A DNA stretch of 64,000 nucleotides from contig NZ_JASVWB010000002.1 of assembly GCF_030287445.1 (NCBI RefSeq), forward strand, positions 4,960,001 to 5,024,000, written 5' to 3'. Origin of the DNA: Streptomyces sp. ALI-76-A. GTDB taxonomy: Bacteria > Actinomycetota > Actinomycetes > Streptomycetales > Streptomycetaceae. The position numbers and the translations under genes were made by a program. Positions 1 through 64,000 of this stretch are shown here, one piece after another. The number at the start of each line of letters is the position of its first letter. Position 1 is the stretch's first letter. The notes below the pieces were generated by a model. The model was not told the DNA's origin, did not search any database, and saw nothing but the letters and a program-made list of their open reading frames with translations.

Positions 1-163
1 ACCGGTACGGGTAGCGGGGCTGCGGGTCCTTGTCGACGCCGGTCACGTCAAAGCCGACGTCGGCGTAGCCCTTGGCGGCGCCACCCTGGCAGCAGTACAA
101 GTCCAGCAGGCGCGGCCTGGTCCGGGACCTTGTGCGGGTGGGGATGTCGGTGGGGTGGGGCAT
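1..163 (-). CDS. DNA methylase, N-terminal part (runs off the left edge)
   Basis: Only the first 54 codons are inside the window. The reading starts at an ATG at 163 and includes LLDLYCCQGGAAKGYADVGF, the SAM-binding motif I (DLYCCQGGAAKGY) of the small DNA methylases found on actinomycete plasmids, AICEs and phages, followed by VTGVDKDP, the acidic end of strand 2. The family methylates DNA using S-adenosylmethionine. It is divergent from the HNH endonuclease gene starting at 269, with about 105 bases between them, which suggests either a modification/restriction pairing or self-protection of the element. The specificity-determining part lies outside the window, so the target base cannot be given. 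Confidence 0.75.
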   Translation of the reverse strand, partial: MPHPTDIPTRTRSRTRPRLLDLYCCQGGAAKGYADVGFDVTGVDKDPQPRYPYR

Positions 164-268
164 GCTGGTGGTCTCCAGTTCTGTCGATGGAGCTGGGGTG
201 AAGGGGCGGCCGCGGTCTTTGGCGAGATGGGCGGCTGCCCCGGCTTGCTGGGCACACGAGGGGGCGCA

Positions 269-1270
269 GTGACGACTGCATGGCTGGTGCTGGCTGTGGG
301 CGACGACCGTCAGCACGGTGGAAACGACGGGTACGACGACGACCCGTCGCAGCACTACAGCTGGGACGACACTGTCCCCAACCACGGCCGCATCGCCGTG
401 GGGGACGTGATCGCCCTTTGGGACAAGAAGAAGCTGCTCGGCGTCGGGGTGATCTCCGCGATCGAGACCGGACGAGAGACAAAGACGCTCTACTTCTGTC
501 CCGAGTGCAAGAAGGCGAGTATCAAGCCGCGCAAACGGCTGAAGCCAGCATTCCGCTGCAACAAGTGCGGCGCCCTCTTCGACGTCCCGGGCAGCAAGAC
601 CCGGGAAGTAGTCACCTATCGTTCCCGGCACGGCGAGGCGTGGATGGACGGCCGCGGCCTGCTCACCGGACGGGAGTTGCGGGCGCTGTGCGACTCCCCC
701 GACTCCCAGCTGAGCATGCGGCCCGCCCGCTGGGAGAAGCTGCGCGACGCCCTCATCGATGTCGCAGGCATCAGCCTTGCTGATCTGGACCTAGACGGGG
801 ACGGAGCAGGATCGCGGCGGCCGATCGCGGGCGGGCACCGGATGAAGAACGTCCGTACCCGTGTGGGGCAGGCACCCTTCCGCAAGCAGCTGCTCGCGGA
901 TCACGGCCAGGTGTGCGCGTTCACCGGACCGGCGCCGGCCGGGGCGCTCCAAGCCGCCCACCTCTACAGCTACGCAGAGGAAGAAGAACATCACGACTGG
1001 GGCGGTCTGCTGCTGCGCAATGACGTCCACAGCCTCTTCGACCGCGGGCAGATCGCCGTCAACCCCGATACCAGACGCATCGAGGTCGACGACGAACTCC
1101 TCCGCTACCCGGCATACGCCGAACTGCATGGCAAGGCACCCAGGGTCAGACTGCGACCCGAGCATGAGGTATGGCTGGCTGCGCACTGGCGCATCCACCG
1201 CTCCGCTGCCGTGTCCGTGCCTGCAAGCCGGAGCCCAGAAGCTGCGTCCCAGAGATGCGGAACGGCGTGA
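269..1270 (+). CDS. Modified-DNA-dependent HNH endonuclease (EVE/PUA-like reader plus zinc ribbon plus HNH)
   Basis: A GTG start at 269 preceded by GAGGGGG gives 333 aa. The N-terminal ~75 residues contain HYSWDDTVPNH and VGDVIALWDKKKLLG, resembling EVE/PUA-type modified-base readers. A zinc ribbon follows (CPECKK ... CNKCGALF). The C-terminal ~120 residues are an HNH nuclease: CAFTG, ALQAAHLYSYAEE, then GLLLRNDVHSLFDRG, giving the metal-binding His and the N...H of the fold. Known reader-HNH enzymes (SRA-HNH, EVE-HNH) cut DNA carrying modified cytosines and act as type IV restriction; that role is inferred here. It sits divergently next to a methylase. Earlier in-frame starts add a low-complexity leader with no convincing ribosome-binding site. 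Confidence 0.7.
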   Translation: MTTAWLVLAVGDDRQHGGNDGYDDDPSQHYSWDDTVPNHGRIAVGDVIALWDKKKLLGVGVISAIETGRETKTLYFCPECKKASIKPRKRLKPAFRCNKCGALFDVPGSKTREVVTYRSRHGEAWMDGRGLLTGRELRALCDSPDSQLSMRPARWEKLRDALIDVAGISLADLDLDGDGAGSRRPIAGGHRMKNVRTRVGQAPFRKQLLADHGQVCAFTGPAPAGALQAAHLYSYAEEEEHHDWGGLLLRNDVHSLFDRGQIAVNPDTRRIEVDDELLRYPAYAELHGKAPRVRLRPEHEVWLAAHWRIHRSAAVSVPASRSPEAASQRCGTA

Positions 1271-1335
1271 CGACGGCCGCGGCCATAAGTGCGCGCACGA
1301 CGGGCCACAGCGTGGCACTCCTGCGCGGCCCCTTC

Positions 1336-1644
1336 TCAGTGCTTGCTGCGGAACAGACGAAGGGTGATCCCGCCGACGCCGATCGGCCCGGCGGCGCCGC
1401 CGACCGCCACGGCAGCGTTCACGGCGAAGTCGAGCAGCGCGAGGAACGCGGCCACGAGACCGAAGACGCCGATGACTCCGGCGCCGGCGACGGCGATGGG
1501 GAACAGGTAGTGCCGCAGGGGTCGACCGGTGGGGTCGGTGTGGTGGACGACGATGACGACGGGGGCGCCGGTGGTTTCGGCGCGGCGGTAGGTGTCGGCG
1601 GGGATGTGCGGGGCGATGATCCTCGGCGGGTCATGGTGGGTCAT
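1336..1644 (-). CDS. Small membrane protein of AICE transfer region (DUF6251-like)
   Basis: 102 aa from an ATG at 1644 preceded by GAGGGAA. Residues 1-40 are soluble (MTHHDPPRIIAPHIPADTYR, then a strand-rich VVIVVHHTDPTGRP segment). Residues ~45-95 form one or two hydrophobic helices (FPIAVAGAGVIGVFGLVAAFLA; AVAVGGAAGPIGVGG), ending in a basic tail (LRLFRSKH). It lies downstream of traB in the same direction, a position where actinomycete conjugative elements keep a small conserved membrane protein; I recall this family as DUF6251. No biochemical role is known to me. A role at the transfer pore or in mycelial spread is inference from position. Confidence 0.6.
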   Translation of the reverse strand: MTHHDPPRIIAPHIPADTYRRAETTGAPVVIVVHHTDPTGRPLRHYLFPIAVAGAGVIGVFGLVAAFLALLDFAVNAAVAVGGAAGPIGVGGITLRLFRSKH

Positions 1645-1815
1645 GGCGGGTTCCCTCGGGTGTGTCGCGGGCCCGCGCCGGTGCGTGGCGCGGGCCCGTG
1701 CGGGTGGGTGTGATGGGCGGGTGTGACGCGGGCGTGACAGGCCGCTGTGATGGCGCGTCACACCCGCGTCCGCCTAGGGGTTTAGGTGTGACGGGCCCGT
1801 CACGTGTGACGGGTG

Positions 1816-3861
1816 TCAGGCAGCCGCGAGGGCGGGGACGATGCGCCACCGGCCGGTGGTGTTCGTCGCCTGCAGACGGCCTTCCTGCGCTGCTTCCTTG
1901 AGCCGCTTGGAGACCCAGGACCGGCCCAGGTTGTGGCGGTCGCACCAGTCGGTGAAGTCCTTCGGGCCCACGATCATCTGCCCGTTCTGCTCGAACTCCT
2001 CCAGCGCGGCCGCGAACAGTTCCCGGGCTTCCTCCGGGGACGGCTTGCGGCCGGTCTCCTGCCCGAAGATCGGGGCATCGTCCCCGTCTTCGGCCCCGGG
2101 CAGGTCCGCCTCCGGGTCGATACCGGCGTCCTCGGGGTCGACCAGCAGCCCGCCGTGGTTCATGTCGTCCTCCTCGGTGACGGCCCGGAGCGCCGCCGGC
2201 TGCAGCGCGTCGGTGGTGCGGCCGGTGTAGGCGGTGCCGGCAACGCCCATCGCCGCGCCGGCGGTGATCGGGTCGGCGGTGGCGCCGTTGCGCTGTACCC
2301 AGGTGGCCAGCAGCTCCATCACCGGGACGGCCCGGTGGGTGAAGCGGCGGGTGCGGCCCGGCGAGGGGTAGCGGTCCTCCGGGACACCCGGGGAGACGAC
2401 GTAGCAGTAGCCCGGCCGCCGGTTCCCCCACGCGCCGGGGTGGGCGCCCGCGGCCAGCACCTCATCCGGCAGGCAGAACCCCTCATCGCGCGGGTCGCAG
2501 CCGAGTGCGATCACGGAGGGCAGGGAGGCCCGAGTGGAGGTGGACATCTGGTCGTAGGAAGGGCGCTGAAGGGACACGATCAGCGAGATACCGGCGGACC
2601 GTGCTTCCTGGGCGATGCCAGTGAACGCGTCGTCGCCCAGCGCCCGCAGGGTGTTGGCGGCTTCCTCGAACCAGGTGACCAGGAACGGCATGCCCGGGCA
2701 GTTGCACGCCCGGCCGTCGGCCCGGCAGGTGTGCTCCGGCCTGTTCTGCGGCTGGGCTGCGGCGGGGACCCACTGCCGGTAGCCGTGGGCGCCGAGCCAG
2801 CGGGTGCGGGCGGGGATGACCTCCTGGACGGCGGCCACCATGACCTCCGTTTCCGTGCCGCCCTCCGCAGCCCAGTCCAGGCCCGGCCGCAGGGGGGCGA
2901 AGTCCTGGAACGCCTTGGGGTCGGAGAACCACACGATCACGTCCCGCCGGGACAGGATCTCGGTGAGCAGGTTCAGGGCGGTGTCGCCCTTGCCGGAGCC
3001 GGTGCCGCCGGCGATGAGCCCGTGGGTGGAGTTGCGGCCCGCGTCCGGGTCGCCGGGCAGCCACATGACCAGCGGCGCGCCATCGTCGTAGCGGCCGATG
3101 AGCAGCGGCTCGGCGATCGAGCCGCCCAGGTTCGAGGGGCCCTCCCACTCCACCGTCTCGGCCAGCATGTCCTCGGGGACGATGACCAGGTCTCCGCGCC
3201 GGTTGGAGTCGGGGTCGGGGATGTACCGCACGGCGGAGGTCGGCAGGTCCAGGGCGGAGGCGATGTTGCCGAGAGCCTTGGCCATGTCGTCGTTGGTCTG
3301 CTCACCGGGGGCGAGCGCGACCGGTGCGGTGACCCGGTTGGGCTCCACCTTCGCCGCACCAATCTGCGCCCGCGCCAGGCCCACCTTTTCCAGCAGGCCC
3401 TTGTCGGAGCTTTCGCCGGGGGCGTCGTTGTGGCGCAGGACCATCCGCACGTTCCACGACAGGGCCAGCGCCGGCCCGCCCATCAGGTACAGGTCGTCCA
3501 GCGGTCCGGCGGTGGGGCCGGCCAGGCAGGCGGCGGTCACCCACGCCGATCCGGCGGCCACGGTGATGGCGGAGTGCAGGCGCCGCTGGGAGCTGGTCGA
3601 CTTGCCCGCCCACCAGGTGACGCCGGTCAGTGCGACCGATGCGAGGGTGAGGCCGACGCCGGCCGCGGAACTGTCGGACCACCGCCAGTGCCCCAGCGCC
3701 CCCGCCAGACCCACACCGCCGGCGGCGAGCCACGGGGGCAGGTGCGGCTTGGCCCGGTTCAGCAGGTACGCCCGGACGGAGCCACCCGGTGCGGTGTTCG
3801 TGTCGGTGGTCAGGGCGAGCGGGTACGCCCGCCCGTCCTGATCGGTCCACTTGCGTGCCAT
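1816..3861 (-). CDS. traB: TraB-type FtsK/SpoIIIE DNA translocase for conjugal transfer
   Basis: 681 aa; ATG at 3861 preceded by GGGAGG. TraB proteins are hexameric, membrane-anchored ATPases that move double-stranded plasmid DNA between hyphae, the single essential transfer protein of Streptomyces elements. Residues ~43-140 hold hydrophobic segments. The ATPase core has Walker A GGTGSGKGDT (~285-294), VIVWFSDPKAFQDF, and a Walker B-like FLVTWFEEAAN (~395-405) followed by an arginine-containing SLQRPSYDQMST sensor region. The last ~55 residues (DWCDRHNLGRSWVSKRLKEA) form a winged helix like the FtsK gamma domain, which in TraB reads the clt repeats. It is preceded 13 bases upstream by the traA-like gene and belongs to the leftward transfer operon. 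Confidence 0.9.
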   Translation of the reverse strand: MARKWTDQDGRAYPLALTTDTNTAPGGSVRAYLLNRAKPHLPPWLAAGGVGLAGALGHWRWSDSSAAGVGLTLASVALTGVTWWAGKSTSSQRRLHSAITVAAGSAWVTAACLAGPTAGPLDDLYLMGGPALALSWNVRMVLRHNDAPGESSDKGLLEKVGLARAQIGAAKVEPNRVTAPVALAPGEQTNDDMAKALGNIASALDLPTSAVRYIPDPDSNRRGDLVIVPEDMLAETVEWEGPSNLGGSIAEPLLIGRYDDGAPLVMWLPGDPDAGRNSTHGLIAGGTGSGKGDTALNLLTEILSRRDVIVWFSDPKAFQDFAPLRPGLDWAAEGGTETEVMVAAVQEVIPARTRWLGAHGYRQWVPAAAQPQNRPEHTCRADGRACNCPGMPFLVTWFEEAANTLRALGDDAFTGIAQEARSAGISLIVSLQRPSYDQMSTSTRASLPSVIALGCDPRDEGFCLPDEVLAAGAHPGAWGNRRPGYCYVVSPGVPEDRYPSPGRTRRFTHRAVPVMELLATWVQRNGATADPITAGAAMGVAGTAYTGRTTDALQPAALRAVTEEDDMNHGGLLVDPEDAGIDPEADLPGAEDGDDAPIFGQETGRKPSPEEARELFAAALEEFEQNGQMIVGPKDFTDWCDRHNLGRSWVSKRLKEAAQEGRLQATNTTGRWRIVPALAAA

Positions 3862-3874
3862 GGTGATACCTCCC

Positions 3875-4414
3875 TTACTGCTGGGCCCAGTTCATGACCG
3901 GCTGCTGCGGCTTGCGGGCACGGTGGCGCACCCGGTTGATCTCCTCCTCGTACTCCTGCTGGAAGGCCGCGTAGCAGGCGGCGGCGTTCTTCGCCGCGTC
4001 CCGTAGCGCGTCCGCGGACCGCTGCATCTTGCGCGCCACCTTCGCCGCCCTCACCCGCGAGCCGAACGCCCGGCCCTCGGGGTCGGGCACCGCGGCGAGG
4101 ACGCCCTTGAGGATTTCGGCGCCCATCGCCACCTCGATGGACAGGGTGACGGCGGCGGCCCGCAGGGTGTTGCAGTAGTTGCGCACCTGCGCCGGCGAGG
4201 TGAATTCCGGGGCTGGCAGCAGGGACTCGGCGTGCGTACGGCCGCCACCGCCGCGGGCGCCGTTCTTGTTGTTGTTTACGGTCACGTTGACCGGCGGGAC
4301 GAACGAGCCGCCCAGGGCGCCGACGAAACCGCCTGCGGCGGCGCCGGCGTTGGCGAACTTGTTGCCCTTGTTGCCGGCGCCGTTCGTGCCGCCGTTACGC
4401 GTCGGGGTTGCCAT
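3875..4414 (-). CDS. TraA-like plasmid transfer protein
   Basis: 179 aa, starting MATPTRNGGTNGAGN. The first ~60 residues are Gly/Asn-rich and disordered with a short hydrophobic stretch (AAAGGFVGALGGSFV). The remainder is helical and charged, including KVARKMQRSADALRDAAKNA and ending with a basic tail (RVRHRARKPQQP). The sequence matches the small proteins annotated as plasmid transfer protein TraA directly upstream of traB in Streptomyces AICEs. These are distinct from relaxase-type TraA: no nuclease or helicase motif is present. It probably assists the TraB translocase; the mechanism is unknown. Confidence 0.65.
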   Translation of the reverse strand: MATPTRNGGTNGAGNKGNKFANAGAAAGGFVGALGGSFVPPVNVTVNNNKNGARGGGGRTHAESLLPAPEFTSPAQVRNYCNTLRAAAVTLSIEVAMGAEILKGVLAAVPDPEGRAFGSRVRAAKVARKMQRSADALRDAAKNAAACYAAFQQEYEEEINRVRHRARKPQQPVMNWAQQ

Positions 4415-4433
4415 CAGACCGAATCTCCTCGGG

Positions 4434-4934
4434 TCAGTGGGTGCGGCGGACGATGAGCCAGGCGGACTGAGCGGCGATCAGGGTGAGCAGCCACCACAGC
4501 TCCAGCGCACCGGCGAGCGGCCCGAACCCGGCCGCAACCGCGAGCCAGGCCAGCGCGGACGATGTGAGCGCGGCCAGGCCAATACGCCAGGCGAGGACGG
4601 AGCCGGTGGCGGGGCGGCTGCGCTGCATGACCAGCAGCCAGAGCAGCGGGCCGGCGGCGCTCGGGGCGAGCAGCAGGCCGGACCACCACGCGATGACGTG
4701 CAGCAGCCCGGCCACGGCCAGCGCCAGGACGGCGAGCCCGGTCGGGGCCAGTGCGCGGCGTGAGCGCCACAGCCACCCACCGACCACGGCGAGCGCTTCA
4801 AGGGTCAGGGAGGGACGCTCGGGGACCACAATGACGAACGGTTCGGCGGCGCGGCGGCCCCTCTGGCGGGGGATACGGACGGTGTGGACCCCGGCGGTCG
4901 TCTTGGCGCCGCGGGCACGGATACGACTGGACAC
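4434..4934 (-). CDS. SpdB-like membrane spread protein
   Basis: 166 aa from a GTG at 4934 with GGGAGC eight bases upstream. A basic N-terminus (SSRIRARGAKTTAGVHTVRI) precedes several hydrophobic segments: residues ~55-80 (APTGLAVLALAVAGLLHVIAW), ~83-100 (LLAPSAAGPLLWLLVM), and a C-terminal pair ending LTLIAAQSAWLIV. Size, position between the TraA-like and RRQRL genes, and topology fit the Spd proteins that let conjugated elements spread through septa within the recipient mycelium. The family assignment rests on position and topology rather than a diagnostic motif. An upstream in-frame start would extend it through the neighbouring gene and is rejected. Confidence 0.6.
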   Translation of the reverse strand: MSSRIRARGAKTTAGVHTVRIPRQRGRRAAEPFVIVVPERPSLTLEALAVVGGWLWRSRRALAPTGLAVLALAVAGLLHVIAWWSGLLLAPSAAGPLLWLLVMQRSRPATGSVLAWRIGLAALTSSALAWLAVAAGFGPLAGALELWWLLTLIAAQSAWLIVRRTH

Positions 4935-4963
4935 AGCAGAGCTCCCAGGAAGTCGAAAGGGGT

Positions 4964-5302
4964 TCAGGCGGCGCGCTGTTCCTCGGGGAAGGCACACGGG
5001 GTGCACATGCCGAGTGAGGGCGGGATGACGTACCCGGCATCGCACCGGCAGGCGGGGCAGGTGCGGCGGGCGGCGTTGGCCTTGGCCAGCGCCGCCCACT
5101 TCGCGGAGGTCATCGGCCGCACCGGCTTCGCGGCGTCGACGCGGTAGAGGTAGGCGACCAGCGGGCCCCGCCGCCGGCGGGGCCGCTCGATCTGCGCGGC
5201 CACGTCCTGCCCGCCGGGCCGCAGCCCGGCGGCGCGGAGCTGCCGGCGGGTGGCCAGGCCGTCAGGGGCGAGCCGCCACCGGTAGACCGGGAGGGCGCCC
5301 AT
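4964..5302 (-). CDS. RRQRL-motif zinc-binding protein of conjugative elements
   Basis: 112 aa. It contains TRRQLRAAGLRPGGQD, the RRQ(R)L signature that names this small actinomycete mobile-element family. A C-terminal zinc-binding pair follows: CPACRCDAGY and MCTPCAFPEE. The ATG at 5302 shares one base with the TAA of the upstream DUF2637 gene (TAATG), so the two are translationally coupled. The role is not known. The zinc ribbon and basic central segment (RPRRRRG) suggest nucleic-acid or protein binding within the transfer operon. Confidence 0.7.
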   Translation of the reverse strand: MGALPVYRWRLAPDGLATRRQLRAAGLRPGGQDVAAQIERPRRRRGPLVAYLYRVDAAKPVRPMTSAKWAALAKANAARRTCPACRCDAGYVIPPSLGMCTPCAFPEEQRAA

Positions 5303-6312
5303 TACCGGCTCGCGATGGCCAGCTCAGCACCACCGGCGGCGGCCAGCTCGCGGTGTTCGGCGTAGCGGGCGGACACCCACCCCACCGACCAGCCGCACAG
5401 CTCCGCGGCGGCCCGCACCGGCAAACCGGCCTCGAACGCGGCCCGCACGGTCGCCCGCGCCCGCTCCTCGGGGAACTTCTCGGCGGCCGGGCCGGCGGCC
5501 AGCAGCGCGGCGCGTTCACGCTCGGCCCGCGCCTCACGCTCGGCCCGTTCACGGCGCTCACGCTCCACGCGCTCCCGCCGCTCACGCTCGCGCCGCTCGG
5601 CATCCTCCCGCTCAGCGCGTTCACGCTCCAACCTCAGCCGTTCACGCTCGCGCTCACGGCGTTCACGCTCCGCCTGCTCGGCCCGCTCCCAAGCGGCTTC
5701 CCGCTCGGCTTCCTCGCGGCGGGCGCGTTCCTCCCGCTCGGCTTGCTCACGGGCCAGGCGGGCCTCGTGTTCACGCTGTTCACGCGCCAGCATCGCGGCG
5801 TGTTCGCGCTCCTCGCGCGCCAACCGCTCGGCCCGCTCGCGTTCCTCCCGGGCGGCTTGGCGCCGGGCCTCCCGCTCCGCCTCCTGCTGTTCCTCCAGCG
5901 CGGTGACGGCGGCGGTGATGGCCCGCCGGTAGGCAAGCCCGGTCTCTGCCGTGACGATCAGCAGCAGCGGTGCGACCGCGTGCACGGCCACGCCCACCAG
6001 GTCACCTTTCAGGGCGGAGTCGGCGACGTTCAGGGCCAGGGTCATGCCGCCGGTCATCCAGCGCAGCACCACCGGCCAGCGGCCCCCCTGCCCGCCCAGC
6101 CGGGCCAGCACCGCATCCAGGCGGACCACGATGACCACGGCCGCGTCGACCACGAGGGGGAGGATCGGCGCCGTCCAGTCCCACTCATCCGGCGTGTGCT
6201 CGGCTGCGAGCGGGGTCACGGTGAGGATGGAGTACAGCATCGCGCCCGCCACGATCAACCACGTGCCGACCGACAGCGCCCGCTCCGCTGAACGGATCTG
6301 AACACCGTTCAC
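5302..6312 (-). CDS. SpdA-like DUF2637 membrane protein with long charged coiled coil and C-terminal HTH
   Basis: 336 aa. The GTG at 6312 overlaps the upstream stop by four bases (GTGA) and is preceded by GGGGGTGG, which is why it is preferred to the ATG at 6330. Residues ~10-135 carry four hydrophobic segments typical of DUF2637 (GTWLIVAGAMLYSILTV; ILPLVVDAAVVIVV; LNVADSALKG; APLLLIVTAETGLAYRR). Residues ~140-285 are an almost pure Glu/Arg/Ala coiled coil (ERERRERERERL and similar). The last ~50 residues look like a helix-turn-helix (VRAAFEAGLPVRAAAELCGW). It could be a membrane tether with a DNA-binding tip, consistent with a role in spread or TraB-partner anchoring; that role is inference. 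Confidence 0.7.
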   Translation of the reverse strand: MNGVQIRSAERALSVGTWLIVAGAMLYSILTVTPLAAEHTPDEWDWTAPILPLVVDAAVVIVVRLDAVLARLGGQGGRWPVVLRWMTGGMTLALNVADSALKGDLVGVAVHAVAPLLLIVTAETGLAYRRAITAAVTALEEQQEAEREARRQAAREERERAERLAREEREHAAMLAREQREHEARLAREQAEREERARREEAEREAAWERAEQAERERRERERERLRLERERAEREDAERRERERRERVERERRERAEREARAERERAALLAAGPAAEKFPEERARATVRAAFEAGLPVRAAAELCGWSVGWVSARYAEHRELAAAGGAELAIASR

Positions 6313-6596
6313 GCGGCCACCCCCGTCCATGAACGCACCCGGATCGCGGCGATCAGCACCACCGGCGACGCCGGGTCGTCAAGGTCGCGGCGGTCCTCCG
6401 TCCACTGCCACGCGGCGCCCGGCAGCGGCTCGAAGCCGAGCACGCTGAGCGCCTGCGCGCGCTCGGTGAACGTCGGCACCGGCAGTGCCCGGTCAAAGCC
6501 GTACTCGGGCCACCGCTCGGCGGTGTTCAGCAGCACCACGTACAGGCGCCACCGGCCGCGGTACATCGACATCTGCGCGGTGAAGTCCCGGGCCAT
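6309..6596 (-). CDS. Small AICE protein (DUF6303-like)
   Basis: 95 aa. The ATG at 6596 overlaps the preceding stop by one base (TGATG), and its own stop overlaps the next start, so it is embedded in a tightly coupled operon. It begins MARDFTAQMSMYRGRWRLYV and continues with AAWQWTEDR and VVLIAAIRVRSW. It looks like a compact alpha/beta protein without membrane segments. I recall this as DUF6303, a family confined to actinomycete mobile elements. No function is known to me. Confidence 0.6.
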   Translation of the reverse strand: MARDFTAQMSMYRGRWRLYVVLLNTAERWPEYGFDRALPVPTFTERAQALSVLGFEPLPGAAWQWTEDRRDLDDPASPVVLIAAIRVRSWTGVAA

Positions 6597-6859
6597 CACG
6601 CCACCACCGGCGCGCCCGTGCCGCTCTGGTTGAGCAGCGCGACCCGAGCGGCCAGCGCGCGGCGGCGGGCCCGGCGGATGCGCCGGTTGTCCAGCTCGGT
6701 CGGCGTGCGGTCCAGCGTGGTGATGTGCGCGTCCAGCAGGTCGACGTCCGCCAGGATGACGGGCATCTCCCGCTCGATCGCGTCCAGCTCGGCGGCCGTC
6801 GGCTCCATGAAGTCGGCGAACGCGGTAACAGCGTCCTGAACAGTGACGATGTGCTCCAT
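6596..6859 (-). CDS. Small AICE protein (DUF6284-like), first gene of the transfer operon
   Basis: 87 aa from an ATG at 6859 with GAGAGGAA upstream. It starts MEHIVTVQDAVTAFADFMEP, continues TAAELDAIEREMPVILADVD and ends with an Arg/Ala-rich helix (RRIRRARRRALAARVALL). It is fully helical with no membrane segment. I recall the family as DUF6284. It is the first coding gene after the long leader (6860-7273) that carries the boxA-like and tRNA-like segments, so it is the first gene subject to whatever control that leader exerts. Confidence 0.6.
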   Translation of the reverse strand: MEHIVTVQDAVTAFADFMEPTAAELDAIEREMPVILADVDLLDAHITTLDRTPTELDNRRIRRARRRALAARVALLNQSGTGAPVVA

Positions 6860-6897
6860 TGGGTCGTGTTCCTCTCGAAGGATGAACGGCCCGAACC

Positions 6898-6927
6898 GCA
6901 CCCCCGCTGTTCGAGCACCGGGGGTGC
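6898..6927 (-). terminator. GC-rich hairpin in the transfer-operon leader (possible attenuator)
   Basis: Nine-base arms GCACCCCCG (6898-6906) and CGGGGGTGC (6919-6927) pair perfectly around a 12-base loop. Read on the minus strand it lies after the boxA-like and tRNA-like segments and ~40 bases before the first gene of the operon. There is no U-tract, which is usual for Streptomyces terminators. It could stop leader transcripts unless antitermination occurs; it could also be a stability hairpin. Confidence 0.4.
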
Positions 6928-6989
6928 TTGCCGTTGTTTGGAGAAAGCCGCGTCTCACACGCGGCGCGGCTACTGAGCAGCGGCCGCAG

Positions 6990-7071
6990 TGCCCCGGACC
7001 GGACTCGAACCGGTCGGGTTGCCGTACGAGGCACGCCGGTCTTCTCCGCCTTGTTTCCGACCCCTTCGGGC
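6990..7071 (-). other. tRNA-like segment (good T-arm and acceptor 3' strand, poor remainder)
   Basis: On the minus strand the segment ends with a perfect T-arm (ACCGG-TTCGAGT-CCGGT) followed by CCGGGGC and a discriminator A at 6990, the layout of a tRNA 3' end. A short stem TGCC/GGCA lies where a variable or anticodon arm would be. The 5' side (GCCCGAAGGGG...) gives only four acceptor pairs, and no normal anticodon loop can be drawn. It is therefore a degenerate tRNA, an att relic or a regulatory tRNA mimic rather than a clear functional tRNA. Confidence 0.35.
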
Positions 7072-7099
7072 AGGCGGACCACGGGTTACCGGCAGTTCC

Positions 7100-7118
7100 C
7101 TGTGTGGAGTTCTCAAGG
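7100..7118 (-). promoter_or_regulatory. boxA-like antitermination sequence in operon leader
   Basis: The minus strand reads CCTTGAGAACTCCACACAG. Streptomyces rRNA leaders, as I recall them, contain CCTTGAGAACTCAACAG, the actinobacterial NusB/NusE boxA. Identity is near complete over the 12-base core CCTTGAGAACTC and continues into the next ACA. It lies ~135 bases downstream of a TTGACA element and upstream of the tRNA-like segment and hairpin, as expected for an antitermination leader. Confidence 0.5.
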
Positions 7119-7200
7119 TGCTTGCGCTTCCTTCGAGTCCGTTTCGCGGAGCCCTCCGGGCGGCATGGGAGCAGCCCAATAGGGGCACTCCGGACTCGCT

Positions 7201-7273
7201 GTCCTAGGACTGCGGGTCGTTCGGTAAGACCATGACGCACAGTCCCAGGACTGTCAACAGTCCTGGGACTGTG
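7201..7273. promoter_or_regulatory. Operator palindromes and promoter between transfer operon and GntR regulator
   Basis: A 36-base near-perfect inverted repeat spans 7238-7273, with 17-base arms around a CA centre. Each arm contains AGTCCCAGGACT or its mirror. A third related palindrome, GTCCTAGGAC, lies at 7201-7210. On the minus strand TTGACA (7257-7252) sits inside the large palindrome, with CATGGT 17 bases further on as a possible -10. The arrangement fits autoregulated repression of the transfer operon by the GntR protein encoded at 7305, like KorSA control of pra in pSAM2. Confidence 0.65.
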
Positions 7274-7304
7274 TTTCACTGGTCGATGTCGAGAGGAGTG
7301 CTGC

Positions 7305-8099
7305 ATGGCGCCCAAGTGGCGGGAGCTTGCGGACCGGCTGGCCGAACAGATTAGGAACGGCGAGTACGCGCCCGGTGCTCAGTTGCCGCAGATCAGGGAC
7401 CTAGTGGAAGCGGGCGAAGGCTCGAAATCCACGGTCCATGCGGCCTATAAGGCGTTGGAAGCCGAAGGGCTGGTCACGTCGTCGCGCGGACACGGCACAA
7501 TCGTCCGTGAGCGGGCTCCACTCAAGCGGCTGGGCATCGCGCGATATGACAAGGCCAAGTGGCGGGACGGCGATGAGGTGGCGTTCATCGCGGACCGCGT
7601 GGCCTCCGGACGTACGTACAAGCGGAACGAACAGACCCAGACCGTCAGCCGCGTGCCGGCGTCGGCCACCGTTGCCCAGGCGCACGGTCTGCCGGAAGGT
7701 GCTGAGGTCTACGCACGTGCGCGCGTGGTCAAGGAAGGATCGCAGCCGACACACACGCTGACGAGCTATTACCGGCCCGAGCACGTGGAAGGAACGCGTA
7801 TCGTCGACCCGACGCCGGGGCCCGCCGGCCGGGGCGGTGGCTTCCGTGTCCTGTACGACGCCGGATACGAAATCGACCACATGCAGGAGACGCTGTTCGC
7901 GCGTATCCCCACGGCGGATGAGGCTCAGCTCCTCCAGCTCGCGCCGGGCGAGTGGGTGGTGGAGTTGCACCGGACGACGTACACGGCCGACGGCACCGTG
8001 GTGGAGTTCGCGATCGGCGTTCACGCAGCGACGCGCTTCGCTTGGACGTACGACTTCAAGGTCCCCGACTCAGCGAAAGCGGAGGGCGAGAGCAAGTGA
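7305..8099 (+). CDS. GntR-family (UTRA) repressor of the element, KorSA-like
   Basis: 264 aa; ATG at 7305 preceded by GAGAGGAG. Residues ~5-70 are a GntR winged helix (WRELADRLAEQIRNGEYAPG, then LPQIRDLVEAG...STVHAAYKALEAEGLV and GHGTIV). Residues ~85-255 form a UTRA ligand domain (SRVPASATVAQAHGLPEGAE; IPTADEAQLLQLAPGEWVVE). GntR proteins at this position control AICE transfer and excision genes; KorSA of pSAM2 is the model. The palindromes at 7201-7273 are the obvious operators for both directions. Its last codons overlap the next start (GTGA). Confidence 0.85.
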   Translation: MAPKWRELADRLAEQIRNGEYAPGAQLPQIRDLVEAGEGSKSTVHAAYKALEAEGLVTSSRGHGTIVRERAPLKRLGIARYDKAKWRDGDEVAFIADRVASGRTYKRNEQTQTVSRVPASATVAQAHGLPEGAEVYARARVVKEGSQPTHTLTSYYRPEHVEGTRIVDPTPGPAGRGGGFRVLYDAGYEIDHMQETLFARIPTADEAQLLQLAPGEWVVELHRTTYTADGTVVEFAIGVHAATRFAWTYDFKVPDSAKAEGESK

Positions 8100-8761
8100 T
8101 CTCAGCACAGGCATGGGCCGACGCTCAACGGCTCTGGGACTTCCAGCAGATGGGGCACGAGCTGCGCCCATGCTCTGTCGCGATCGGACTCGGCAGTCAT
8201 GACCTCGGAGTCGCGGACGCAACCGCTGATTTCTACCACCGGGGCATGATGCCGCTAATCGTCTTTACCGGGGCGACCAGCCGCACCACACGCAACCGCA
8301 TGCCGCGCGGCGAGGCTGAGCACTACCGTGAGCGGGCGATGGAACTGGGGGTGCCGGCTGATGCCATCCTCGTTGAGCCGCGGGCCCGGAACACAGGAGA
8401 GAACATCCGCTTCTCTCGCGCACTGCTCGAAGAGCACCGGGCCGTCGTGTCATCCGTTCTGCTGGTCAGCAAGCCGTACGAGGAAAGACGGGCCTACGCG
8501 ACCGCCCGCAAACTGTGGCCCGAAGTCGAGTGGGTCAGCGCGTCCACGCCCATGACCCTGGCTGACTACGTCGACTCGATCGGAGACGCACGCCTGGTCA
8601 TCGACATGTTGGTCGGCGCGCAGCAGCGGCTCATGATCTACCCGCAGCAGGGATTCATGATCGAGCAGTTCGTACCCGAGGATGCGGCCGCAGCATACGA
8701 GCGCCTGCGCGACGCCGGGTTCACAAGTCGACTCGTGGTGGATATCGCAGAGCGGAAGTGA
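8096..8761 (+). CDS. YdcF/SanA-family (DUF218) protein
   Basis: 221 aa from a GTG at 8096 overlapping the regulator stop by four bases, with GGAGGGCGAG upstream. DUF218 features: AIGLGSHDLGVADATADFY at the nucleotide-binding-like loop, PLIVFTGATSRTTRNRMPRG, ILVEPRARNTGENIRFS (the conserved E.....NT..N) and SVLLVSKPYEERRAYAT. There is no N-terminal membrane helix, so unlike SanA or ElyC it should be cytoplasmic. Coupling to the GntR gene is recurrent on AICEs in my recollection. The biochemical function is unknown; the fold binds SAM or nucleotide-like ligands in some members. Confidence 0.8.
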   Translation: MISAQAWADAQRLWDFQQMGHELRPCSVAIGLGSHDLGVADATADFYHRGMMPLIVFTGATSRTTRNRMPRGEAEHYRERAMELGVPADAILVEPRARNTGENIRFSRALLEEHRAVVSSVLLVSKPYEERRAYATARKLWPEVEWVSASTPMTLADYVDSIGDARLVIDMLVGAQQRLMIYPQQGFMIEQFVPEDAAAAYERLRDAGFTSRLVVDIAERK

Positions 8762-8877
8762 TGACGCCACGGGAGCTCTGTGAGACCTGCTGTGGTCAAC
8801 CTTCGGCCAACTTGGGGCATCGCGCACGCTATGCGAAGTGATAGGCGCAGCTCATGCGGGATGGATGCGCGGGAAGC

Positions 8878-8898
8878 CGGCGGTTTTAAGAACCGCCG
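8878..8898 (+). terminator. Hairpin downstream of the GntR-YdcF operon
   Basis: Arms CGGCGGTT and AACCGCCG pair perfectly around the loop TTAAG, about 120 bases after the stop of the YdcF gene. This is a plausible terminator. The rest of 8762-9111 has no coding signal; it is very GC-rich at 8935-9040 (CGCGCGCGGCCCGG and the CCGGCCGGGCC palindrome). Confidence 0.55.
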
Positions 8899-9111
8899 TA
8901 CTCCCAGCGCGGTACAACTTTCCCTACTCCATCAAGGCGGCTCGCTCCGCTCCCCGCGCGCGGCCCGGCCCCCGGCCGGGCCTGCGCTCCTGTCTCCGCC
9001 CCGCTCCAGCCCGGCCGGCGCCCGCGCCGCGCTCAGAGCAATCAATCACCTGATGTCAGAGAAGGGGTACGTCGTGGCTGGGGCGGTCGGCTCCACGGCT
9101 TTAGGCAGCCA

Positions 9112-9222
9112 CTTTGGCGCGAGCCTCGAAGATCATGGCCCCAACGTCGTGCTTTACCGGGCAGGTCCACAGACTGCCCGACGCGCCGGAAGCTTACGGG
9201 GCCATGATCACTCGCGCCAAAG
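9112..9222. repeat. 111-bp nested inverted repeat (possible cis-acting transfer or replication locus)
   Basis: Outer arms CTTTGGCGCGAG (9112-9123) and CTCGCGCCAAAG (9211-9222) are perfect. Inner arms GATCATGGCCCC (9131-9142) and GGGGCCATGATC (9198-9209) are perfect. A third hairpin CGGGCAG/CTGCCCG (9158-9164, 9174-9180) sits in the centre. Three concentric perfect arms over 111 bases are unlikely by chance. Nothing here codes for a convincing protein. Candidate roles are the clt site of TraB transfer, a replication or recombination site, or a MITE. Confidence 0.65.
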
Positions 9223-9278
9223 CAGCTCCAGCCCAAAGCCGCTCCGCCGACCTACGCGAACAGCTAGCATCTGAACGC

Positions 9279-9815
9279 ATGGAGCACCAACAAGGCCGGC
9301 ATATTCCGGAGGACCTAAAACGCCAACTGCTCGTCGAAGCAGGGCATCGATGTGCGATCCCAACTTGCAAGCAAGGGCCACCCCTTCAGTTCTGCCACAT
9401 TGAATCCTACGCAGCCGTGAAGCGGCATGAATTCAGCAACATCATCGTAATGTGTGCCCGCTGTCACGATCTTCATACACATAAGCTCATCGACCAGAAG
9501 GCAATGCGTCAATACAAAGCAAATCTCGGCGTCCTGAATTCCAGGTACGGCGAGTACGAGAGGCGCGTACTTACGGTATTCGGACTCGAACAAAGAGATA
9601 TCGATGAATTCAGTGACGGACCGTACTTCGTGCTGCCTCGGGGGCGCGAACTCGACGTATGGTATTTGATGAAGGATCGCATGATCGAGGCTGTAACCAA
9701 ACATGGCCCCGATTGCGGACACCCAAGCATCACTCCTGGTGATATCACCTATCGATTCACGCCCGCCGGACGGGATCTTGTTAGGCGTCTGCGGGAGGCT
9801 CAGCCGATTGAATGA
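9279..9815 (+). CDS. HNH endonuclease family protein
   Basis: 178 aa from the ATG at 9279. A zinc-binding HNH module spans residues ~17-70: HRCAIPTCKQGPPLQFCHIE, NIIVMCARCHDLHTHKLID. The paired CxxxxC and CxxC cysteines with H...N...H are typical of HNH nucleases. The C-terminal ~90 residues (RVLTVFGLEQRDIDEFSDG, WYLMKDRMIEAV) have no motif I recognise. Base composition is clearly lower in GC than the chromosome. It could be a restriction or defence nuclease, or a homing-type remnant. Its 3' end overlaps the convergent gene at 9781-10161 by 35 bases. Confidence 0.65.
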   Translation: MEHQQGRHIPEDLKRQLLVEAGHRCAIPTCKQGPPLQFCHIESYAAVKRHEFSNIIVMCARCHDLHTHKLIDQKAMRQYKANLGVLNSRYGEYERRVLTVFGLEQRDIDEFSDGPYFVLPRGRELDVWYLMKDRMIEAVTKHGPDCGHPSITPGDITYRFTPAGRDLVRRLREAQPIE

Positions 9816-10161
9816 AAGCTGCAATCGACCTCGCCAGATCGTCGCGTCTGTAGGGAATCCCCGCAGCCAGGACGGCACGGACGTGGGCATCGAGAGAGCG
9901 TAGAAGCTTCTCCGGAACGCCTGCTACTTGTGGAATATCCCATGCTCTATCAAGTAGCGCATCGAAATCTTCTTCGTTAACATGAAGGATCGTGTGAACA
10001 TCCCAACGCGGCAATTCATTCAATGTGCTGCGATAGGATCGATCATGCCGCCCCTTCAGACGGCTGCCAGCAAGCTCTAGTGCTCGAAGAACTGCTATTT
10101 CGGATACTAGCAGAGTGAGTGTTTCAATGGAATTCATACCGGTTCTCGTTGACTGCACCAT
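9781..10161 (-). CDS. Unrecognised small helical protein
   Basis: 126 aa from an ATG at 10161 with a strong GGAGG eight bases upstream. No family recognised. The first half reads TLLVSEIAVLRALELAGSRL and RSTLNELPRWDVHTILHV; the second half is acidic and helical (NEEDFDALLDRAWDIPQ, AHVRAVLAAGIPYRRDDLARS). There are no membrane segments and no metal-binding cysteines. It lies in lower-GC cargo and converges on the HNH gene with a 35-base overlap, so the two may be independently acquired. Confidence 0.6.
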   Translation of the reverse strand: MVQSTRTGMNSIETLTLLVSEIAVLRALELAGSRLKGRHDRSYRSTLNELPRWDVHTILHVNEEDFDALLDRAWDIPQVAGVPEKLLRSLDAHVRAVLAAGIPYRRDDLARSIAAFIQSAEPPADA

Positions 10162-10413
10162 CGTCAAATCCTCCAGCACTGGCGTGCATGTTGTTATGTG
10201 AAGGAGTTGTACCACGTCAGCGCGCTCTCCGCATGAAATCGGACGCCGCTGTAGTGGATACGGTAATGGCTGAGCTCTCATCCTCGGTACCGAGCCCGCT
10301 GATCATCCATGATCGATCTAATCAGGGATACGGATGGGGCCTGTGCTAGGTGGGGCGCCGTCCAGCAGCGAGTACGGCGCCCCGAAGGGTGAGCTGAGTC
10401 CTTCGTGGCAGGC

Positions 10414-10956
10414 TCAGGGCTCCCTGTTTCGGAACTGCAGTGCAGGTGATCTTTCCGATTGAAGGGCGTCCCGATCTGAGACGCCAATCAGCATGTTGAA
10501 AAGCCACACAAGTCTGATAGATCTGGCCGAGCCCAGGAGTAGCAAGAATTCCGTGAGCCACCCAGTGTATCCGGCAGACTTTGCGTGGTCTAGCACTAAC
10601 AGTAGAAGGCAGCCTGCTGAAACGATCAACATTCCAGTAAGAATACTCAGCCAGTTCTTTCTGAGACTGCCACCGAAGCGCCTACGTAGCTCGCGCATAT
10701 CTTGACCGTTCGAGCTCGCATATTGTGCTATTGCTGCGGTCCCGAAGCCGCCGACTAGAGCGGATACTGAAGCGGCTGTTGTGTATATATCTTTCCGGCG
10801 ATCGGCCGTTAATCCTTCTACTATCTCGGGCCACGACGCCCAGTGGACGGCCCCGGAGTGGCCACCCATCACCAGTGCGGCTAGTACCCAATCAAGCCCA
10901 GGTACCTCGCTCCAAGCGTCCTTCAGCCGACGCAACGCAGATCCGACATGCAGCAC
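10414..10956 (-). CDS. Unknown multi-pass membrane protein, second gene of a two-gene cargo module
   Basis: 180 aa from a GTG at 10956 preceded by GGGGGGTG (a TTG at 10971 is the alternative). Hydrophobic segments are predicted at ~20-40 (LDWVLAALVMGG), ~60-80 (AASVSALVGGFGTAAIAQYA), ~105-122 (LSILTGMLIVSAGCLLLLVL) and ~133-155 (WLTEFLLLLGSARSIRLVWL). A basic loop (MRELRRRFGGSLRKNW) lies between the second and third. It contains a rare TTA leucine codon (complement of 10597-10599), which would make it bldA-dependent in Streptomyces. It directly follows the 313-aa gene in the same direction (32-base gap), suggesting a soluble-sensor/membrane-effector pair. No family recognised. Confidence 0.6.
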   Translation of the reverse strand: MLHVGSALRRLKDAWSEVPGLDWVLAALVMGGHSGAVHWASWPEIVEGLTADRRKDIYTTAASVSALVGGFGTAAIAQYASSNGQDMRELRRRFGGSLRKNWLSILTGMLIVSAGCLLLLVLDHAKSAGYTGWLTEFLLLLGSARSIRLVWLFNMLIGVSDRDALQSERSPALQFRNREP

Positions 10957-10988
10957 GGCATCACCCCCCAACGTGGAGGTGGCCGACT

Positions 10989-11930
10989 CTACTGGCCGGC
11001 ACCGACAGCGGCCTTCAGGTCGCGTCGCTTGTCCTGCGCTACCTGCATGATCGCAGCCACGCTCGCCTCATAACGGGGCCGCCCATCGGCATGACTGACC
11101 TCAACCCGACACTTAGCCGTGATGTGATGCTTGATGAAGTCCAAGGGCTCGTCCGTCACTTCGCCTTCCTCTCCAGGAAGGGTCACTAGCGCCTGCGCTC
11201 TGTCTACGCCCGTGGGCCCTTCTAGGTAGCCCAGCTCGGACATGAGTGACTGAATGTCGCTTTGGAGTCTTCTTTGGCCACGTAGCCTGGCCACCGGGCC
11301 TGGACCTCCCCTTTTCGGGACCTCGAGTTTAAGGGTGATCCGATGGTCGGGGTATCGAGAGTCGCCCAGCCGCACGAAACTGGCTAGCCCGTCACCTTCT
11401 GGCGGAGCGATGGCCGGGCTCGGTCGATAACTGAACTCGAAGCTATGTACAGCTTCCGCCTTCTCCAGCTTCTCCCACACGTTGTTGCCGATGACCGGCC
11501 ATAGTGCGATCTCGTCATTCAGCATCTGGCAAGAATTGAGCCAACGCTGAATTGCGGCTGCTCTTGGTGATCCCGGCTTTCCCTGAAGGATCCCAATGAT
11601 ATTACCGTATTCCAGGAAGGATACAGTTGTTGTATCAATCGTGCCCTTATTGCCTTCGAGGCGGATGTCCTCGATATGTCCGTGATCGAGGTCAACAGTT
11701 TGCAGCTCACCGGTACCTATCCTGCCCACGAGGAGATGCAGGCGGCCTTCCGCTCTAACTGCCTGCCCGATAAAGCTGTCACTCCTGTGCATTGAGATTC
11801 GATCGACGGCAGGTGTTCTCTCTAAGTTGCCGAGAAATGCTTGCCAATCCGTCTCTTGCATGCGCGCATTCAGTGAATCTTTGGCGCGCACGATTTCGAA
11901 GAAAGCGACAGTCCCCAGACGGGTAGCCAT
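10989..11930 (-). CDS. Unknown 313-aa soluble protein, first gene of a two-gene cargo module
   Basis: 313 aa from the ATG at 11930 with GGGGGGACC upstream. It begins MATRLGTVAFFEIVRAKDSL and contains a beta-rich region (RLHLLVGRIGTGELQTVDLD, TIDTTTVSFLEYGNIIGILQ) followed by SPRAAAIQRWLNSCQML. The C-terminal half has charged strands and helices (RITLKLEVPKRGG, VSHADGRPRYEAS). No catalytic motif is recognisable. The phrase NIIGILQGKPGSPRA is reminiscent of uncharacterised proteins near abortive-infection genes, but I cannot name the family. It is co-directional with the membrane protein at 10414-10956 in lower-GC cargo of the element. Confidence 0.6.
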   Translation of the reverse strand: MATRLGTVAFFEIVRAKDSLNARMQETDWQAFLGNLERTPAVDRISMHRSDSFIGQAVRAEGRLHLLVGRIGTGELQTVDLDHGHIEDIRLEGNKGTIDTTTVSFLEYGNIIGILQGKPGSPRAAAIQRWLNSCQMLNDEIALWPVIGNNVWEKLEKAEAVHSFEFSYRPSPAIAPPEGDGLASFVRLGDSRYPDHRITLKLEVPKRGGPGPVARLRGQRRLQSDIQSLMSELGYLEGPTGVDRAQALVTLPGEEGEVTDEPLDFIKHHITAKCRVEVSHADGRPRYEASVAAIMQVAQDKRRDLKAAVGAGQ

Positions 11931-12258
11931 GGTCCCCCCACGCCCGTATGTGCCAACTACATGAAAGAACAAGGGTCCCCGCAGAGATCGGGATACGCAA
12001 GGGGGTGCGCGTTCCGCGAGGGGTGCGCTGCTCACGCGAGCATCGAGGACATGGGTACGGCGGCCTTCTCGCGATCGCCTGCCGGGCCGTCCCTGGGCCG
12101 TCCGAGGCCGGCCAACGCTGACAGTCGGCACCCATGGGTGACCGCCCCCACCCCGCTCCGGCCTGGGCCACCGGAGTCGATCTGCGACACTGGATGCATC
12201 ATGCCCAAGCCCGGAGAACTGGCATGACGACGCCGGGCCGGCTGACTACGGTGGTCCC
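11931..12258. other. Intergenic region between divergent cargo genes
   Basis: About 330 bases with no supported gene. It separates the leftward two-gene module from a small rightward gene and should hold their promoters. I see no clear -35/-10 pair or long repeat. Confidence 0.4.
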
Positions 12259-12504
12259 GTGTTGGAAGACGATGGTGGTCTGGCCGCTTGGCTGGAGTCG
12301 AAGCGGCTACTCGCCAGTCCTGAGCGTCACATCGACACGTTGCGGTGCCTGCTTGCCGAGGACGACGACGCGCTTTTGATGCATGACTACGACCTGATCA
12401 GTGATCCGCAGACAGTTGCCATCGTGAGAGCTCAGCAGCGCGCAGCGGGACAGCGCCGCCGTAGGCTGCGACGACTGGCGACGCGCCGACGCTCCGCGAA
12501 GTGA
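12259..12504 (+). CDS. Small unknown protein with basic C-terminus
   Basis: 81 aa from a GTG at 12259; the ribosome-binding site is weak (CGGTGG). It reads LEDDGGLAAWLESKRLLASP, then acidic LRCLLAEDDDALLMHDYDLI, and ends in a strongly basic segment (RRRRLRRLATRRRSAK). An acidic body followed by an Arg-rich tail is typical of small DNA-associated element proteins. No family recognised. Codon usage is reasonably Streptomyces-like, supporting but not proving expression. Confidence 0.4.
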   Translation: MLEDDGGLAAWLESKRLLASPERHIDTLRCLLAEDDDALLMHDYDLISDPQTVAIVRAQQRAAGQRRRRLRRLATRRRSAK

Positions 12505-12681
12505 CATCAGCGGATGACATCAACGCCCCCAGACGGCAACGGACTGGAACAGCCACAGGGGCACCGGGAACCCGCAGCGTCATGAGCATGGAGCAGGCCG
12601 CACGGCCCGGTGAACGAACTCCTAAAGCGGTGCTCGCACAACGCCGCGGCTGACACGTCAGCGACAGAGTGTCAGCAGGGC

Positions 12682-13218
12682 TCAGTCCTCGCCTACCTGC
12701 AGCAATACCACGATGAAGGACCCGCCGGTCCCAGCAACGACCCCATCGAACGCATGCCGGGTGACCGGGTTCCACGCTCGTGCTGCGGACGAGAGGTCGA
12801 TGATGTTCGTGTACCAGGCGGCCTCGTAGCCCAGCAGATGGACAACACGTTCCGCCGCTCTACGGGCATGAGCGCGGTCTCGACGTTCTGAGCCCGGAAA
12901 CACGAGGTTGTAGGTCGCCAGGTAGGCCAACAGCTCCGCTGCGCGCTCAGCGTCGATCTGCAAGAGTGCGTCGTCGATCTCTACTGGTGTGTCCGGGCCA
13001 ACTGCACCTTCCACTGCATACTGCTTCCAAGCCTCTTCAGCCTCGGCGGCCACTTGGCGAACGAGTCCCGGAACGGATCCGCCGGCCTCGTTAACCACAC
13101 GGCCGAAGACCCCGGCTTCTCGCGACAGCGAGCCCGTAAGGGCGCGCAGTTCCGCAGCTACGTCCACCGTGCCATTCTCTACTGAGCCAGCCCCGACCCG
13201 ACCATGGCTATGCAGCAT
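12682..13218 (-). CDS. Unknown soluble protein of the element cargo
   Basis: 178 aa from the ATG at 13218; an alternative GTG at 13167 has a better ribosome-binding site (GAGAA). It is largely helical (VDVAAELRALTGSLSREAGV; EAEEAWKQYAVEGAVG; EIDDALLQIDAERAAELLAY) with RRAAERVVHLLGYEAAWYTN in the second half and a hydrophobic C-terminus (GGSFIVVLLQVGED). No metal-binding or catalytic motif. I do not recognise the family. Confidence 0.5.
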   Translation of the reverse strand: MLHSHGRVGAGSVENGTVDVAAELRALTGSLSREAGVFGRVVNEAGGSVPGLVRQVAAEAEEAWKQYAVEGAVGPDTPVEIDDALLQIDAERAAELLAYLATYNLVFPGSERRDRAHARRAAERVVHLLGYEAAWYTNIIDLSSAARAWNPVTRHAFDGVVAGTGGSFIVVLLQVGED

Positions 13219-13388
13219 CGTGCGATCGAGCGGTGAGTGTCTAACTGCGTGACAACGCCGACGCACAACGGCGGACGAGCGCGAACGTCAGCAGACCATC
13301 GGCGCAGGTGAGAGCCGCACCGACCCCAGGCAGCACCGGTGCCCGAGTTGCTTCGGGACGAAGCGGTCGCTCAGTTAGGGTGCGCCGC

Positions 13389-13499
13389 ATGACCGACGAC
13401 GCCCCGGCCTGTCCCGAGTGCAGCCAGCCCATGAAGTCCGGTGGCTTCGTTCTCGTTAAGCGGGGGAAGATGGCCGGCGGACCTGCCGGACACTGCTGA
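13389..13499 (+). pseudogene. Possible short zinc-ribbon ORF or remnant
   Basis: 36 codons starting MTDDAPACPECSQPMKSGGF and ending at GGPAGHC with a stop. CPEC followed by VLVKRGKMAGGPAG looks like the start of a zinc-ribbon protein whose second cysteine pair is missing, so this is probably a truncated remnant if it is coding at all. Confidence 0.2.
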
Positions 13500-13716
13500 G
13501 GTGCGCCGGTCGGCACGTCTGGTGGTGCTGGGCTGACCGACCGGAGGGGCCGCTGGAAACTTGCCCGATGCCCGAGCTGTTCCGCTGACATCAACGACCC
13601 CGGACGACGGCGGCGCGCGGCACCCCTGGACGGCAAGCGGCACACGAAAACTGCAGGTCGTAGAAGGTGAACCGGGCCCGCTGTAAAACTGCCGACTCGG
13701 GCAGCTGTGGTCTCGG
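13500..13716. other. Non-coding stretch near the element end
   Basis: No supported gene, hairpin or promoter seen. A short sequence near 13,577 (GACATCAACGACCCCGGACG) resembles one near 12,515 (GACATCAACGCCCCCAGACG), possibly a minor duplication. Confidence 0.3.
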
Positions 13717-13836
13717 TCCTGGTCTCAGTAGCCACTAGTTCCGCAACCATCCACCGTCGTCCGATGAAGTCCGCCAACCCTTCTGAACAGGTACGGAGCA
13801 CCATTCGCGGACGCTCCCGGACGTCCCGGGACCAAG
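13717..13836 (+). repeat. att-flanking arm sequence, copy A
   Basis: It starts GGTCTCAGTAGCC and ends CGTCCCGGGACCAA just before the tRNA-Thr fragment. A related sequence occurs at 14901-15041: both contain GGTCTCAGT, a middle reading CGTC...GTCCGC..., and a GGACGC...CCGGAC..CCCGGGACCAA tail. The integrase fragment also ends next to GGTCTCAC (near 13,980). These repeats look like arm-type integrase sites around attachment cores. Confidence 0.45.
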
Positions 13837-13845
13837 ATCGGACAA

Positions 13846-13887
13846 CTCGTAATGCGTAGGTCTCGGGTTCGAATCCCGAAGGCGGCT
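13846..13887 (+). repeat. attachment site: duplicated 3' half of tRNA-Thr(CGT)
   Basis: The segment starts in the anticodon loop (CTCGTAA), continues TGCGTAGG, then a perfect T-arm TCGGG-TTCGAAT-CCCGA and AGGCGGC with discriminator T. There is no 5' half upstream (the sequence before 13,840 does not pair), so this is not a tRNA gene. AICEs integrate into tRNA 3' ends and leave such partial copies at one end, so this marks attL or attR of an element using tRNA-Thr(CGT). Confidence 0.8.
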
Positions 13888-13986
13888 CTGTGGAAGCCTC
13901 AGGACTCACTCGCCGTGACCTGGGGCTTTTGCTTTTACCGGATGCGGCGGCGACGCCGGGCACGGGCCGCGCGGGTGTCGGCGGTC

Positions 13987-14448
13987 TCACTTCTGCTCAG
14001 TGGGGCCCGGAATCGGGGTCGAGGGCGGAGGCACGAAGAACTCGCCCATGCGCCGCATGGCTTGAACGCCGTCGTGGCGTCCATCGAGCGCGGCCACTTC
14101 CTTCGACAGGTGCGACCGGCCCTTGACGTACCGCCGGGTCTGACTGATCTGCGTATGCCGCAGGATCTCCATGATCGTGGGCATGTCGACGCCCAACTCG
14201 TTCAGGATCGTGCCGGCGGTGTGGCGGCTCCCGTCGTGCAGGCGGCGGTCATCGATCCCGGCCTCCTTGAGCAGCTCCCTGAACTCCTCGTAGTCGGCGC
14301 GCGGGTCCAGTGGTCGGCCGTCCGGCCGCGAGAACACTACGTCGTGCTCCCGCCACAACTCCCCGACGGCTTCCCGCATCGCTTCCTGCTGGGCCTTGTG
14401 GTCGTGCAGGAACGAGGTGAAGACGGGCGGGATCGGCACGGCGTCGTA
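13987..14448 (-). pseudogene. int: Tyrosine integrase, C-terminal fragment
   Basis: About 150 codons remain. They carry the second half of a phage-type integrase: REHDVVFSRPDGRPLDPR, LHDGSRHTAGTILNELGV (HxxR, the His and second Arg of the active site), HTQISQTRRYVKGRSHLSKE with the catalytic Tyr. The N-terminal SAM-like and arm-binding domains and the first catalytic Arg are missing. Upstream the frame runs directly into an IS110-type transposase fragment at about 14,443-14,450. The stop lies ~100 bases from the tRNA-Thr fragment, the normal int-att spacing, so this integrase probably used that site. It cannot be active alone. Confidence 0.85.
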
Positions 14449-14880
14449 GGGGCGAGGCCGGCGTAGGAGGCCAGGTGGGCGGCGGTGGGGAAGCTGGTGC
14501 CGTCGCCGACGGTGACCAGCAAGGTGGCGGCGGTCCTGACCGCGACTCCCGGAATCGAGGTCAGGACCGGGAAAAGAGGGTGAGCCTCCAGCAGCTGCCC
14601 GATCTGCGGTTCCAGGGCTCGTCGTTGCTCGTGGACAGCGGCGAGCGAGCGGGCCGGCGACGGGATCACGACGCCGAGGGTGCCGGTCCCGGGGACGACT
14701 ACGGTCTGTTCGTCGAGCGCGTCGAAGACCTCGTCGATGAGCCGCTGGGCCATGCGCGGGGCCCTGGGCCGGGTCACCTCGACGAGCCGGCGGCGGCCGG
14801 CTTTCCGCAGTGCGGCCTGGGATCCGTAGCGAAGAAGATCACGGGGGTGGAGAGGCTGTGGCTGGACCTCGTGCGCTCTC
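14443..14880 (-). pseudogene. IS110/IS116-family transposase fragment
   Basis: Reading frame on the minus strand: DLLRYGSQAALRKAGRRRL, PRMAQRLIDEVFDALDEQT, VVVPGTGTLGVVIPS, and LTSIPGVAVRTAATLLVTVG followed by FPTAAHLASYAGLAPTT. This is the C-terminal transposase_20 domain of IS110 elements, whose full proteins are ~400 aa with an N-terminal DEDD domain. Both the N-terminal half and the last ~60 residues are missing, and it abuts the integrase fragment. It is a relic that may have truncated the integrase. Confidence 0.8.
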
Positions 14881-14900
14881 TGATCATTCTGCTCGTGGCG

Positions 14901-15041
14901 GTCTCAGTGGCGGTCTCACTTGTTGGCCGATCCGGCATCGTCCACTGCCGTCTGCCGAGGTCCGCGAGCCTTCGTCCGCGAGCCTTCTCCACCAGGTCAT
15001 GAGCCCGTTTCGTGGACGCCCACGGACACCCCGGGACCAAC
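14901..15041 (+). repeat. att-flanking arm sequence, copy B (right boundary of mobile remnants)
   Basis: Related to 13717-13836: starts GGTCTCAGTGGCGG, adds another GGTCTCAC, and ends with GGACACCCCGGGACCAACG. A short duplication (GCGAGCCTTC twice, near 14,968 and 14,981) is inside. No tRNA 3' end follows, unlike copy A. The sugar ABC operon begins 33 bases later, so this is the likely edge of the mobile material. Confidence 0.4.
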
Positions 15042-15073
15042 GACGCCGTCCTCGATGTCGACGCCGGCTCCGC

Positions 15074-15904
15074 TCAGCCCCTGGCGCCCCCGGTGGTCAG
15101 CCCGCCCCCGACGAAGCGCTGGACGAGCGCGAAGACGCAGACCACGGGGACGCTGATGAGGGTGGCGGTGGCCATCAGGGTCCCCCACGCGGTTCCGTGC
15201 CGGCCGACGAAGGCGTTGAGCAGGACGGTGACGGGCTGCACGGCGGGCTCGGTGGCGAGGGTGAGGCCGAACACGAACTCGCCCCAGGCGATCAGGAAGG
15301 AGAGGCCGGCCACCGCGGCCAGACCGGGCACCATGACGGGCAGGACGATCCGCAGCAGGACGCCCACCGGGCCGCACCCGTCGACCAGGGCGGCCTCCTC
15401 CAGCTCCTTCGGGACGGCCCGCAGCACGGGGCGCAGCACGATCACCGCGAACGGCAGGGTGAGCGTGGTGTCGGCGGCGATCAGACCGAGGTACGTGTCG
15501 TCGAGACCGGCCCGGCGTTCGAGGATGAACAGCGGAGCGGCGAGCACGATGCTGGGCGGCAGTTGGGCGATGAGCAGGACGAGCACCATGGTGCCGGAGC
15601 CGCGCATCGGGATCCGGGCGAGCGCGTAGGCGAGGGGGACGCCGAGCAGCAGGGTGAACGCGACCACTCCGCACGAGATCACCAGGCTGTTGAGCAGGGC
15701 CCGGGGGAGCGCGTCCTCGGCCAGTGCCGTCGCGTAGTTCTCCGTGGTGACCGGTGCGGGGATCCACTGGGCGGAGTCGGCCAGGATCCGGTCGGGCCTG
15801 GTCAGGCTGGTGCTGACCATCCAGTGAACCGGCAGCAGGAAGGCCGCGGTGATCAGCGTGGCGGCGGCGGTGAGCAGCCAGGGGCGGCGGCGGGCCGGGG
15901 TCAC
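15074..15904 (-). CDS. Carbohydrate ABC transporter permease (MalG/CUT1 type)
   Basis: 276 aa from a GTG at 15904 overlapping the upstream permease stop by four bases. The first membrane helix is at ~10-30, with five further segments. The cytoplasmic EAA loop is KELEEAALVDGCGPVGVLLR (~166-185), the ATPase contact of MalG-type permeases. It forms the translocation pore with the partner permease and receives sugar from the binding protein at 16887. No ATPase gene is present; in Streptomyces such CUT1 systems are commonly energised by the shared MsiK ATPase. The substrate is not deducible. Confidence 0.9.
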   Translation of the reverse strand: MTPARRRPWLLTAAATLITAAFLLPVHWMVSTSLTRPDRILADSAQWIPAPVTTENYATALAEDALPRALLNSLVISCGVVAFTLLLGVPLAYALARIPMRGSGTMVLVLLIAQLPPSIVLAAPLFILERRAGLDDTYLGLIAADTTLTLPFAVIVLRPVLRAVPKELEEAALVDGCGPVGVLLRIVLPVMVPGLAAVAGLSFLIAWGEFVFGLTLATEPAVQPVTVLLNAFVGRHGTAWGTLMATATLISVPVVCVFALVQRFVGGGLTTGGARG

Positions 15905-16890
15905 GCCGTGTCTCCCTCGCCGCGCAGCCGCCGCACATGGAGCACGCCCGCGAGCAGGGGGACGAGGAGCAGGAGCAGGCCGGCCGCCGCACCCTCGCCG
16001 AAGCGGAAGAACCTGAAGAAGATCTCGTAGACGTAGAGCGACAGGACACTGGTGGCGTCGACGGGGCCGCCGCCCGTCATCACGAAGATGATGTCGAAGA
16101 CCTTGAAGGTGTAGACGAGGCCGAGCAGCAGCACGGTCACCGACACGGGCCGCATCAGCGGGAGGGTGATCCAGCGGAACCGCTGCCGGGCGTCCGCGCC
16201 GTCGAGGGCGGCGGCTTCGTGGAGTTCCGGGTCGATGGTGCGCAGGCCCACTAGGAGCAGCAGCATGTTGAACGGCACGCCGACCCACACGTTGGCGAGG
16301 ATCACCCCGGCCAGCGAGGTGCCCGGGTCGGTGAGCCAGTCGTGCGACAGCGCGCCCAGACCCGTCGCGCGGAGCAGGGCGTTGTAGGCGCCCGACTCGC
16401 CGTCCAGCATCCAGCGGAAGAGGGTGCCGCTGACCACCGGGGGCAGCAGCCAGGCCACCAGCAGCAGCGACCGGAGCAGGCCGTTCAGCGGGAACGGCCG
16501 GGCGAACAGCAGGGCCAGGGCGAAGCCGATGACGAACTGGAACAGCAGCGAGCCCACGGTGAAGACCAGTGAGAGGCGGACGGCGTGCCAGAAGCCCGGA
16601 TCGGCGACCGTGGCCCGGTAGTTGGCCAGGCCGTTGAACCGGCCGGCACCGCCGAGCAGGGCGCTCAGGTCCACGTCGTGCACGGACATCCACACGTTGT
16701 GCAGCAGCGGGTAGGCCAGGAAGAGGGCGAGGAAGGCAAGACCGGGCAGGGAGAACAGGTACCCGGCTCGGCGGCGGCGTGCGGACGGGGACGGGGACCG
16801 GGACGGGGCACGGCGCCCGAGCGTCGGCGTCGGCCTGCGTCTCCCGACCGCCGACTGGCGTCTCCTGACCGTCGGCCGGCGTCCCTTCAC
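15901..16890 (-). CDS. Carbohydrate ABC transporter permease (MalF/CUT1 type)
   Basis: 329 aa from a GTG at 16890 that overlaps the binding-protein stop (GTGA). The first ~45 residues are Arg/Pro/Ser-rich (RRPTVRRRQSAVGRRRPTPT) and unlike the rest of the family. Six membrane segments start at GYLFSLPGLAFLALFLAYPL. The EAA motif reads ELHEAAALDGADARQRFRWI, and FIVMTGGGP-like sequence (IIFVMTGGGPVDATS) is conserved in CUT1 permeases. It pairs with the 276-aa permease to form the channel. Confidence 0.9.
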   Translation of the reverse strand: MKGRRPTVRRRQSAVGRRRPTPTLGRRAPSRSPSPSARRRRAGYLFSLPGLAFLALFLAYPLLHNVWMSVHDVDLSALLGGAGRFNGLANYRATVADPGFWHAVRLSLVFTVGSLLFQFVIGFALALLFARPFPLNGLLRSLLLVAWLLPPVVSGTLFRWMLDGESGAYNALLRATGLGALSHDWLTDPGTSLAGVILANVWVGVPFNMLLLLVGLRTIDPELHEAAALDGADARQRFRWITLPLMRPVSVTVLLLGLVYTFKVFDIIFVMTGGGPVDATSVLSLYVYEIFFRFFRFGEGAAAGLLLLLVPLLAGVLHVRRLRGEGDTA

Positions 16891-18134
16891 CGCCGTTCCA
16901 GTGCCTTGTCGATCTTCACCGCGGCCGACTTCGCCGCGGCGGCGGGGGCGGCGGAGTCGGTGAGGACGGCCTGCTCGGCGACGGCGACGGCCTGCGAGGC
17001 GTCGGCGTAGCGCGGCCCGTACTGGCGCGGACGGGCGACGGCAAGCTGGCTGAGGAAGAGACGCAGGGCCGGGTCGGACGCCCAGGTGCCCGTGCCCGCC
17101 AGGTCCTTGCGGGCGGGGAGATTGCCGAGCGCCACCAGGTACGGCACCAGAACCGACGGACGCTGGGTGTACTCGAGGACCTCCCAGGCCTTGTCGTGGT
17201 GCTTGCCGCTCGCCATCACCACCCAGTTCTCCCCGCCCAGGCAGGTGGCGGCCTCCCGGTCGCGGGGCAGGGCGGCGACGCCGTACTCCAGGTCGGCGTT
17301 CCTGAGGGCGGGCAGCTGCCAGGGACCGTTGATCTGGAGGGCGGCCCGCCGGTTGACGAACCGGGTGTTGACGTCCTGCTGGGTCCAGCCCACGCACTGC
17401 TCCGACAGCGAGCCCTTGGCCACCAGATCGTCGAGGAAGGACAGCGCGGTCGCGCCGTCCCGGGCGAAGCTGTCCAGGTCGCCGCCGGCCTGCCAGAGGA
17501 ACGGCAGGAACTGGAAGACGCCCTCCTCCGTCCTGATCGCGCTCATCGCCAGGCCGAACCGGTCCCCGCTGGTCAGCTTCTGCGCCGTGTCGGCCAGCTC
17601 GTCCCACGTGGTGGGGGGACGCAGACCGGCGGAGTCGAGCATCTCGGCGTTGTAGTAGAGGGCGAGGCAGTTGCTGTTGTTGGGGATGCCGAGGGTCCTG
17701 CCGCCGACCTGGCAGCCGGCCCAGGGTCCTTCGTAGTACGTGCCCGCCTGGCCCCACTCCGCCACCCGGCCGGTGAGATCGGCCAGCAGTCCGCTGCCGC
17801 CCAGTGCGTTCATGGCCACGTTGTCGACGATGGCAATGTCCGGCAGGTCGCCGGAGACCGCGCCGAGGGTGAGCTGCCGGTCGAGGTCGGCGAAGGGGAA
17901 CGTCCGCCGCTCGATCCGCACACCGGGGACATGCGCCTCGATGTCCCTGATCAGCCGGTCGAAGGCGGGTTGGAAGGTGTCCAGGGTGAAGTAGTCCCAC
18001 CAGGTGAGGGTGACCGTCGAGCCGCCGCTCCGCCGGCCCGAGTCGCAGGAGGCCAGGGCCGGGCCGAGGCCGAGCGCGGCCACTCCCGCGCCCGCGGCCC
18101 GCAGGAAACCACGGCGGTCGACGGCGTACGACAT
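16887..18134 (-). CDS. Extracellular sugar-binding lipoprotein of the ABC importer
   Basis: 415 aa; ATG at 18134 with GGGAGTGGAGC upstream. The N-terminus has a twin-arginine motif (RRGFLRAAG) and a lipobox-like LGPALASC, so it is probably Tat-exported and lipid-anchored. The mature part is a type I extracellular solute-binding protein: VTLTWWDYFTLDTFQPAFDR, GDLPDIAIVDNVAMNALGG, PNNSNCLALYYNAEML, and GPWQLPALRNADLEYG. It delivers sugar or oligosaccharide to the two permeases. The operon is read leftward with four-base overlaps. Confidence 0.9.
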   Translation of the reverse strand: MSYAVDRRGFLRAAGAGVAALGLGPALASCDSGRRSGGSTVTLTWWDYFTLDTFQPAFDRLIRDIEAHVPGVRIERRTFPFADLDRQLTLGAVSGDLPDIAIVDNVAMNALGGSGLLADLTGRVAEWGQAGTYYEGPWAGCQVGGRTLGIPNNSNCLALYYNAEMLDSAGLRPPTTWDELADTAQKLTSGDRFGLAMSAIRTEEGVFQFLPFLWQAGGDLDSFARDGATALSFLDDLVAKGSLSEQCVGWTQQDVNTRFVNRRAALQINGPWQLPALRNADLEYGVAALPRDREAATCLGGENWVVMASGKHHDKAWEVLEYTQRPSVLVPYLVALGNLPARKDLAGTGTWASDPALRLFLSQLAVARPRQYGPRYADASQAVAVAEQAVLTDSAAPAAAAKSAAVKIDKALERR

Positions 18135-18183
18135 GCTCCACTCCCAGTCAGGGGTCAGGAAAGAAACGGGGGTCGGGACGGGA

Positions 18184-18226
18184 TCAGAACGAGGTCGGGG
18201 CGGGGTCAGAACGAGGTCGGGGCGGG
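18184..18226. repeat. Tandem 22-bp direct repeat upstream of the ABC operon
   Basis: Two perfect 21-base copies beginning TCAGAACGAGG and ending CGGGGCGGG start at 18184 and 18206 (period 22). GGTCGGGGCGGG continues the pattern to ~18238. The repeat lies between the LacI-like gene's stop and the binding-protein gene, in the ABC operon's promoter region. It could be a regulatory repeat or replication slippage. Confidence 0.5.
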
Positions 18227-18260
18227 TCGGGGCGGGGGTCGTAGGTCGGGCGGGCGGAGG

Positions 18261-19319
18261 TCAGAAGCCGGGGTCCGGCGTGTCGGGCGGGTCGGGCAGA
18301 TCGGGGAACGCGTCGAGGTCGGGGAACTCCCGTTCCGGCAGCTCCCGGTCGGGCTCGGAACCCGGCACCGGCCGGCACGGGCCGGTGCTGGCCCGCAGCG
18401 AGATCAGGGGCTTGAGCAGGACGTGCCGGGGAGGTGAGCCGGGCGCGGTGAGCCTGCGCAGCATCAGGTCGACGGCCACCCGGCTCATCTCCTTGGCGGG
18501 GATCTCGGCCGCGGTGAGCTGCGGCTCCACCCGCTCCGCCCAGTGGCCGGCCGCCACGCCGACGACCGAGAAGTCCCGCGGCACCCTGCGGCCGTGCCGG
18601 GTCAGCCCGCGGTACAGGCCCTCCAGAGCGGCCTCGTTCATGGTGACCAGTGACGTGGTCGCCGGATCGTCCCGCAGGATCCGCTCCAGGACGGCCTCTC
18701 CCGCGGCGATGTCGTCGCCGCAGTGGTACGCGCGGGGGGTGAGGACCTGCTCCGCCATGGCCTTGGTGTAGCCCTCGAGTCCCAGGTGCGCGAACCCGTA
18801 GCCGCTCCGGTAGAGCTCCTCGGACCGGTTGACGAAGGCGATCCGGCGGTGGCCCAGGTCGGCCAGGTGGTACACGCAGCCGCGCGCCAGGCCCGCGAAG
18901 TCCAGATCGACCCAGCCGGTCTCCTCCGCCCGGCTGTTCCTTCCGATGGTGACGTAGGGGAGGCCCGCCTTGGCGAGGTGTTCGACCCGGTCGTCCTCCA
19001 GCCGGATCTCCATGAGGATCACGCCCTCCACCAGGGTGCCGTCGACCATCCGCCGCCAGGACGGGTCGTCCGCCCGGTCGGCGGGGGAGAGCAGCACGTC
19101 GTAGTCATGGGTGCGGGCGGCCTCGGCCACGCCGCCGATGAACGTGAGCTGCATCCCGGTGTAGTCGCGCCGGCGTCCCGCCGGGGGATAGACCAGGCCG
19201 AGCGTGCGCGTACCGCCGGTGGGCGTACCGCTCGTGGCCGTACCGCCGCCCGCCGGGGGGTTCGCCCGTGGGGGCGAACTCGCTCCGGCCGCTGTCGGGT
19301 CGTCCGTCGGCCTCGTCAT
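18261..19319 (-). CDS. LacI-type sugar-sensing regulator lacking the DNA-binding domain
   Basis: 352 aa from the ATG at 19319, two bases after the upstream gene's stop. From residue ~38 the sequence is a LacI/GalR periplasmic-binding-like domain: TRTLGLVYPPAGRRRDYTG, LTFIGGVAEAARTHDYDVLL, VEGVILMEIRLEDDRVEHLA, HRRIAFVNRSEELYRSGYGF, SLVTMNEAALEGLYRGL, RVPRDFSVVGVAAGHWAERV. Normal members begin with a ~55-residue HTH and hinge helix. Here only a 37-residue Gly/Thr/Pro-rich stretch precedes the sensor, and the space upstream belongs to another gene. It adjoins the sugar importer, so it probably senses the same sugar. Confidence 0.85.
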   Translation of the reverse strand: MTRPTDDPTAAGASSPPRANPPAGGGTATSGTPTGGTRTLGLVYPPAGRRRDYTGMQLTFIGGVAEAARTHDYDVLLSPADRADDPSWRRMVDGTLVEGVILMEIRLEDDRVEHLAKAGLPYVTIGRNSRAEETGWVDLDFAGLARGCVYHLADLGHRRIAFVNRSEELYRSGYGFAHLGLEGYTKAMAEQVLTPRAYHCGDDIAAGEAVLERILRDDPATTSLVTMNEAALEGLYRGLTRHGRRVPRDFSVVGVAAGHWAERVEPQLTAAEIPAKEMSRVAVDLMLRRLTAPGSPPRHVLLKPLISLRASTGPCRPVPGSEPDRELPEREFPDLDAFPDLPDPPDTPDPGF

Positions 19320-19321
19320 CG

Positions 19322-21817
19322 TCAGCCGGCCGGGAGGGGTTGTTCAGCCCAGATGGTCTTGCCGGTCGGGGTCTGGCGGGTGCCCCAGCCCTGGGTGAGC
19401 TGGGCGACCATGTGCAGTCCGCGTCCGCCCTCGTCGTAGGTACGGGCGCGGCGCAGGTGCGGCGCGGTGCTGCTGGCGTCGGAGACCTCGCAGATCAGCG
19501 TCCGGTCCCGGATCAGCCGCAGCCCGATGGGCACCGCTCCGTACCGGATGGCGTTGGTGACCAGTTCGCTCACCACCAGTTCGGTGACGAACGCCGCGTC
19601 CGACAGCCCCCAGGCGTCCAGTTGGCGGGAGGCCTGCGCCCGGGCGTCCGCCACGATCGCCGGGTCGGAGGGCAGGGACCAGGCCGCGACCTGGTCGGTG
19701 TGCAGGGCGCGGGTGCGGGCGAGGAGCAGCGCCACGTCGTCGTCGGGGCTGTCGGGGAGCAGCGCCTTGAGCACGGCGTCACAGGTCACCTCGAGTGAGG
19801 GCGCCGGGGAGCGGAGCGACTCGCACAGCCGGTCGAGGCCGAGGCCGATGTCGTGGTGACGGGCCTCGACCAGACCGTCGGTGTAGAAGGCCAGCAGGCT
19901 GCCTTCGGGCAGCTCCAGCTCGGTGGCCTCGAAGGGCAGGCCGCCGACCCCCAGGAGCGGCCCCGGGGAGAGCCGGACCACGGTGACCGTGCCGTCGGGG
20001 TACACCACGGCGGGCGGGGGATGGCCGGCGCTGGCGAGGGTGCAGACGCGGGAGACCGGGTCGTAGACGGCGTACAGGCAGGTGGCGCCGATCTCGCCGG
20101 CGGACGGCATCTCCTCGGGGACGCTCTCGTCGTCGTAGGTGAGGTGGGTGACCAGGTCGTCGAGGTGGGTGAGCAGCTCGTCCGGGGGCAGGTCGACGTC
20201 GGCCAGGGTGCGCACCGCCGTGCGCAGCCGCCCCATGGTGGCGGAGGCGTGCAGGCCGTGCCCGACCACGTCGCCGACGACCAGGGCGACCCGGGTGCCG
20301 GACAGGGGCACCACGTCGAACCAGTCGCCGCCCACGCCCGCCCCCGACCCGGCCGGCAGATAGCGGTACGCGACCTCGACGGCCGCCTGCCGGGGCAGGC
20401 CGTGCGGCAGCAGACTGCGCTGGAGGGTGAGGGCGTTGGTGTGCTCCTGGGTGTACCGGCGCGCGTTGTCGACGCCGACCGCCGCCCGGCCCGCGAGTTC
20501 CTCGGCGAGCACCAGATCGTCCTGCTCGAAGCCGTCGGAGGAACTGCCCCGGGCGAAGACCGCGACGCCCAGCGTGATCCCCCGCGCCCGCAGCGGGACA
20601 GCCATGATCGAGTGGAATCCGTACGCCCGTACGGTGGCGCTTCTGCTCTCGTGCCGGGTGACCCACCGGACGAAGTCGGGGTCGTCGGTCCCGCTGAGCA
20701 CGGGGCGGCCGGTGGCCAGGCACCGGGCGGGGGGCGAGAACGCGGGGTAGGTGTCGACGTGGCCGAGGTGCACGGCGGCCTCGGGCACGCCGTCGGCGGC
20801 GGACTGGTGGGCGACCCGGCGCAGCACCACGGCCGCGTCGATCGGACCCGGGACCGGTTCGTCCCCGCGGGTCACGGAGTCGAGCAGGTCCACGCTGACG
20901 AAGTCGGCGAGCCGGGGCACGACCAGATCGGCGAGCTCCTGGGCGGTGCGCTCCACGTTCAGCGTGGTGCCGACACAGGCCCCCGCCTCGTTCAGCAGGG
21001 CCAGCCGCTGCCGCGCCCAGTGCTGCTCGCTGCTGTCGAACGCCGCGGTGCCGACCCCGCACACCTGGCCGGTCGAGGGGTCCCTCACGGGCCACATCTC
21101 GATGATCCAGGCGTGCCGGCGGGAGGAGGAGGGCCCCGGGGCGAACCGTTCGTAGCGCATCGGCTCGGCTTCCTCGGCCACCTGGCGGACGAACCGCAGG
21201 AACCCCTCGCCGGCACCGTCCTCGTCGTCGAGGACGTCCGGATACGGTGACCCGTCCCCCTCGCCCGCCGACGCGGCCGCGTTCGGCCGCCACCGGGGCG
21301 CCGCCACGGAGGTAGCGGCGGAGGTGGCGGGGGCAGGGGTGGCGGAGGTGGCGGAGGTGGGCACGGCCGGGGCGGGTGCGGCGGGAGCCGGCATGACGAA
21401 GGTGGACAGGGCGACGGAGGACTGGGTGTACGCCCACTCCAGCATCCTCCGATCGTGTCCCGACCCCGGCCCGGACGGGCCGGCGGTGGCGGTCACGTGG
21501 CCGGCGGTGGCGGTCACGACGAACCCCTGGATCTCGCCCTTCCCGTCCAGCGAGGGGGAGGAGTGCAGGGCGAGATCGACGCGATGGCCGTCCCGGTGGC
21601 GGACGGCGGCCGTGCCGCTCCACTCCCGTGAGCCGACCGGGGTGAACCCGGCCGCGCGGGAGCCGTCCACCGCGGCGAGCAGGCCGGCCGCGGGATGCCC
21701 CACGACGTCCGCGGCCCGGTAGCCGAGCAGCCGTCGTGCCCCCTCGCTCCAGCCCGTGACGGTGCCTCGGGGGCTGAGGGTGGCCGTGGCGGCGGCGCCC
21801 GAGCCCGTGTCACTCAT
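19322..21817 (-). CDS. PAS-GAF-PP2C(SpoIIE)-HATPase multidomain phosphatase/anti-sigma regulator
   Basis: 831 aa; ATG at 21817 with GAGGAC upstream. Domains in order: PAS (~15-105, SPRGTVTGWSEGARRLLGYR, GHPAAGLLAAVDG); an Ala/Thr/Pro linker (~135-165); a second PAS-like region; GAF (~280-430); SpoIIE/PP2C phosphatase (~465-690, GGDWFDVVPLSG, LVVGDVVGHGLHASATM, LASAGHPPPAVV, FYTDGLVEARH, DSPDDDVALLLART); and an RsbW-type HATPase (~705-825, FVTELVVSELVTNAIRYG, DEGGRGLHMVAQL). Metal-binding Asp residues are intact. Such fusions dephosphorylate anti-anti-sigma factors and can also bind or phosphorylate sigma partners, controlling stress or developmental sigma factors. The LacI-like sensor follows after two bases, so the two may be co-transcribed. 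Confidence 0.9.
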   Translation of the reverse strand: MSDTGSGAAATATLSPRGTVTGWSEGARRLLGYRAADVVGHPAAGLLAAVDGSRAAGFTPVGSREWSGTAAVRHRDGHRVDLALHSSPSLDGKGEIQGFVVTATAGHVTATAGPSGPGSGHDRRMLEWAYTQSSVALSTFVMPAPAAPAPAVPTSATSATPAPATSAATSVAAPRWRPNAAASAGEGDGSPYPDVLDDEDGAGEGFLRFVRQVAEEAEPMRYERFAPGPSSSRRHAWIIEMWPVRDPSTGQVCGVGTAAFDSSEQHWARQRLALLNEAGACVGTTLNVERTAQELADLVVPRLADFVSVDLLDSVTRGDEPVPGPIDAAVVLRRVAHQSAADGVPEAAVHLGHVDTYPAFSPPARCLATGRPVLSGTDDPDFVRWVTRHESRSATVRAYGFHSIMAVPLRARGITLGVAVFARGSSSDGFEQDDLVLAEELAGRAAVGVDNARRYTQEHTNALTLQRSLLPHGLPRQAAVEVAYRYLPAGSGAGVGGDWFDVVPLSGTRVALVVGDVVGHGLHASATMGRLRTAVRTLADVDLPPDELLTHLDDLVTHLTYDDESVPEEMPSAGEIGATCLYAVYDPVSRVCTLASAGHPPPAVVYPDGTVTVVRLSPGPLLGVGGLPFEATELELPEGSLLAFYTDGLVEARHHDIGLGLDRLCESLRSPAPSLEVTCDAVLKALLPDSPDDDVALLLARTRALHTDQVAAWSLPSDPAIVADARAQASRQLDAWGLSDAAFVTELVVSELVTNAIRYGAVPIGLRLIRDRTLICEVSDASSTAPHLRRARTYDEGGRGLHMVAQLTQGWGTRQTPTGKTIWAEQPLPAG

Positions 21818-22045
21818 GTCCTCAGCGTGCCCGCCGTACCAGAAACGGACAAGTCGGACCTGGCCGAGTGGCTGTCGGTCAGATGAGGGCACGTGGGACC
21901 GCCGGGCGGCCCGCTCACCGCGGGCGCCGGAACCGCGTTGACACGGGACGGCGCCGGGCGTTGACTGGCCGCTCGGCGCAGGGGGAAGACGGTCGGTGAC
22001 GGCTCCGACCGGAATCCACGGACAGCACAGGAAAGCGGCCACACG

Positions 22046-22393
22046 ATGATGTACGACCAGGCACGTGCTCAGCAGCCCCCGGACAAGGCCTCCGGCTCCG
22101 CCGGGCGCCGCACCTCGGGCCCGGAGCCGCTGGTCCCGCAGAGCGAACGGGACGAGCTCACCCTGCGCCTCCAGCACGCCCTGAACACCTTCGCCGACAG
22201 TCCCCGGCAGGCGTTGGAGGAGGCTGAGGGCGCCTTCGACGAAGCCGTCGTCCGGCTCACGAACGCCCTCGCGGAGCGGCGCCGCCTGCTGCACGAGGGC
22301 TGGCAGGAGCCGGACTCCGAGACGGAGTCGGACGGACTGCGCTTCGCGCTGCGGGAGTACCGCGAGATCACCCAGCGACTCCTGCGGATGTGA
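22046..22393 (+). CDS. Conserved hypothetical helical protein
   Basis: 115 aa from tandem ATGs (22046 or 22049) with AGGAAAG upstream. After a Pro/Gly-rich leader it is a single helical domain: ERDELTLRLQHALNTFADSP, ALEEAEGAFDEAVVRLTNAL, RRRLLHEGWQEPDSETESDG, LREYREITQRLLRM. It probably forms a three-helix bundle, cytoplasmic, without metal or nucleotide motifs. Similar proteins are widespread in Streptomyces without known function. It is divergent from the PAS-GAF phosphatase gene and may share its promoter region. Confidence 0.7.
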   Translation: MMYDQARAQQPPDKASGSAGRRTSGPEPLVPQSERDELTLRLQHALNTFADSPRQALEEAEGAFDEAVVRLTNALAERRRLLHEGWQEPDSETESDGLRFALREYREITQRLLRM

Positions 22394-22463
22394 ACGCATC
22401 TAGGGACGCGGACATAGATGGGTGGGTGGGCGGGCGGGCGTGGATGCGCCGCGCAAGCGAACC

Positions 22464-22567
22464 CGCTCCCGCTCCCGCGCCATCGCCGCGCCGCCGCCGC
22501 CGCGCACGCGCTCCCGCTCCCGCTCCCGCGCCGCGCCATCGCCGCGCCGACCGGCGCACCGGTCGGC
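22464..22567. repeat. CCCGCT-rich imperfect repeats followed by a hairpin
   Basis: CGCTCCCGCTCCCGCGCC occurs twice (from ~22,465 and ~22,515), each followed by ATCGCCGCGCCG. Then GCCGACCGG-CGCA-CCGGTCGGC forms a perfect 9-base stem (22546-22567). The hairpin could terminate the upstream gene. The copies are not regularly spaced, so this is low-complexity DNA, not a CRISPR. Confidence 0.5.
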
Positions 22568-22609
22568 GTACCCCGGAAGTCCTCACCGTGAACGGCTAGC
22601 ATCGCGGAC

Positions 22610-23536
22610 GTGATTGTCGGCGGCCGGGATGAGGTGAGGGGCGTGGGGGAGCCGAGGGTCGCCGTCGCCGTGGTGACCATGGGGAACCGGCCGGCGGAGG
22701 TGGACGCGCTGCTGGAGTCCGTGGCCAAGCAGGATCTCGCCCCCGCGCGGATCGTGATCGTCGGCAACGGCTGCCGGCTGCCCGAGTTCGCCGAGCGGCT
22801 CTCGCTGCCCGGCGAGGTCATCGCCATCGAGCTCGAGGAGAACCTCGGCTGTCCCGGCGGACGGAACGTGGCGCTCGGCCGGCTCCGGGAGTTCGGGGAC
22901 ATCGATGTCGTCGTCGAGCTGGACGACGACGGACTGCTGGTCGACGCCGACGTACTGCGCCGCGTGGGCGACCTGTTCGCCGTCGACCCGCGCCTCGGCG
23001 TCGTCGGCTTCCGTATCGCCGACGAGTACGGGGAGACACAGCAGCGGCACGTGCCGCGGATCGGTGCGTCCGACCCCCTGCGGGGCGGGTACGTCACCGG
23101 GTTCCTCGGCGGCGGGCACGCCTTCCGCATGGCGATGCTCGACGAGACCGGGGACTGGCCCGCCGCGTTCTTCTTCGCCCACGAGGAGATCGACCTGGCC
23201 TGGCGGGCCGTCGACCACGGCTGGCGGATCCTGTACGCGCCCGAGCTGCTGCTCCGGCACCCGAGGACCTCGCCCGCCCGGCACGCCATCTACTACCGGG
23301 TGAACGCCCGCAACCGGGTCTGGCTGGTCCGCCGCCGGCTCCCGCTGCCGCTCATCCCCGTGCATCTGGGCGTGTGGACGCTGCTCACGCTGCTGCGGGT
23401 GCGGTCGGCGGCCGGACTGCGCGCCTGGTTCGGCGGCTTCCTGGAAGGCCTGCGCGAACCCGCCGGAGAACGCCGGCCCATGCGCTGGAGCACGGTGTGG
23501 CGGCTGACCCGGCTGGGCCGCCCACCGGTGATCTGA
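22610..23536 (+). CDS. Family 2 glycosyltransferase
   Basis: 308 aa from the GTG at 22610 (ribosome-binding site weak; a later GTG is possible). GT-A fold features: VAVAVVTMGNRPAEVDALLE at the N-terminus, NLGCPGGRNVALGR, DVVVELDDDGLLVDADVLRR (DDD metal/nucleotide-sugar site), GGHAFRMAMLDETG and FFFAHEEIDLAWRAVDHGWR (catalytic ED-like and WR motif). The C-terminus has a hydrophobic segment (PLIPVHLGVWTLLTLLRV) for membrane association. It transfers a sugar from a nucleotide-sugar donor, possibly to a cell-surface glycan. No glycan operon surrounds it, so the acceptor is unknown. Confidence 0.85.
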   Translation: MIVGGRDEVRGVGEPRVAVAVVTMGNRPAEVDALLESVAKQDLAPARIVIVGNGCRLPEFAERLSLPGEVIAIELEENLGCPGGRNVALGRLREFGDIDVVVELDDDGLLVDADVLRRVGDLFAVDPRLGVVGFRIADEYGETQQRHVPRIGASDPLRGGYVTGFLGGGHAFRMAMLDETGDWPAAFFFAHEEIDLAWRAVDHGWRILYAPELLLRHPRTSPARHAIYYRVNARNRVWLVRRRLPLPLIPVHLGVWTLLTLLRVRSAAGLRAWFGGFLEGLREPAGERRPMRWSTVWRLTRLGRPPVI

Positions 23537-23862
23537 CCCCGGACCACGTGGGCGGGCCGCGCATGCTCACGGCTCCGGGCGGTCCCCGGCGGCCGACCGG
23601 GGTCCCGGTGCAGTCGGACCGGCCCTCCGGCCGAACCGGTGCCATGCGCCGCGATGACCCGCGCCGACCGCGCGACGCTTCGGGCCGCTCCGGGCCCGTG
23701 CACGGGAGTGACGCGATCCGCCCGCTGGGCGCTCACTGCGCGTCACCGCGCGGGACTCACCCGATCTGCCTGCTTGCCTGCCTATTTGCCTGCCGGCCGC
23801 TGTTCCCTGCTCGCTGCCCGGCCTGCGCACCGAGCTCACCCCGTCCGCCCCACCCCCGCCGC
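23537..23862. other. Convergent intergenic region with TGCC-rich tract
   Basis: About 325 bases between the convergent glycosyltransferase and DNA polymerase genes. No gene is supported. An imperfect four-base repeat (CTGCTTGCCTGCC, then TTTGCCTGCC) is at ~23,768-23,796. Terminators for both genes should lie here, but no strong stem stands out. Confidence 0.35.
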
Positions 23863-25548
23863 TCACTTCGCGTCCGCGTAGCACTCGACCACCGCCGTGC
23901 TGAACGGGAACCGCACCGGGGTCTCCCCGAACGTCAGCCGTCCGGCCAGGTCCGACGCCTCACGGATCGCTGTCACGACCGCCTCCGCCTCCTCCTGCGG
24001 GCAGTGCACGATCACCTCGTCGTGCTGGAAGAAGACCAGCTCGGCCGCCATGTCCGCACAGGCGCGACGCAGCGCGGCGAGCAGCAGCAGGGTCCAGTCG
24101 GCGGCGCTGCCCTGGACCACGAAGTTGCGGGCGAAGCGGCCGCGGGCGCGGGCGTCGGTCGAGGTGTGGCCGGGCACCCACGGGCGGTCCTCGGGGTCGT
24201 TCTCCGCCGCGGGGATGCCCGCCTCCTCCGCCGTGTCCTCGCTCGCCCCGGCCGCCGGCGGGCAGGTCCGGCCGAGCCAGGTGCGCACCAGCCGCCCTTC
24301 CTCGCCGGCCCGCGCCGCGTCGTCGACGTAGGCCACCGCGCGCGGGAAGCGGCGTCTGAGCGCGGCGAGGTTCTTCAGGCCGTCGCCGGAGGTCTGGCCG
24401 TAGACCGCGCCGAGCACGGCGAGCTTGGCCTGGGCGCGGTCGCCGGAGAAGGCGCGGTCGGACACGGACTGGTACAGGTCGGTCTCCCGGCCGGCCACCT
24501 CCATCAGCCCGGGATCGCGGGAGATGGCGGCCAGCACGCGCGGTTCCATCTGGTCGGCGTCGGCGACCACCAGCCGCCAGCCGGGATCGGCGACCACGGC
24601 CCGCCGGATCACCTTCGGGATCTGCAGGGCGCCGCCGCCGTTGGTGACCCATCGGCCGGTGACCGTGCCGCCCGCGAGGAACCCGGGGCGGAACCGGCCG
24701 TCGCGCACCCAGTCGTGGAGCCAGGACCAGCCGTGGGCGACCCAGATGCGGTACAGCTTCTTGTACTCGACCAGCGGCTTCACGGCGGGATGGTCGACCG
24801 ACTCGATCTCCCACCGCCTGGTCGACCTGACCTTGATCCCGGCCTGCGCGAACGCCTTGACCACGTCGGCGGGCAGGTCGGGGCGGACCCGGCGGCCGAA
24901 GGCGGCGGATACCTCGTCGGCGAGTTCGGCCAGGCGGCGGGGTTCGCCGCCGCCGGCGTACCGCTCACCGAGCAGGTCGTGCAGCACCCGGCGGTGCACG
25001 TCGGCGCTCCACGGCAGCCCGGCCCGGTTCATCTCGGCGGCCACCAGCATGCCCGCCGACTCGGCGGCGGTCAGCAGCCGCATGCGGTCGGGACGCGCGG
25101 TGGCGTCGTGCCGCCGCTGCTGGTCGGCGTACACCTCCACGAGGTCGGCGAGCGGGAGGCGCGCGGCCTGCGGCTCGAACAGCGACGACTGCGAGCCCGG
25201 CTCGGCGGACCGCTGCGGAGGGTCGGGCGGTACGGGGCCGCCCCGCAGCCGGGCGAGGGCGGCGGCCGCCGACCGGGGTGCGCCGGAGCGCCCCTCATGA
25301 CCGAGGAGAAGCGTCTCCGCGTCCTCCACGTCGTAGCACCGCTCCACTCGCACCCCCGTGGCGAGCAGAGGCGGGTACGTCTCGGCCGTCGACCGCCACA
25401 CCCAGCGCGTGACCTCCGGCAGGCCGCGCACGGCCTCGGCGGCGTCCGCCGCCCGCCGCACCGGCCCCGCGAGCACCCCGCCGGCACCGAGGGCGGCGAA
25501 CTCCACGCCACCGCCCTCGGCCGGAGCCAGAGCCCACCGATCGGTCAT
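23863..25548 (-). CDS. Bifunctional 3'-5' exonuclease/DNA polymerase, family A-like
   Basis: 561 aa from the ATG at 25548. The polymerase half is clear: motif A VVADADQMEPRVLAAIS (DxDQ.E.R), motif B DRAQAKLAVLGAVYGQTSGD (R...K...YG) and motif C LVFFQHDEVIVHCPQEE (HDE). VTGRWVTNGGGALQIPK matches the template-contacting TGR...NLQ.IP region. The N-terminal ~220 residues are a divergent exonuclease-like domain lacking an obvious DEDD set. It is shorter than PolA (~900 aa) and lacks the 5' nuclease. Streptomyces carry this second family A polymerase besides PolA; a repair or translesion role is likely but not shown. Confidence 0.85.
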   Translation of the reverse strand: MTDRWALAPAEGGGVEFAALGAGGVLAGPVRRAADAAEAVRGLPEVTRWVWRSTAETYPPLLATGVRVERCYDVEDAETLLLGHEGRSGAPRSAAAALARLRGGPVPPDPPQRSAEPGSQSSLFEPQAARLPLADLVEVYADQQRRHDATARPDRMRLLTAAESAGMLVAAEMNRAGLPWSADVHRRVLHDLLGERYAGGGEPRRLAELADEVSAAFGRRVRPDLPADVVKAFAQAGIKVRSTRRWEIESVDHPAVKPLVEYKKLYRIWVAHGWSWLHDWVRDGRFRPGFLAGGTVTGRWVTNGGGALQIPKVIRRAVVADPGWRLVVADADQMEPRVLAAISRDPGLMEVAGRETDLYQSVSDRAFSGDRAQAKLAVLGAVYGQTSGDGLKNLAALRRRFPRAVAYVDDAARAGEEGRLVRTWLGRTCPPAAGASEDTAEEAGIPAAENDPEDRPWVPGHTSTDARARGRFARNFVVQGSAADWTLLLLAALRRACADMAAELVFFQHDEVIVHCPQEEAEAVVTAIREASDLAGRLTFGETPVRFPFSTAVVECYADAK

Positions 25549-25726
25549 ACGGCGAGTCTGCCAGCAGGGTCTGACAACGCCCCGGCGGAACATCGGCACC
25601 GCGGTCATGGACGAAACAACGCAACGGCCTTGGACCTGATCGCGGCCCACCTCCGCTGTCCGGCTCCGCCGGCGGCCACGTCGACACTCTCCGCCGGCGG
25701 CGACTTCCACGACTCTCCGTCGGCCG

Positions 25727-26362
25727 CTACTTCGGCGCGGCCACCAATCGCACCGCCAGCCCCGCGAACACGGTCCCGGAGACGACGTTCAACGCCCGGT
25801 TCACCCGCGTGCTGCGCCGGAGCAGGCCGGCCAGCCGCCCGGCGAGCAGGCCGACGAAGCCGTCCCAGAGGAACCCCATGACCACGATGGTCGCGCCGAG
25901 CAGCAGGAACTGGCCCCGCACGTGTCCGAGCGACGGGTCGACGAACTGGGGCAGGAACGCCACGTTGAACAGGATCACCTTGGGGTTGAGCAGGTTGGTG
26001 ACCGCCCCCTGCCAGAACGCCCGCCGCATCCCCGCACCGGCCGGCTCCCCTTCCTCGCCCGGCACCGAGCGGTCCCTGAAGGCCTTCACCGCCAGGTAGA
26101 GCAGATAGGCCGCGCCCGCCCAGCGCAGCACGTGGTAGAGCGTCGGCAACGCCAGGAACAACGCCGACAGACCGAGCGCCGCGGCGACCGCGTGCACGAG
26201 CATGGCGCAGGCCACCCCGAACGCGGCCATCACCCCGGCAGTCGGCCCACCGCGTCCGCCCATCGCCACGATGAACATCATGTCGGGGCCGGGGGTGACA
26301 CAGAGCGCGAAGGCGGCGACCAGGAACGCCGCGTACAGATGCATGTCCACCATGCGCACCAT
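25727..26362 (-). CDS. LysE/RhtB-family amino-acid exporter
   Basis: 211 aa from the first of three nearby in-frame ATGs (26362, 26353, 26344). Six membrane segments; the LysE signature is at the N-terminus (FALCVTPGPDMMFIVAMGG) and AVTNLLNPKVILFNVAFLPQ (NPK) in the middle. Family members export lysine, homoserine, threonine or related solutes down the proton gradient. The substrate cannot be predicted. It is divergent from the DUF2786 gene at 26420, with only ~57 bases between, so the promoters overlap. Confidence 0.9.
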   Translation of the reverse strand: MVRMVDMHLYAAFLVAAFALCVTPGPDMMFIVAMGGRGGPTAGVMAAFGVACAMLVHAVAAALGLSALFLALPTLYHVLRWAGAAYLLYLAVKAFRDRSVPGEEGEPAGAGMRRAFWQGAVTNLLNPKVILFNVAFLPQFVDPSLGHVRGQFLLLGATIVVMGFLWDGFVGLLAGRLAGLLRRSTRVNRALNVVSGTVFAGLAVRLVAAPK

Positions 26363-26419
26363 GCTCGAAGCAGCTCCAGGGGGCGGCGACCGAGTTTCGG
26401 GGAGTGAGACGATCCCCGG

Positions 26420-27598
26420 GTGAGCAGCACGAACACCCCAGGGGACCCGGGCAGTACGTCCGGCACCGTCGAACGCGCCTTCCACGCCGCCCTGTACGCC
26501 GACTCCGACACCGCCCTGGACACCGGCGCCTCCCTCCTGGCGGCCGACCCCGGTGCGGACGCCGAGGTGGCCCGGCGGGGCGAGGAGTTCGTGGCGGCGG
26601 CCTGGCGGCGCGGCTGGCAGCCCGCGGACGTCGTACGGATCGTCGGCCGCGAGCTGGGCGACGGCCATGTACGCCTGGTGGCCGCGTTGATCCGCGCGCA
26701 GGCACGCGGCGACCGCCCGCGCGGCCGGCGCTGGACCGCCCAGCTCGACCGGATCGCCCGGCGGGCGGACGCCGGCGACCTCGCCGCGACGCCGCCCCGC
26801 CCCGACCGTTTCACGCAGGCGACGGCCGTGCTGGAGCTGTACCGCCTGCTCCTGCGCCTGCCCGCGCTGGAGCCTCTGGAGGAGCCACGGCGGGCCTCCC
26901 GGCGGGAGCACGGCACCGACGGCCGCATGCTCGCCCGCATCCGCGCTCTCCTCGCCAAGGCGGAGGCGACCGGCTTTCCTGAGGAGGCGGAGGCGCTCAG
27001 CGCCAAGGCGCAGGAACTGATGGCCCGGCACAGCGTGGACGAGGCCGTACTGTCCGCCCAGCCGCACGCCCCCGGAGCCGCCGCCGACACCCCCGGCGCC
27101 TGCCGCATCGGCGTCGAGCCGCCGTACGAGCAGGCCAAGGCGGTTCTGCTGGACGCGGTCGCCGTCGCGAACCACTGCCGGGCCGTGTGGAACGAGTCCC
27201 TCGGCTTCTCCACCGTGGTCGGCTTCGAGTCCGACCTGGACGCGGTCGAACTCCTGTACACCTCGCTGCTCGTGCAGGCCCAGTCCGCCATGGCGAAGGC
27301 GGAGGCGGCCCAGCGCGCGGGCGGCCGCAAACGCACCAAGACCTTCCGGCAGTCCTTCCTCGCCGCCTACGCCCACCGGGTCGGCACCCGGCTGCGCGAG
27401 GCCGCCGCGGCCCCGGTGAGCGAGGACCTGCTCCCGGTGCTCGCCTCCCGGGAGGTCGCGGTCACCGACCGCCTGGACCGCATGTTCCCGCAGACGACCA
27501 CGACCCGGCTGCGCGGTGTCAGCGACGAGGCAGGCTGGACGGAGGGCGCCCGGGCGGCCGACCACGCCCAGGTCCGGTCCCGTCGGCCCTTGGAGTGA
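26420..27598 (+). CDS. DUF2786 domain protein
   Basis: 392 aa from a GTG at 26420 with GGGGAGTGAG upstream. The diagnostic DUF2786 helix pair is at ~170-210: MLARIRALLAKAEATGFPEE, AEALSAKAQELMARHSVDEA. The N-terminal region is helical (VERAFHAALYADSDTALDTG, DVVRIVGRELGDGHVRLVAA). The C-terminal half (LLDAVAVANHCRAVWNE, DLDAVELLYTSLLVQAQSAM, RTKTFRQSFLAAYAHRVGTR) is the extension common in actinobacterial members. Function unknown; some DUF2786 proteins occur near DNA-processing genes. The last codons fall within a 48-bp direct repeat (27577-27680). Confidence 0.85.
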   Translation: MSSTNTPGDPGSTSGTVERAFHAALYADSDTALDTGASLLAADPGADAEVARRGEEFVAAAWRRGWQPADVVRIVGRELGDGHVRLVAALIRAQARGDRPRGRRWTAQLDRIARRADAGDLAATPPRPDRFTQATAVLELYRLLLRLPALEPLEEPRRASRREHGTDGRMLARIRALLAKAEATGFPEEAEALSAKAQELMARHSVDEAVLSAQPHAPGAAADTPGACRIGVEPPYEQAKAVLLDAVAVANHCRAVWNESLGFSTVVGFESDLDAVELLYTSLLVQAQSAMAKAEAAQRAGGRKRTKTFRQSFLAAYAHRVGTRLREAAAAPVSEDLLPVLASREVAVTDRLDRMFPQTTTTRLRGVSDEAGWTEGARAADHAQVRSRRPLE

Positions 27599-27680
27599 CG
27601 CTTACGAACGCCCTCCCGCGCGCGGGACGGCAGTCCCGTCGGCCTCTGGGGTGACGCCCACGAACGTCCACCCGCGCGCG
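27577..27680. repeat. Imperfect 48-bp direct duplication at the end of the DUF2786 gene
   Basis: Copies at 27577-27624 and 27633-27680 (period 56) both start GTCCCGTCGGCC, contain GTGACGC..ACGAACG and end CCCGCGCGCG. The first copy contains the gene's stop codon (TGACG). The second is non-coding, so a tail duplication occurred after the gene was fixed. Confidence 0.6.
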
Positions 27681-27714
27681 AACGCCGGTCAGTGCCCCGC
27701 GCGCGGGGGAGCGA

Positions 27715-28260
27715 TCAGTCGCCCGCGCGCGTGAAGGGCCCCACCGACGCGTCCGGCGCCTCGCCGTCGGCCTTCAGTGCCACCGGGCCGTACGACCACG
27801 GGAAGCTCTGCACGTCGTCGGGGGCCCCGGGCAGGCTGATCTCCAGCGTCTTCGCGGCGAGGCTCTTCGCGCCGGCCGCGCCGCCCCGGACGTAGGTGAG
27901 GGTGAAGGTCACACTGTCGCCCTTGGCCAGGGTCAGCTTCTCGGGCTGGGCGCCGTCCGCCGCGGGGACGGTCGCGGAGGCGCCGCCGGCCTTGAGGACG
28001 GCCCCGGCGATGCCCTCCAGGGTGCACGGCGCGCTCTGGTTGGTGAGCGAGACGGGGATGTTGCCCTCGTCCCCGGCGGCCGGCGCGGCGTTGGCCGGGC
28101 CGGCCTCGACGCCCAGCTGACCGATCTGACAGGCGTCCCCGGGCTTCCGGGAGCTGCCACTGTCGTCGCTCTCACTGCCGCTCCCGCTCCCGCCGCTGTC
28201 GCAGGCGGTCAGGAGGAGGGCGGCGGCGAGGGCGGTGACGGCGAGGGGGGTTGCGCGCAT
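27715..28260 (-). CDS. Secreted lipoprotein, DUF4232-like
   Basis: 181 aa with a lipoprotein signal (TALAAALLLTAC, Cys20) and a Ser/Gly/Asp-rich linker (residues 21-40). The mature domain is a beta sandwich: IPVSLTNQSAPCTLEGIAGA, VTFTLTYVRGGAAG, and two Cys (CQIG, CTLEG) that may form a disulfide. It matches the DUF4232-type extracellular domains common in streptomycetes. It is anchored outside the membrane, function unknown. A second lipoprotein gene lies ~150 bases upstream in the same direction. Confidence 0.75.
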   Translation of the reverse strand: MRATPLAVTALAAALLLTACDSGGSGSGSESDDSGSSRKPGDACQIGQLGVEAGPANAAPAAGDEGNIPVSLTNQSAPCTLEGIAGAVLKAGGASATVPAADGAQPEKLTLAKGDSVTFTLTYVRGGAAGAKSLAAKTLEISLPGAPDDVQSFPWSYGPVALKADGEAPDASVGPFTRAGD

Positions 28261-28409
28261 GTGAGGTCCTCTGGTGCGAGACGGCGGTACGCGAGGATCA
28301 TCACGCACGAAGGGGGCGACACGGTTGCCGCCCCCGGTTCCGCCGGGCCGGTTCGACCGCGGACCGTCCGCCGACCGACCGCGGACCGTCCGCCGACCAC
28401 GAGGTCCGG

Positions 28410-28910
28410 CTACGAGCCCAGACTCGCCGTCGGCAGCCCGGTCGGCAGCGTGCCGCCCTCCGACCGGGTGTACGTCTCCGCCCCGAGGCCGCCCTTCCAG
28501 GTCACCTTCAGCGTCGTGCCGTCCACCGAGTCGACGACTCCGGTGGCCCGGTCCTTGCTGCCGTCCGTGCAGGTCAGACGGATCGTCTCCGGGCCGGCGG
28601 TACCGCTGCACACGGTCCCGCCGGTGGCGAACAGCCCGGCCTGGTCGCCGGTGATCACCAGCGCCACGGCCTTGCCGCCGGTCGTGGCGAGCCAGCTGCC
28701 CTGCACGCCGCCGGAGGGCGCCGTGGTTCCGCCGGACCCGCTCCCCCCGCCCGTGTCCGCGCTCGCGGAGGCGGACGTGGGGCCCGTGGAGGGCTCGTCG
28801 TCGGAGCCGCCGTCGCCGCCGCACGCGGTCAGGAGGAGCGCGCCCGCGAGGCCGGCGGCCGCAGCCGTGACCCGTGTCCGCCGGCGTGTACCCGAAGTCG
28901 CCCAAGTCAC
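28410..28910 (-). CDS. Secreted lipoprotein of unknown function
   Basis: 166 aa from a GTG at 28910 with GGGAGC upstream. Signal with lipobox: TAAAAGLAGALLLTACGG. A Ser/Thr/Gly linker (GPTSASASADTGGGSGSGG) leads to a small beta domain: GSWLATTGGKAVALVITGD, GTVCSGTAG, LTCTDGSKDRATGVVDSVDG, LKVTWKGGLGAETYTRSEGG. Two cysteines could form a disulfide. It probably surrounds the membrane as a surface lipoprotein. No enzymatic motif is visible and the family is not recognised. Confidence 0.7.
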   Translation of the reverse strand: MTWATSGTRRRTRVTAAAAGLAGALLLTACGGDGGSDDEPSTGPTSASASADTGGGSGSGGTTAPSGGVQGSWLATTGGKAVALVITGDQAGLFATGGTVCSGTAGPETIRLTCTDGSKDRATGVVDSVDGTTLKVTWKGGLGAETYTRSEGGTLPTGLPTASLGS

Positions 28911-29078
28911 TGGAAGCTCCCAAGCTGTAGCGGCCCGCCCGGTGGGCCGGGCGGACCGCAGCAAGTTACCAGGGCGTACCCCGAAGCCGTCAGGCCCCGA
29001 CGGGGCGCTTTCCACAGGCGGCGCCCCACCGGAGTCCCACCGGGGCGCCCCGTCAGGGCGGCCCCGACGGACCCGAGC

Positions 29079-29384
29079 TCACCAGGACGACTTGCGCACC
29101 CCCGGCAGATATCCGGCGTGCGCCTGCCCCCGCAGGTTCACCCGGGACAGTCCGAAGGCCCGGAAGTACCCGCGCGGACGCCCGTCCACCTGGTCCCGGT
29201 TGCGCACGCGCGTCGCGCTGGCGTCGCGCGGCTGTCGGCGCAACTCCCGCCGCGCGGCGAGCCGTTCCTCCTCCGTGGACGACGGCCGCCGGAGGATCTC
29301 CTTCAGCTCGGCCCGCCGCTCGGCGTACCGCGCGACGATCTCCTGCCGCCGGTCGTTCTTCGCGATCTTGCTCTTCTTCGCCAT
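29079..29384 (-). CDS. rpsN: 30S ribosomal protein S14, zinc-independent form
   Basis: 101 aa, [20 protein letters not shown] through [20 protein letters not shown]. It is the long S14 without CxxC...CxxC motifs, so it needs no zinc. The ATG shares its first base with the L28 stop, so the two are coupled. In Streptomyces such paralogues replace zinc-binding S14 under zinc starvation and are repressed by Zur; the box at 29649-29670 fits that. Confidence 0.95.
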
Positions 29385-29620
29385 CAGACCCGCACCCCCC
29401 GCGCGCGGATCCGGGCCACGGCCGCCTCGACGCCGATCGTGTCCACGGTCCTGATCCCCTTGGTGCTCAGTCGCAGCCGTACGTGACGGCCCTCACTCGG
29501 CAGCCAGTAGCGCTTGGACTGGATGTTCGGGTCGAAGCGGCGCGAGGTGCGCCGGTGGGAGTGCGAAATGCGGTTGCCGAAGCCGGGCCGGGCGCCGGTC
29601 AGCATGCAGTGGGCGGACAC
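29384..29620 (-). CDS. rpmB: 50S ribosomal protein L28, zinc-independent paralogue
   Basis: 78 aa: [60 protein letters not shown]. It contains one Cys only and lacks the zinc-ribbon pairs of C+ L28. It is the first gene of the leftward rpmB-rpsN pair, divergent from rpmG with ~60 bases between that contain the Zur-like box. It supplies L28 to ribosomes during zinc limitation. Confidence 0.95.
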
Positions 29621-29648
29621 GGGTGACGCACCTCTCTCGAAGCCGATG

Positions 29649-29670
29649 TGTAAATGGAATTCATTTTCAG
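29649..29670. promoter_or_regulatory. Zur-box-like palindrome between divergent ribosomal operons
   Basis: The region reads TGTAAATGGAATTCATTTTCAG, i.e. TGAAAATGAATTCC... on the other strand, an AT-rich palindrome centred on GAATTC in an otherwise GC-rich genome. Streptomyces Zur boxes have TGAAAATNATTTTCA-type sequence. The position between rpmB and rpmG fits zinc-dependent repression of both directions. Confidence 0.7.
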
Positions 29671-29682
29671 TAAGGTACCAGC

Positions 29683-29847
29683 ATGGCTCGCAACGAACTC
29701 CGCCCGGTCATCAAGCTCCGGTCCACCGCCGGGACCGGCTTCACCTATGTCACCCGCAAGAACCGCCGCAACGACCCGGACCGCATGACGCTGCGCAAGT
29801 TCGATCCGGTCGTCCGCCGCCACGTCGACTTCCGAGAGGAGCGCTGA
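29683..29847 (+). CDS. rpmG: 50S ribosomal protein L33, zinc-independent paralogue
   Basis: 54 aa: [54 protein letters not shown]. The CxxC pairs of zinc-binding L33 are absent. It is first in the rightward operon rpmG-rpmE-CobW-like-rpsR and lies ~13 bases after the Zur-like box, so Zur would block its promoter. The next gene starts nine bases after its stop. Confidence 0.95.
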
Positions 29848-29855
29848 ACACCGCC

Positions 29856-30104
29856 ATGCGCAAGGGAATCCACCCCGACTACGGCCTCGTCGTCTTCCGC
29901 GACCGCGCCGCGAAGCACGCCTTCCTCACCCGCTCGACCATGTCCAGCGACAGGACCATCGAGTGGGAGGACGGCCACACGTACCCCGTCGTCGACGTCG
30001 AGATCTCGAACGTGAGCCATCCCTTCTACACGGGCACGGCACGCGTCATGGACACCGCCGGACGCGTGGAGCGCTTCGAGCGCCGGTACGGGAAGCAGGA
30101 CTGA
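29856..30104 (+). CDS. rpmE2: 50S ribosomal protein L31 type B (zinc-independent)
   Basis: 82 aa: [60 protein letters not shown]. Type B L31 lacks the CxxC zinc site. In zinc starvation it displaces zinc-bound L31 and frees zinc. Member of the Zur-type operon, nine bases after rpmG and five bases before the CobW-like gene. Confidence 0.95.
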
Positions 30105-30108
30105 CCCG

Positions 30109-31293
30109 GTGTCCGAACTCTCCGTCGTGATCGTCGGCGGGCTGCACGCCGATGCCCGCAAGGCGGCCGTCGCGGGGCTGCTCGCCGACGTGCCCGGCAG
30201 CCTCGCCCTCCACCACGACCTGGCGACGGCCACCGCCGGCACGGTCGTACGGACCGTCCGCGACGCCACCGGCATCATCGACGCCGGTGAAACGCCCCTG
30301 GTCAACGACTGCGCCTGCTGCGCGCTCCGCGAGGACCTGGTGCCCGAGCTGCGCCGGCTCGCCGATGTCGGCGCGACCCGGCTCGCGGTCGTCGAACTGT
30401 GGGACTCCGTCGAGCCCAAGGCCATGGCCGAGGTGGTCACGGCCGGCGGGCTCAGCGTCACCGGCGTGATCACCGCCGTCGACCCGGCGCTCGTCCTGCC
30501 GTACCTCGGCAACGGTGACGACCTGGCCGAGCGCGGTCTCGCCGCCGCGGCCACCGACCAGCGCACGGTCGCCGACACCTTCGCCCGCCAGCTGGAGTAC
30601 GCCCCCGTCCTGGCCGTGGCCGACTCCCCGGAGGCCGACGACGAGGACCGCGAGCTGCTCGCCCAGCTGCACCCGACAGCCCGCCAGGTCCCCATCGACG
30701 GCGGCCACCCGCGGGACCCGGCGGGCGCCCGGTCCGCCGTACGGCCCTCGGGGCGCTCCCCGCTGGCACGGGCCGCCCTCGCCGGGTTCGACGTCGAGGC
30801 GGCCGCCGCCGCCCAGCACCCGGCCTGCGCGCTGCTCCCGGCGGAGGCCGACGCGCACGGCGTGTCCACCCTCGTGTGGCACCGGTGCCGCCCCTTCCAC
30901 CCGGAGCGGCTCTACGAGGCCCTGGAGGACATCACCTGCGCCGCCGCCCGCAGCCGCGGCCGGTTCTGGCTCGCCGACCGGCCGGACACCCTGCTGCACT
31001 GGGACGCGGCCGGCGGCGCCCTGTGCGTGGAGAGCGCGGGCCCCTGGCTCGCCTCCCTGCCCGACGCCGCCTGGGAGATGGTCCCGCCGGTCCGCCGCGC
31101 CGCCGCCGCGCTGGACTGGCACCCGGAGCACGGCGACTGCTGCCAGCACCTCGTCTTCACCTCGCCCGGCCTGGACCGCGACGGTCTCGAACGCGTCCTG
31201 GAGACCTGCCTGCTGACCGACGCCGAGTACGCCGCCGGGCGCGACGCCTGGAAGCGCCTGCCGCCCGCCTTCGACACCCTCCTGGAGGTCTGA
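30109..31293 (+). CDS. CobW-family-like zinc chaperone homologue with degraded P-loop
   Basis: 394 aa from a GTG at 30109. The family CxCC metal motif is present ([19 protein letters not shown]), followed by [15 protein letters not shown] and [18 protein letters not shown], and the C-terminal CobW_C domain begins near [19 protein letters not shown]. The expected Walker A (GxxGxGKT) is replaced by [15 protein letters not shown], so GTP binding is doubtful. CobW/ZNG1-type GTPases deliver zinc to client proteins. The operon with C-minus ribosomal proteins implies action in zinc limitation. The stop is four bases from rpsR. Confidence 0.8.
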
Positions 31294-31297
31294 CCCC

Positions 31298-31531
31298 ATG
31301 GCCCGCACGCTCGACCGCAAGCCCGCCAAGGCCCGCCCCAACCCGCTGGACCAGGCAAAGATCACGTACATCGACTACAAGGACACCGATCTGCTGCGGA
31401 AGTTCATCTCCGACCGCGGCAAGATCCGCAGCCGCCGGGTCACCCGTGTCTCGGCCCAGCAGCAGCGGCAGCTGGCCCGCGCGATCAAGAACGCGCGGGA
31501 GATGGCGCTCCTGCCGTACTCCAGCCGCTGA
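31298..31531 (+). CDS. rpsR2: 30S ribosomal protein S18, zinc-independent paralogue
   Basis: 77 aa: [60 protein letters not shown]. It has no cysteines, unlike zinc-associated S18. Last gene of the rightward Zur-type operon, followed by a strong hairpin at 31595-31634. Confidence 0.95.
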
Positions 31532-31594
31532 CCACTGGCCGCTGACCGCCGACCACTGGCCCCTGGCCGCGGTCCTCGAGTACGGCGATCCGGC

Positions 31595-31634
31595 CCGGCC
31601 GGGCGACGGCTCATACCGGACATCGCCCGGCCGG
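31595..31634 (+). terminator. Terminator hairpin after rpsR
   Basis: Perfect 12-base arms CCGGCCGGGCGA (31595-31606) and TCGCCCGGCCGG (31623-31634) around a 16-base loop, 63 bases after the rpsR stop. The stretch before it (31532-31565) repeats GCTGACC..CTGGCC-type units. Confidence 0.7.
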
Positions 31635-31738
31635 TGGAACAGGAACGCCGTGCCGTGCGTCTCTTCCTAGGGCAGGACCAGGCGCACGCGGCGTCGATAC
31701 ACCGTCCGTCACGTCTGTAACCACGGGACCACCCCGCG

Positions 31739-31764
31739 TGCACGTGCATCTGCATATGCATCGG
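31739..31764. promoter_or_regulatory. Shared TGCA-rich motif upstream of the DUF397 gene
   Basis: TGCACGTGCATCTGCA (31739-31754) is followed by TATGCATCGG. The same 16 bases occur in reverse orientation at 32810-32825, upstream of the RsbW-like gene. An exact 16-base match between the two intergenic regions of one cluster suggests a common regulator, possibly the XRE protein at 33034. Confidence 0.55.
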
Positions 31765-31858
31765 CCCATGCACCCGCACATGAACAGGGTTATGATCCGG
31801 ATCAGTTGACCGCTGCATCAATGGCCTCACCAGCCAGTGCACCACCGGGGAGCGACCT

Positions 31859-32125
31859 GTGGACCACGACGTGTACGACGTTGACGACGCGTCCGGCGTC
31901 TACAACGGTATGGCCGCCGCCCACCTGCGAGTGGCCTGGCAGAAGAGCCGGCACAGCAACTCGCAGGGATCCTGCGTGGAGTTCGCGCGCCTGCCCGGTG
32001 GGGAAGTGGCCGTGCGCAACTCGCGGTTCCCCGACGGCCCGGCGCTCGTCTACACCCGCGCCGAGATCGAGGCGATGCTGCTGGGCATCAAGGACGGCGA
32101 GTTCGACCACCTGATAGCGGGCTGA
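31859..32125 (+). CDS. DUF397 protein
   Basis: 88 aa from a GTG at 31859 with GGGAGCGACC upstream. The DUF397 core is WQKSRHSNSQGSCVEFARLP, GGEVAVRNSRFPDGPALVYT, and a helix EIEAMLLGIKDGEFDHLI. These small proteins pair with XRE/DUF5753 regulators in Streptomyces (WhiJ-like sets) and modulate them. Here the XRE gene (33034) is 0.9 kb away and an RsbW-like ATPase lies between, forming the usual three-part cluster. Confidence 0.9.
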   Translation: MDHDVYDVDDASGVYNGMAAAHLRVAWQKSRHSNSQGSCVEFARLPGGEVAVRNSRFPDGPALVYTRAEIEAMLLGIKDGEFDHLIAG

Positions 32126-32217
32126 AGGGCGCCCGACCCGCGCGCGACGCAGCGTGACCGGCGACCCACTCCGCGTAACGCGCGTAGAACTCGCACGTCA
32201 GGAAGCGCCGCCCGATG

Positions 32218-32724
32218 TCATTCGGCGGACTGCGGCTGCGGCAGCCGGAAGAGCGCCCAGACCACCTTGCCGCCGATCGACCCCGCCATCGGGTGCCAGC
32301 CCCAGCTGTCACTGAAGGAGTCGACGAGGAACAGGCCGCGACCGCACTCCGCCGCGAAGTCGTCGGCGTCGCGCGTGACCGGACTGTCCTGGCTGGGATC
32401 GCGCACCGCGCACACCAGTCGCCCGGTCCACCGCATCAGGTGCAGCCGCACGGGCGGGCTCTGCTCGGGCAGGCGCGGGGTGTTGGCGGGCAGCGCGTGC
32501 CGCAGGGCGTTGGTGACGAGTTCCGAGACCACCAGACACGTGTCGTCGAAGCGTTCGCCCAGGTCCCACTGGTCCAGTGTTCTGCGCGTGAACTGCCGCG
32601 CCTCACGGACCGCTTCGTAGCGGGCGGGGAGGGCGCAGGAGGCGGCGTCGGACGCGGCCCCGGGATCCAGCGGCGGAAGGCCCTGCCGTAAAGGCTTGAG
32701 CATGGTCGATCCATTCGTTGCCAT
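32218..32724 (-). CDS. RsbW-like ATP-binding (HATPase) anti-sigma-type protein
   Basis: 168 aa from the ATG at 32724 with GGGAGTGCC upstream. HATPase motifs: N box DDTCLVVSELVTNALRHALP, G1-like AVRDPSQDSPVTRDADDFAA, and G2 ECGRGLFLVDSFSDSWGW, then GGKVVWALFRLP. This is the AbaA/RsbW-like single-domain kinase class abundant in streptomycetes next to XRE-DUF397 genes. It may phosphorylate an anti-anti-sigma factor or act as a regulator partner. It converges with the DUF397 gene and is divergent from the XRE gene. Confidence 0.85.
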   Translation of the reverse strand: MATNGSTMLKPLRQGLPPLDPGAASDAASCALPARYEAVREARQFTRRTLDQWDLGERFDDTCLVVSELVTNALRHALPANTPRLPEQSPPVRLHLMRWTGRLVCAVRDPSQDSPVTRDADDFAAECGRGLFLVDSFSDSWGWHPMAGSIGGKVVWALFRLPQPQSAE

Positions 32725-32794
32725 GCGAGGCACTCCCGGGAATTCGCGGTCGTTGCGATGCAGCGGTGGCGCAGGACCATGGTTTCGGATGCGC

Positions 32795-32829
32795 GGTGCA
32801 GATGCAAGGTGCAGATGCACGTGCACCTG
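32795..32829. promoter_or_regulatory. TGCA-rich repeats between the RsbW-like and XRE genes
   Basis: GGTGCAGATGCA occurs twice (32795-32806 and 32808-32819). The second runs into TGCAGATGCACGTGCA (32810-32825), the exact reverse complement of the motif at 31739-31754, then CCTG. The GTGCAC palindrome is at its centre. Probable operator array in this divergent promoter region. Confidence 0.55.
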
Positions 32830-33033
32830 ACCGAATTGGACCCTCCCGTACCACTTGTTGGCCATTTTTTCTGCCATCTTCTCCCCTGTCTCTTGCCTTC
32901 CCCGTCCCCGGAGGTGTCCCACGCCTGTGCGGAAACTTTGGCTTCTTTCCATATCTGTAATCGGGCGAGTACTGCTCGGAGTGTTTTAGTGGCAGACTTC
33001 GGTGCCTGAAGACGGTTGGGGAGGCTGGCGAAC

Positions 33034-33894
33034 GTGAGCGCGGGAGAGCCCGGATCGGTGGTGCGGCGGATGCTGCTCGGCTCGCAACTCAGGCGACTGC
33101 GTGAGGCACGCGGCATCACGCGCGAGGCGGCGGGTTACTCGATCCGCGCCTCCGAGTCGAAGATCAGCCGGATGGAACTGGGCCGGGTGAGCTTCAAGAC
33201 GCGGGATGTGGAGGACCTGCTGACGCTGTACGGCATCACGGACGAGGCGGAGCGGGCCTCGCTGCTGTCCCTCGCCAAGGAGGCCAACGTCGCGGGCTGG
33301 TGGCACAGTTACTCGGACGTCCTGCCGAGCTGGTTCCCCACCTATGTGGGCCTGGAGGGCGCGGCGTCCCTGATCCGCGCGTACGAGGTCCAGTTCGTGC
33401 ACGGGCTGCTGCAGACCGAGGCGTACGCCCGCGCGGTCGTCCGGCGCGGCATGAAGGGCGCCAGCGCGGAGGACGTCGAGCGGCGCGTGACGCTGCGCAT
33501 GGAGCGGCAGAAGCACCTCCTGGAGGACAACGGCCCGGAGTGCCACATCGTGCTGGACGAGGCCGCCCTGCGCCGCCCCTACGGCGACCGCGAGGTGATG
33601 CGCGGCCAGTTCCAGCACCTGATCGAGATCTCCGAGCGCCCCAACGTGCGGCTACAGGTCATGCCGTTCGGCTTCGGCGGCCACTCCGGCGAGAGCGGCG
33701 CGTTCACGATCCTGTCCTTCCCGGAGTCCGACCTCTCCGACGTGGTCTACCTGGAGCAGCTCACCAGCGCGCTGTACCTCGACAAGCACGAGGACGTGGC
33801 CCAGTACGAGAAGGCGCTGAAGGAGCTCCAGCAGGACAGCCCGGGGCCGGACGAGAGCCGGGACCTTCTGCGAGGTCTCCGCCAGCTCTCCTAG
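33034..33894 (+). CDS. XRE-family regulator with DUF5753 domain
   Basis: 286 aa from a GTG at 33034 with GGGGAGG nine bases upstream. HTH at ~12-70: LLGSQLRRLREARGITREAA, RASESKISRMELGRVSFKTR, DVEDLLTLYGI. The DUF5753 domain occupies ~100-280: SLIRAYEVQFVHGLLQTEAY, ERRVTLRMERQKHLLE, ISERPNVRLQVMPFGFGGHS, VVYLEQLTSALYLDKHEDV. These proteins control development or antibiotic genes together with DUF397 partners (WhiJ-type). The TGCA-rich motifs in the local intergenic regions are its most likely binding sites. Confidence 0.9.
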   Translation: MSAGEPGSVVRRMLLGSQLRRLREARGITREAAGYSIRASESKISRMELGRVSFKTRDVEDLLTLYGITDEAERASLLSLAKEANVAGWWHSYSDVLPSWFPTYVGLEGAASLIRAYEVQFVHGLLQTEAYARAVVRRGMKGASAEDVERRVTLRMERQKHLLEDNGPECHIVLDEAALRRPYGDREVMRGQFQHLIEISERPNVRLQVMPFGFGGHSGESGAFTILSFPESDLSDVVYLEQLTSALYLDKHEDVAQYEKALKELQQDSPGPDESRDLLRGLRQLS

Positions 33895-34007
33895 GGGTTA
33901 TCCCCAGAACATTGCGCTCTGTCCCCAACTCGCGTGCGGCGCACGTACGATGACGTGTGATCAGACCGTGACGTTGATCGTGTGTCTGCTAGTGACTTGG
34001 GGATCAC

Positions 34008-35468
34008 ATGTCGTCCTACTTCACCGACCTGGCTCAGCAGTTCATCGACGGTGAGTGGCGCCCGGGGACAGGGTCCTGGGACATCATCGACTTCAACCCG
34101 TTCGACGACGAGAAGCTGGCGTCGATCACCATAGCCACGGTCGACGAGGTCGACGAGGCGTACCGGGCGGCGGCCCGCGCCCAGAAGGAGTGGGCCGCGA
34201 CCAACCCGTACGCCCGCCGCACGGTGTTCGAGAAGGCCCTCAGGCTGATCGAGGAGCGCGAGCAGGAGATCGCCGAGGTGATCATCGCCGAGCTCGGCGG
34301 CACCCGGCTGAAGGCCGCCTTCGAACTCCACCTCGCCAAGGAGTTCCTGCGCGAGTCGATCCACCTGGCGCTGCGTCCCGAGGGCCGGATCCTGCCGTCG
34401 CCGGTCGACGGCAAGGAGAACCGCCTCTACCGCGTGCCGGTCGGCGTCGTGGGGGTGATCAGCCCCTTCAACTTCCCCTTCCTGCTGTCGCTCAAGTCGG
34501 TCGCCCCGGCGCTCGCGCTCGGCAACGCCGTGGTGCTCAAGCCGCACCAGAACACCCCGATCGTCGGCGGCTCCCTGGTCGCGAAGATCTTCGAGGACGC
34601 GGGCCTGCCCGGCGGGCTGCTGAACGTCGTCATCACGGACATCGCCGAGATCGGTGACGCGTTCATCGAGCACCCCGTCCCGAAGGTCATCTCCTTCACC
34701 GGTTCGGACAAGGTCGGCCGTCACGTCGCCACCGTCTGCGCCGCGAACTTCAAGCGCTCGGTCCTCGAACTGGGCGGCAACAGCGCGCTGGTGGTCCTCG
34801 ACGACGCCGACGTCGACTACGCGGTCGACGCGGCGGTCTTCAGCCGGTTCGTCCACCAGGGCCAGGTCTGCATGGCCGCCAACCGGGTCCTCGTGGACCG
34901 TTCGGTCGCCGACGTGTTCACCGAGAAGTTCGTCGCCAAGGTCCGGACGCTGAAGGCCGGCGACCCGCGCGACCCGGAGACCGTCATCGGCCCGGTCATC
35001 AACTCCTCGCAGGCGGACGCGCTCACGGGCGTCGTCGAGCAGGCCATCGCCGAGGGCGCCACGGCGCTGGTGCACGGCACCACCACCGACAACCTGGTCG
35101 AGCCGTCCGTCCTCACGGACCTGCCCGCCGACTCCGCCCTGCTCCAGCAGGAGGTCTTCGGCCCGGTCGTCTTCCTCATCCCGTTCGACGGCGAGGAGGA
35201 GGCCGTACGCATCGTCAACGACAGCCCGTACGGCCTGAGCGGGGCCGTCCACACCGGTGACATCGAGCGGGGTGTCGCCTTCGCCAAGCAGATCGAGACC
35301 GGCATGTTCCACGTGAACGACGGCACGGTCCACGACGAGCCGCTCGTCCCCTTCGGCGGCGAGAAGCACTCCGGCATCGGCCGCCTGAACGGCGAGACGA
35401 CGGCCGACGCGTTCACCACCCTGAAGTGGATCTCGGTCCAGCACGGGCGCAGCGGCTTCCCGTTCTGA
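34008..35468 (+). CDS. NAD(P)-dependent aldehyde dehydrogenase
   Basis: 486 aa, full length. Catalytic residues are present: the general-base Glu in VLELGGNSALVVLDDADVDY and the nucleophilic Cys in FSRFVHQGQVCMAANRVLVD. Cofactor-binding motifs include PFNFPFLLSLKSVAPALALG and FTGSDKVGRHVA. PFGGEKHSGIGRL is near the C-terminus. It resembles benzaldehyde/aromatic aldehyde dehydrogenases, converting an aldehyde to the acid in the cytosol. It is not in a clear operon; the next gene, a PadR regulator, is also of the class that responds to phenolics, but the link is weak. Confidence 0.9.
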   Translation: MSSYFTDLAQQFIDGEWRPGTGSWDIIDFNPFDDEKLASITIATVDEVDEAYRAAARAQKEWAATNPYARRTVFEKALRLIEEREQEIAEVIIAELGGTRLKAAFELHLAKEFLRESIHLALRPEGRILPSPVDGKENRLYRVPVGVVGVISPFNFPFLLSLKSVAPALALGNAVVLKPHQNTPIVGGSLVAKIFEDAGLPGGLLNVVITDIAEIGDAFIEHPVPKVISFTGSDKVGRHVATVCAANFKRSVLELGGNSALVVLDDADVDYAVDAAVFSRFVHQGQVCMAANRVLVDRSVADVFTEKFVAKVRTLKAGDPRDPETVIGPVINSSQADALTGVVEQAIAEGATALVHGTTTDNLVEPSVLTDLPADSALLQQEVFGPVVFLIPFDGEEEAVRIVNDSPYGLSGAVHTGDIERGVAFAKQIETGMFHVNDGTVHDEPLVPFGGEKHSGIGRLNGETTADAFTTLKWISVQHGRSGFPF

Positions 35469-35623
35469 CGGGACGCTCCGGTACGGCGGCGGGCACGCGT
35501 CCAGGCGCACAGGGGGCGGGTGTCCGCCGCCGGCGTGCCGGTCCCCCGCCGCCGCGGATCATCCGGTGGCGAACGCGCAGGGCACCTCCACGGGCCCAGG
35601 TGCGGCGCCCTAGGCTGGACGGC

Positions 35624-36265
35624 ATGTCAGCGATCCGTCTCCTCGTGCTCGGCGCGGTCCGCCAGCACGGGCGGGCCCACGGCTACCAGGTGCGCAACGA
35701 CCTGGAGTACTGGGGCGCGCACGAGTGGTCCAACGCCAAGCCCGGCTCGATCTACCACGCCCTGAAACAGATGGCGAAGCAGGGGCTGCTGCACGCGCAC
35801 GAGATCGCGCCGTCCACCGTCGGCGGCCCGCCGCGCACCGAGTACGAGATCACCGAGGCGGGCATCGAGGAGTACCTCTCGCTGGTCCGCGCGTACCTGA
35901 CCGCCTACGACCAGCGGCCGGACGTGCTGACCGCCGCGCTCGGCTTCATGGTCGACCTGGACCGCGAGGAGGTCCTCGGCCTCCTGGAGGACCGGGTGCG
36001 CAGCATCGAGGAGTGGCGCAAGTCCGTCACCGAGTACTACACGCCGGAGGAGGGCCCCGGGCAGCTCGGCCACATCGGCGAGATCATGAACTTCTGGGTG
36101 CACTCGGCCGACACCGGCGCCGACTGGACCCGGGGTCTCATCGACCGCATCCGTGCCGGGGCGTACACCTTCGCTGGAGAGGGCGAGCCGTTCGTGGGCG
36201 TCCTGCCGGAGGGCGAGGAGAACCCCTTCGCGACGGGGGAGCGGCATCCGGGAGACAGCCGCTAA
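35624..36265 (+). CDS. PadR-family transcriptional regulator
   Basis: 213 aa from the ATG at 35624. PadR winged helix: SAIRLLVLGAVRQHGRAHGY, AKPGSIYHALKQMAKQGLLH, GGPPRTEYEITEAGIEEYL; the C-terminal helical dimerisation arm (EEVLGLLEDRVRSIEEWRKS) follows. It lies just upstream of the ABC-2 exporter genes and two TCAAGTTTGA palindromes occupy the intervening space, so it most likely represses the exporter until an inducer binds. Confidence 0.9.
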   Translation: MSAIRLLVLGAVRQHGRAHGYQVRNDLEYWGAHEWSNAKPGSIYHALKQMAKQGLLHAHEIAPSTVGGPPRTEYEITEAGIEEYLSLVRAYLTAYDQRPDVLTAALGFMVDLDREEVLGLLEDRVRSIEEWRKSVTEYYTPEEGPGQLGHIGEIMNFWVHSADTGADWTRGLIDRIRAGAYTFAGEGEPFVGVLPEGEENPFATGERHPGDSR

Positions 36266-36330
36266 TCAAGTTTGACTAAGTCCCTGGGTGGGCATACGCT
36301 CCTCCGGCGAGCTAGTAGTCAAGTTTGATT
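36263..36330. promoter_or_regulatory. Paired PadR operator-like sites before the ABC exporter
   Basis: TAATCAAGTTTGACTA (36263-36278, overlapping the padR stop) and TAGTCAAGTTTGATTA (36315-36330) are imperfect mirror images, each centred on TCAAGTTTGA. AT-rich palindromes are rare in this GC-rich genome. Their position between the PadR and exporter genes supports operator function. Confidence 0.75.
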
Positions 36331-36367
36331 AATAACTCGCTCTGTCAGGTGACTCGGAAGGAGTTCG

Positions 36368-37318
36368 ATGACCGACGCGATCGTCGCCGAAGGCCTGTGC
36401 AAGAGGTACGGCGACAAGGCGGCCCTGGACGGGCTCGACCTGAGGGTGGCCCGCGGGTCCGTGCACGGCCTGCTGGGCCCGAACGGCGCCGGCAAGACCA
36501 CCGCCGTACGGATCCTGACCACCCTGCTGCGCCCGGACGCGGGCCGCGCCGAGGTGGCCGGGCACGACGTGGTCCGCCAGGCGTACGGCGTACGCCTGCG
36601 GATCGGCCTCCTCGGCCAGCACGCGGCCCTGGACGAGGAGCTGTCCGGCCGCCAGAACCTGGACATGTTCGGGCGTCTGCACCACCTGGGCGCCCGCCCC
36701 GCGCGCGTGCGCGCGGGTGAACTCCTGGAACGCTTCGGCCTCGCCGACACGGGCCGCAAACCCGTCCGCGCCTACAGCGGCGGCATGCGGCGCCGCCTGG
36801 ACCTGGCGGCCTCCCTCATCACCGAACCGGAGGTGCTCTTCCTGGACGAACCCACGACCGGCCTCGACCCACGTGGCCGCGCCGAGGTGTGGGCCGCGGT
36901 CCGCTCCCTGGTCGGCGGCGGCACGACGGTCCTGCTGACCACCCAGTACCTGGAGGAGGCCGATCAGCTCGCCGACCGCATCTCGGTCGTCGACCGCGGC
37001 CGGGTGGTCGCCGACGGCACGGCCGACGAGCTGAAGACGACGACCGGCGGCGACCGCATCGACGTCGTCCTGCGGGACGCCGGCCAACTGGGCGCCGCGG
37101 TCGCCCTGCTGCCGGTCGGCGGTCCGGGGGTCCGCGTCGACGCCGACCGCCGCCTGCTCAGCGCCCCCGTCACCGACCGCATGGCGGCGCTCTCCGGAGT
37201 CGTACGGGCCCTGGAGGAGGCCGGCATCGAGGCGGTGGACGTGTCCCTGCGCCGTCCGACGCTGGACGAGGTGTTCCTGCACCTCACCGGCGACCACCGA
37301 GTGAAGGAGGACGCGTGA
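36368..37318 (+). CDS. ABC transporter ATP-binding protein, DrrA-type drug exporter
   Basis: 316 aa. Walker [22 protein letters not shown]-loop [18 protein letters not shown], signature [16 protein letters not shown], Walker [22 protein letters not shown]-loop replaced by Gln ([15 protein letters not shown]), as usual in DrrA-type proteins. The C-terminal ~80 residues form the DrrA-like regulatory extension. It powers export of a drug-like or lipid substrate through the partner permease. Its stop overlaps the permease GTG (GTGA). Confidence 0.92.
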
Positions 37319-38097
37319 GTACGAGCCCGTACGCCGCGAACGCCCACGCGCTGACCGACTCCTGGACCATGACCCGGCGTGAACTGGCCCACTGGGCGCG
37401 GCAGCCGGTGCAGGTCGTGGTGAGCCTGGTCTTCCCGGTGATGCTGCTGCTGATGTTCGGTTACCTCATCGGCGGCGGCCGGGGCGTCCAGGGGGACTAC
37501 GTCGACTATCTCGTCCCCGGCATGCTCGCGCTGACCATGGCGTTCGGACTCGAAGGGACCCTGCTGGCCGTCACGCAGGACCTCAACAAGGGGGTGATCG
37601 ACCGCTTCCGGTCCATGCCGATGGCCAACGGGGCCGTCCTGGTGGGGCGTTCGGTGGCCGACATGCTCCAGTCGGCGGTGGGCCTGCTGGTGATGATCGG
37701 CGTCGGCCACGCGATCGGCTGGCGGACGCACGGCGGTGTCACCGGGTTCCTCGGCGCCGTCGGCCTGCTGCTGCTGTTCCGCTTCGCCATGCTGTGGATC
37801 GGCATCTACCTGGCGATGGTGGCCGGCAAGCCGGAGCTGGTCCAGGCGGTGCAGATCCTGGTCTGGCCCGTCGGGTTCCTGTCCAACGCCTTCGCCACCC
37901 CCGACTCCATGCCCGGCTGGCTGGGCTCGGTGGTCGAGTGGAATCCGATGTCCCACACGGCCACCGCGGTACGGGACCTGTTCGGCTGGCCGGGCGCCGA
38001 GTCGGGCCACGTGTGGGCCGCGGTGGGGTGGCCGCTGGCGCTGCTGGCGGTGTTCTTCCCGCTGGCGGTGCGGAGGTTCGGGGCGTTGAGCACGTAG
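37315..38097 (+). CDS. ABC-2 type exporter permease, DrrB-type
   Basis: 260 aa from a GTG at 37315 overlapping the ATPase gene. Six membrane segments; the N-terminal amphipathic region contains [20 protein letters not shown], the coupling helix of DrrB-like proteins. Later segments include [40 protein letters not shown] and [15 protein letters not shown], the conserved ABC-2 stretch before the last helix. It forms the export path with the ATPase; the substrate is not predictable. Confidence 0.92.
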
Positions 38098-38277
38098 GGG
38101 CCGGACGAGTGGGGCGGTGAGGGGGCCGGGCGCTGAGTGGGTAAGGCGGGGAGCTGACCGGGCGGGCGGGGACCTCGGGAAAGTCGTGGCCGCCGAGTGG
38201 GAACCCCGGCGCGGTGAGCGGTGTACCAGGAATGACAGCGCATCGCGGCGGGGTCATCGGTCGTTCGGGGGGTTCCC

Positions 38278-39498
38278 ATGAGGTGGATCAGCAGGTGCAG
38301 GGCGGTGGTGGCCATGGCGGTGGGCGTCCTGCTGTCGGTGGCGGCGTGCGCCGACACGGAAGGGGGCACGGCTGCGGGCGGGCGACCGGACGGGGGAGAG
38401 CGCGCACCCTCAGCGGTGGGGGACACGCCTCCCCGCGTCCCGTCGGCCGCCGGCCTGCCCGGCTTCGTGGCCGACGTCGGCTTCGCCTCGGACGGCAGCG
38501 GATTCGCGCTGCTCGCGGAGTGCGGAAGGAAGCGCTGCCGGCAGCATGTCGCCGTCCTGGACGCGGGCGCCGACACCTGGCGGCTCCGCCGTTCGCCGCT
38601 GGCGGACGTGACGGGTGACCTCGGGATCACGGCGGGGCTCGTGGTGCTGGGCCCCGGCCGCGCGCTGATCACCGAGGGCGGGTGGCCGCCCCCGGACCGG
38701 ACCTGGTTCACCGGCGACCGGGGCCGCAGCTGGCGCGCGGGCACCACCGAGCCGTCGGGCACGGTGCCGGTGGTGTCCGGGGGAGGGGCCCTGGTCGAGG
38801 ACTGCGCGCGGGCGGACCGGGAGGGGAACAGCTGCGAGCGCTCCCGCCTGCTCACGGTGGTTCCCGCCACCGGCGAGTACCGGTCCCTGGCCGCCCAGCC
38901 TCCGCTGAAGGGCCCGATGATCCCCGCAGGAGAGATCGCGCGCGGGACAGCCGGAAGCCTGCTCCTCGCCTCCGGCCGTGACCCGGGCTCCGACCGCCCC
39001 GCCCTCGCGGTCAGCGAGGACCGGGGACGCACCTGGCGGCTGTCCCGGCTGCCGGGCTCGACCCGGCACGGCTCGGGCATGCGGGTGGTCGCCGCACCGG
39101 GAACCGAGGGGAACAAGCTGTACGCGGCCCAGCCGGGTCACCTGCCAGGCGAGGACGACGTGAAGAACGGCCTGCTCGCCCTGCACCGCAGCGCCGACGC
39201 TGGCCACACCTGGGAGCGGGTGTGGGAACACCGCAGGGGAGTGGAGCCCCGCTCCCTGCTCGGCGCCCCGGTGGCCGCCGCCGACGGCAGCCTCACCCTT
39301 CACGGCGAGGACGGCGCCTGGCGCAGCACCGACGGCGGCCGTACGTTCACCCGCGCCGAAGACTCCCGAGGACCCGCGGGCTCGGTGACCACGACCCCGC
39401 TCGGCTACCTGGGGGGTGACAGCCACGGCTCCGGGAGGTTTCGCATATCGGCCGACGGCGTCCACTGGACGTCGTTCGCCCTGGGCGGCGGCGACTGA
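38278..39498 (+). CDS. Secreted lipoprotein with BNR/beta-propeller-like repeats
   Basis: 406 aa. Signal with lipobox VGVLLSVAACAD. The mature region has several BNR/Asp-box-like turns (S-x-D-x-G-x-T-W): TWFTGDRGRSWRAG, AVSEDRGRTWRLSRL, HRSADAGHTWERVWE, WRSTDGGRTFTRAE. Such repeats cap blades of sialidase-type propellers. No glycosidase catalytic residues are recognisable, so it may be a binding or sensor lipoprotein on the cell surface. Monocistronic; it converges with the gadB gene, 26 bases apart. Confidence 0.8.
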   Translation: MRWISRCRAVVAMAVGVLLSVAACADTEGGTAAGGRPDGGERAPSAVGDTPPRVPSAAGLPGFVADVGFASDGSGFALLAECGRKRCRQHVAVLDAGADTWRLRRSPLADVTGDLGITAGLVVLGPGRALITEGGWPPPDRTWFTGDRGRSWRAGTTEPSGTVPVVSGGGALVEDCARADREGNSCERSRLLTVVPATGEYRSLAAQPPLKGPMIPAGEIARGTAGSLLLASGRDPGSDRPALAVSEDRGRTWRLSRLPGSTRHGSGMRVVAAPGTEGNKLYAAQPGHLPGEDDVKNGLLALHRSADAGHTWERVWEHRRGVEPRSLLGAPVAAADGSLTLHGEDGAWRSTDGGRTFTRAEDSRGPAGSVTTTPLGYLGGDSHGSGRFRISADGVHWTSFALGGGD

Positions 39499-39524
39499 GG
39501 ACGGCGATCCGGGCGGACGCCGCC

Positions 39525-40937
39525 TCAGTGATGGAACCCGGTGGCCGCCCCCTTGTCCCGGTTCAGCGGCCCGGACTGCCGGCGCAGCTCCGGCAGCAGC
39601 CGCGTCAGGTCCTCCACGAACAGGTCGGCGAGGTCGGCCGAGAAGCCGTTGCGGCACACCACCCGCAGCACGGACAGGTCCTCGCGGTGCGGCGGGAAGG
39701 TGTACGCCGGCACCAGCCAGCCCCCCTCCCGCAGCCGCCGGGAGACGTCGAAGACGTCGTAGGCGTCCACACCGGGCGCGGTCGTGAAGGCGAACACCGG
39801 CAACTGGTCGCCCCGGGTCAGCAGCCGGAAGTCGCCGAGCGCCTCGACCCGTTCGGCAATGCCCAGGGCCACGTCCCGCGTGGACTGCTGCACGGCCCGG
39901 TACCCCTCCCGGCCCAGCCGGAGGAACGTGTAGTACTGCGCGACGACCTGAGCGCCGGGCCGGGAGAAGTTGAGGGCGAAGGTCGGCATGTCACCGCCCA
40001 GGTAGTTGACGCGGAACACGAGTTCCTCGGGCAGGGCCTCCTTGTCGCGCCACAGGGCCCAGCCGACGCCCGGGTAGACCAGCCCGTACTTGTGGCCGGA
40101 GGTGTTGATGGAGGCGACCCTCGGCAACCGGAAGTCCCACACCAGGTCCGCGTCGAGGAAGGGGGCGACCATCGCGCCGGACGCCCCGTCGACGTGCACG
40201 GGGATGTCGAGGCCGGTGCGGTCCTGGAGGGCGTCGAGGGCGGCGCACAGGTCCGCGACCGGTTCGTAGGAACCGTCGAAGGTGGAGCCGAGGATGCCGA
40301 CGACCCCGATGGTGTTCTCGTCGCACAGCTCGGCGGCGGCCTGTGGGTCGAGGTGGAACCGGTCGCCCTCCATGGGCACCTGACGGGCCTCCACCTCCCA
40401 GAAGGTGCAGAACTTGTCCCAGCAGACCTGCACGTTGACGCCCATGACGAGATTCGGGCGGACGTCCCGGGCCGGGTACCGGTCGGCGTGGCGCTGCGCC
40501 CAGCGCCGCTTCAGCGCCATGCCGGCGAGCATGCAGGCCTCGCTCGACCCGGTCGTCGAACAGCCCACGGCGGCCGAGGGATCGGGCGCGTTCCACAGGT
40601 CGGCGAGCATGGCCACACAGCGCCGCTCCAGCTCGGCGGTGCGCGGGTACTCGTCCTTGTCGATCATGTTCTTGTCCCGGCACTCGTCCATCAGGACCCC
40701 GGCCTGCGGCTCCATCCAGGTGGTGACGAAGGTGGCGAGGTTCAGCCGGGCGTTGCCGTCCAGCATCAGCTCGTCGTGCACGAGCTGGTAGGCGGTCGCG
40801 GGCGGCAGGGGAGTGTCCGGGAGCCGGTGCTTGGGCGGAGCCTCGGTCATGCCGCCGACCGGGTTCGCCTCTCCGTGGAAGGGGTTGACGGACAGCGGGC
40901 GCTGGTCGCGCTGGTCGGGGCCGGTGTGCAGCGGCAT
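39525..40937 (-). CDS. gadB: Glutamate decarboxylase (PLP-dependent)
   Basis: 470 aa. Group II decarboxylase features: GCSTTGSSEACMLAGMALKR (PLP phosphate loop), VQVCWDKFCTFWEVEARQVP, IPVHVDGASGAMVAPF (Asp and Ala at the PLP ring), and SINTSGHKYGLVYPGVGWAL with the Schiff-base Lys in HK. It decarboxylates glutamate to GABA, consuming a proton. It is followed in the same operon order by a ClC antiporter rather than GadC; together they fit acid resistance. Start at 40937 fits the family length. Confidence 0.95.
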   Translation of the reverse strand: MPLHTGPDQRDQRPLSVNPFHGEANPVGGMTEAPPKHRLPDTPLPPATAYQLVHDELMLDGNARLNLATFVTTWMEPQAGVLMDECRDKNMIDKDEYPRTAELERRCVAMLADLWNAPDPSAAVGCSTTGSSEACMLAGMALKRRWAQRHADRYPARDVRPNLVMGVNVQVCWDKFCTFWEVEARQVPMEGDRFHLDPQAAAELCDENTIGVVGILGSTFDGSYEPVADLCAALDALQDRTGLDIPVHVDGASGAMVAPFLDADLVWDFRLPRVASINTSGHKYGLVYPGVGWALWRDKEALPEELVFRVNYLGGDMPTFALNFSRPGAQVVAQYYTFLRLGREGYRAVQQSTRDVALGIAERVEALGDFRLLTRGDQLPVFAFTTAPGVDAYDVFDVSRRLREGGWLVPAYTFPPHREDLSVLRVVCRNGFSADLADLFVEDLTRLLPELRRQSGPLNRDKGAATGFHH

Positions 40938-40967
40938 GAGCGGGTCTCCTCAGCGGGTCGGCGGGTT

Positions 40968-42272
40968 TCAGATGACCGGGGTTCCGTCGTCGCGCAGCTG
41001 CATCTGCCGGCGCCCCGTCACCAGCAGCCAGGCCGGCAGGGAGGCGATGCAGAGCAGGGCGAGGATCGCGGGCGAGGCCACCAGCACGGCGGCCGTGAAC
41101 AGGCTCAGCCAGCCCTGCCGGGTGAGGGCGAGGAGCATCCCCAGGACGCCGGCGGCGACCCCGAGCGCCGGCTGGACGGCGGGCACCAGCGCGTGGGCGC
41201 CGAGACCGAAGGCGGTGCCGACGAACACGGCGGGGAAGATCCGTCCGCCCCGGAAGCCGCAGGACGCGGCGACGAGCAGCGCGGCCAGCTTCACCACCGT
41301 CATCGTCGCGAACTGGCCCGCGGTCCAGCCGTCGGGATCGCGGGCCAGTTCCCCGATCTCGTCCAGCCCCTTGAACAGCGTCACATGGCCGCCCAGCGCC
41401 GCCAGCAGGCCCAGCACGAGCCCGCCGGCCGGAAGGATCAGCATCGGGTGCCCGAGCCGGGCGAACGCGCCGTGGAGGTAAGGGAAGGCGTACACGGCGG
41501 TCATGCCGAGCAGCGCCGCGAGGGAGGCGACCACCAGAGCCGCCAGCAGGTCGCCCCAGCCGGTCCGGCCGAGGGCGGGCAGATGCAGGTCGAAGGTGGG
41601 GCGGGCCACCAGAGTGGTCGTCAGGGCCCCGGCCGCGGCGGCCACCAGGGGCGCGAAGACGTTGTCCCACAGCGCACCCTTCGGCTGCTTCCCGGCCAGC
41701 GCCTCGGAGATCACCAGGGCGGCCGCCACCGGCGTACCGAACAGCGCGCCGATCGTCGCCGCCTCCGCCAGCGCCGGCCACAGTCCGCCCGGCAGCCGGG
41801 GGATCAGCCGGCGTCCCAGCCAGAAGGCGAGCCCCACGTTCACGGCGATGATCGGGTTCTCGGGCCCGAGGCTGGGTCCGCCCGCGAGCATCAGCCCGGT
41901 CGCCAGCACCAGCCCCGGCAGGACGGCGGGCGGCAGCGGCGGGGCCGCGAGTCCGGTGGTGGCCGGGTCGGGTCCGGCGTGCCCGGGCACCTTCCACACC
42001 ACCAGGCCCACCGCCACGCCCGTCGCGGTGAGCATGAGGAGCATCCACAGCACGGAGTACCTGCCGACCCCCAGGGAGTCCGGCAGGGTCTGCCAGAGCA
42101 CGTTCTGGAGTTCTCCGGCCGCCGCGCTCACCCCGAGAAAGACGAGGCTCGCGCCCACCCCCACCACCAGGGCGGGGAGGATCAACGGCAGCAGCGCGCG
42201 CGCCGGGGTCGCCGGGGCGGCGGGAGCCTGCTGCGCGGTGTCCTGGGCCACGGGCTCACGATAAACGGACAA
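40968..42272 (-). CDS. ClC-family chloride/proton antiporter
   Basis: 434 aa with about ten membrane segments. ClC motifs: ASLGPENP-type sequence (GGPSLGPENPIIAVNVG) where the Glu corresponds to the external gating Glu of GREGP, and CGFRGGRIFPAVFVGTAFG for GxFxP. The serine of the GSGIP motif is not clear. In enterobacteria ClC works as an electrical shunt during decarboxylase-driven acid resistance. It lies just upstream of gadB (30-base gap), so the pair probably works as a unit, replacing charge moved by glutamate decarboxylation. Confidence 0.88.
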   Translation of the reverse strand: MSVYREPVAQDTAQQAPAAPATPARALLPLILPALVVGVGASLVFLGVSAAAGELQNVLWQTLPDSLGVGRYSVLWMLLMLTATGVAVGLVVWKVPGHAGPDPATTGLAAPPLPPAVLPGLVLATGLMLAGGPSLGPENPIIAVNVGLAFWLGRRLIPRLPGGLWPALAEAATIGALFGTPVAAALVISEALAGKQPKGALWDNVFAPLVAAAAGALTTTLVARPTFDLHLPALGRTGWGDLLAALVVASLAALLGMTAVYAFPYLHGAFARLGHPMLILPAGGLVLGLLAALGGHVTLFKGLDEIGELARDPDGWTAGQFATMTVVKLAALLVAASCGFRGGRIFPAVFVGTAFGLGAHALVPAVQPALGVAAGVLGMLLALTRQGWLSLFTAAVLVASPAILALLCIASLPAWLLVTGRRQMQLRDDGTPVI

Positions 42273-42340
42273 AAGGGACCGAACATCCGGGGGAGTCCGA
42301 CCGGGATCCGACGGAGCGGGAACGGCCGGTGGAATACGCC

Positions 42341-42362
42341 TTGCACCTCACGTCGCGTGAGG
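42341..42362 (+). promoter_or_regulatory. tipA promoter/operator
   Basis: TTGCAC (42341-42346) as -35, immediately followed by the palindrome CCTCACG-TCG-CGTGAGG (42346-42362). The same arrangement, with CACGTCACGTGAG-type sequence between -35 and -10, is the thiostrepton-inducible ptipA operator of S. lividans. TipA activates its own promoter when bound to thiopeptides. Confidence 0.85.
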
Positions 42363-42402
42363 ACCCACCGTGGAGCGCGTACCGAAGAAGGGAGCGGACG
42401 AA

Positions 42403-43164
42403 GTGAGCTACTCCGTGGGACAGGTCGCCGGTTTCGCCGGAGTGACGGTGCGCACGCTGCACCACTACGACGACATCGGCCTGCTCGTCCCGAGCGAGCG
42501 CAGCCACGCGGGCCACCGGCGCTACGGCGACGGCGACCTCGACCGGCTGCAACAGATCCTGTTCTACCGGGAGCTCGGCTTCCCGCTCGACGAGGTCGCC
42601 GCCCTGCTCGACGACCCGGCCGCGGACCCGCGCGCGCACCTGCGCCGCCAGCACGAGTTGCTGACCGCCCGGATCGAGCGGCTGCGGAAGATGGCGGCGG
42701 CCGTGGAGCACGCCATGGAGGCACGCACGATGGGCATCAACCTCACGCCGGAGGAGAAGTTCGAGGTCTTCGGCGACAAGGATCCGGAACAGTACGCCGA
42801 GGAGGCGGAACAGCGCTGGGGCGGCACGGAGGCGTACGCCGAGTCGCAGCGCCGCGCCGCGACGTACACCAAGGACGACTGGAAGCGCATGCAGGCCGAG
42901 GTCAACGCCTGGAGCGAGCGCTACGACGCCCTGATGGCCGCCGGTGAACAGCCGACCGGCGACCGGGCGATGGACATGGCCGAGGAGCACCGGCAGCACA
43001 TCCGCACCTGGTTCTACGACTGCCCGTACGAACTCCACCAGTGTCTCGGCGACATGTACGTGTCCGACGAGCGCTTCAAGGCGTTCTACGACTCCATGCG
43101 GCCGGGCCTCGCCGAACACCTCAGGGAGGCGATCAAGGCGAACGCGGCCCGCCACACCTCCTAG
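42403..43164 (+). CDS. tipA: TipA thiopeptide-responsive MerR-family regulator
   Basis: 253 aa from a GTG at 42403 with GGGAGCGG upstream, the same length as S. lividans TipAL. The N-terminus is a MerR HTH (SYSVGQVAGFAGVTVRTLHH, HRRYGDGDLDRLQQILFYRE), then a coiled coil (to ~109). At residue 110 MGINLTPEEKFEVFGD marks the internal start of TipAS. The thiopeptide-binding domain keeps TWFYDCPYELHQCLGDMYV with the two Cys at ~207 and ~214 (the latter forms the covalent adduct with thiostrepton). It activates its own promoter and multidrug responses; TipAS sequesters the drug. Confidence 0.95.
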   Translation: MSYSVGQVAGFAGVTVRTLHHYDDIGLLVPSERSHAGHRRYGDGDLDRLQQILFYRELGFPLDEVAALLDDPAADPRAHLRRQHELLTARIERLRKMAAAVEHAMEARTMGINLTPEEKFEVFGDKDPEQYAEEAEQRWGGTEAYAESQRRAATYTKDDWKRMQAEVNAWSERYDALMAAGEQPTGDRAMDMAEEHRQHIRTWFYDCPYELHQCLGDMYVSDERFKAFYDSMRPGLAEHLREAIKANAARHTS

Positions 43165-43188
43165 ACCCGAAACCCCTGGCCCGGGGTG

Positions 43189-43554
43189 TCACTCCCGGGC
43201 CAGGACCACCGCCGTCCCGTAGGCGCACACCTCGGTGCCGACGTCCGCCGCCTCGGTCACGTCGAAGCGGAACATCAGCACACCGTTGGCGCCGCGCGCG
43301 CGTGCCTGCTCCACCAGTCGCTCCATGGCCTGGTTGCGGGTCTGCACGAGCGTCTTGGTCAGCCCCTTGAGCTCACCGCCGACCATCGACTTCAGACCGG
43401 CCCCGATCTGACTTCCCAGATGCCGGGAGCGCACGGTCAACCCGAAGACCTCGCCCAGAACCTCCTGGACCCGGTAGCCGGGCGCGTCGTTCGTCGTCAC
43501 GACCAGCACGTCCGAGTCGGGACCCTGGCCGCCGCCGTAATCTTGGATGCTCAT
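43189..43554 (-). CDS. YbjQ/UPF0145 family protein
   Basis: 121 aa from the ATG at 43554. Family features: VLVVTTNDAPGYRVQEVLGE, VFGLTVRSRHLGSQIGAGLK, ELKGLTKTLVQTRNQAMERL, and GANGVLMFRFDVTEAADVGT near the C-terminus, ending AYGTAVVLARE. The fold forms pentameric rings of unknown function, often linked with heavy-metal contexts by name only. It is convergent with tipA and divergent from the DedA gene. Confidence 0.85.
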   Translation of the reverse strand: MSIQDYGGGQGPDSDVLVVTTNDAPGYRVQEVLGEVFGLTVRSRHLGSQIGAGLKSMVGGELKGLTKTLVQTRNQAMERLVEQARARGANGVLMFRFDVTEAADVGTEVCAYGTAVVLARE

Positions 43555-43691
43555 GACGCACAGCTTTGTCGCAGACGGACCACAGTGCATCCTGGGGACG
43601 CCCATGGAACCTGGGCCACGACCGCTGCGTTGATACTTTTGGGCAGCCAGCCCAGCCCAGCCCGTCCCCCACCAGCAGGAGCCACAATCCC

Positions 43692-44648
43692 GTGACCACG
43701 CTCGCGCTCGCCCCCGAGTGGCTCAGTCCCGACTATCTGATCGAAACCTTCAGCCTCCCCGGCATCCTGCTGATCGTCTTCGCCGAGTCCGGACTCTTCG
43801 CCTTCCTGCCCGGCGACTCGCTGCTGTTCACCGCGGGCCTCTTCGTCGCCGAAGGGAACTACATCAGCCAGCCGCTGTGGCTGGTGTGCACCCTGATCGT
43901 GCTGGCCGCCGTCCTCGGCGACCAGGTGGGCTACATGATCGGCAAGTTCTTCGGTCCGAAGCTCTTCAACCGCCCCAACTCCAAGCTCTTCAAGCAGGAG
44001 AACCTGGACAAGGCCCACGAGTTCATGGAGAAGTACGGCCCCAAGGCGATCGTCCTGGCCCGCTTCGTGCCGATCGTGCGCACCTTCGCCCCCATCGTGG
44101 CGGGCGCCGGCCGTATGAAGTACCGCACGTTTCTCACGTACAACATCATCGGCGGCGTGGCCTGGGGCTCGGGTGTCACCATGGCCGGCTACTGGCTCGG
44201 GCAGATCGACGTCATCAAGGCGAACATCGAGCCGATCCTCATCCTGATCGTTTTCCTCTCCGTGGTCCCGATCGCCGTCGAGTACCTCCGCGAGCGCTCC
44301 AAGAAGAAGCGTGCGGCGGGCCAGGACGCGCCCGCCGCCCGGCAGCAGGCCCCGATGACGGACGACGCGACGACCCAGCTGCGCCGCATCCCGTCCGAGG
44401 ACCAGCCGCAGTACAACCAGCCGTACGACAACCGCGGCCAGCAGCAGTACGGCACCCAGGACAACCAGCAGTACGGCGACCAGAGCCGGCAGCAGTACGG
44501 CTACGACCAGCACTACGGCCAGCAGCAGCCCCAGCAGCCGTACGGTCAGCAGCAGCCTCCGCAGCAGCCCTACACCCCGCAGCCGTACGGCTCCCAGCAG
44601 GGCACCTACGACCCGAACCAGCAGCAGCCCTACAACGGCGGCTACTGA
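43692..44648 (+). CDS. DedA-family membrane protein with Gln/Tyr-rich tail
   Basis: 318 aa from a GTG at 43692 with GCAGGAGCC upstream. DedA features: ILLIVFAESGLFAFLPGDSL, VLAAVLGDQVGYMIGKFFGP, EKYGPKAIVLARFVPIVRTF (F.PxxR), PIVAGAGRMKYRTFLTYN and a hydrophobic end (ILILIVFLSVVPIAVEYL). Family members are proton-driven flippases of undecaprenyl phosphate or phospholipids. The last ~105 residues are a low-complexity Q/Y/P-rich cytoplasmic tail (QQQYGTQDNQQYGDQSRQQY) not part of DedA. A palindromic element starts 26 bases after the stop. Confidence 0.9.
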   Translation: MTTLALAPEWLSPDYLIETFSLPGILLIVFAESGLFAFLPGDSLLFTAGLFVAEGNYISQPLWLVCTLIVLAAVLGDQVGYMIGKFFGPKLFNRPNSKLFKQENLDKAHEFMEKYGPKAIVLARFVPIVRTFAPIVAGAGRMKYRTFLTYNIIGGVAWGSGVTMAGYWLGQIDVIKANIEPILILIVFLSVVPIAVEYLRERSKKKRAAGQDAPAARQQAPMTDDATTQLRRIPSEDQPQYNQPYDNRGQQQYGTQDNQQYGDQSRQQYGYDQHYGQQQPQQPYGQQQPPQQPYTPQPYGSQQGTYDPNQQQPYNGGY

Positions 44649-44673
44649 CAGGCGTTCCGTGCCGGCGCGGGGC

Positions 44674-44842
44674 CTAGTGCCGCGGCAGGCAACGTTCGCC
44701 CCGTCGCGACGCCCGGCACGCCCTCTCGCCGCACCGGCCGAAAGCCCGAGTACATCCAGTACGAGGGCTTCCGGCCGGCACGCCGAGAGCACGCACCGGA
44801 CGCCGCTCCTTGACGGGCAAACGTTGCCTGCCGCGGCACTAG
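44674..44842. repeat. 169-bp palindromic MITE-like element
   Basis: Perfect 23-base terminal inverted repeats begin CTAGTGCCGCGGCAGG (44674-44696) and end CCTGCCGCGGCACTAG (44820-44842). The interior also folds back: CGTCGCGACGCCCGGCACG against CACGCACCGGACGCC, and a central stem GGCCGAAAGCCC against GGGCTTCCGGCC. No protein is encoded. It lies between the convergent DedA and ThrE-type genes, and its right end CTAG supplies the stop codon (TAG) of the exporter. A related copy is at 62113. Confidence 0.85.
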
Positions 44843-46551
44843 AAGCCCCGCGTCCGCTTGGCGGCCCGCCGCCCCGCCGCACTGCCCATCCCCGGCAGCC
44901 GCAGGAACAGCCGCGAGATCTCCGATCCGAGGTTGACCCCGATGGCGATCGCCATGGCCAGCGCCGCCGCCTTGGACAGCGACACCAGCCCCTCGTCGAC
45001 CTGGTTCTGCGCGATCGACAACAGCCCGAAGTACGTCGCGGACCCCGGCAGCAGGGGCCCGATCGCCGCCGTCGTGTACGGCAGCGCGGACGCGAACCGG
45101 TACCGCGACAGCAACTGCCCGAACAGGCCCACGAGTCCCGCCGCGACGGCGGTGGAGGCGACCGGTGAGAGCCCGCCCGTGTAGTGCATCGCGCCGTACA
45201 CCGACCACGCGACCCCGCCGTTCAACGTCACGGCCAGCACGGTGGATCGTTCCTGCTGGAGCAGCACGGCGAACGTGAGCGACAGCAGCATCGACGCGCC
45301 GATCTGCCACAGCGGCCGCGGGGTGATGCCCAGGGCCGCGTCGGGGTTGAGATGGGCACCCAGCTGCACCCCGACGTAGAGCATCACCAGCACCCCCACC
45401 ACGATGCCGACGAAGAAGTACATGACCTCCAGCAGCCGCGCGGACGCGGTGATGTAGAAGCCGGTCAGACCGTCCTGCACGCCCGCCACCAGGGCCCGCC
45501 CGGGCAGCAGCGCGAACAGCCCACCGGTGATCACCGCGGACGCCTTCACGTCCACGTCCGCCAGCGTCAGCGCGATGCCCAGCGCGGCCGGCGGCATCGC
45601 GGCGACGGTGAACTGGTAGAACTCCGGCAGCCCGCGCCCGGCGCACAGCCACGCCAGCCGGTCACCGAGCATCGCGCCCAGCGCGGCCGCGATGAAGACG
45701 ATCACGTCACCGCCGACCAGCACGGAGGCCGCACCCGCGAGCAGTCCGCTCGCCGAGGTCAGCACCCAGCCGGGATACGGGTGCCGGTTGCGCCGGATCT
45801 CCGCCAGCCGCCGGTACGCCTCCTCCAGGGAGATCGACGTCTCCGGGTCGCTGAGGTCGTCCACCAGCCGGAAGACGGCCGCCAGCCGCGTGTAGTCGGT
45901 GCCCCGGCGGCGCACGGTCCGCGACGCCGTCACCGGGTCCTCGACCAGGGACGGCTGGTAGGAGATCGACAGCAGGGTGAAGGTGACGTTCGGCTCGCAG
46001 CGGTCCAGGCCGTAGGACCGGCAGACCGCGAACATCGCCGCCTCGACGTCCTCGGCGCCCTCGCCGCCGGCCAGCAGCAGCTCACCGATACGCAGCGTCA
46101 GGTCGAGGACGCGGGGGACGGCCGGCCCCTCCTCCTCCGTCTTGTGCGTCGGCTCCGGCGCGGGCCGCTCGGTCACCGGCATCCGCAGCATCGTGCGCAT
46201 CCGGTCCTGCCACGGCAGGTCCTTGGTCAGGCTGACCACGGGGATGCCGCTGGGCGGTGTGAAGGCGGGCGGCGCCTGCCGGGCGCTGTACGTCCTCGGC
46301 GTGTTGAACGCCGACCCCTCCGGCTCCGCACCGGGCGGCTGCGGCGCGTCCAGCCCGTCCGGCAGGGCGAACTCGGACGTGGCCTCGGACTCCCCACCGG
46401 TTCTCGGTACGGCCAGCCCCCGGGGGACCGAGAACTCGGACGTCGTCTCCGCGTCGGCCGTCGTCGAAGGCGCGAGCACGCTCCTCGCCTCGTCCGACCG
46501 CGGCTTGCGGTCCTCCGCGTGCGTCACTCCGTAGCGCTCCCTGTACGACAC
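44839..46551 (-). CDS. Threonine/serine exporter, ThrE family
   Basis: 570 aa. The first ~130 residues are disordered and acidic, with two copies of an (A/T)TSEF(S/A)(V/L)P motif. The N-terminal cytoplasmic ThrE domain reads VLDLTLRIGELLLAGGEGAE, DVEAAMFAVCRSYGLDRCEP, DYTRLAAVFRLVDDLS. Ten membrane segments follow (VLTSASGLLAGAASVLVGG ... AAALAMAIAIGVNLGSEISR). ThrE exports threonine and serine from actinobacteria. The stop codon TAG lies within the terminal inverted repeat of the palindromic element at 44842, so the last residues (RRAAKRTRGF) may differ from relatives without the insertion. Confidence 0.88.
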   Translation of the reverse strand: MSYRERYGVTHAEDRKPRSDEARSVLAPSTTADAETTSEFSVPRGLAVPRTGGESEATSEFALPDGLDAPQPPGAEPEGSAFNTPRTYSARQAPPAFTPPSGIPVVSLTKDLPWQDRMRTMLRMPVTERPAPEPTHKTEEEGPAVPRVLDLTLRIGELLLAGGEGAEDVEAAMFAVCRSYGLDRCEPNVTFTLLSISYQPSLVEDPVTASRTVRRRGTDYTRLAAVFRLVDDLSDPETSISLEEAYRRLAEIRRNRHPYPGWVLTSASGLLAGAASVLVGGDVIVFIAAALGAMLGDRLAWLCAGRGLPEFYQFTVAAMPPAALGIALTLADVDVKASAVITGGLFALLPGRALVAGVQDGLTGFYITASARLLEVMYFFVGIVVGVLVMLYVGVQLGAHLNPDAALGITPRPLWQIGASMLLSLTFAVLLQQERSTVLAVTLNGGVAWSVYGAMHYTGGLSPVASTAVAAGLVGLFGQLLSRYRFASALPYTTAAIGPLLPGSATYFGLLSIAQNQVDEGLVSLSKAAALAMAIAIGVNLGSEISRLFLRLPGMGSAAGRRAAKRTRGF

Positions 46552-46640
46552 GTTTCAGCAGCTCTCAGTATGCGCACAGGTACGCGAACGGGCCGCGCCA
46601 CCCCGGGAGGGGTCACGCGGCCCGCGAGGCACAGCGGTGA

Positions 46641-47132
46641 TCAGTGGCCGCCCTGCTCCTTGAAGCGCTTGTACGACCGCTCGATCTCCGCCTCGGCGTC
46701 CGTACGGCCCACCCAGTTGGCGCCCTCGACCGACTTGCCGGGCTCCAGGTCCTTGTAGACCTCGAAGAAGTGCTGGATCTCCAGGCGGTCGAACTCGGAG
46801 ACGTGGTGGATGTCGCGCAGGTGCTCCACACGCGGGTCGTGCGCGGGCACGCACAGCAGCTTGTCGTCGCCGCCGGCCTCGTCCGTCATCCGGAACATGC
46901 CGATCGTGCGGCACTGGATGAGGCAGCCGGGGAAGGTCGGCTCGTCCAGGATGACCAGCGCGTCCAGCGGGTCTCCGTCCTCGCCGAGGGTGTTCTCGAC
47001 GAAGCCGTAGTCGGCCGGGTAGCTGGTCGAGGTGAAGAGGCGACGGTCCAGGCGGATCCGACCGGTCTCGTGGTCCACCTCGTACTTGTTCCGCGAACCC
47101 TTCGGAATCTCGATCGTGACGTCGAACTCCAC
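46641..47132 (-). CDS. ppa: Inorganic pyrophosphatase (soluble family I)
   Basis: 163 aa from a GTG at 47132 with GGAGGAG seven bases upstream; this gives the canonical [20 protein letters not shown] start. Active-site signature [14 protein letters not shown] (DxDPxD, metal ligands) is present, with KYEVD and [11 protein letters not shown]. It hydrolyses pyrophosphate in the cytosol, driving polymer synthesis. It is divergent from the PBP4-type peptidase gene at 47212. Confidence 0.95.
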
Positions 47133-47211
47133 CGGTGGCTCCTCCATGATCAGCACATAGTTCTGGTGGTTAAGTGTCCCTCACGCAGGTGTGTGATCGC
47201 GAAAGGGGCTG

Positions 47212-48873
47212 GTGGTCGTGCCAGAGCTGAGGCCTTGGCGGGCCGCGAGACCGCGTGTGGCGCGGGCCGCGAACGCCGTACGACCGCGTCTGGCACGCGC
47301 CCGAAACGCCGTCCGGCCCCGTGTGGCGCGAGCTGCGGACGCTGTACGCCCTCGTCTCGCACGCGCCGCGACGGCCACAAAACCACAGGTCGTGCGGCTG
47401 GCACGGGCCGCGGGGCCGCGACTGGCGCGGATCCCGAGGCCGAAGACCGCCGGGACCTGGCAGTACACCGCGACGGCTGCCACCGCCGGGCTGGCGCTGG
47501 CCGCCTCGGTGGTGACCGCTGCGGGCCCCTGGGACTCCACGGGTCAGCGTACGGCCGAGCGGGACCGGGCGGTCGCCCAGGAGCACACGGGTGGCGCAGA
47601 TCACGACGGCTCCACGGGGACGACCGGCGGGGCGCCCCGGCCCGCTCCCAGCGCCGCCTCCGTCCTGGCCGCCCTCGGCCACACCTCGCACAGGGTGACG
47701 GCGGCACCGACCGGGCAGGGCCTGTCCGCCGTCCTGGACCCGCTTCTGAAGGACGCCGCGCTCGGCACCCGCCGCGGCGCCGTGGTCGTGGACGCCGTCA
47801 CCGGCAAGCGCCTCTACGGCACCGGTGCGGGCAAGGCCCTGACCCCCGCCTCCACCACGAAGATCGCCACCGCCGTCGCCGCGCTTTCCGCGCTGGGCCC
47901 CGACCACCGCCTCACCACCCGCACCGCCCTGGAGGCCGGCACCAAGGAACTGGTCCTGGTCGGCGGCGGCGACCCCACCCTCACCGCCCACCGGGACGCC
48001 GAGGGCCGGGCGAGCCTGCGCACCCTCGCCCGGAAGACGGCCGCCGCCCTGAAGCAGCGGGACCTGCGCGAGGTGACGCTGTCGTACGACACCACCCTGT
48101 ACGCCGGCTCCGGACTTCACCCCATCGGAGTCAACGAGAACCTCGCGCCGGTCACCGCCCTGATGAGCGACGAGGGCCGCACGGACGACTCCGACAGCGG
48201 GCCCGTGATCCGGGAGACCGATCCGGCGGCGCAGGCGGCCCGCACCTTCGCCGCCCTTCTGAAGGACCAGGGCATCGGGACGACCTCTCCCGGCCCCTCC
48301 AAGGCGACCGGGCGCGCCGAGCCCCTCGCCACGGTCTCCTCGCCCCCGCTCTCCGCCCTCGTCGAACGCATGCTCACTGAGAGCGACAACGACATCGCCG
48401 AGGCCCTCGCCCGCCACACGGCCGTCGCGGCCGGTGAACGCGCCGACTTCCACGGCGGGGGCAGGGCGATCGCCGCGCGGCTGAAGAAACTGGGCCTGCC
48501 CGTGTCGGGCGCCGACTTCCGCGACGGCAGCGGCCTGGACCGCGAGGACCGCATCACCGCCGACCTGCTCACGGCGCTGCTGGTCGAGGCGGGCGACCCG
48601 GCCCGCCCCGAACTCCGCCCGGCCCTCACCGGCCTCCCGGTGGCCGGATTCACCGGCACCCTCAGCAGCCGCTACACGGATGGCGCGGCTGGCGTCGTCC
48701 GGGCGAAGACGGGCACCCTGACCGGCGTGAACACGCTGGCCGGAACGGTCGTCGACCAGGATGGGCGGCTGCTCGCCTTCGCCTTCCTGGCCTCCGGCAC
48801 GACGGACAAGGCGGCGGCGCAGGCCGCCCTGGACCGGGCGGCGACCGCGCTGGCGTCCTGCGGCTGCCGCTGA
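47212..48873 (+). CDS. dacB: D-alanyl-D-alanine carboxypeptidase/endopeptidase (PBP4, DacB)
   Basis: 553 aa from GTG at 47212 (47218 is equally possible). Penicillin-binding motifs: SxxK TPASTTKIATAV, SxN in MLTESDNDIAEALAR, KTG in VRAKTGTLTGVNTLAG. It trims or cross-links peptidoglycan stem peptides outside the membrane. The membrane anchor (TAATAGLALAASVVTAAG) begins only at ~residue 87: the preceding cytoplasmic region has four ~18-residue repeats of RPR(V/L)ARA..AV(R)-type sequence, strongly basic, which is unusual for PBP4. The gene is divergent from ppa. Confidence 0.9.
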   Translation: MVVPELRPWRAARPRVARAANAVRPRLARARNAVRPRVARAADAVRPRLARAATATKPQVVRLARAAGPRLARIPRPKTAGTWQYTATAATAGLALAASVVTAAGPWDSTGQRTAERDRAVAQEHTGGADHDGSTGTTGGAPRPAPSAASVLAALGHTSHRVTAAPTGQGLSAVLDPLLKDAALGTRRGAVVVDAVTGKRLYGTGAGKALTPASTTKIATAVAALSALGPDHRLTTRTALEAGTKELVLVGGGDPTLTAHRDAEGRASLRTLARKTAAALKQRDLREVTLSYDTTLYAGSGLHPIGVNENLAPVTALMSDEGRTDDSDSGPVIRETDPAAQAARTFAALLKDQGIGTTSPGPSKATGRAEPLATVSSPPLSALVERMLTESDNDIAEALARHTAVAAGERADFHGGGRAIAARLKKLGLPVSGADFRDGSGLDREDRITADLLTALLVEAGDPARPELRPALTGLPVAGFTGTLSSRYTDGAAGVVRAKTGTLTGVNTLAGTVVDQDGRLLAFAFLASGTTDKAAAQAALDRAATALASCGCR

Positions 48874-48950
48874 CGGCGGACCGGCGTGCCCCGGCCGTCG
48901 CCGGGCCCCACGGCCTGCCCCTGGGGGACACGCTCACGTACGGTTGACGC

Positions 48951-50075
48951 ATGACGAGCATCGGTGGTGCAGAGATGGTCGACTGGAATCTCGCGGTGGC
49001 GACCGCGACCCGGCTCGTACGGCCGGGACCCGACGTGAGCCGCGACGAGGCCCGGGCCGTCGTCGCGGAGCTGCGTCGGCACGCCAAGGCCTCGGAGGGA
49101 CACGTCCGGGGCTTCACTCGTTTGGGGACCGAGGGCGTCCACGACACTCCCGTACTCGTGGTCGACCGACCCGGCTGGGTGCGGGCGAACGTCGCCGGGT
49201 TCCGGGAGATCCTCAAGCCGCTGCTCGGCAAGATGCAGGAGCGGCGCGGCAGCAGTCCCGGTGGCGCGGTCCTCGGCGCCGTCGGCGGCAAGGTCACCGG
49301 CGTGGAACTCGGCATGCTGCTGTCGTTCCTGTCCTCCCGCGTCCTCGGCCAGTACGAGACCTTCGCCCCGGCCACGCGGGAACTGCCGGCGGGCGAGAAC
49401 GGCGGCGGCCGGCTGCTGCTGGTCGCTCCCAACATCGTGCACGTCGAGCGCGAACTCGACGTGCAGCCCCACGACTTCAGGCTGTGGGTGTGTCTGCACG
49501 AGGAGACGCACCGCACGCAGTTCACGGCCGTGCCCTGGCTGCGGGACCACCTGGAGGGCGAGATCCAGTCGTTCCTGGGGGAGACCGATGTCGACCCCAT
49601 GACCGTCCTGGAGCGGGTCCGGGAAGCCGCCCAGTCCCTCGCCGGAGGGCGTCCCGAGGGCGAGGAGGACGAGGGCGGCCGGTCCCTCGTGGAGATCGTG
49701 CAGACGCCCGCCCAGCGGGAGATCCTCGGCCGCCTCACCGCCGTCATGTCCCTCCTGGAGGGCCATGCCGACTTCGTGATGGACGGGGTCGGCCCGGAGG
49801 TCGTGCCGACCGTCGCCGAGATCCGCGAGAAGTTCCAGCAGCGTCGCGCCAAGGGCGCCTCCCGGCTGGACATGGCCCTGCGCAAACTGCTCGGCCTGGA
49901 CGCCAAGCTCCGGCAGTACCGCGACGGCGAGCGCTTCGTGAGCGCCGTCGTCGACCAGGTCGGCATGGACGGTTTCAACCGCGTGTGGACGTCCCCGAAC
50001 ACCCTCCCGACCAAGGCGGAGATCGCCAAACCGGCGGACTGGGTCGCGCGGGTGCACCGCAAGGCCGAGTCGTGA
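48951..50075 (+). CDS. Zinc-dependent metalloprotease-like protein (DUF2342 family)
   Basis: 374 aa. The HExxH motif is intact: FRLWVCLHEETHRTQFTAVP, and a downstream Glu/His in LEGHADFVMDGVG supplies the third ligand region. N-terminal VDWNLAVATATRLVRPGP and GKVTGVELGMLLSFLSSRVL are typical for the DUF2342 family, sometimes annotated as coenzyme F420-associated. It may be a cytosolic protease; the substrate is unknown. It is located just upstream of tilS in Streptomyces as here. Confidence 0.9.
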   Translation: MTSIGGAEMVDWNLAVATATRLVRPGPDVSRDEARAVVAELRRHAKASEGHVRGFTRLGTEGVHDTPVLVVDRPGWVRANVAGFREILKPLLGKMQERRGSSPGGAVLGAVGGKVTGVELGMLLSFLSSRVLGQYETFAPATRELPAGENGGGRLLLVAPNIVHVERELDVQPHDFRLWVCLHEETHRTQFTAVPWLRDHLEGEIQSFLGETDVDPMTVLERVREAAQSLAGGRPEGEEDEGGRSLVEIVQTPAQREILGRLTAVMSLLEGHADFVMDGVGPEVVPTVAEIREKFQQRRAKGASRLDMALRKLLGLDAKLRQYRDGERFVSAVVDQVGMDGFNRVWTSPNTLPTKAEIAKPADWVARVHRKAES

Positions 50076-50266
50076 ACCGGTGCCGGGGTCGTGGAACGAA
50101 TCCGGCCGACGGCAGGCGAACGCCCCTGTAATCACCCGTCCGAGGGACCGTGAGCGATGGGTAGGCGTGCAATGCTCGGGGAACGGCCCGGTTCTGTCAC
50201 CATCTACACACTCTGCGTGACCGAACCCGGGCTCACCCCCCGAAAACTTCATGAAGGGAACCGGAC

Positions 50267-51343
50267 ATGGGTCCCCATCCTGCGGTCGCGGCGATACGCC
50301 TGGCGGTCCGCCGCGTCCTCCACGACATCCTCACCGAGCACAGCCGTACGACCGGAGATCTCCGCGCCTCCGAAACCGCCCCGCACGCCCCCCCGCCCGC
50401 CTCTCCGCACGAGCGCCCGCCGAGGCCGCTCGTGCTCGTGGCGTGCTCCGGCGGCGCCGACTCCATGGCCCTCGCCTCCGCCCTGGCGTTCGAAGCCCCC
50501 AAGCTCGCCGTCCGCGCCGGCGGTGTCACCGTCGACCACGGGTTGCAGCCCGGCTCCGACCTGCGCGCCGACGAAGTCGTCCTGCGCCTGCGCGGACTCG
50601 GCCTGGACCCCGTCGAATCGACCGCCGTGACCGTCGGCCGCGGAGGCGGCCCGGAGGCAGCCGCCCGGGACGCCCGCTACGCCGCGCTCGACGCCGCCGC
50701 CGAACGCCACGGCGCCGCCGCGGTCCTGCTCGGGCACACCCGCGACGACCAGGCCGAGACCGTCCTGCTCGGCCTCGCCCGCGGCTCCGGCATCCGCTCC
50801 CTGTCCGGAATGGCGGCCGTCTCCGGCGGCCCGGGGGCCGCCCGGCGTTACCGCCGCCCGTTCCTCCAGCTCGACCGGCAGACCGCCCGCAAGGCCTGCA
50901 TGGCGCAGTCCCTCCCGGTGTGGGACGACCCGCACAACACCGACCCGGCGTACACCCGTTCCCGGCTGCGCCACGAGGGCCTGCCCGCCCTGGAGAAGGC
51001 GCTCGGCAAGGGCGTCGTGGAGGCGCTCGCCCGGACGGCCCAGCTCTCCCGCGACGACGCCGACGCCCTCGACGCCTGGGCCGGCCAGGCCGAAGCCTCG
51101 GTACGGGACGCGGCGGGCCTGCTGGAGTGCGCCAAGCTCTACGCGCTGCCGCCCGCCGTGCGCCGCCGTGTCCTGCGCCGCGCCGCCATCGAGGCCGGTG
51201 CGCCCGCGGGTTCGCTGTTCGCCCGGCACATCGAGGAAGTCGACCGGCTGATCACCGGCTGGCGCGGCCAGGGGGCCATCAATCTCCCGGGCAAGGTCGT
51301 CGCCCAGCGGCAGGGTGGCAGACTGGTGATTCGGCAAGGCTGA
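50267..51343 (+). CDS. tilS: tRNA(Ile)-lysidine synthetase
   Basis: 358 aa. The N-type ATP pyrophosphatase P-loop is [32 protein letters not shown] and [20 protein letters not shown] (TRDDQ.ET) follow. The C-terminal substrate-binding domain is short (ending [13 protein letters not shown]), as in actinobacterial TilS. It converts C34 of tRNA-Ile(CAU) to lysidine, essential for AUA reading. An operon with hpt and ftsH. Confidence 0.95.
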
Positions 51344-51402
51344 ATCCCGACCTCTCCGTGCACCTCGAAGGGGCAGGGCAGCCGGTTGGACGACCGAAAG
51401 TG

Positions 51403-51963
51403 ATGCGGGTGGACGCGAAAGACATGGGTGCCGACCTCAAGTCGGTGCTCATCACCAAGGAAGAGATCGACGCGAAGCTGGCCGAGCTGGCCGCGAAGAT
51501 CGACGCGGAGTACGCGGACAAGGATCTGCTGATCGTCGGCGTCCTCAAGGGCGCGGTGATGGTCATGGCCGACCTCGCCCGGGCGCTGTCCACCCCCGTC
51601 ACCATGGACTGGATGGCCGTGTCCTCGTACGGGGCGGGCACCCAGTCCTCCGGTGTGGTGCGGATCCTCAAGGACCTGGACACCGACATCAAGGGCAAGC
51701 ACGTCCTGATCGTCGAGGACATCATCGACTCCGGCCTGACCCTGTCCTGGCTGATCTCCAACCTCGGCTCGCGCGAGCCCGCCTCCCTCAAGGTGTGCAC
51801 GCTGCTGCGCAAGCCCGAGGCCGCCAAGGTCGCCATCGACGTGGAATGGGTCGGCTTCGACATCCCCAACGAGTTCGTCGTGGGCTACGGCCTCGACTAC
51901 GCCGAGAAGTACCGCAACCTCCCGTTCGTGGGTACTCTCGCGCCCCACGTCTACGGCGGCTGA
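51403..51963 (+). CDS. hpt: Hypoxanthine phosphoribosyltransferase
   Basis: 186 aa from the ATG at 51403 (GTG at 51400 also possible). The PRPP-binding motif is [17 protein letters not shown]; flexible loop region [20 protein letters not shown], and [18 protein letters not shown] at the N-terminal core. It salvages hypoxanthine and guanine to IMP and GMP. It follows tilS by about 60 bases and precedes ftsH, a conserved bacterial order. Confidence 0.95.
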
Positions 51964-52147
51964 GCCAGACGGCCCAAGCCCTGTAGGACGATCGGGAACC
52001 CCAGCGGGTTTCGTTCCGTTGGAGCATGCAGACGGGTTCCCCAGCCCTTCCGTGCGGCTTCGGTCCACGATGCTGGGGTACCGTCAGAAGAACTGTCTTA
52101 TCAAACTCACTATGGCAGGAGGGACGGGGCGGCACCGCTCCGTATGG

Positions 52148-54187
<2,040 letters not shown>

Positions 54188-54225
54188 CTCCTCGGGTCCC
54201 GGTGACTTCACCGTGGCCCGGAATG

Positions 54226-54267
54226 AACGCCGCGCCCCCCAGGTTCTAGCCTGGGGGGCGCGGCGTT
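54226..54267 (+). terminator. Strong terminator after ftsH
   Basis: Perfect 18-base inverted repeat (54226-54243 and 54250-54267; arms start AACGCCGCGCCCC) around the loop TTCTAG, 39 bases after the ftsH stop. The right arm ends GGCGTTTG. A GC-rich stem of this length is a convincing transcription terminator and separates ftsH from folE. Confidence 0.85.
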
Positions 54268-54326
54268 TGCATACCCGCAGGAGGCGCGCGGTCCACGCGC
54301 GTGCAGGCACAGGAACGAGGCATCAG

Positions 54327-54932
54327 ATGACCGACCCCGTGACGCTGGACAGCGAGGGCTCCGTCGGTGAGTTCGATGAGAAGCGCGCCGAGAACGCCGT
54401 CCGCGAACTGCTGATCGCGGTCGGCGAGGACCCCGACCGTCAGGGGCTCAGGGAGACGCCGGCGCGGGTGGCGCGGGCGTACAGGGAGATTTTCGCGGGG
54501 CTGTGGCAGCAGCCCGAGGACGTACTGACCACGACGTTCGACATAGGGCACGACGAGATGGTGCTCGTGAAGGACATCGAGGTGTACAGCACCTGTGAGC
54601 ACCATCTGGTGCCGTTCAGGGGCGTGGCCCACGTCGGGTACATCCCGTCCACCACGGGGAAGATCACCGGTCTGTCGAAGCTGGCCCGGCTGGTGGACGT
54701 CTACGCCCGCCGTCCGCAGGTGCAGGAACGACTCACCACGCAGATCGCGGACTCCCTGATGGAGATCCTGGAGCCGCGCGGCGTGATCGTCGTCATCGAG
54801 TGCGAGCACATGTGCATGTCGATGCGCGGCATCCGCAAGCCCGGCGCCAAGACCCTGACGTCGGCCGTGCGGGGGCAGCTGAGGGACGCGGCGACGCGCA
54901 ACGAGGCGATGAGCCTCATCATGGCCCGCTGA
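54327..54932 (+). CDS. folE: GTP cyclohydrolase I
   Basis: 201 aa. Zinc and catalytic motifs: [20 protein letters not shown] (C..HH), [17 protein letters not shown], and [20 protein letters not shown]. It makes 7,8-dihydroneopterin triphosphate, the first step of folate synthesis. ATG at 54327. The remaining folate genes (folP, folB, folK) lie close by but on the opposite strand, so folE is transcribed separately here. Confidence 0.95.
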
Positions 54933-54983
54933 GCGACCGGTCTGAGCGACCCGGCCGAGCGGCGCCGCCGAACACCCGGCGGG

Positions 54984-55472
54984 TCACGCCGCCGAGGCCG
55001 CCCCGGTGCTGTGGTCGTCGTCGTCCTCCGGGAGCTTGCACACGCGCTCCAGGAAGATGGCGGCCGCTATGACGGCGATGCCCGCGAGGACCGAGAAGCC
55101 GGCGTAGATCGCCTGGTCGCGGCGGGCGGGGATGTCGAGGGACTCCAGCAGGAAGACACCGGCGCCGCCGTACATGCCCGAGACCAGGGCGGCGACCAGG
55201 GCGCTCGACTGCCCGAAGACGACCGCGCGGGCCGCCATCAGCGGGTCCACGCCCTTGGCCTCGGGGCGGCGCTCACGCTGGGCCTTGAGGCGGGCACGGA
55301 TCGACAGCGCCGTGGACAGCAGCACGGCGGCGATCAGGGCGAGGACGACGGGGGCGGCCAGGGGCACGCTGGGCAGGGTCCCGACGGAGTTCCACAGGCG
55401 GGCGCCCGCCCAGGACAGGATCCCGGCGACGGCGAAGACGCCGACCAGCACCCTGATACGCAGCTCTCTCAC
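54984..55472 (-). CDS. DUF3180 membrane protein
   Basis: 162 aa with four membrane segments: VLVGVFAVAGILSWAGARLW, VPLAAPVVLALIAAVLLSTA, AVVFGQSSALVAALVSGMYG (with GGAGVFLLESL) and YAGFSVLAGIAVIAAAIFLE. The loop RARLKAQRERRPEAKGVDPL is conserved in DUF3180, an actinobacterial family consistently found after folK. Function unknown. It ends the leftward folP-NTF2-folB-folK-DUF3180 row. Confidence 0.85.
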   Translation of the reverse strand: MRELRIRVLVGVFAVAGILSWAGARLWNSVGTLPSVPLAAPVVLALIAAVLLSTALSIRARLKAQRERRPEAKGVDPLMAARAVVFGQSSALVAALVSGMYGGAGVFLLESLDIPARRDQAIYAGFSVLAGIAVIAAAIFLERVCKLPEDDDDHSTGAASAA

Positions 55473-55530
55473 GGTGTCCCTTCAGCTCCCCCGACGTCTC
55501 ACGGACTGTGGCCGTCCTTGACCTTAACGG

Positions 55531-56139
55531 CTATTCGGGCAGCCGGAGTTCCAGGTCCTTGCGCGGCTCCACACCGTCATGGGTGACGGTGTCGAGGAGA
55601 TCGGCCACCGCGCCGCGCCCGGGCAACTGGGCTTCGGGCTCCACATCACGCCAGGGCGCCAGCACGAACGCCCGTTCGTGGGCGCGCGGGTGGGGGAGGG
55701 TGAGCTGCGGGTCGTCGGTGACGACGTCGGCGTAGGCGACGATGTCGACGTCCAGGGTGCGGGCGCCCCAGCGTTCCTCCCGGACGCGGTGGAAGGCCTC
55801 CTCGACGGCGTGCGCCCGCTCCAGGAGGGAGGACGGGGGCAGAGTCGTCTTCAGGACCACGACCGCGTTGAAGTACGAGGGCTGGGTGCCCGGCTGAACG
55901 CCCCAGGGCTCCGTCTCGTACACCGGGGACACCGCCTTCACGCGGACGCCCGGGGTGTCCTCCAGGGCGTCGACGGCGCCCTGGAGGGTCTCCAGGCGGT
56001 TGCCGAGGTTGGAGCCGAGGGAGATCACGGCCCGCTGGGGGTTGTGCAGGGTGGTGTCGGCGGCGTCGACCTTCTCGACGACGGAGGCGGGTACCGGCTG
56101 GACGGTCGGGTCGCGGTGACCCTCGAAGAACGCGGTCAT
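55531..56139 (-). CDS. folK: 2-amino-4-hydroxy-6-hydroxymethyldihydropteridine diphosphokinase
   Basis: 202 aa; the ATG at 56139 overlaps the folB stop by four bases. HPPK motifs: VISLGSNLGNRLETLQGAVD, AVSPVYETEPWGVQPG, RWGARTLDVDIVAYADVV (R...DxD) and LPHPRAHERAFVLAPW. It transfers pyrophosphate from ATP to the pterin. The first ~35 residues (to PQRAV) are an extra leader seen in streptomycete FolK. Confidence 0.95.
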   Translation of the reverse strand: MTAFFEGHRDPTVQPVPASVVEKVDAADTTLHNPQRAVISLGSNLGNRLETLQGAVDALEDTPGVRVKAVSPVYETEPWGVQPGTQPSYFNAVVVLKTTLPPSSLLERAHAVEEAFHRVREERWGARTLDVDIVAYADVVTDDPQLTLPHPRAHERAFVLAPWRDVEPEAQLPGRGAVADLLDTVTHDGVEPRKDLELRLPE

Positions 56140-56495
56140 ACTCGGCTCCGGGTGATGGTGACGGTCACGTCGTCGAAGGGGACGGTGATCGGCGCGTCCG
56201 GCTTGTGGACGCGGACCTCGACCTCCCGCACCACCTCGTGCTTGAGGCAGACCTGGGCGATGCGCTCGGCGAGCGTCTCGATGAGGTTCACGGGCTCGCC
56301 CTGGACGACGGCCACGACATCCTCCGCCACGATGCCGTAGTGCACCGTCTTCGTCAGGTCGTCGTCGGCGGCGGCCGGCCGGGTGTCCAGCCCCAGGACG
56401 AGGTCCACGAGGAAGGTCTGGCCCTCCTCGCGCTCCTTGGGGAACACACCGTGGTGCCCACGGGCCTTCAGGCCGCGCAGCGCGACACGATCCAC
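56136..56495 (-). CDS. folB: Dihydroneopterin aldolase
   Basis: 119 aa from a GTG at 56495 with AGGAG eight bases upstream (a GTG at 56504 would overlap that site). Motifs: LRGLKARGHHGVFPKEREEG, VHYGIVAEDVVAVVQGEPVN, LIETLAERIAQVCL and VRVHKPDAPITVPFDDVTVT. It cleaves dihydroneopterin to the HPPK substrate. Coupled to folK by ATGA overlap. Confidence 0.95.
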   Translation of the reverse strand: MDRVALRGLKARGHHGVFPKEREEGQTFLVDLVLGLDTRPAAADDDLTKTVHYGIVAEDVVAVVQGEPVNLIETLAERIAQVCLKHEVVREVEVRVHKPDAPITVPFDDVTVTITRSRV

Positions 56496-56815
56496 GCGAA
56501 TCACTCCTGCAATCGTCGGTCACGGCCGGTCCGTACCGTGTGCGGGCGGCACACCGGCCTCGAATCGAATCTACCCGCGAGCACGGACAGGGCCGGGCCA
56601 CGGGGGCCGCGGGTCCCCGCCGGGGCCCGGAGGTTCATCGTGCGTTTCCCCCGGGGAACCCGGCGGCTCACGGGCTGGTAGCCGCCCCTACCCGGGGGTA
56701 GGTGATTCCAACCACTTGTTGGTCCCTGCGGGCGGTTCCGGGAGCGTGCGCGGGCCTTCCCGGGTGGCTCCCGGGGGCCCGGTCGCCCGGCCGGTCCTGT
56801 GGTCCGCGTACCCCC
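56496..56815. other. Gap between folB and the NTF2-like gene, with hairpins
   Basis: About 320 bases with no gene. GGCGGCT/AGCCGCC pair across an 11-base loop (56662-56686), directly followed by CCTACCC/GGGTAGG (56687-56702). They lie downstream of the leftward NTF2-like gene and may terminate it. The folB promoter should be near 56,520-56,600. Confidence 0.4.
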
Positions 56816-57319
56816 TCAGGCGGGGGTGTCGTCGCTCTCGTCCTCGTCCGTCTCGGCCAGAACGGGGGAGGCGTGGTGGGACCAGAGCTTCCAGCCCTCG
56901 GCCGTGCGGCGGAACACGTTCGTGGCGACCACCAGCTGGCCGACGAGCGGACCGAGCTCGTCGCCGCCCTCGGGGGCGGGACCGCCGCTGAGGATGTTCT
57001 CGGTGCAGGTCACCAGCGCCGTGTCGCCGGTGACCGAGACATGCACGTCGGTGAGGAAGAACTGGATGTAGTCGGTGTTCGCCATGATCAGGGCGTACGA
57101 CCTGAGGACCTCGCCCCGGCCGTTGAGCACGGGCCAGCCCGGGTGCACGCAGGAGATCACCCCGGCGTCGGCGGGGTCGTGGTACGTCTCGTCGACGCCC
57201 AGGTCGGCCGGGGTGAGCCAGAGCGAAGACAGCACCTCGAAGTCGCCGCGTTCCATGGCCTCGTAGTAGGTCGTGTTGGCGAGTTCGACCTCTGCCACGT
57301 CGGTGTGCGGGGCGCTCAC
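56816..57319 (-). CDS. NTF2-like (SnoaL-type) protein coupled to folP
   Basis: 167 aa from a GTG at 57319 overlapping the folP stop by four bases. Single NTF2-like domain: DVAEVELANTTYYEAMERGD, VISCVHPGWPVLNGRGEVLR, SYALIMANTDYIQFFLTDVH, VTCTENILSG, VFRRTAEGWKLWSHHASPVL, then an acidic tail (AETDEDESDDTPA). This family includes cyclases and isomerases as well as regulatory domains. Its constant place after folP in streptomycetes suggests a pterin-related role, but nothing is proven. Confidence 0.85.
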   Translation of the reverse strand: MSAPHTDVAEVELANTTYYEAMERGDFEVLSSLWLTPADLGVDETYHDPADAGVISCVHPGWPVLNGRGEVLRSYALIMANTDYIQFFLTDVHVSVTGDTALVTCTENILSGGPAPEGGDELGPLVGQLVVATNVFRRTAEGWKLWSHHASPVLAETDEDESDDTPA

Positions 57320-58206
57320 CGGGCTCCTTCCGCGCGGGTGCCTGCCACGCGTGCCTCTTCCACGGCGCGCGCGACGCGGACCGCGTCCGCCGTGGCGCGC
57401 ACCTCGTGGACGCGCACCGCCCACGCGCCGGCGTGCGCCGCGAGCGCCGAGACGGCGGCCGTGGCGGCGTCCCGCTCGCGCGCGGGCGGCGGGGCGGCCT
57501 GCGGGCCGGCCAGGACACGGCCCAGGAAGCGCTTGCGGGAGGCCGCGACGAGCACCGGGCGGCCGAGGCCGAGCAGGCGGTCCAGGTGGGCGAGCAGGGT
57601 GAGGTCGTGCTCGGCGTTCTTGGAGAAGCCGAGTCCCGGGTCGACGACGACACGGTCGGGGGCGATGCCGCCGTCCAGGACGGCCCGCACGCGCGCGTGC
57701 AGTTCGTCGACGACCTCGGTGACGACGTCGTCATAGACGCCCTGGACGTTGCCGCCCGCCAGGAAGCCACGCCAGTGCATGACGACGAAGGGGGCCCCGG
57801 TCTCCGCGACGACCGGGATCATCGCGGGGTCGGCGAGGCCGCCGCTGACGTCGTTGACGAGGACGGCACCGGCGGCGAGGGCCTGTTCGGCGACGGAGGC
57901 GCGCATGGTGTCGACCGAGACCGTGACGCCTTCGGAGGCCAGGCCGCGGACGACCGGGATGACGCGCTTGAGCTCCTCCGCCTCGTCGACACGGGAGGCG
58001 CCGGGGCGGGTGGACTCACCGCCGACGTCGACCAGGTCCGCGCCCTCGGTGACCAGGTCCAGGCCGTGCTTGACGGCGGCCACGGTGTCGAAGAAGCGGC
58101 CGCCGTCGGAGAAGGAATCGGGGGTCACGTTCACGACCCCCATGACCGCGCAGCGGTCCCATTCGGGAAGGCCCGCGACGCGCCCGCGTCCGCTCTGCTT
58201 GCTCAT
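57316..58206 (-). CDS. folP: Dihydropteroate synthase
   Basis: 296 aa from the ATG at 58206. DHPS signatures: VMGVVNVTPDSFSDGGRFFD, GADLVDVGGESTRPGASRVD, VDPGLGFSKNAEHDLTLLAH, LVAASRKRFLGRVLAG (SRK) and AVRVHEVRATADAVRVA. It condenses p-aminobenzoate with the pterin pyrophosphate; the target of sulfonamides. First gene of the leftward folate row. Confidence 0.96.
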   Translation of the reverse strand: MSKQSGRGRVAGLPEWDRCAVMGVVNVTPDSFSDGGRFFDTVAAVKHGLDLVTEGADLVDVGGESTRPGASRVDEAEELKRVIPVVRGLASEGVTVSVDTMRASVAEQALAAGAVLVNDVSGGLADPAMIPVVAETGAPFVVMHWRGFLAGGNVQGVYDDVVTEVVDELHARVRAVLDGGIAPDRVVVDPGLGFSKNAEHDLTLLAHLDRLLGLGRPVLVAASRKRFLGRVLAGPQAAPPPARERDAATAAVSALAAHAGAWAVRVHEVRATADAVRVARAVEEARVAGTRAEGAR

Positions 58207-58388
58207 ACGTTCAGCGTAGGCCCCGGGCGGGGGCGCGGGGCTCGGGGCCCGGCCGAAGCGGCGATCCACCGAGGAGGCCCGAGCGGAGGCCCCCGGAGCT
58301 GGAGGAGGGGCGGGGCCTCCGCTCGGGCCAGGGCTTCGGCTCAAGCCGGTCTCGGTGGGCGCGGTCCGCGGACCTCGGCGCGTTCCGG

Positions 58389-60224
58389 TCACGCCGCGCG
58401 GACGTTCCCTTCCGTCGGTGCGTGCGCACACGCGCGTGCGGGGGCCGTACGGCGCCGGAGGAAGCGCGGCAGCGGGAGGCCCAGGCTGACGAAGCCCTCC
58501 GCCTGCAGGGCGGCGAGGCCGATGCGCGGCAGGTCGCCCGAGGCCCGGTAGACGACGAAGCGCGGCTCCCAGCGGGGCCGGAACTTCGCGTTGAAGCGGT
58601 ACAGGGACTCGATCTGGAACCAGCGGGACAGGAACACCAACAGGCCGCGCCAGACGCGCAGTACGGGGCCCGCGCCGATCTTCTCGCCGCGCGCCAGTGC
58701 CGAGCGGAACATCGCGAAGTTGAGCGACACGCGGGTGACCTCCAGGCGGGGGGCTGCCTGGAGCGCGGCCACGATCAGCAGCTCGTTCATGCCCGGGTCG
58801 GCCGAGCGGTCGCGGCGCATCAGGTCCAGCGAGGCGCCGTCCGTCCCCCATGGCACGAAGTGCAGGATCGCCTTCAGGTCGCCGTACGGCCCCGGCCGGT
58901 CGTCCCGCCGGTGGGCGGTGGCGACGAGGCAGTCGCCGTCGGCCGGGTCGCCGATGCGGCCCAGCGCCATGGAGAAGCCGCGTTCGGTGTCGGTGCCGCG
59001 CCAGTCGTCGGCAGCACGGCGGATCCGCTCCAGCTCGGCCTCCCCGACGTCACGGACGCGTCGTACCCGGGTCTCGTAACCGGCCCGCTCGATGCGCTTG
59101 ACCATCTGGCGCACGTTGCGCATCGCGCGGCCGGCGAGCGAGAAATCCGCGACGTCCACCACCGCCTCGTCGCCCAGTTCGAGGGCGTCCAGGCCGGTCT
59201 CGCGGGTCCAGACCTCGCCGCCGGTCTCGGAGCAGCCCATGACGGCGGGCGTCCACGAGTGGGCCCGTGCCTCGTCCATGAAGCGCTCGATGGCGCCCGG
59301 CCAGGCCTCCACGTCACCGATCGGGTCGCCGCTGGCGAGCATCACGCCGGACACGACCCGGTAGGTCACCGCCGCCTTCCCGCTGGGCGAGAAGACGACG
59401 GCCTTGTCACGGCGCAGCGCGAAGTGGCCGAGGGAGTCGCGGCCGCCGTGCCGGTCCAGCAGGGCGCGCAGGCGGGCCTCGTCCTCCTCGGTGAGGCGCG
59501 CGGCGGGGTGTTCGGGCCGCAGGGCGAAGTAGATCGTCGTGACGGCGGTGAGCAGGCCGAGGGCGCCCAGGGACACGGCGACCGTCCAGGACGTGTCGCC
59601 CCGGTAGTCGACCGGACCCTCGAAGCCGAACAGGCCGTACAGGACGTGCGTGAGGCGATCGGCCAGGCTGGGGTGGCCGATCACATGGTTCGGGTGGACG
59701 CTGACGACGACCAGCCCGAGAGCGAGGGAACCGGCGCCCATGAGGACGAAGTTGGCGAGCGCGCGCCAACGGCCGCGCGGGTCGGGCAGGGCCGCGAACT
59801 GGTCACGGTGACGCAGCAGGGGCGCGAGCAGCGCGAGGGTGATGAGCACCCCCACCAGGGAGTGCCGGTACGTGAACTGAGCCACCGCGCCGGCCGGCAG
59901 CAACACCACGGCCGCGCGCCACGCCCGGCGCTTGTGGCGCTTGAGCCCGTGGGCGAGCAGCAGCAACAGGACGCCGACGCTGAGCGAGAGGGCCGCCGCG
60001 AACGGGCCGAGCGCGCCGGGCAGTACCTCCGCCAGGGTGTGCATACGGCTGTGCCGGAAGCGCGGGAAGACGCCCGCGGCGATGTCCAGCAGGCCCACGA
60101 GGGCACACGCTGTGCCGACGAGGGCGGGTACGGCTTCGGGGCGCGGGCCACGGAGTACGCGCCCCACCCGGTGTGACCGGGCCGGAACCGCACCCGGAGT
60201 GTCCTCATCTGTCCTGACAGGCAT
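58389..60224 (-). CDS. MprF-like membrane protein with lysyltransferase (DUF2156) domain
   Basis: 611 aa. Residues ~30-250 hold six or seven membrane helices (ALVGTACALVGLLDIAAGVF, AAALSLSVGVLLLLLAHGL, LVGVLITLALLAPLLR ...). The C-terminal half is a DUF2156/MprF-type tandem GNAT domain: RDKAVVFSPSGKAAVTYRVV, GVMLASGDPIGDVEAWPGAI, FSMALGRIGDPADGDCLVAT, SLDLMRRDRSADPGMNELLI, VSLNFAMFRS. Such proteins transfer amino acids from aminoacyl-tRNA to phosphatidylglycerol; in actinobacteria some are fused to LysX. Here no tRNA synthetase is fused. Lipid target and amino acid are inference. Confidence 0.85.
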   Translation of the reverse strand: MPVRTDEDTPGAVPARSHRVGRVLRGPRPEAVPALVGTACALVGLLDIAAGVFPRFRHSRMHTLAEVLPGALGPFAAALSLSVGVLLLLLAHGLKRHKRRAWRAAVVLLPAGAVAQFTYRHSLVGVLITLALLAPLLRHRDQFAALPDPRGRWRALANFVLMGAGSLALGLVVVSVHPNHVIGHPSLADRLTHVLYGLFGFEGPVDYRGDTSWTVAVSLGALGLLTAVTTIYFALRPEHPAARLTEEDEARLRALLDRHGGRDSLGHFALRRDKAVVFSPSGKAAVTYRVVSGVMLASGDPIGDVEAWPGAIERFMDEARAHSWTPAVMGCSETGGEVWTRETGLDALELGDEAVVDVADFSLAGRAMRNVRQMVKRIERAGYETRVRRVRDVGEAELERIRRAADDWRGTDTERGFSMALGRIGDPADGDCLVATAHRRDDRPGPYGDLKAILHFVPWGTDGASLDLMRRDRSADPGMNELLIVAALQAAPRLEVTRVSLNFAMFRSALARGEKIGAGPVLRVWRGLLVFLSRWFQIESLYRFNAKFRPRWEPRFVVYRASGDLPRIGLAALQAEGFVSLGLPLPRFLRRRTAPARACAHAPTEGNVRAA

Positions 60225-60429
60225 CGCATCCCGTGGTTCCGCGAGAGAGCTTGGATCCGGTGCCTATTCGGGCATCCGGCGACATTGCGCCCTCTAGGAC
60301 GGTGTCTTGAGGGGAGAGGTTCACCTCATGTCTCCCAAGGCGGTCCCAAGGCCGGGGAAAGGGGACGCGACCCATGAGTGCCGAGTTCCGTGCCCCCGGT
60401 GATTCCTGATGACATGTGAAGGTCGCGAG

Positions 60430-62115
60430 ATGGCTGTGTTTTTACGGCCCGGGCACCATGATTCGCCTACGCGCGGTAAGTTTCTGGCCATGCCACGTGG
60501 ACGTCACCGTCATTCCCCGCCCTTGCACAGGCTGCTCCCCCCGTCGGCGATCGCAGGCGTCTCTCTTGTCTGCGCCTTCGGCCCCTGGGTGTTCACGGAG
60601 ACCACGGTGCTCCGTGGTCTGGCCGCGGCAGCCGCGGCGACGGCGATCATCGGCGCGGTCGTCCTGCGCCGCTGGGACATCCAGGCGGGCAAACAGGTCG
60701 CCGACCTCACGCGCGCGCGTGCGGGCGACGAGTGGCGCTTCGAGGAGCGGGTCGCCGAACTGGAGGCCGACCTCGAGGAGTCGCGCGAGCTGCGGATCAA
60801 GCTGGAGCAGCGGCTGCGGGCGAAGCGGTCGGAGCTGGCGGGCCTGCGCAACGAGCACGCGGCGCTGCTGCGGCGGTACGCGACGGCGGAGACCGAGCGG
60901 GCGAGCGCCCTGGAGGGCCGCCGTCTGCTGGAGATAGAGACGTCGGTCCCGACCCCCGCGCTGCTGCCCTCACCGGCGGCGCCCGTGACGGAGGCGGGGG
61001 CTGTGGCTGCCCCGGCCGTACCGGAACCCGGGACCGACGAGGCGGCGCAGGACGCGCGGGCCGAGGAGAGCGCGGAGGAGACGTCCGCGGAAGAGACGCC
61101 CGCGGAAGAGACGCCCGTGGCTCGCACGGTCTTCTCGCCGGAGGGCTCCCAGCTGTTCCTGCGCGCGAAGGGCGCACTCGCGCGCTTCGACGAGGACGGC
61201 AGCGGCGCCGGCCAGGACGGTGACGGCGACCACGGCGCCGGTGACGGCGGCGGCAAGGGTCATGGCGGCGGCAAGGGCAACGACAGCGGAGGTACGGGGA
61301 ACACCGAGCCGCTGGACTCCCCGACGCCCGAGGCCGCCGCGTCCGCCGAGATCCCGGAGCCGGTCTCCGAGGTCTCTGAAGCCCCCGACGCCTCCGAGGC
61401 CCCCCAGTCCGTCCCCGACGCCCGCGAGCCCGCTGCGGGAGCTCCCGGAACCTCCGAGGCTCCCGCGGCTTCCCAGGGCCCGGCATCCCCCGAGGCCCCG
61501 GAGCCCGCGAAGGCACCCCGGCCCGAGCAGCGCACCGACGACGGCGAGCCCAGGAGCGCCACGGACAGCGGGTCCCAGGACGCCGCCCAGCGCGCCCTCG
61601 AGGGCGCGCCCCCGCACCCGGTCGCCGACGAGCCGGTGACCGCCGGTTCCGCCCGGGGTGCCACGGCCGGTGTCGCCGAGGGCAGTCAGCCGGAGGCCGC
61701 GCAGGAGGACGAGGCGCAGGGGAAGCCCGAGGCGGTCGACGAGCACGCGCGCGCGACCGCCACCCCTTCGGCCAGAGCGACCCAGCCCGCCCAGCAGCCC
61801 TCCGGGCACTTCATAGCGCCGACCGCGGTGGCGGTCGTCCCGCCGGCACCCGCGCGGCGTCTCGCCGTCGAGGGCGGCTTCGACTTCTTCGGTACGAAGC
61901 AGGGGGCCACGCCGGCCGCACTGGCGGCCGTGCAGAACGAGGACCTGGCCGACGTGGTCGGCCAGGAGGCGCTCGCCCTCCACAAGGCGGAGTCCGAGGC
62001 GGAGTTCAAGCCGGCGGACCAGGAGTCGCGGGGTGTCGGTCAGGTCATCGACCTGACGGCACACGACGAGACGGAGCAGATCGACATGCAGGGGCTGCGG
62101 AGCGCGGTGTCCTAG
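60430..62115 (+). CDS. Membrane-anchored coiled-coil protein with long low-complexity region
   Basis: 561 aa from the ATG at 60430 with GAAGG upstream (the ATG at 60490 is an alternative). After a basic start (MPRGRHRHSPPLHRLLPP) there are two membrane helices (SAIAGVSLVCAFGPWVF; LRGLAAAAAATAIIGAVVL). Residues ~95-165 form a coiled coil (RFEERVAELEADLEESRELR, RAKRSELAGLRNEHAALLRR). Residues ~180-460 are Ala/Pro/Glu-rich (AEESAEETSAEETPAEETPV). A conserved C-terminus follows (GGFDFFGTKQG, QVIDLTAHDETEQIDMQGLR). It might be a cell-envelope or polar-growth scaffold. Its TAG stop is the start of the palindromic element at 62113. Confidence 0.75.
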   Translation: MAVFLRPGHHDSPTRGKFLAMPRGRHRHSPPLHRLLPPSAIAGVSLVCAFGPWVFTETTVLRGLAAAAAATAIIGAVVLRRWDIQAGKQVADLTRARAGDEWRFEERVAELEADLEESRELRIKLEQRLRAKRSELAGLRNEHAALLRRYATAETERASALEGRRLLEIETSVPTPALLPSPAAPVTEAGAVAAPAVPEPGTDEAAQDARAEESAEETSAEETPAEETPVARTVFSPEGSQLFLRAKGALARFDEDGSGAGQDGDGDHGAGDGGGKGHGGGKGNDSGGTGNTEPLDSPTPEAAASAEIPEPVSEVSEAPDASEAPQSVPDAREPAAGAPGTSEAPAASQGPASPEAPEPAKAPRPEQRTDDGEPRSATDSGSQDAAQRALEGAPPHPVADEPVTAGSARGATAGVAEGSQPEAAQEDEAQGKPEAVDEHARATATPSARATQPAQQPSGHFIAPTAVAVVPPAPARRLAVEGGFDFFGTKQGATPAALAAVQNEDLADVVGQEALALHKAESEAEFKPADQESRGVGQVIDLTAHDETEQIDMQGLRSAVS

Positions 62116-62250
62116 TGCCGCGACGGGCCGTCGGCCCCGTCGACGGCGCCCGGCATGCTCCCCACCGCCTCAAGGGCGCGCGAGGTGCTCCCGCTCGCCG
62201 CACCGGAGGCCGCTCCCTGACGGGCGAACGCCGCCCGCCGTGGCACCGGC
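62113..62250. repeat. Degenerate palindromic MITE-like element, second copy
   Basis: Starts TAGTGCCGCGACGGGCCG (with CTAG at 62112) and ends GAACGCCGCCCGCCGTGGCAC. Compared with 44674-44842 the ends and the motifs CCCCGTCG..ACGG, GCCCGGCA, CTCGCCGCACCGG and CGCTCC(C/T)TGACGGGC are shared, but the terminal repeats have diverged. It supplies the TAG stop of the 561-aa protein gene. Confidence 0.7.
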
Positions 62251-62314
62251 CGCTTTCGAGGCTGTCGAGCGGATCTCCGTGCCGCACGGGCCGAGGCGAA
62301 CCCGCCGTGCCCGC

Positions 62315-62371
62315 GGTCAGGACACCGTCCAGTGGTCAGGACACCGTCCAGCGGTCAGGACACCATCCAGC
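62315..62371. repeat. Three tandem 19-bp repeats at the end of a PH-domain gene
   Basis: GGTCAGGACACCGTCCAGT, then the same ending in C, then GGTCAGGACACCATCCAGC (62315-62333, 62334-62352, 62353-62371). The third copy encodes the last codons and stop (TGA at 62357-62355) of the leftward PH-domain gene; the first two are non-coding continuations of it. Confidence 0.75.
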
Positions 62372-63725
62372 GGTCCGGCCGTGCGTCCTTGCGGCCCGTC
62401 CGTGACCGCTCCGCCTGTCCCCGCAGCAGCTCGGCCGCCTCCTGGGCGTCCCGCAGGCGGGCTGTGACCGTCTTGCCGGCCCCTGTGTCCACGTGCACGT
62501 CGGCGACCCGCCACAGGCGCTGCCAGGGCCCTTGGGCGAGCCGTACGCTCTGCACCTTCGCGTGGGGCACGAGCGACAGGCTCCGCCGCAGCAGTCCTTC
62601 CCGGGCGGCGAACACGCCGTCGCTGACCGCGAGTCCGTAGCCGCGCCACCACAGCGGTACGCATCGCCGGGCCCGCCGGGGGGCCGGGGACAGCGCCGAC
62701 GGCGGCGGCACGGTCACTCCGGGCAGCACGCGCGCCACGATGGCCTCGGCGACCGCCCGGGGAGCGACCGGTACCAGCACCGAGTTGGACGACCCGGCCA
62801 CGTCCAGTTCCACCCGCACCCAGCCTCCCCCGCTCCCGTCGCCGGCCGGGGCGGGGGACTTCCACCGCCGCCACAGCAGCGGCTCCACGATCCGTACGGT
62901 CTGCACGCGTCCCGGTGGCACCGTCTCGTGCGTACGGTCGAGCAGCCCGTGGTCGATGCGCAGTCCGTCCGGCGACTCGCCCACCGTCCAGTCGTACTCG
63001 GTGACGAACCGTCCCACGCTGCTCGCGCCGGCCGCGCCCAGCAGCGGTACCCCGGTCGCGAGGACCGTCCACAGGCTGTGGGTGGTCAGCCACAGCACCG
63101 ACGGCACGACGAACGCGGCGACCAGGGTGCCCCACGTCGCGCCGGTCAGGAGCAGCGAGACGGCCAGGACACGCGGCGGTACGCGCAGCAGCTCGCGGGA
63201 GGGCGCCTCGCCGACCTCGTGCGCCGTCTCGGGCGCGAAACCGGCGGCGCGCGCGAGGAGTTCGGCGCGCAGCGCACGCGCCTCGCCCTCGCCCAGGAAG
63301 GAGAGCTCGTCCTTCTTGTCCGTGCCGATGACGTCGAGCTTGAGTTTCGCGACGCCCGCGACCCGCGCGAGCAGGGGCTGGGTGATGTCGACGGCCTGGA
63401 TCCGCTCCAGCCGGATGTGCGCCGTCCGCCGGAACACCAGGCCGGTGCGGATGCGCAGTTCGGTCTCGGTCACCGCGAAGTGGGTGAACCACCAGGTCAG
63501 GAAGCCGTAGAGGGCGGCGGCCGGGATGAGGACGGCAAGGGCGACCAGCAGGGTGGTGGTCGTCAGCCGGGTCAGCTGGCGCTGCGCCTGGTCGGGGTCG
63601 TGCACGGCCCACCCGATGAGCACGGCGACCGGTGCCCACGCCCGCCTGAGCGGGGTTATGGGATGCAGCCGGCGCTCGACCAGGGGCCGCTTGCCGGGTA
63701 CCTCGTCGGCGCCGGGCGTCGTCAC
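62355..63725 (-). CDS. Membrane protein with bacterial PH domains (YdbT-like)
   Basis: 456 aa from a GTG at 63725 overlapping the preceding gene's stop (GTGA). Domain layout: two membrane helices (LLVALAVLIPAAALYGFLTW), then a bPH2 domain (FAVTETELRIRTGLVFRRTA, IRLERIQAVDITQPLLARVA), two more helices (LLLTGATWGTLVAAFVVPS), and two further bPH2-like units (LRIDHGLLDRTHETVPPGRV, YGLAVSDGVFAAREGLLRRS, LVPHAKVQSVRLAQGPWQRL). These YdbS-YdbT-like pairs lie in the membrane; in Bacillus they affect resistance to certain peptides. Its end lies in a tandem repeat. Confidence 0.85.
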   Translation of the reverse strand: MTTPGADEVPGKRPLVERRLHPITPLRRAWAPVAVLIGWAVHDPDQAQRQLTRLTTTTLLVALAVLIPAAALYGFLTWWFTHFAVTETELRIRTGLVFRRTAHIRLERIQAVDITQPLLARVAGVAKLKLDVIGTDKKDELSFLGEGEARALRAELLARAAGFAPETAHEVGEAPSRELLRVPPRVLAVSLLLTGATWGTLVAAFVVPSVLWLTTHSLWTVLATGVPLLGAAGASSVGRFVTEYDWTVGESPDGLRIDHGLLDRTHETVPPGRVQTVRIVEPLLWRRWKSPAPAGDGSGGGWVRVELDVAGSSNSVLVPVAPRAVAEAIVARVLPGVTVPPPSALSPAPRRARRCVPLWWRGYGLAVSDGVFAAREGLLRRSLSLVPHAKVQSVRLAQGPWQRLWRVADVHVDTGAGKTVTARLRDAQEAAELLRGQAERSRTGRKDARPDRWMVS

Positions 63726-64000
63726 AGCCCCGCCGATCGGGCTTCGCCGAGCTCGGTGAGCCGGTCGCGCAGCCGTTCCGCCTCGGCCGGGTCGAGCCCC
63801 GGGATGGTCGCGTCGGTCGCCGCGGCGGCGGTGTGCAGCTGCACGCTGGCCAGCCGGAAGTGGCGTTCGACCGGCCCGGAGGTCACCTCGACCAGCTGCA
63901 TCCGCCCGTACGGCACGACGGTCTCCTCCTGCCACAGCACACCCCGGCTGATCAGCAGGTCGTCGGCGCGTTCGGCGTACCGCCAGGAGGCCCAGTTGCG
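63722..64000 (-). CDS. Bacterial PH-domain membrane protein (YdbS-like), C-terminal part
   Basis: The last 92 codons are in the window; the rest lies beyond the right edge. The visible part is one bPH2 domain: RNWASWRYAERADDLLISRG, VLWQEETVVPYGRMQLVEVT, PVERHFRLASVQLHTAAAAT, and a closing helix EAERLRDRLTELGEARS. Its stop overlaps the start of the larger PH protein, a coupled pair as in ydbS-ydbT. Confidence 0.85.
   Translation of the reverse strand, partial: RNWASWRYAERADDLLISRGVLWQEETVVPYGRMQLVEVTSGPVERHFRLASVQLHTAAAATDATIPGLDPAEAERLRDRLTELGEARSAGL

Follow-up and report, generated by a model that had tools for sequence, protein, structure and literature searches.

The segment between positions 6898 and 7273 on the minus strand is the leader of an AICE transfer operon that runs from DUF6284 to TraA/TraB, and it joins a boxA almost identical to that of the rRNA (rrn) leaders of its host to a tRNA-like minihelix lying further downstream. 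The two modules are separable, are common to AICEs and phages, and are not always found together. Their anatomy, conservation, orientation and covariation, described below, are direct observations. We consider it fairly likely that such modular leaders combine rrn-type boxA antitermination of mobile-element operons with tRNA-like processing sites, for which host RNase P would be the likeliest enzyme. Slightly short of an even call, in our judgement, is the further proposal that the minihelix represents an undescribed two-helix tRNA-mimic RNA family of Streptomyces phages and integrative plasmids, serving as RNase P punctuation and coupled to an rrn antitermination site at the operon head.

The leader and its element

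The AICE measures about 19.6 kb and is bounded by 45-bp repeats of the 3′ half of tRNA-Thr(CGU), which bears out its assignment to this class of element in the initial annotation. The tRNA-Thr(CGU) gene itself sits outside the window (the whole stretch of 64,000 nt that was analysed), and an integrase match is found directly inside the left att copy. A partial second integrase match at 14122-14370 of the window (minus strand), just past the right att repeat, is perhaps the remnant of a tandem element. NusB is encoded in this genome. The leader is flanked by a divergent GntR/UTRA regulator gene on the plus strand and by the DUF6284 gene on the minus strand, and the features of the locus are as follows (window coordinates unless given otherwise).

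7305..8099, plus strand: divergent GntR/UTRA transcriptional regulator (Pfam UTRA 5e-22, GntR 1.7e-15)
7238..7273, no strand assigned: 36-bp palindrome with TTGACA at its centre (from the sequence; comparable layout in plasmid L006)
7198..7213, no strand assigned: second operator-like half-site, GCAGTCCTAGGACAGC (from the sequence and comparison with plasmid L006)
7134..7158, minus strand: hairpin region 5′ of boxA in a boxB-like position, its sequence differing among relatives (alignment A3 with the rrn leader)
7125..7134, minus strand: GAAGGAAGCG motif, common to the rrn leader (alignment)
7103..7118, minus strand: boxA, CCTTGAGAACTCCACA (pattern and matrix searches)
7035..7093, minus strand: structured domain GCCGGTAACCC...GACCGGC, one of several differing post-boxA domains (sequences of relatives)
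6990..7033, minus strand: tRNA-like minihelix (detector, alignments and model R2)
6966..6987, minus strand: hairpin GCGGCCGCTGCTCAGTAGCCGC (from the sequence)
6947..6965, minus strand: hairpin GCCGCGTGTGAGACGCGGC (from the sequence)
6898..6927, minus strand: GC-rich hairpin with outer stem 6886-6934, without a U-run (equivalent in the leaders of relatives)
6596..6859, minus strand: DUF6284, first gene of the operon, start codon at 6859 (Pfam PF19801, 2.9e-41)
5302..6330, minus strand: operon gene of 342 aa, with no family above cut-off in the two libraries searched
4964..5302, minus strand: RRQRL motif zinc-binding protein (NCBIfam NF041638, 153.1 bits)
3875..4414, minus strand: TraA (NCBIfam NF041213, 261.1 bits)
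1816..3861, minus strand: TraB, plasmid transfer protein (NCBIfam NF041214, 1004.9 bits)
13845..13889, no strand assigned: right att repeat, 45 bp, 3′ half of tRNA-Thr(CGU) (repeat search)
contig C2 4954292-4954336, outside the window: left att repeat, a repeat of the 3′ half of tRNA-Thr(CGU)

All the parts that the initial annotation had listed (palindrome, boxA, T-arm, GC hairpin and transfer operon) were found in place. Read 5′ to 3′, the leader consists of the palindrome, the half-site, the hairpin region, GAAGGAAGCG, boxA, the structured domain, the minihelix, two hairpins and the GC hairpin, and the predicted fold of its 341 nt is better than that of 100 out of 100 shuffles (z −3.1). The domain at 7035-7093 is common to the loci L030, L031, L032, L043 and L095, and in part to L002 and to the plasmid SCP2 (L001). 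In SCP2, a classical plasmid (2500-2650 of L001), this shared domain follows a boxA that itself looks degenerate, GTTGATAACCGCA.

Judging by its sequence, the palindrome at 7238-7273 is probably the operator of the divergent GntR regulator. It had been read as an operator carrying a TTGACA promoter, and TTGACA does fall within its 36 bp, but a scan of 6590-7330 found no sigma-70-like promoter pair. The GC-rich hairpin described ahead of the operon is likewise present, but the same scan found no U-run terminator on the reading (minus) strand, the sole terminator-like call in the scanned region being on the plus strand. All 34 leaders tested (those with boxA 213-303 nt upstream) have a counterpart of this hairpin, alike in shape, some 75 nt ahead of DUF6284, with a mean energy of −35.0 kcal/mol compared to −21.6 for shuffled sequences, and its stem varies in sequence from leader to leader with the pairing kept. 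It is a candidate terminator that may or may not act as one.

An rRNA-type boxA before DUF6284

A search of the 9.7-Mb genome with CCTTGAGAACTNNACA, allowing up to one mismatch, gave eight matches, all of them exact, compared to none for the reversed control: six lie in rrn leaders, some 190 nt ahead of 16S, one is in the leader in the window and one lies at C2:3860110. The earlier description of the boxA as nearly identical to that of Streptomyces rRNA is thereby confirmed, the core in the window being that of the six host rrn leaders; CCTTGAGAACTC is identical in all of them and is followed in the window by C where rrn has A. The site at C2:3860110 (L010) is a perfect boxA, CCTTGAGAACTGAACA, belonging to neither an rrn leader nor the window. 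Within the 64-kb window the leader boxA is the only match at up to two mismatches (chance mean 0.11; 10 of 100 shuffles of the window had at least one such match), and it lies 259 nt upstream of DUF6284.

The same signal recurs before DUF6284 in other genomes. The family is present in 94 of 199 Streptomyces genomes, from which we took 130 loci among the matches listed rather than all places. A boxA pattern with up to three mismatches was found within 700 bp upstream in 60 of the 130 loci, against 2 for the reversed and 1 for the antisense control. When two near-duplicates were left out and a leave-one-out matrix was applied up to 1200 bp upstream, 71 of 128 loci had a boxA scoring at least 14 (0 antisense, 1 reversed, 0 complement); lowering the required score to 4 gave 76 of these loci, against 2 antisense, 16 reversed and 2 complement. 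In a second collection, from which 10 of 80 loci were removed as duplicates, boxA scored at least 14 in 33 of the 70 further loci and in none of the antisense or reversed controls; eleven further Streptomyces loci, four of them with a boxA at this score, stand outside every count. Conservation before DUF6284-like genes, set beforehand as a check on the proposed function, thus passed in both collections. A fixed spacing did not hold: boxA lies 213 to 1127 nt upstream of DUF6284 among the 128 loci, in part because in some loci another gene comes first. No boxA was detectable within 1200 nt in 57 of the 128 loci, and the Streptomyces matrix found none in 10 non-Streptomyces loci belonging to the distant family f18 (one of these loci being below the family cut-off).

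A form of boxA that is absent from the rrn leaders of this genome, CTTGAGAACTGAACAG, was found 23 times, in 20 out of 101 Streptomyces genomes, mostly counted without context, and not at all in the reversed control. Several leaders (L016, L064, L072, L079, L081, L107 and L124) carry a degenerate boxA-like ACAACTCNACAGCGTGATCC, one of them with AAAACTC, and in another locus (L297) a full boxA precedes a downstream stretch resembling that of the degenerate-boxA leaders.

Likeness to the rrn leader extends beyond boxA. Among 56 non-redundant boxA sites (4 of 60 having been removed), conservation upstream consists of GAAGGAAGCG and then GTT right before boxA, and downstream of CAGnG. Class I leaders, of which 36 out of 42 rows were aligned with one rrn leader in alignment A3, follow it through GCCCGGAG, a variable hairpin region, AAGGAAGCG, a spacer and boxA, with boxB and boxA in the order known from E. 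coli rrn (PMC10250234), and one phage contig (L282) is nearly identical to the rrn leader across this stretch. The hairpin and AAGGAAGCG that mark an rrn-type site before boxA are therefore present in A3; the window has the motif, and its upstream 60 nt taken alone show a modest likeness to rrn, with a score of 2.5 (background mean −6.8, sd 4.1, maximum 5.5, n=615). Single-sequence folds of the hairpin before boxA are inconsistent, and the pairing is accordingly judged from an alignment inspected visually. In other leaders differing stretches stand 5′ of the same boxA and several unrelated domains 3′ of it, which gives the leaders the look of mosaics. An exact search of viral contigs with CTTGAGAACTSAACAG gave 117 stretches; non-redundant stretches with complete flanks number 80, and in 61 of these a G stands two bases past CTTGAGAACTSAACAG; the low-GC ones among them resemble chance matches.

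A tRNA-like minihelix in AICEs and phages

The element downstream of boxA had been described as a tRNA-like 3′ half with a perfect T-arm. The T-arm is as described (ACCGG-TTCGAGT-CCGGT, with TTCGAGT as the loop), but the structure is more than a 3′ half, since an acceptor helix, GCCTCG/CGGGGC with one G-U, closes a full minihelix at 6990-7033 and can stack on the 6-bp T-stem GACCGG/CCGGTC to give 12 bp; A-C follows the acceptor. The linker TACGGCAACCC, which is about 10-16 nt long among copies, takes the place of the D and anticodon arms. The window copy has the coaxial acceptor/T-arm helix of about 12 bp with a T-loop that is expected of a tRNA-type RNase P substrate, phage copies having 11 pairs; no cloverleaf with an anticodon arm was found, and ARAGORN called no tRNA in the 64-kb window. 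Folded alone, the minihelix reaches −22.8 kcal/mol (z −1.7), with 14 of 200 shuffles as good. Rfam gave no match in the window at the gathering threshold, only miRNA models on the palindrome when 521 nt were searched at E ≤1, and in four other loci at E ≤0.1 only mascRNA-menRNA, for one phage copy (E 0.072, below the family cut-off).

A strict detector applied to 2.04 Mb of loci returned 35 rows, some places appearing twice, and none in the reversed and complement controls. Alignment A5 takes 22 of these rows, same-place copies being left out together with L005, L136, L145, L231, L246 and L270, whose linkers are longer and look different. All 264 of its 264 cells are paired and 9 of the 12 pairs have changed on both sides, as high a value occurring in 0 of 500 shuffles. 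The members of A5, like those of the phage alignment A7 below, were mostly found by requiring pairing, so the weight of A5 is carried by the both-side changes and the controls and not by the complete pairing. The two bases after the acceptor, which were not a criterion of the A5 detector, are A/G and then C in 22 of 22 sequences. Exceptions to this tail occur among matches of a search with a model, R1 (L424, L429 and L436), and a tally over parsed copies is blurred by 7-bp acceptor choices, so the claim rests on A5. Of 46 parsed copies, 45 carry GG in their linker; four copies (L228, L425, L430 and L431) did not parse as fully paired. Under strict filters R1 has 31 matches in 25 of 199 genomes, and it matches the window by construction because it was built with the window's own sequence. 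Two minihelices stand 0.5 kb apart in one chromosome (G168:C29 1488404-1488975), and in another genome four of phage type lie within 5 kb (G057:C1 2735515-2740397), perhaps in a prophage.

The order of boxA followed by the tRNA-like element, noted originally for this one leader, is also seen in phages and in AICEs besides this one. In a set of 198 distinct boxA sites outside rrn leaders, 17 are followed by a minihelix at a distance of up to 350 nt (3 of these minihelices lacking the GG linker) and none is preceded by one. Conversely, 30 minihelix loci were read, and boxA is upstream in 16, downstream or antisense in none, and not found within 600 nt in the other 14; the boxA matrix was partly trained on loci recounted in these two tallies. 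Neither boxA nor the minihelix is obligatory.

Some Streptomyces phages show both the pairing of the modules and the multiplication of one of them. In Camvirus and similar phages (Joe, Endor1, Verse, phiCAM, Pavo and Endor2, chosen for the likeness of their leaders to that of L250), boxA is followed about 106-109 nt on by a minihelix and then by the opening gene of the right-arm operon, and these phages and the Likavirus Chucky repeat the minihelix along that operon. Positions were tallied in the six annotated phages Joe, Verse, phiCAM, Chucky, Pavo and Endor1, opposite-strand open reading frames of Joe being omitted. Copies lie outside same-strand genes in 48 of 50 cases, one of the 48 being inside Joe gp78 on the other strand, which GeneMark did not call. 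They stand 6-18 nt past the preceding stop codon in 39 of 47 cases and 30-49 nt ahead of the next start in 43 of 50 (median 41 nt), and 45 of 55 gaps longer than 60 nt contain one. The annotation of Arquatrovirinae right-arm arrays (L448, which is Joe KX815338.1 33000-48941, and L556-L560) has no RNA feature there.

Alignment A7 consists of 43 rows, all of 43-nt copies from phages. Its detector required GG, the first G and the A/G-C tail, so that A7 is no evidence for these three. The model R2 was built from A7 only and is independent of the window, and a search fitted to its structure yielded alignment A8, in which 36 distinct rows have 396 of 396 cells paired and 78 cells changed on both sides, compared to 20.4 when shuffled. 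A joint alignment of phage and AICE minihelices was left out because the forms with a 5-bp acceptor misaligned. A further pair, between linker nt 14 and T-loop nt 29, is a candidate for the D-loop/T-loop contact of a tRNA-type RNase P substrate and played no part in selecting copies; it is Watson-Crick in 179 of 188 distinct copies, in all four kinds, where the maximum of 2000 shuffles is 128. The rest are 3 G-U and 6 non-pairing combinations, the latter all of AICE type and including the sequence in the window. The original suggestion of a processing site or a mimic for the tRNA-like part gains support from the covariation among copies and from the repetition between phage genes; cleavage itself we infer.

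R2 finds 97 matches in 12 of 12 phage records, 6-10 per full record and on the same strand among the matches listed, the records having been chosen for holding copies, many of which had trained the model. In the 64-kb window it has a single match, at 6988-7032 (E 1.5e-4 in a search space of 111 kb). Over 199 whole genomes at E 0.001 the window copy was missed, its own genome having 0 matches, and only one other genome was hit, with 4 matches; ordinary tRNAs are not reported by R2. ARAGORN made a few calls on phage contigs, three of which overlap minihelices (L205, L250 and L452). In phiC31 (41.0 of 41.5 kb) the search for a minihelix was negative, its best E being 0.63, and none of the boxA candidates was convincing, the highest score being 10.5 on the minus strand; hence not every Streptomyces phage has these modules.

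Environmental viral contigs (L457, L461, L478, L505, L510 and L452) hold 4-12 minihelix copies on one strand, some of these contigs at about 60% GC; most environmental contigs with arrays were picked by a minihelix pattern match. The environmental arrays suggest that the range of the minihelix extends beyond the named Streptomyces phages. BLAST of three environmental array stretches also gave matches to Mycobacterium phages somewhere along the stretch.

A different role would leave boxA as proposed, with the minihelix uncut and acting on mRNA stability or translation: its stable fold would serve to bind a tRNA-binding protein or to shield the ribosome-binding site that follows. The steady distance to phage start codons fits such a role, as does the presence of other hairpins near the minihelix both in phages and in the window. 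However, most copies also keep close to the preceding stop codon, as punctuation would, and the coaxial length of acceptor and T-arm, the GG linker and the A/G-C tail of A5 resemble what RNase P reads in pre-tRNA. We regard an uncut minihelix as unlikely.

A possible route from repressor to processed mRNA

Reading the leader as an antitermination switch, as the initial annotation did, is partly supported by these results, Nus binding, terminator resistance and switching being proposals. In the route that we propose, repressor control, Nus binding, antitermination and RNase P cleavage would act in turn. The GntR repressor would let go of the promoter and the leader would be transcribed, the first 350 or so nt of the transcript carrying the rrn-like site of hairpin, AAGGAAGCG and boxA. 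NusB/S10 would bind boxA and, with NusA/NusG, would turn RNA polymerase resistant to Rho and to pausing, as in the rrn system, so that the enzyme could cross the long untranslated GC-rich leader and the tra operon of about 5 kb as far as traB. Downstream of boxA the transcript would fold into the minihelix, with acceptor stem, T-arm and D-loop-like GG linker and then A-C. Its most likely role would be that of a site for host RNase P, perhaps with RNase Z, severing the leader from the coding mRNA, and the same kind of minihelix may provide ‘tRNA punctuation’ between the operon genes of related phages.

The rrn-like boxA leader might instead be kept for titration of NusB/S10 or for translational control and not for processive antitermination, a use that has a precedent in E. 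coli, where boxA represses translation of suhB (PMC5725501). The survey in that paper covered boxA within 50 bp of start codons, whereas in our leaders boxA lies at least 213 nt upstream of DUF6284 (259 in the window) and stands at operon heads in AICEs and phages alike, and we find this use quite improbable. Although AICEs integrate into tRNA genes, as this one did, we hold it extremely improbable that integration left the tRNA-like sequence behind as an att site, or that this sequence is the relic of a tRNA: it has no anticodon arm and drew no ARAGORN call in the window, the att reading is rejected since the repeat at the att sites is another sequence, the tRNA-Thr 3′ half, and the relic reading because the minihelix covaries across elements and phages and forms arrays of many copies per phage genome.

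If antitermination at boxA followed by cleavage at the minihelix is correct, mobile-element operons would run in an ‘rRNA mode’, with terminator-proof transcription and then tRNA-type processing. Streptomyces conjugative elements and phages would be borrowing the antitermination signal of host rRNA operons, and the escape from Rho of long tra operons whose leaders are untranslated would have its explanation. The minihelices that recur between phage genes would amount to tRNA punctuation in a bacterial form. A literature search (mostly of titles, with subscription journals mostly outside its coverage) found no description of the minihelix, and none of an rrn-type boxA in the transfer operons or phage operons of actinobacteria.

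Outside rrn operons, boxA is also known for CRISPR arrays. It has been described for suhB and a ParE-like toxin gene as well (PMC5725501). For E. coli rrn, one account gives the order boxB-boxA-boxC and has boxA as necessary and sufficient for factor recruitment (PMC10250234). Our leaders resemble this site, rrnTAC, in the boxA core, in AAGGAAGCG, in the upstream hairpin region and in an order like that of host rrn leaders; unlike it, they stand before protein-coding tra and phage operons, and variable RNA domains and a tRNA-like element follow in place of 16S rRNA. Two phage systems are different: at lambda nut sites the phage protein N acts at boxB and the order of hairpin and boxA is another, and the put RNA of phage HK022 is not known to have an rrn-like boxA plus tRNA-like element. 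They are similar in that nut sites place boxA and a hairpin at phage operon heads (PMC10250234) and in that the factor in the put system is an RNA and not a protein (PMC8955417). In the conjugation operons of pLS20, processive antitermination is known as conAn and, as we propose here, acts at the start of the operon (PMC8955417). However, conAn is a protein–RNA pair (ConAn1 and conAn2) of Bacillus plasmids, and the text considered mentions neither boxA nor NusB, whereas the signal in our leaders resembles the host rrn site. For the minihelix, one phage copy has the weak Rfam match to mascRNA/menRNA (E 0.072, below cut-off). In mascRNA/menRNA and in mitochondrial tRNA punctuation, a tRNA-like unit marks the RNase P/Z cut in a longer transcript. 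Unlike these, the unit described here, at which cleavage would occur by the route proposed, belongs to bacterial mobile elements, is a two-helix minihelix without an anticodon arm, and is repeated between phage genes.
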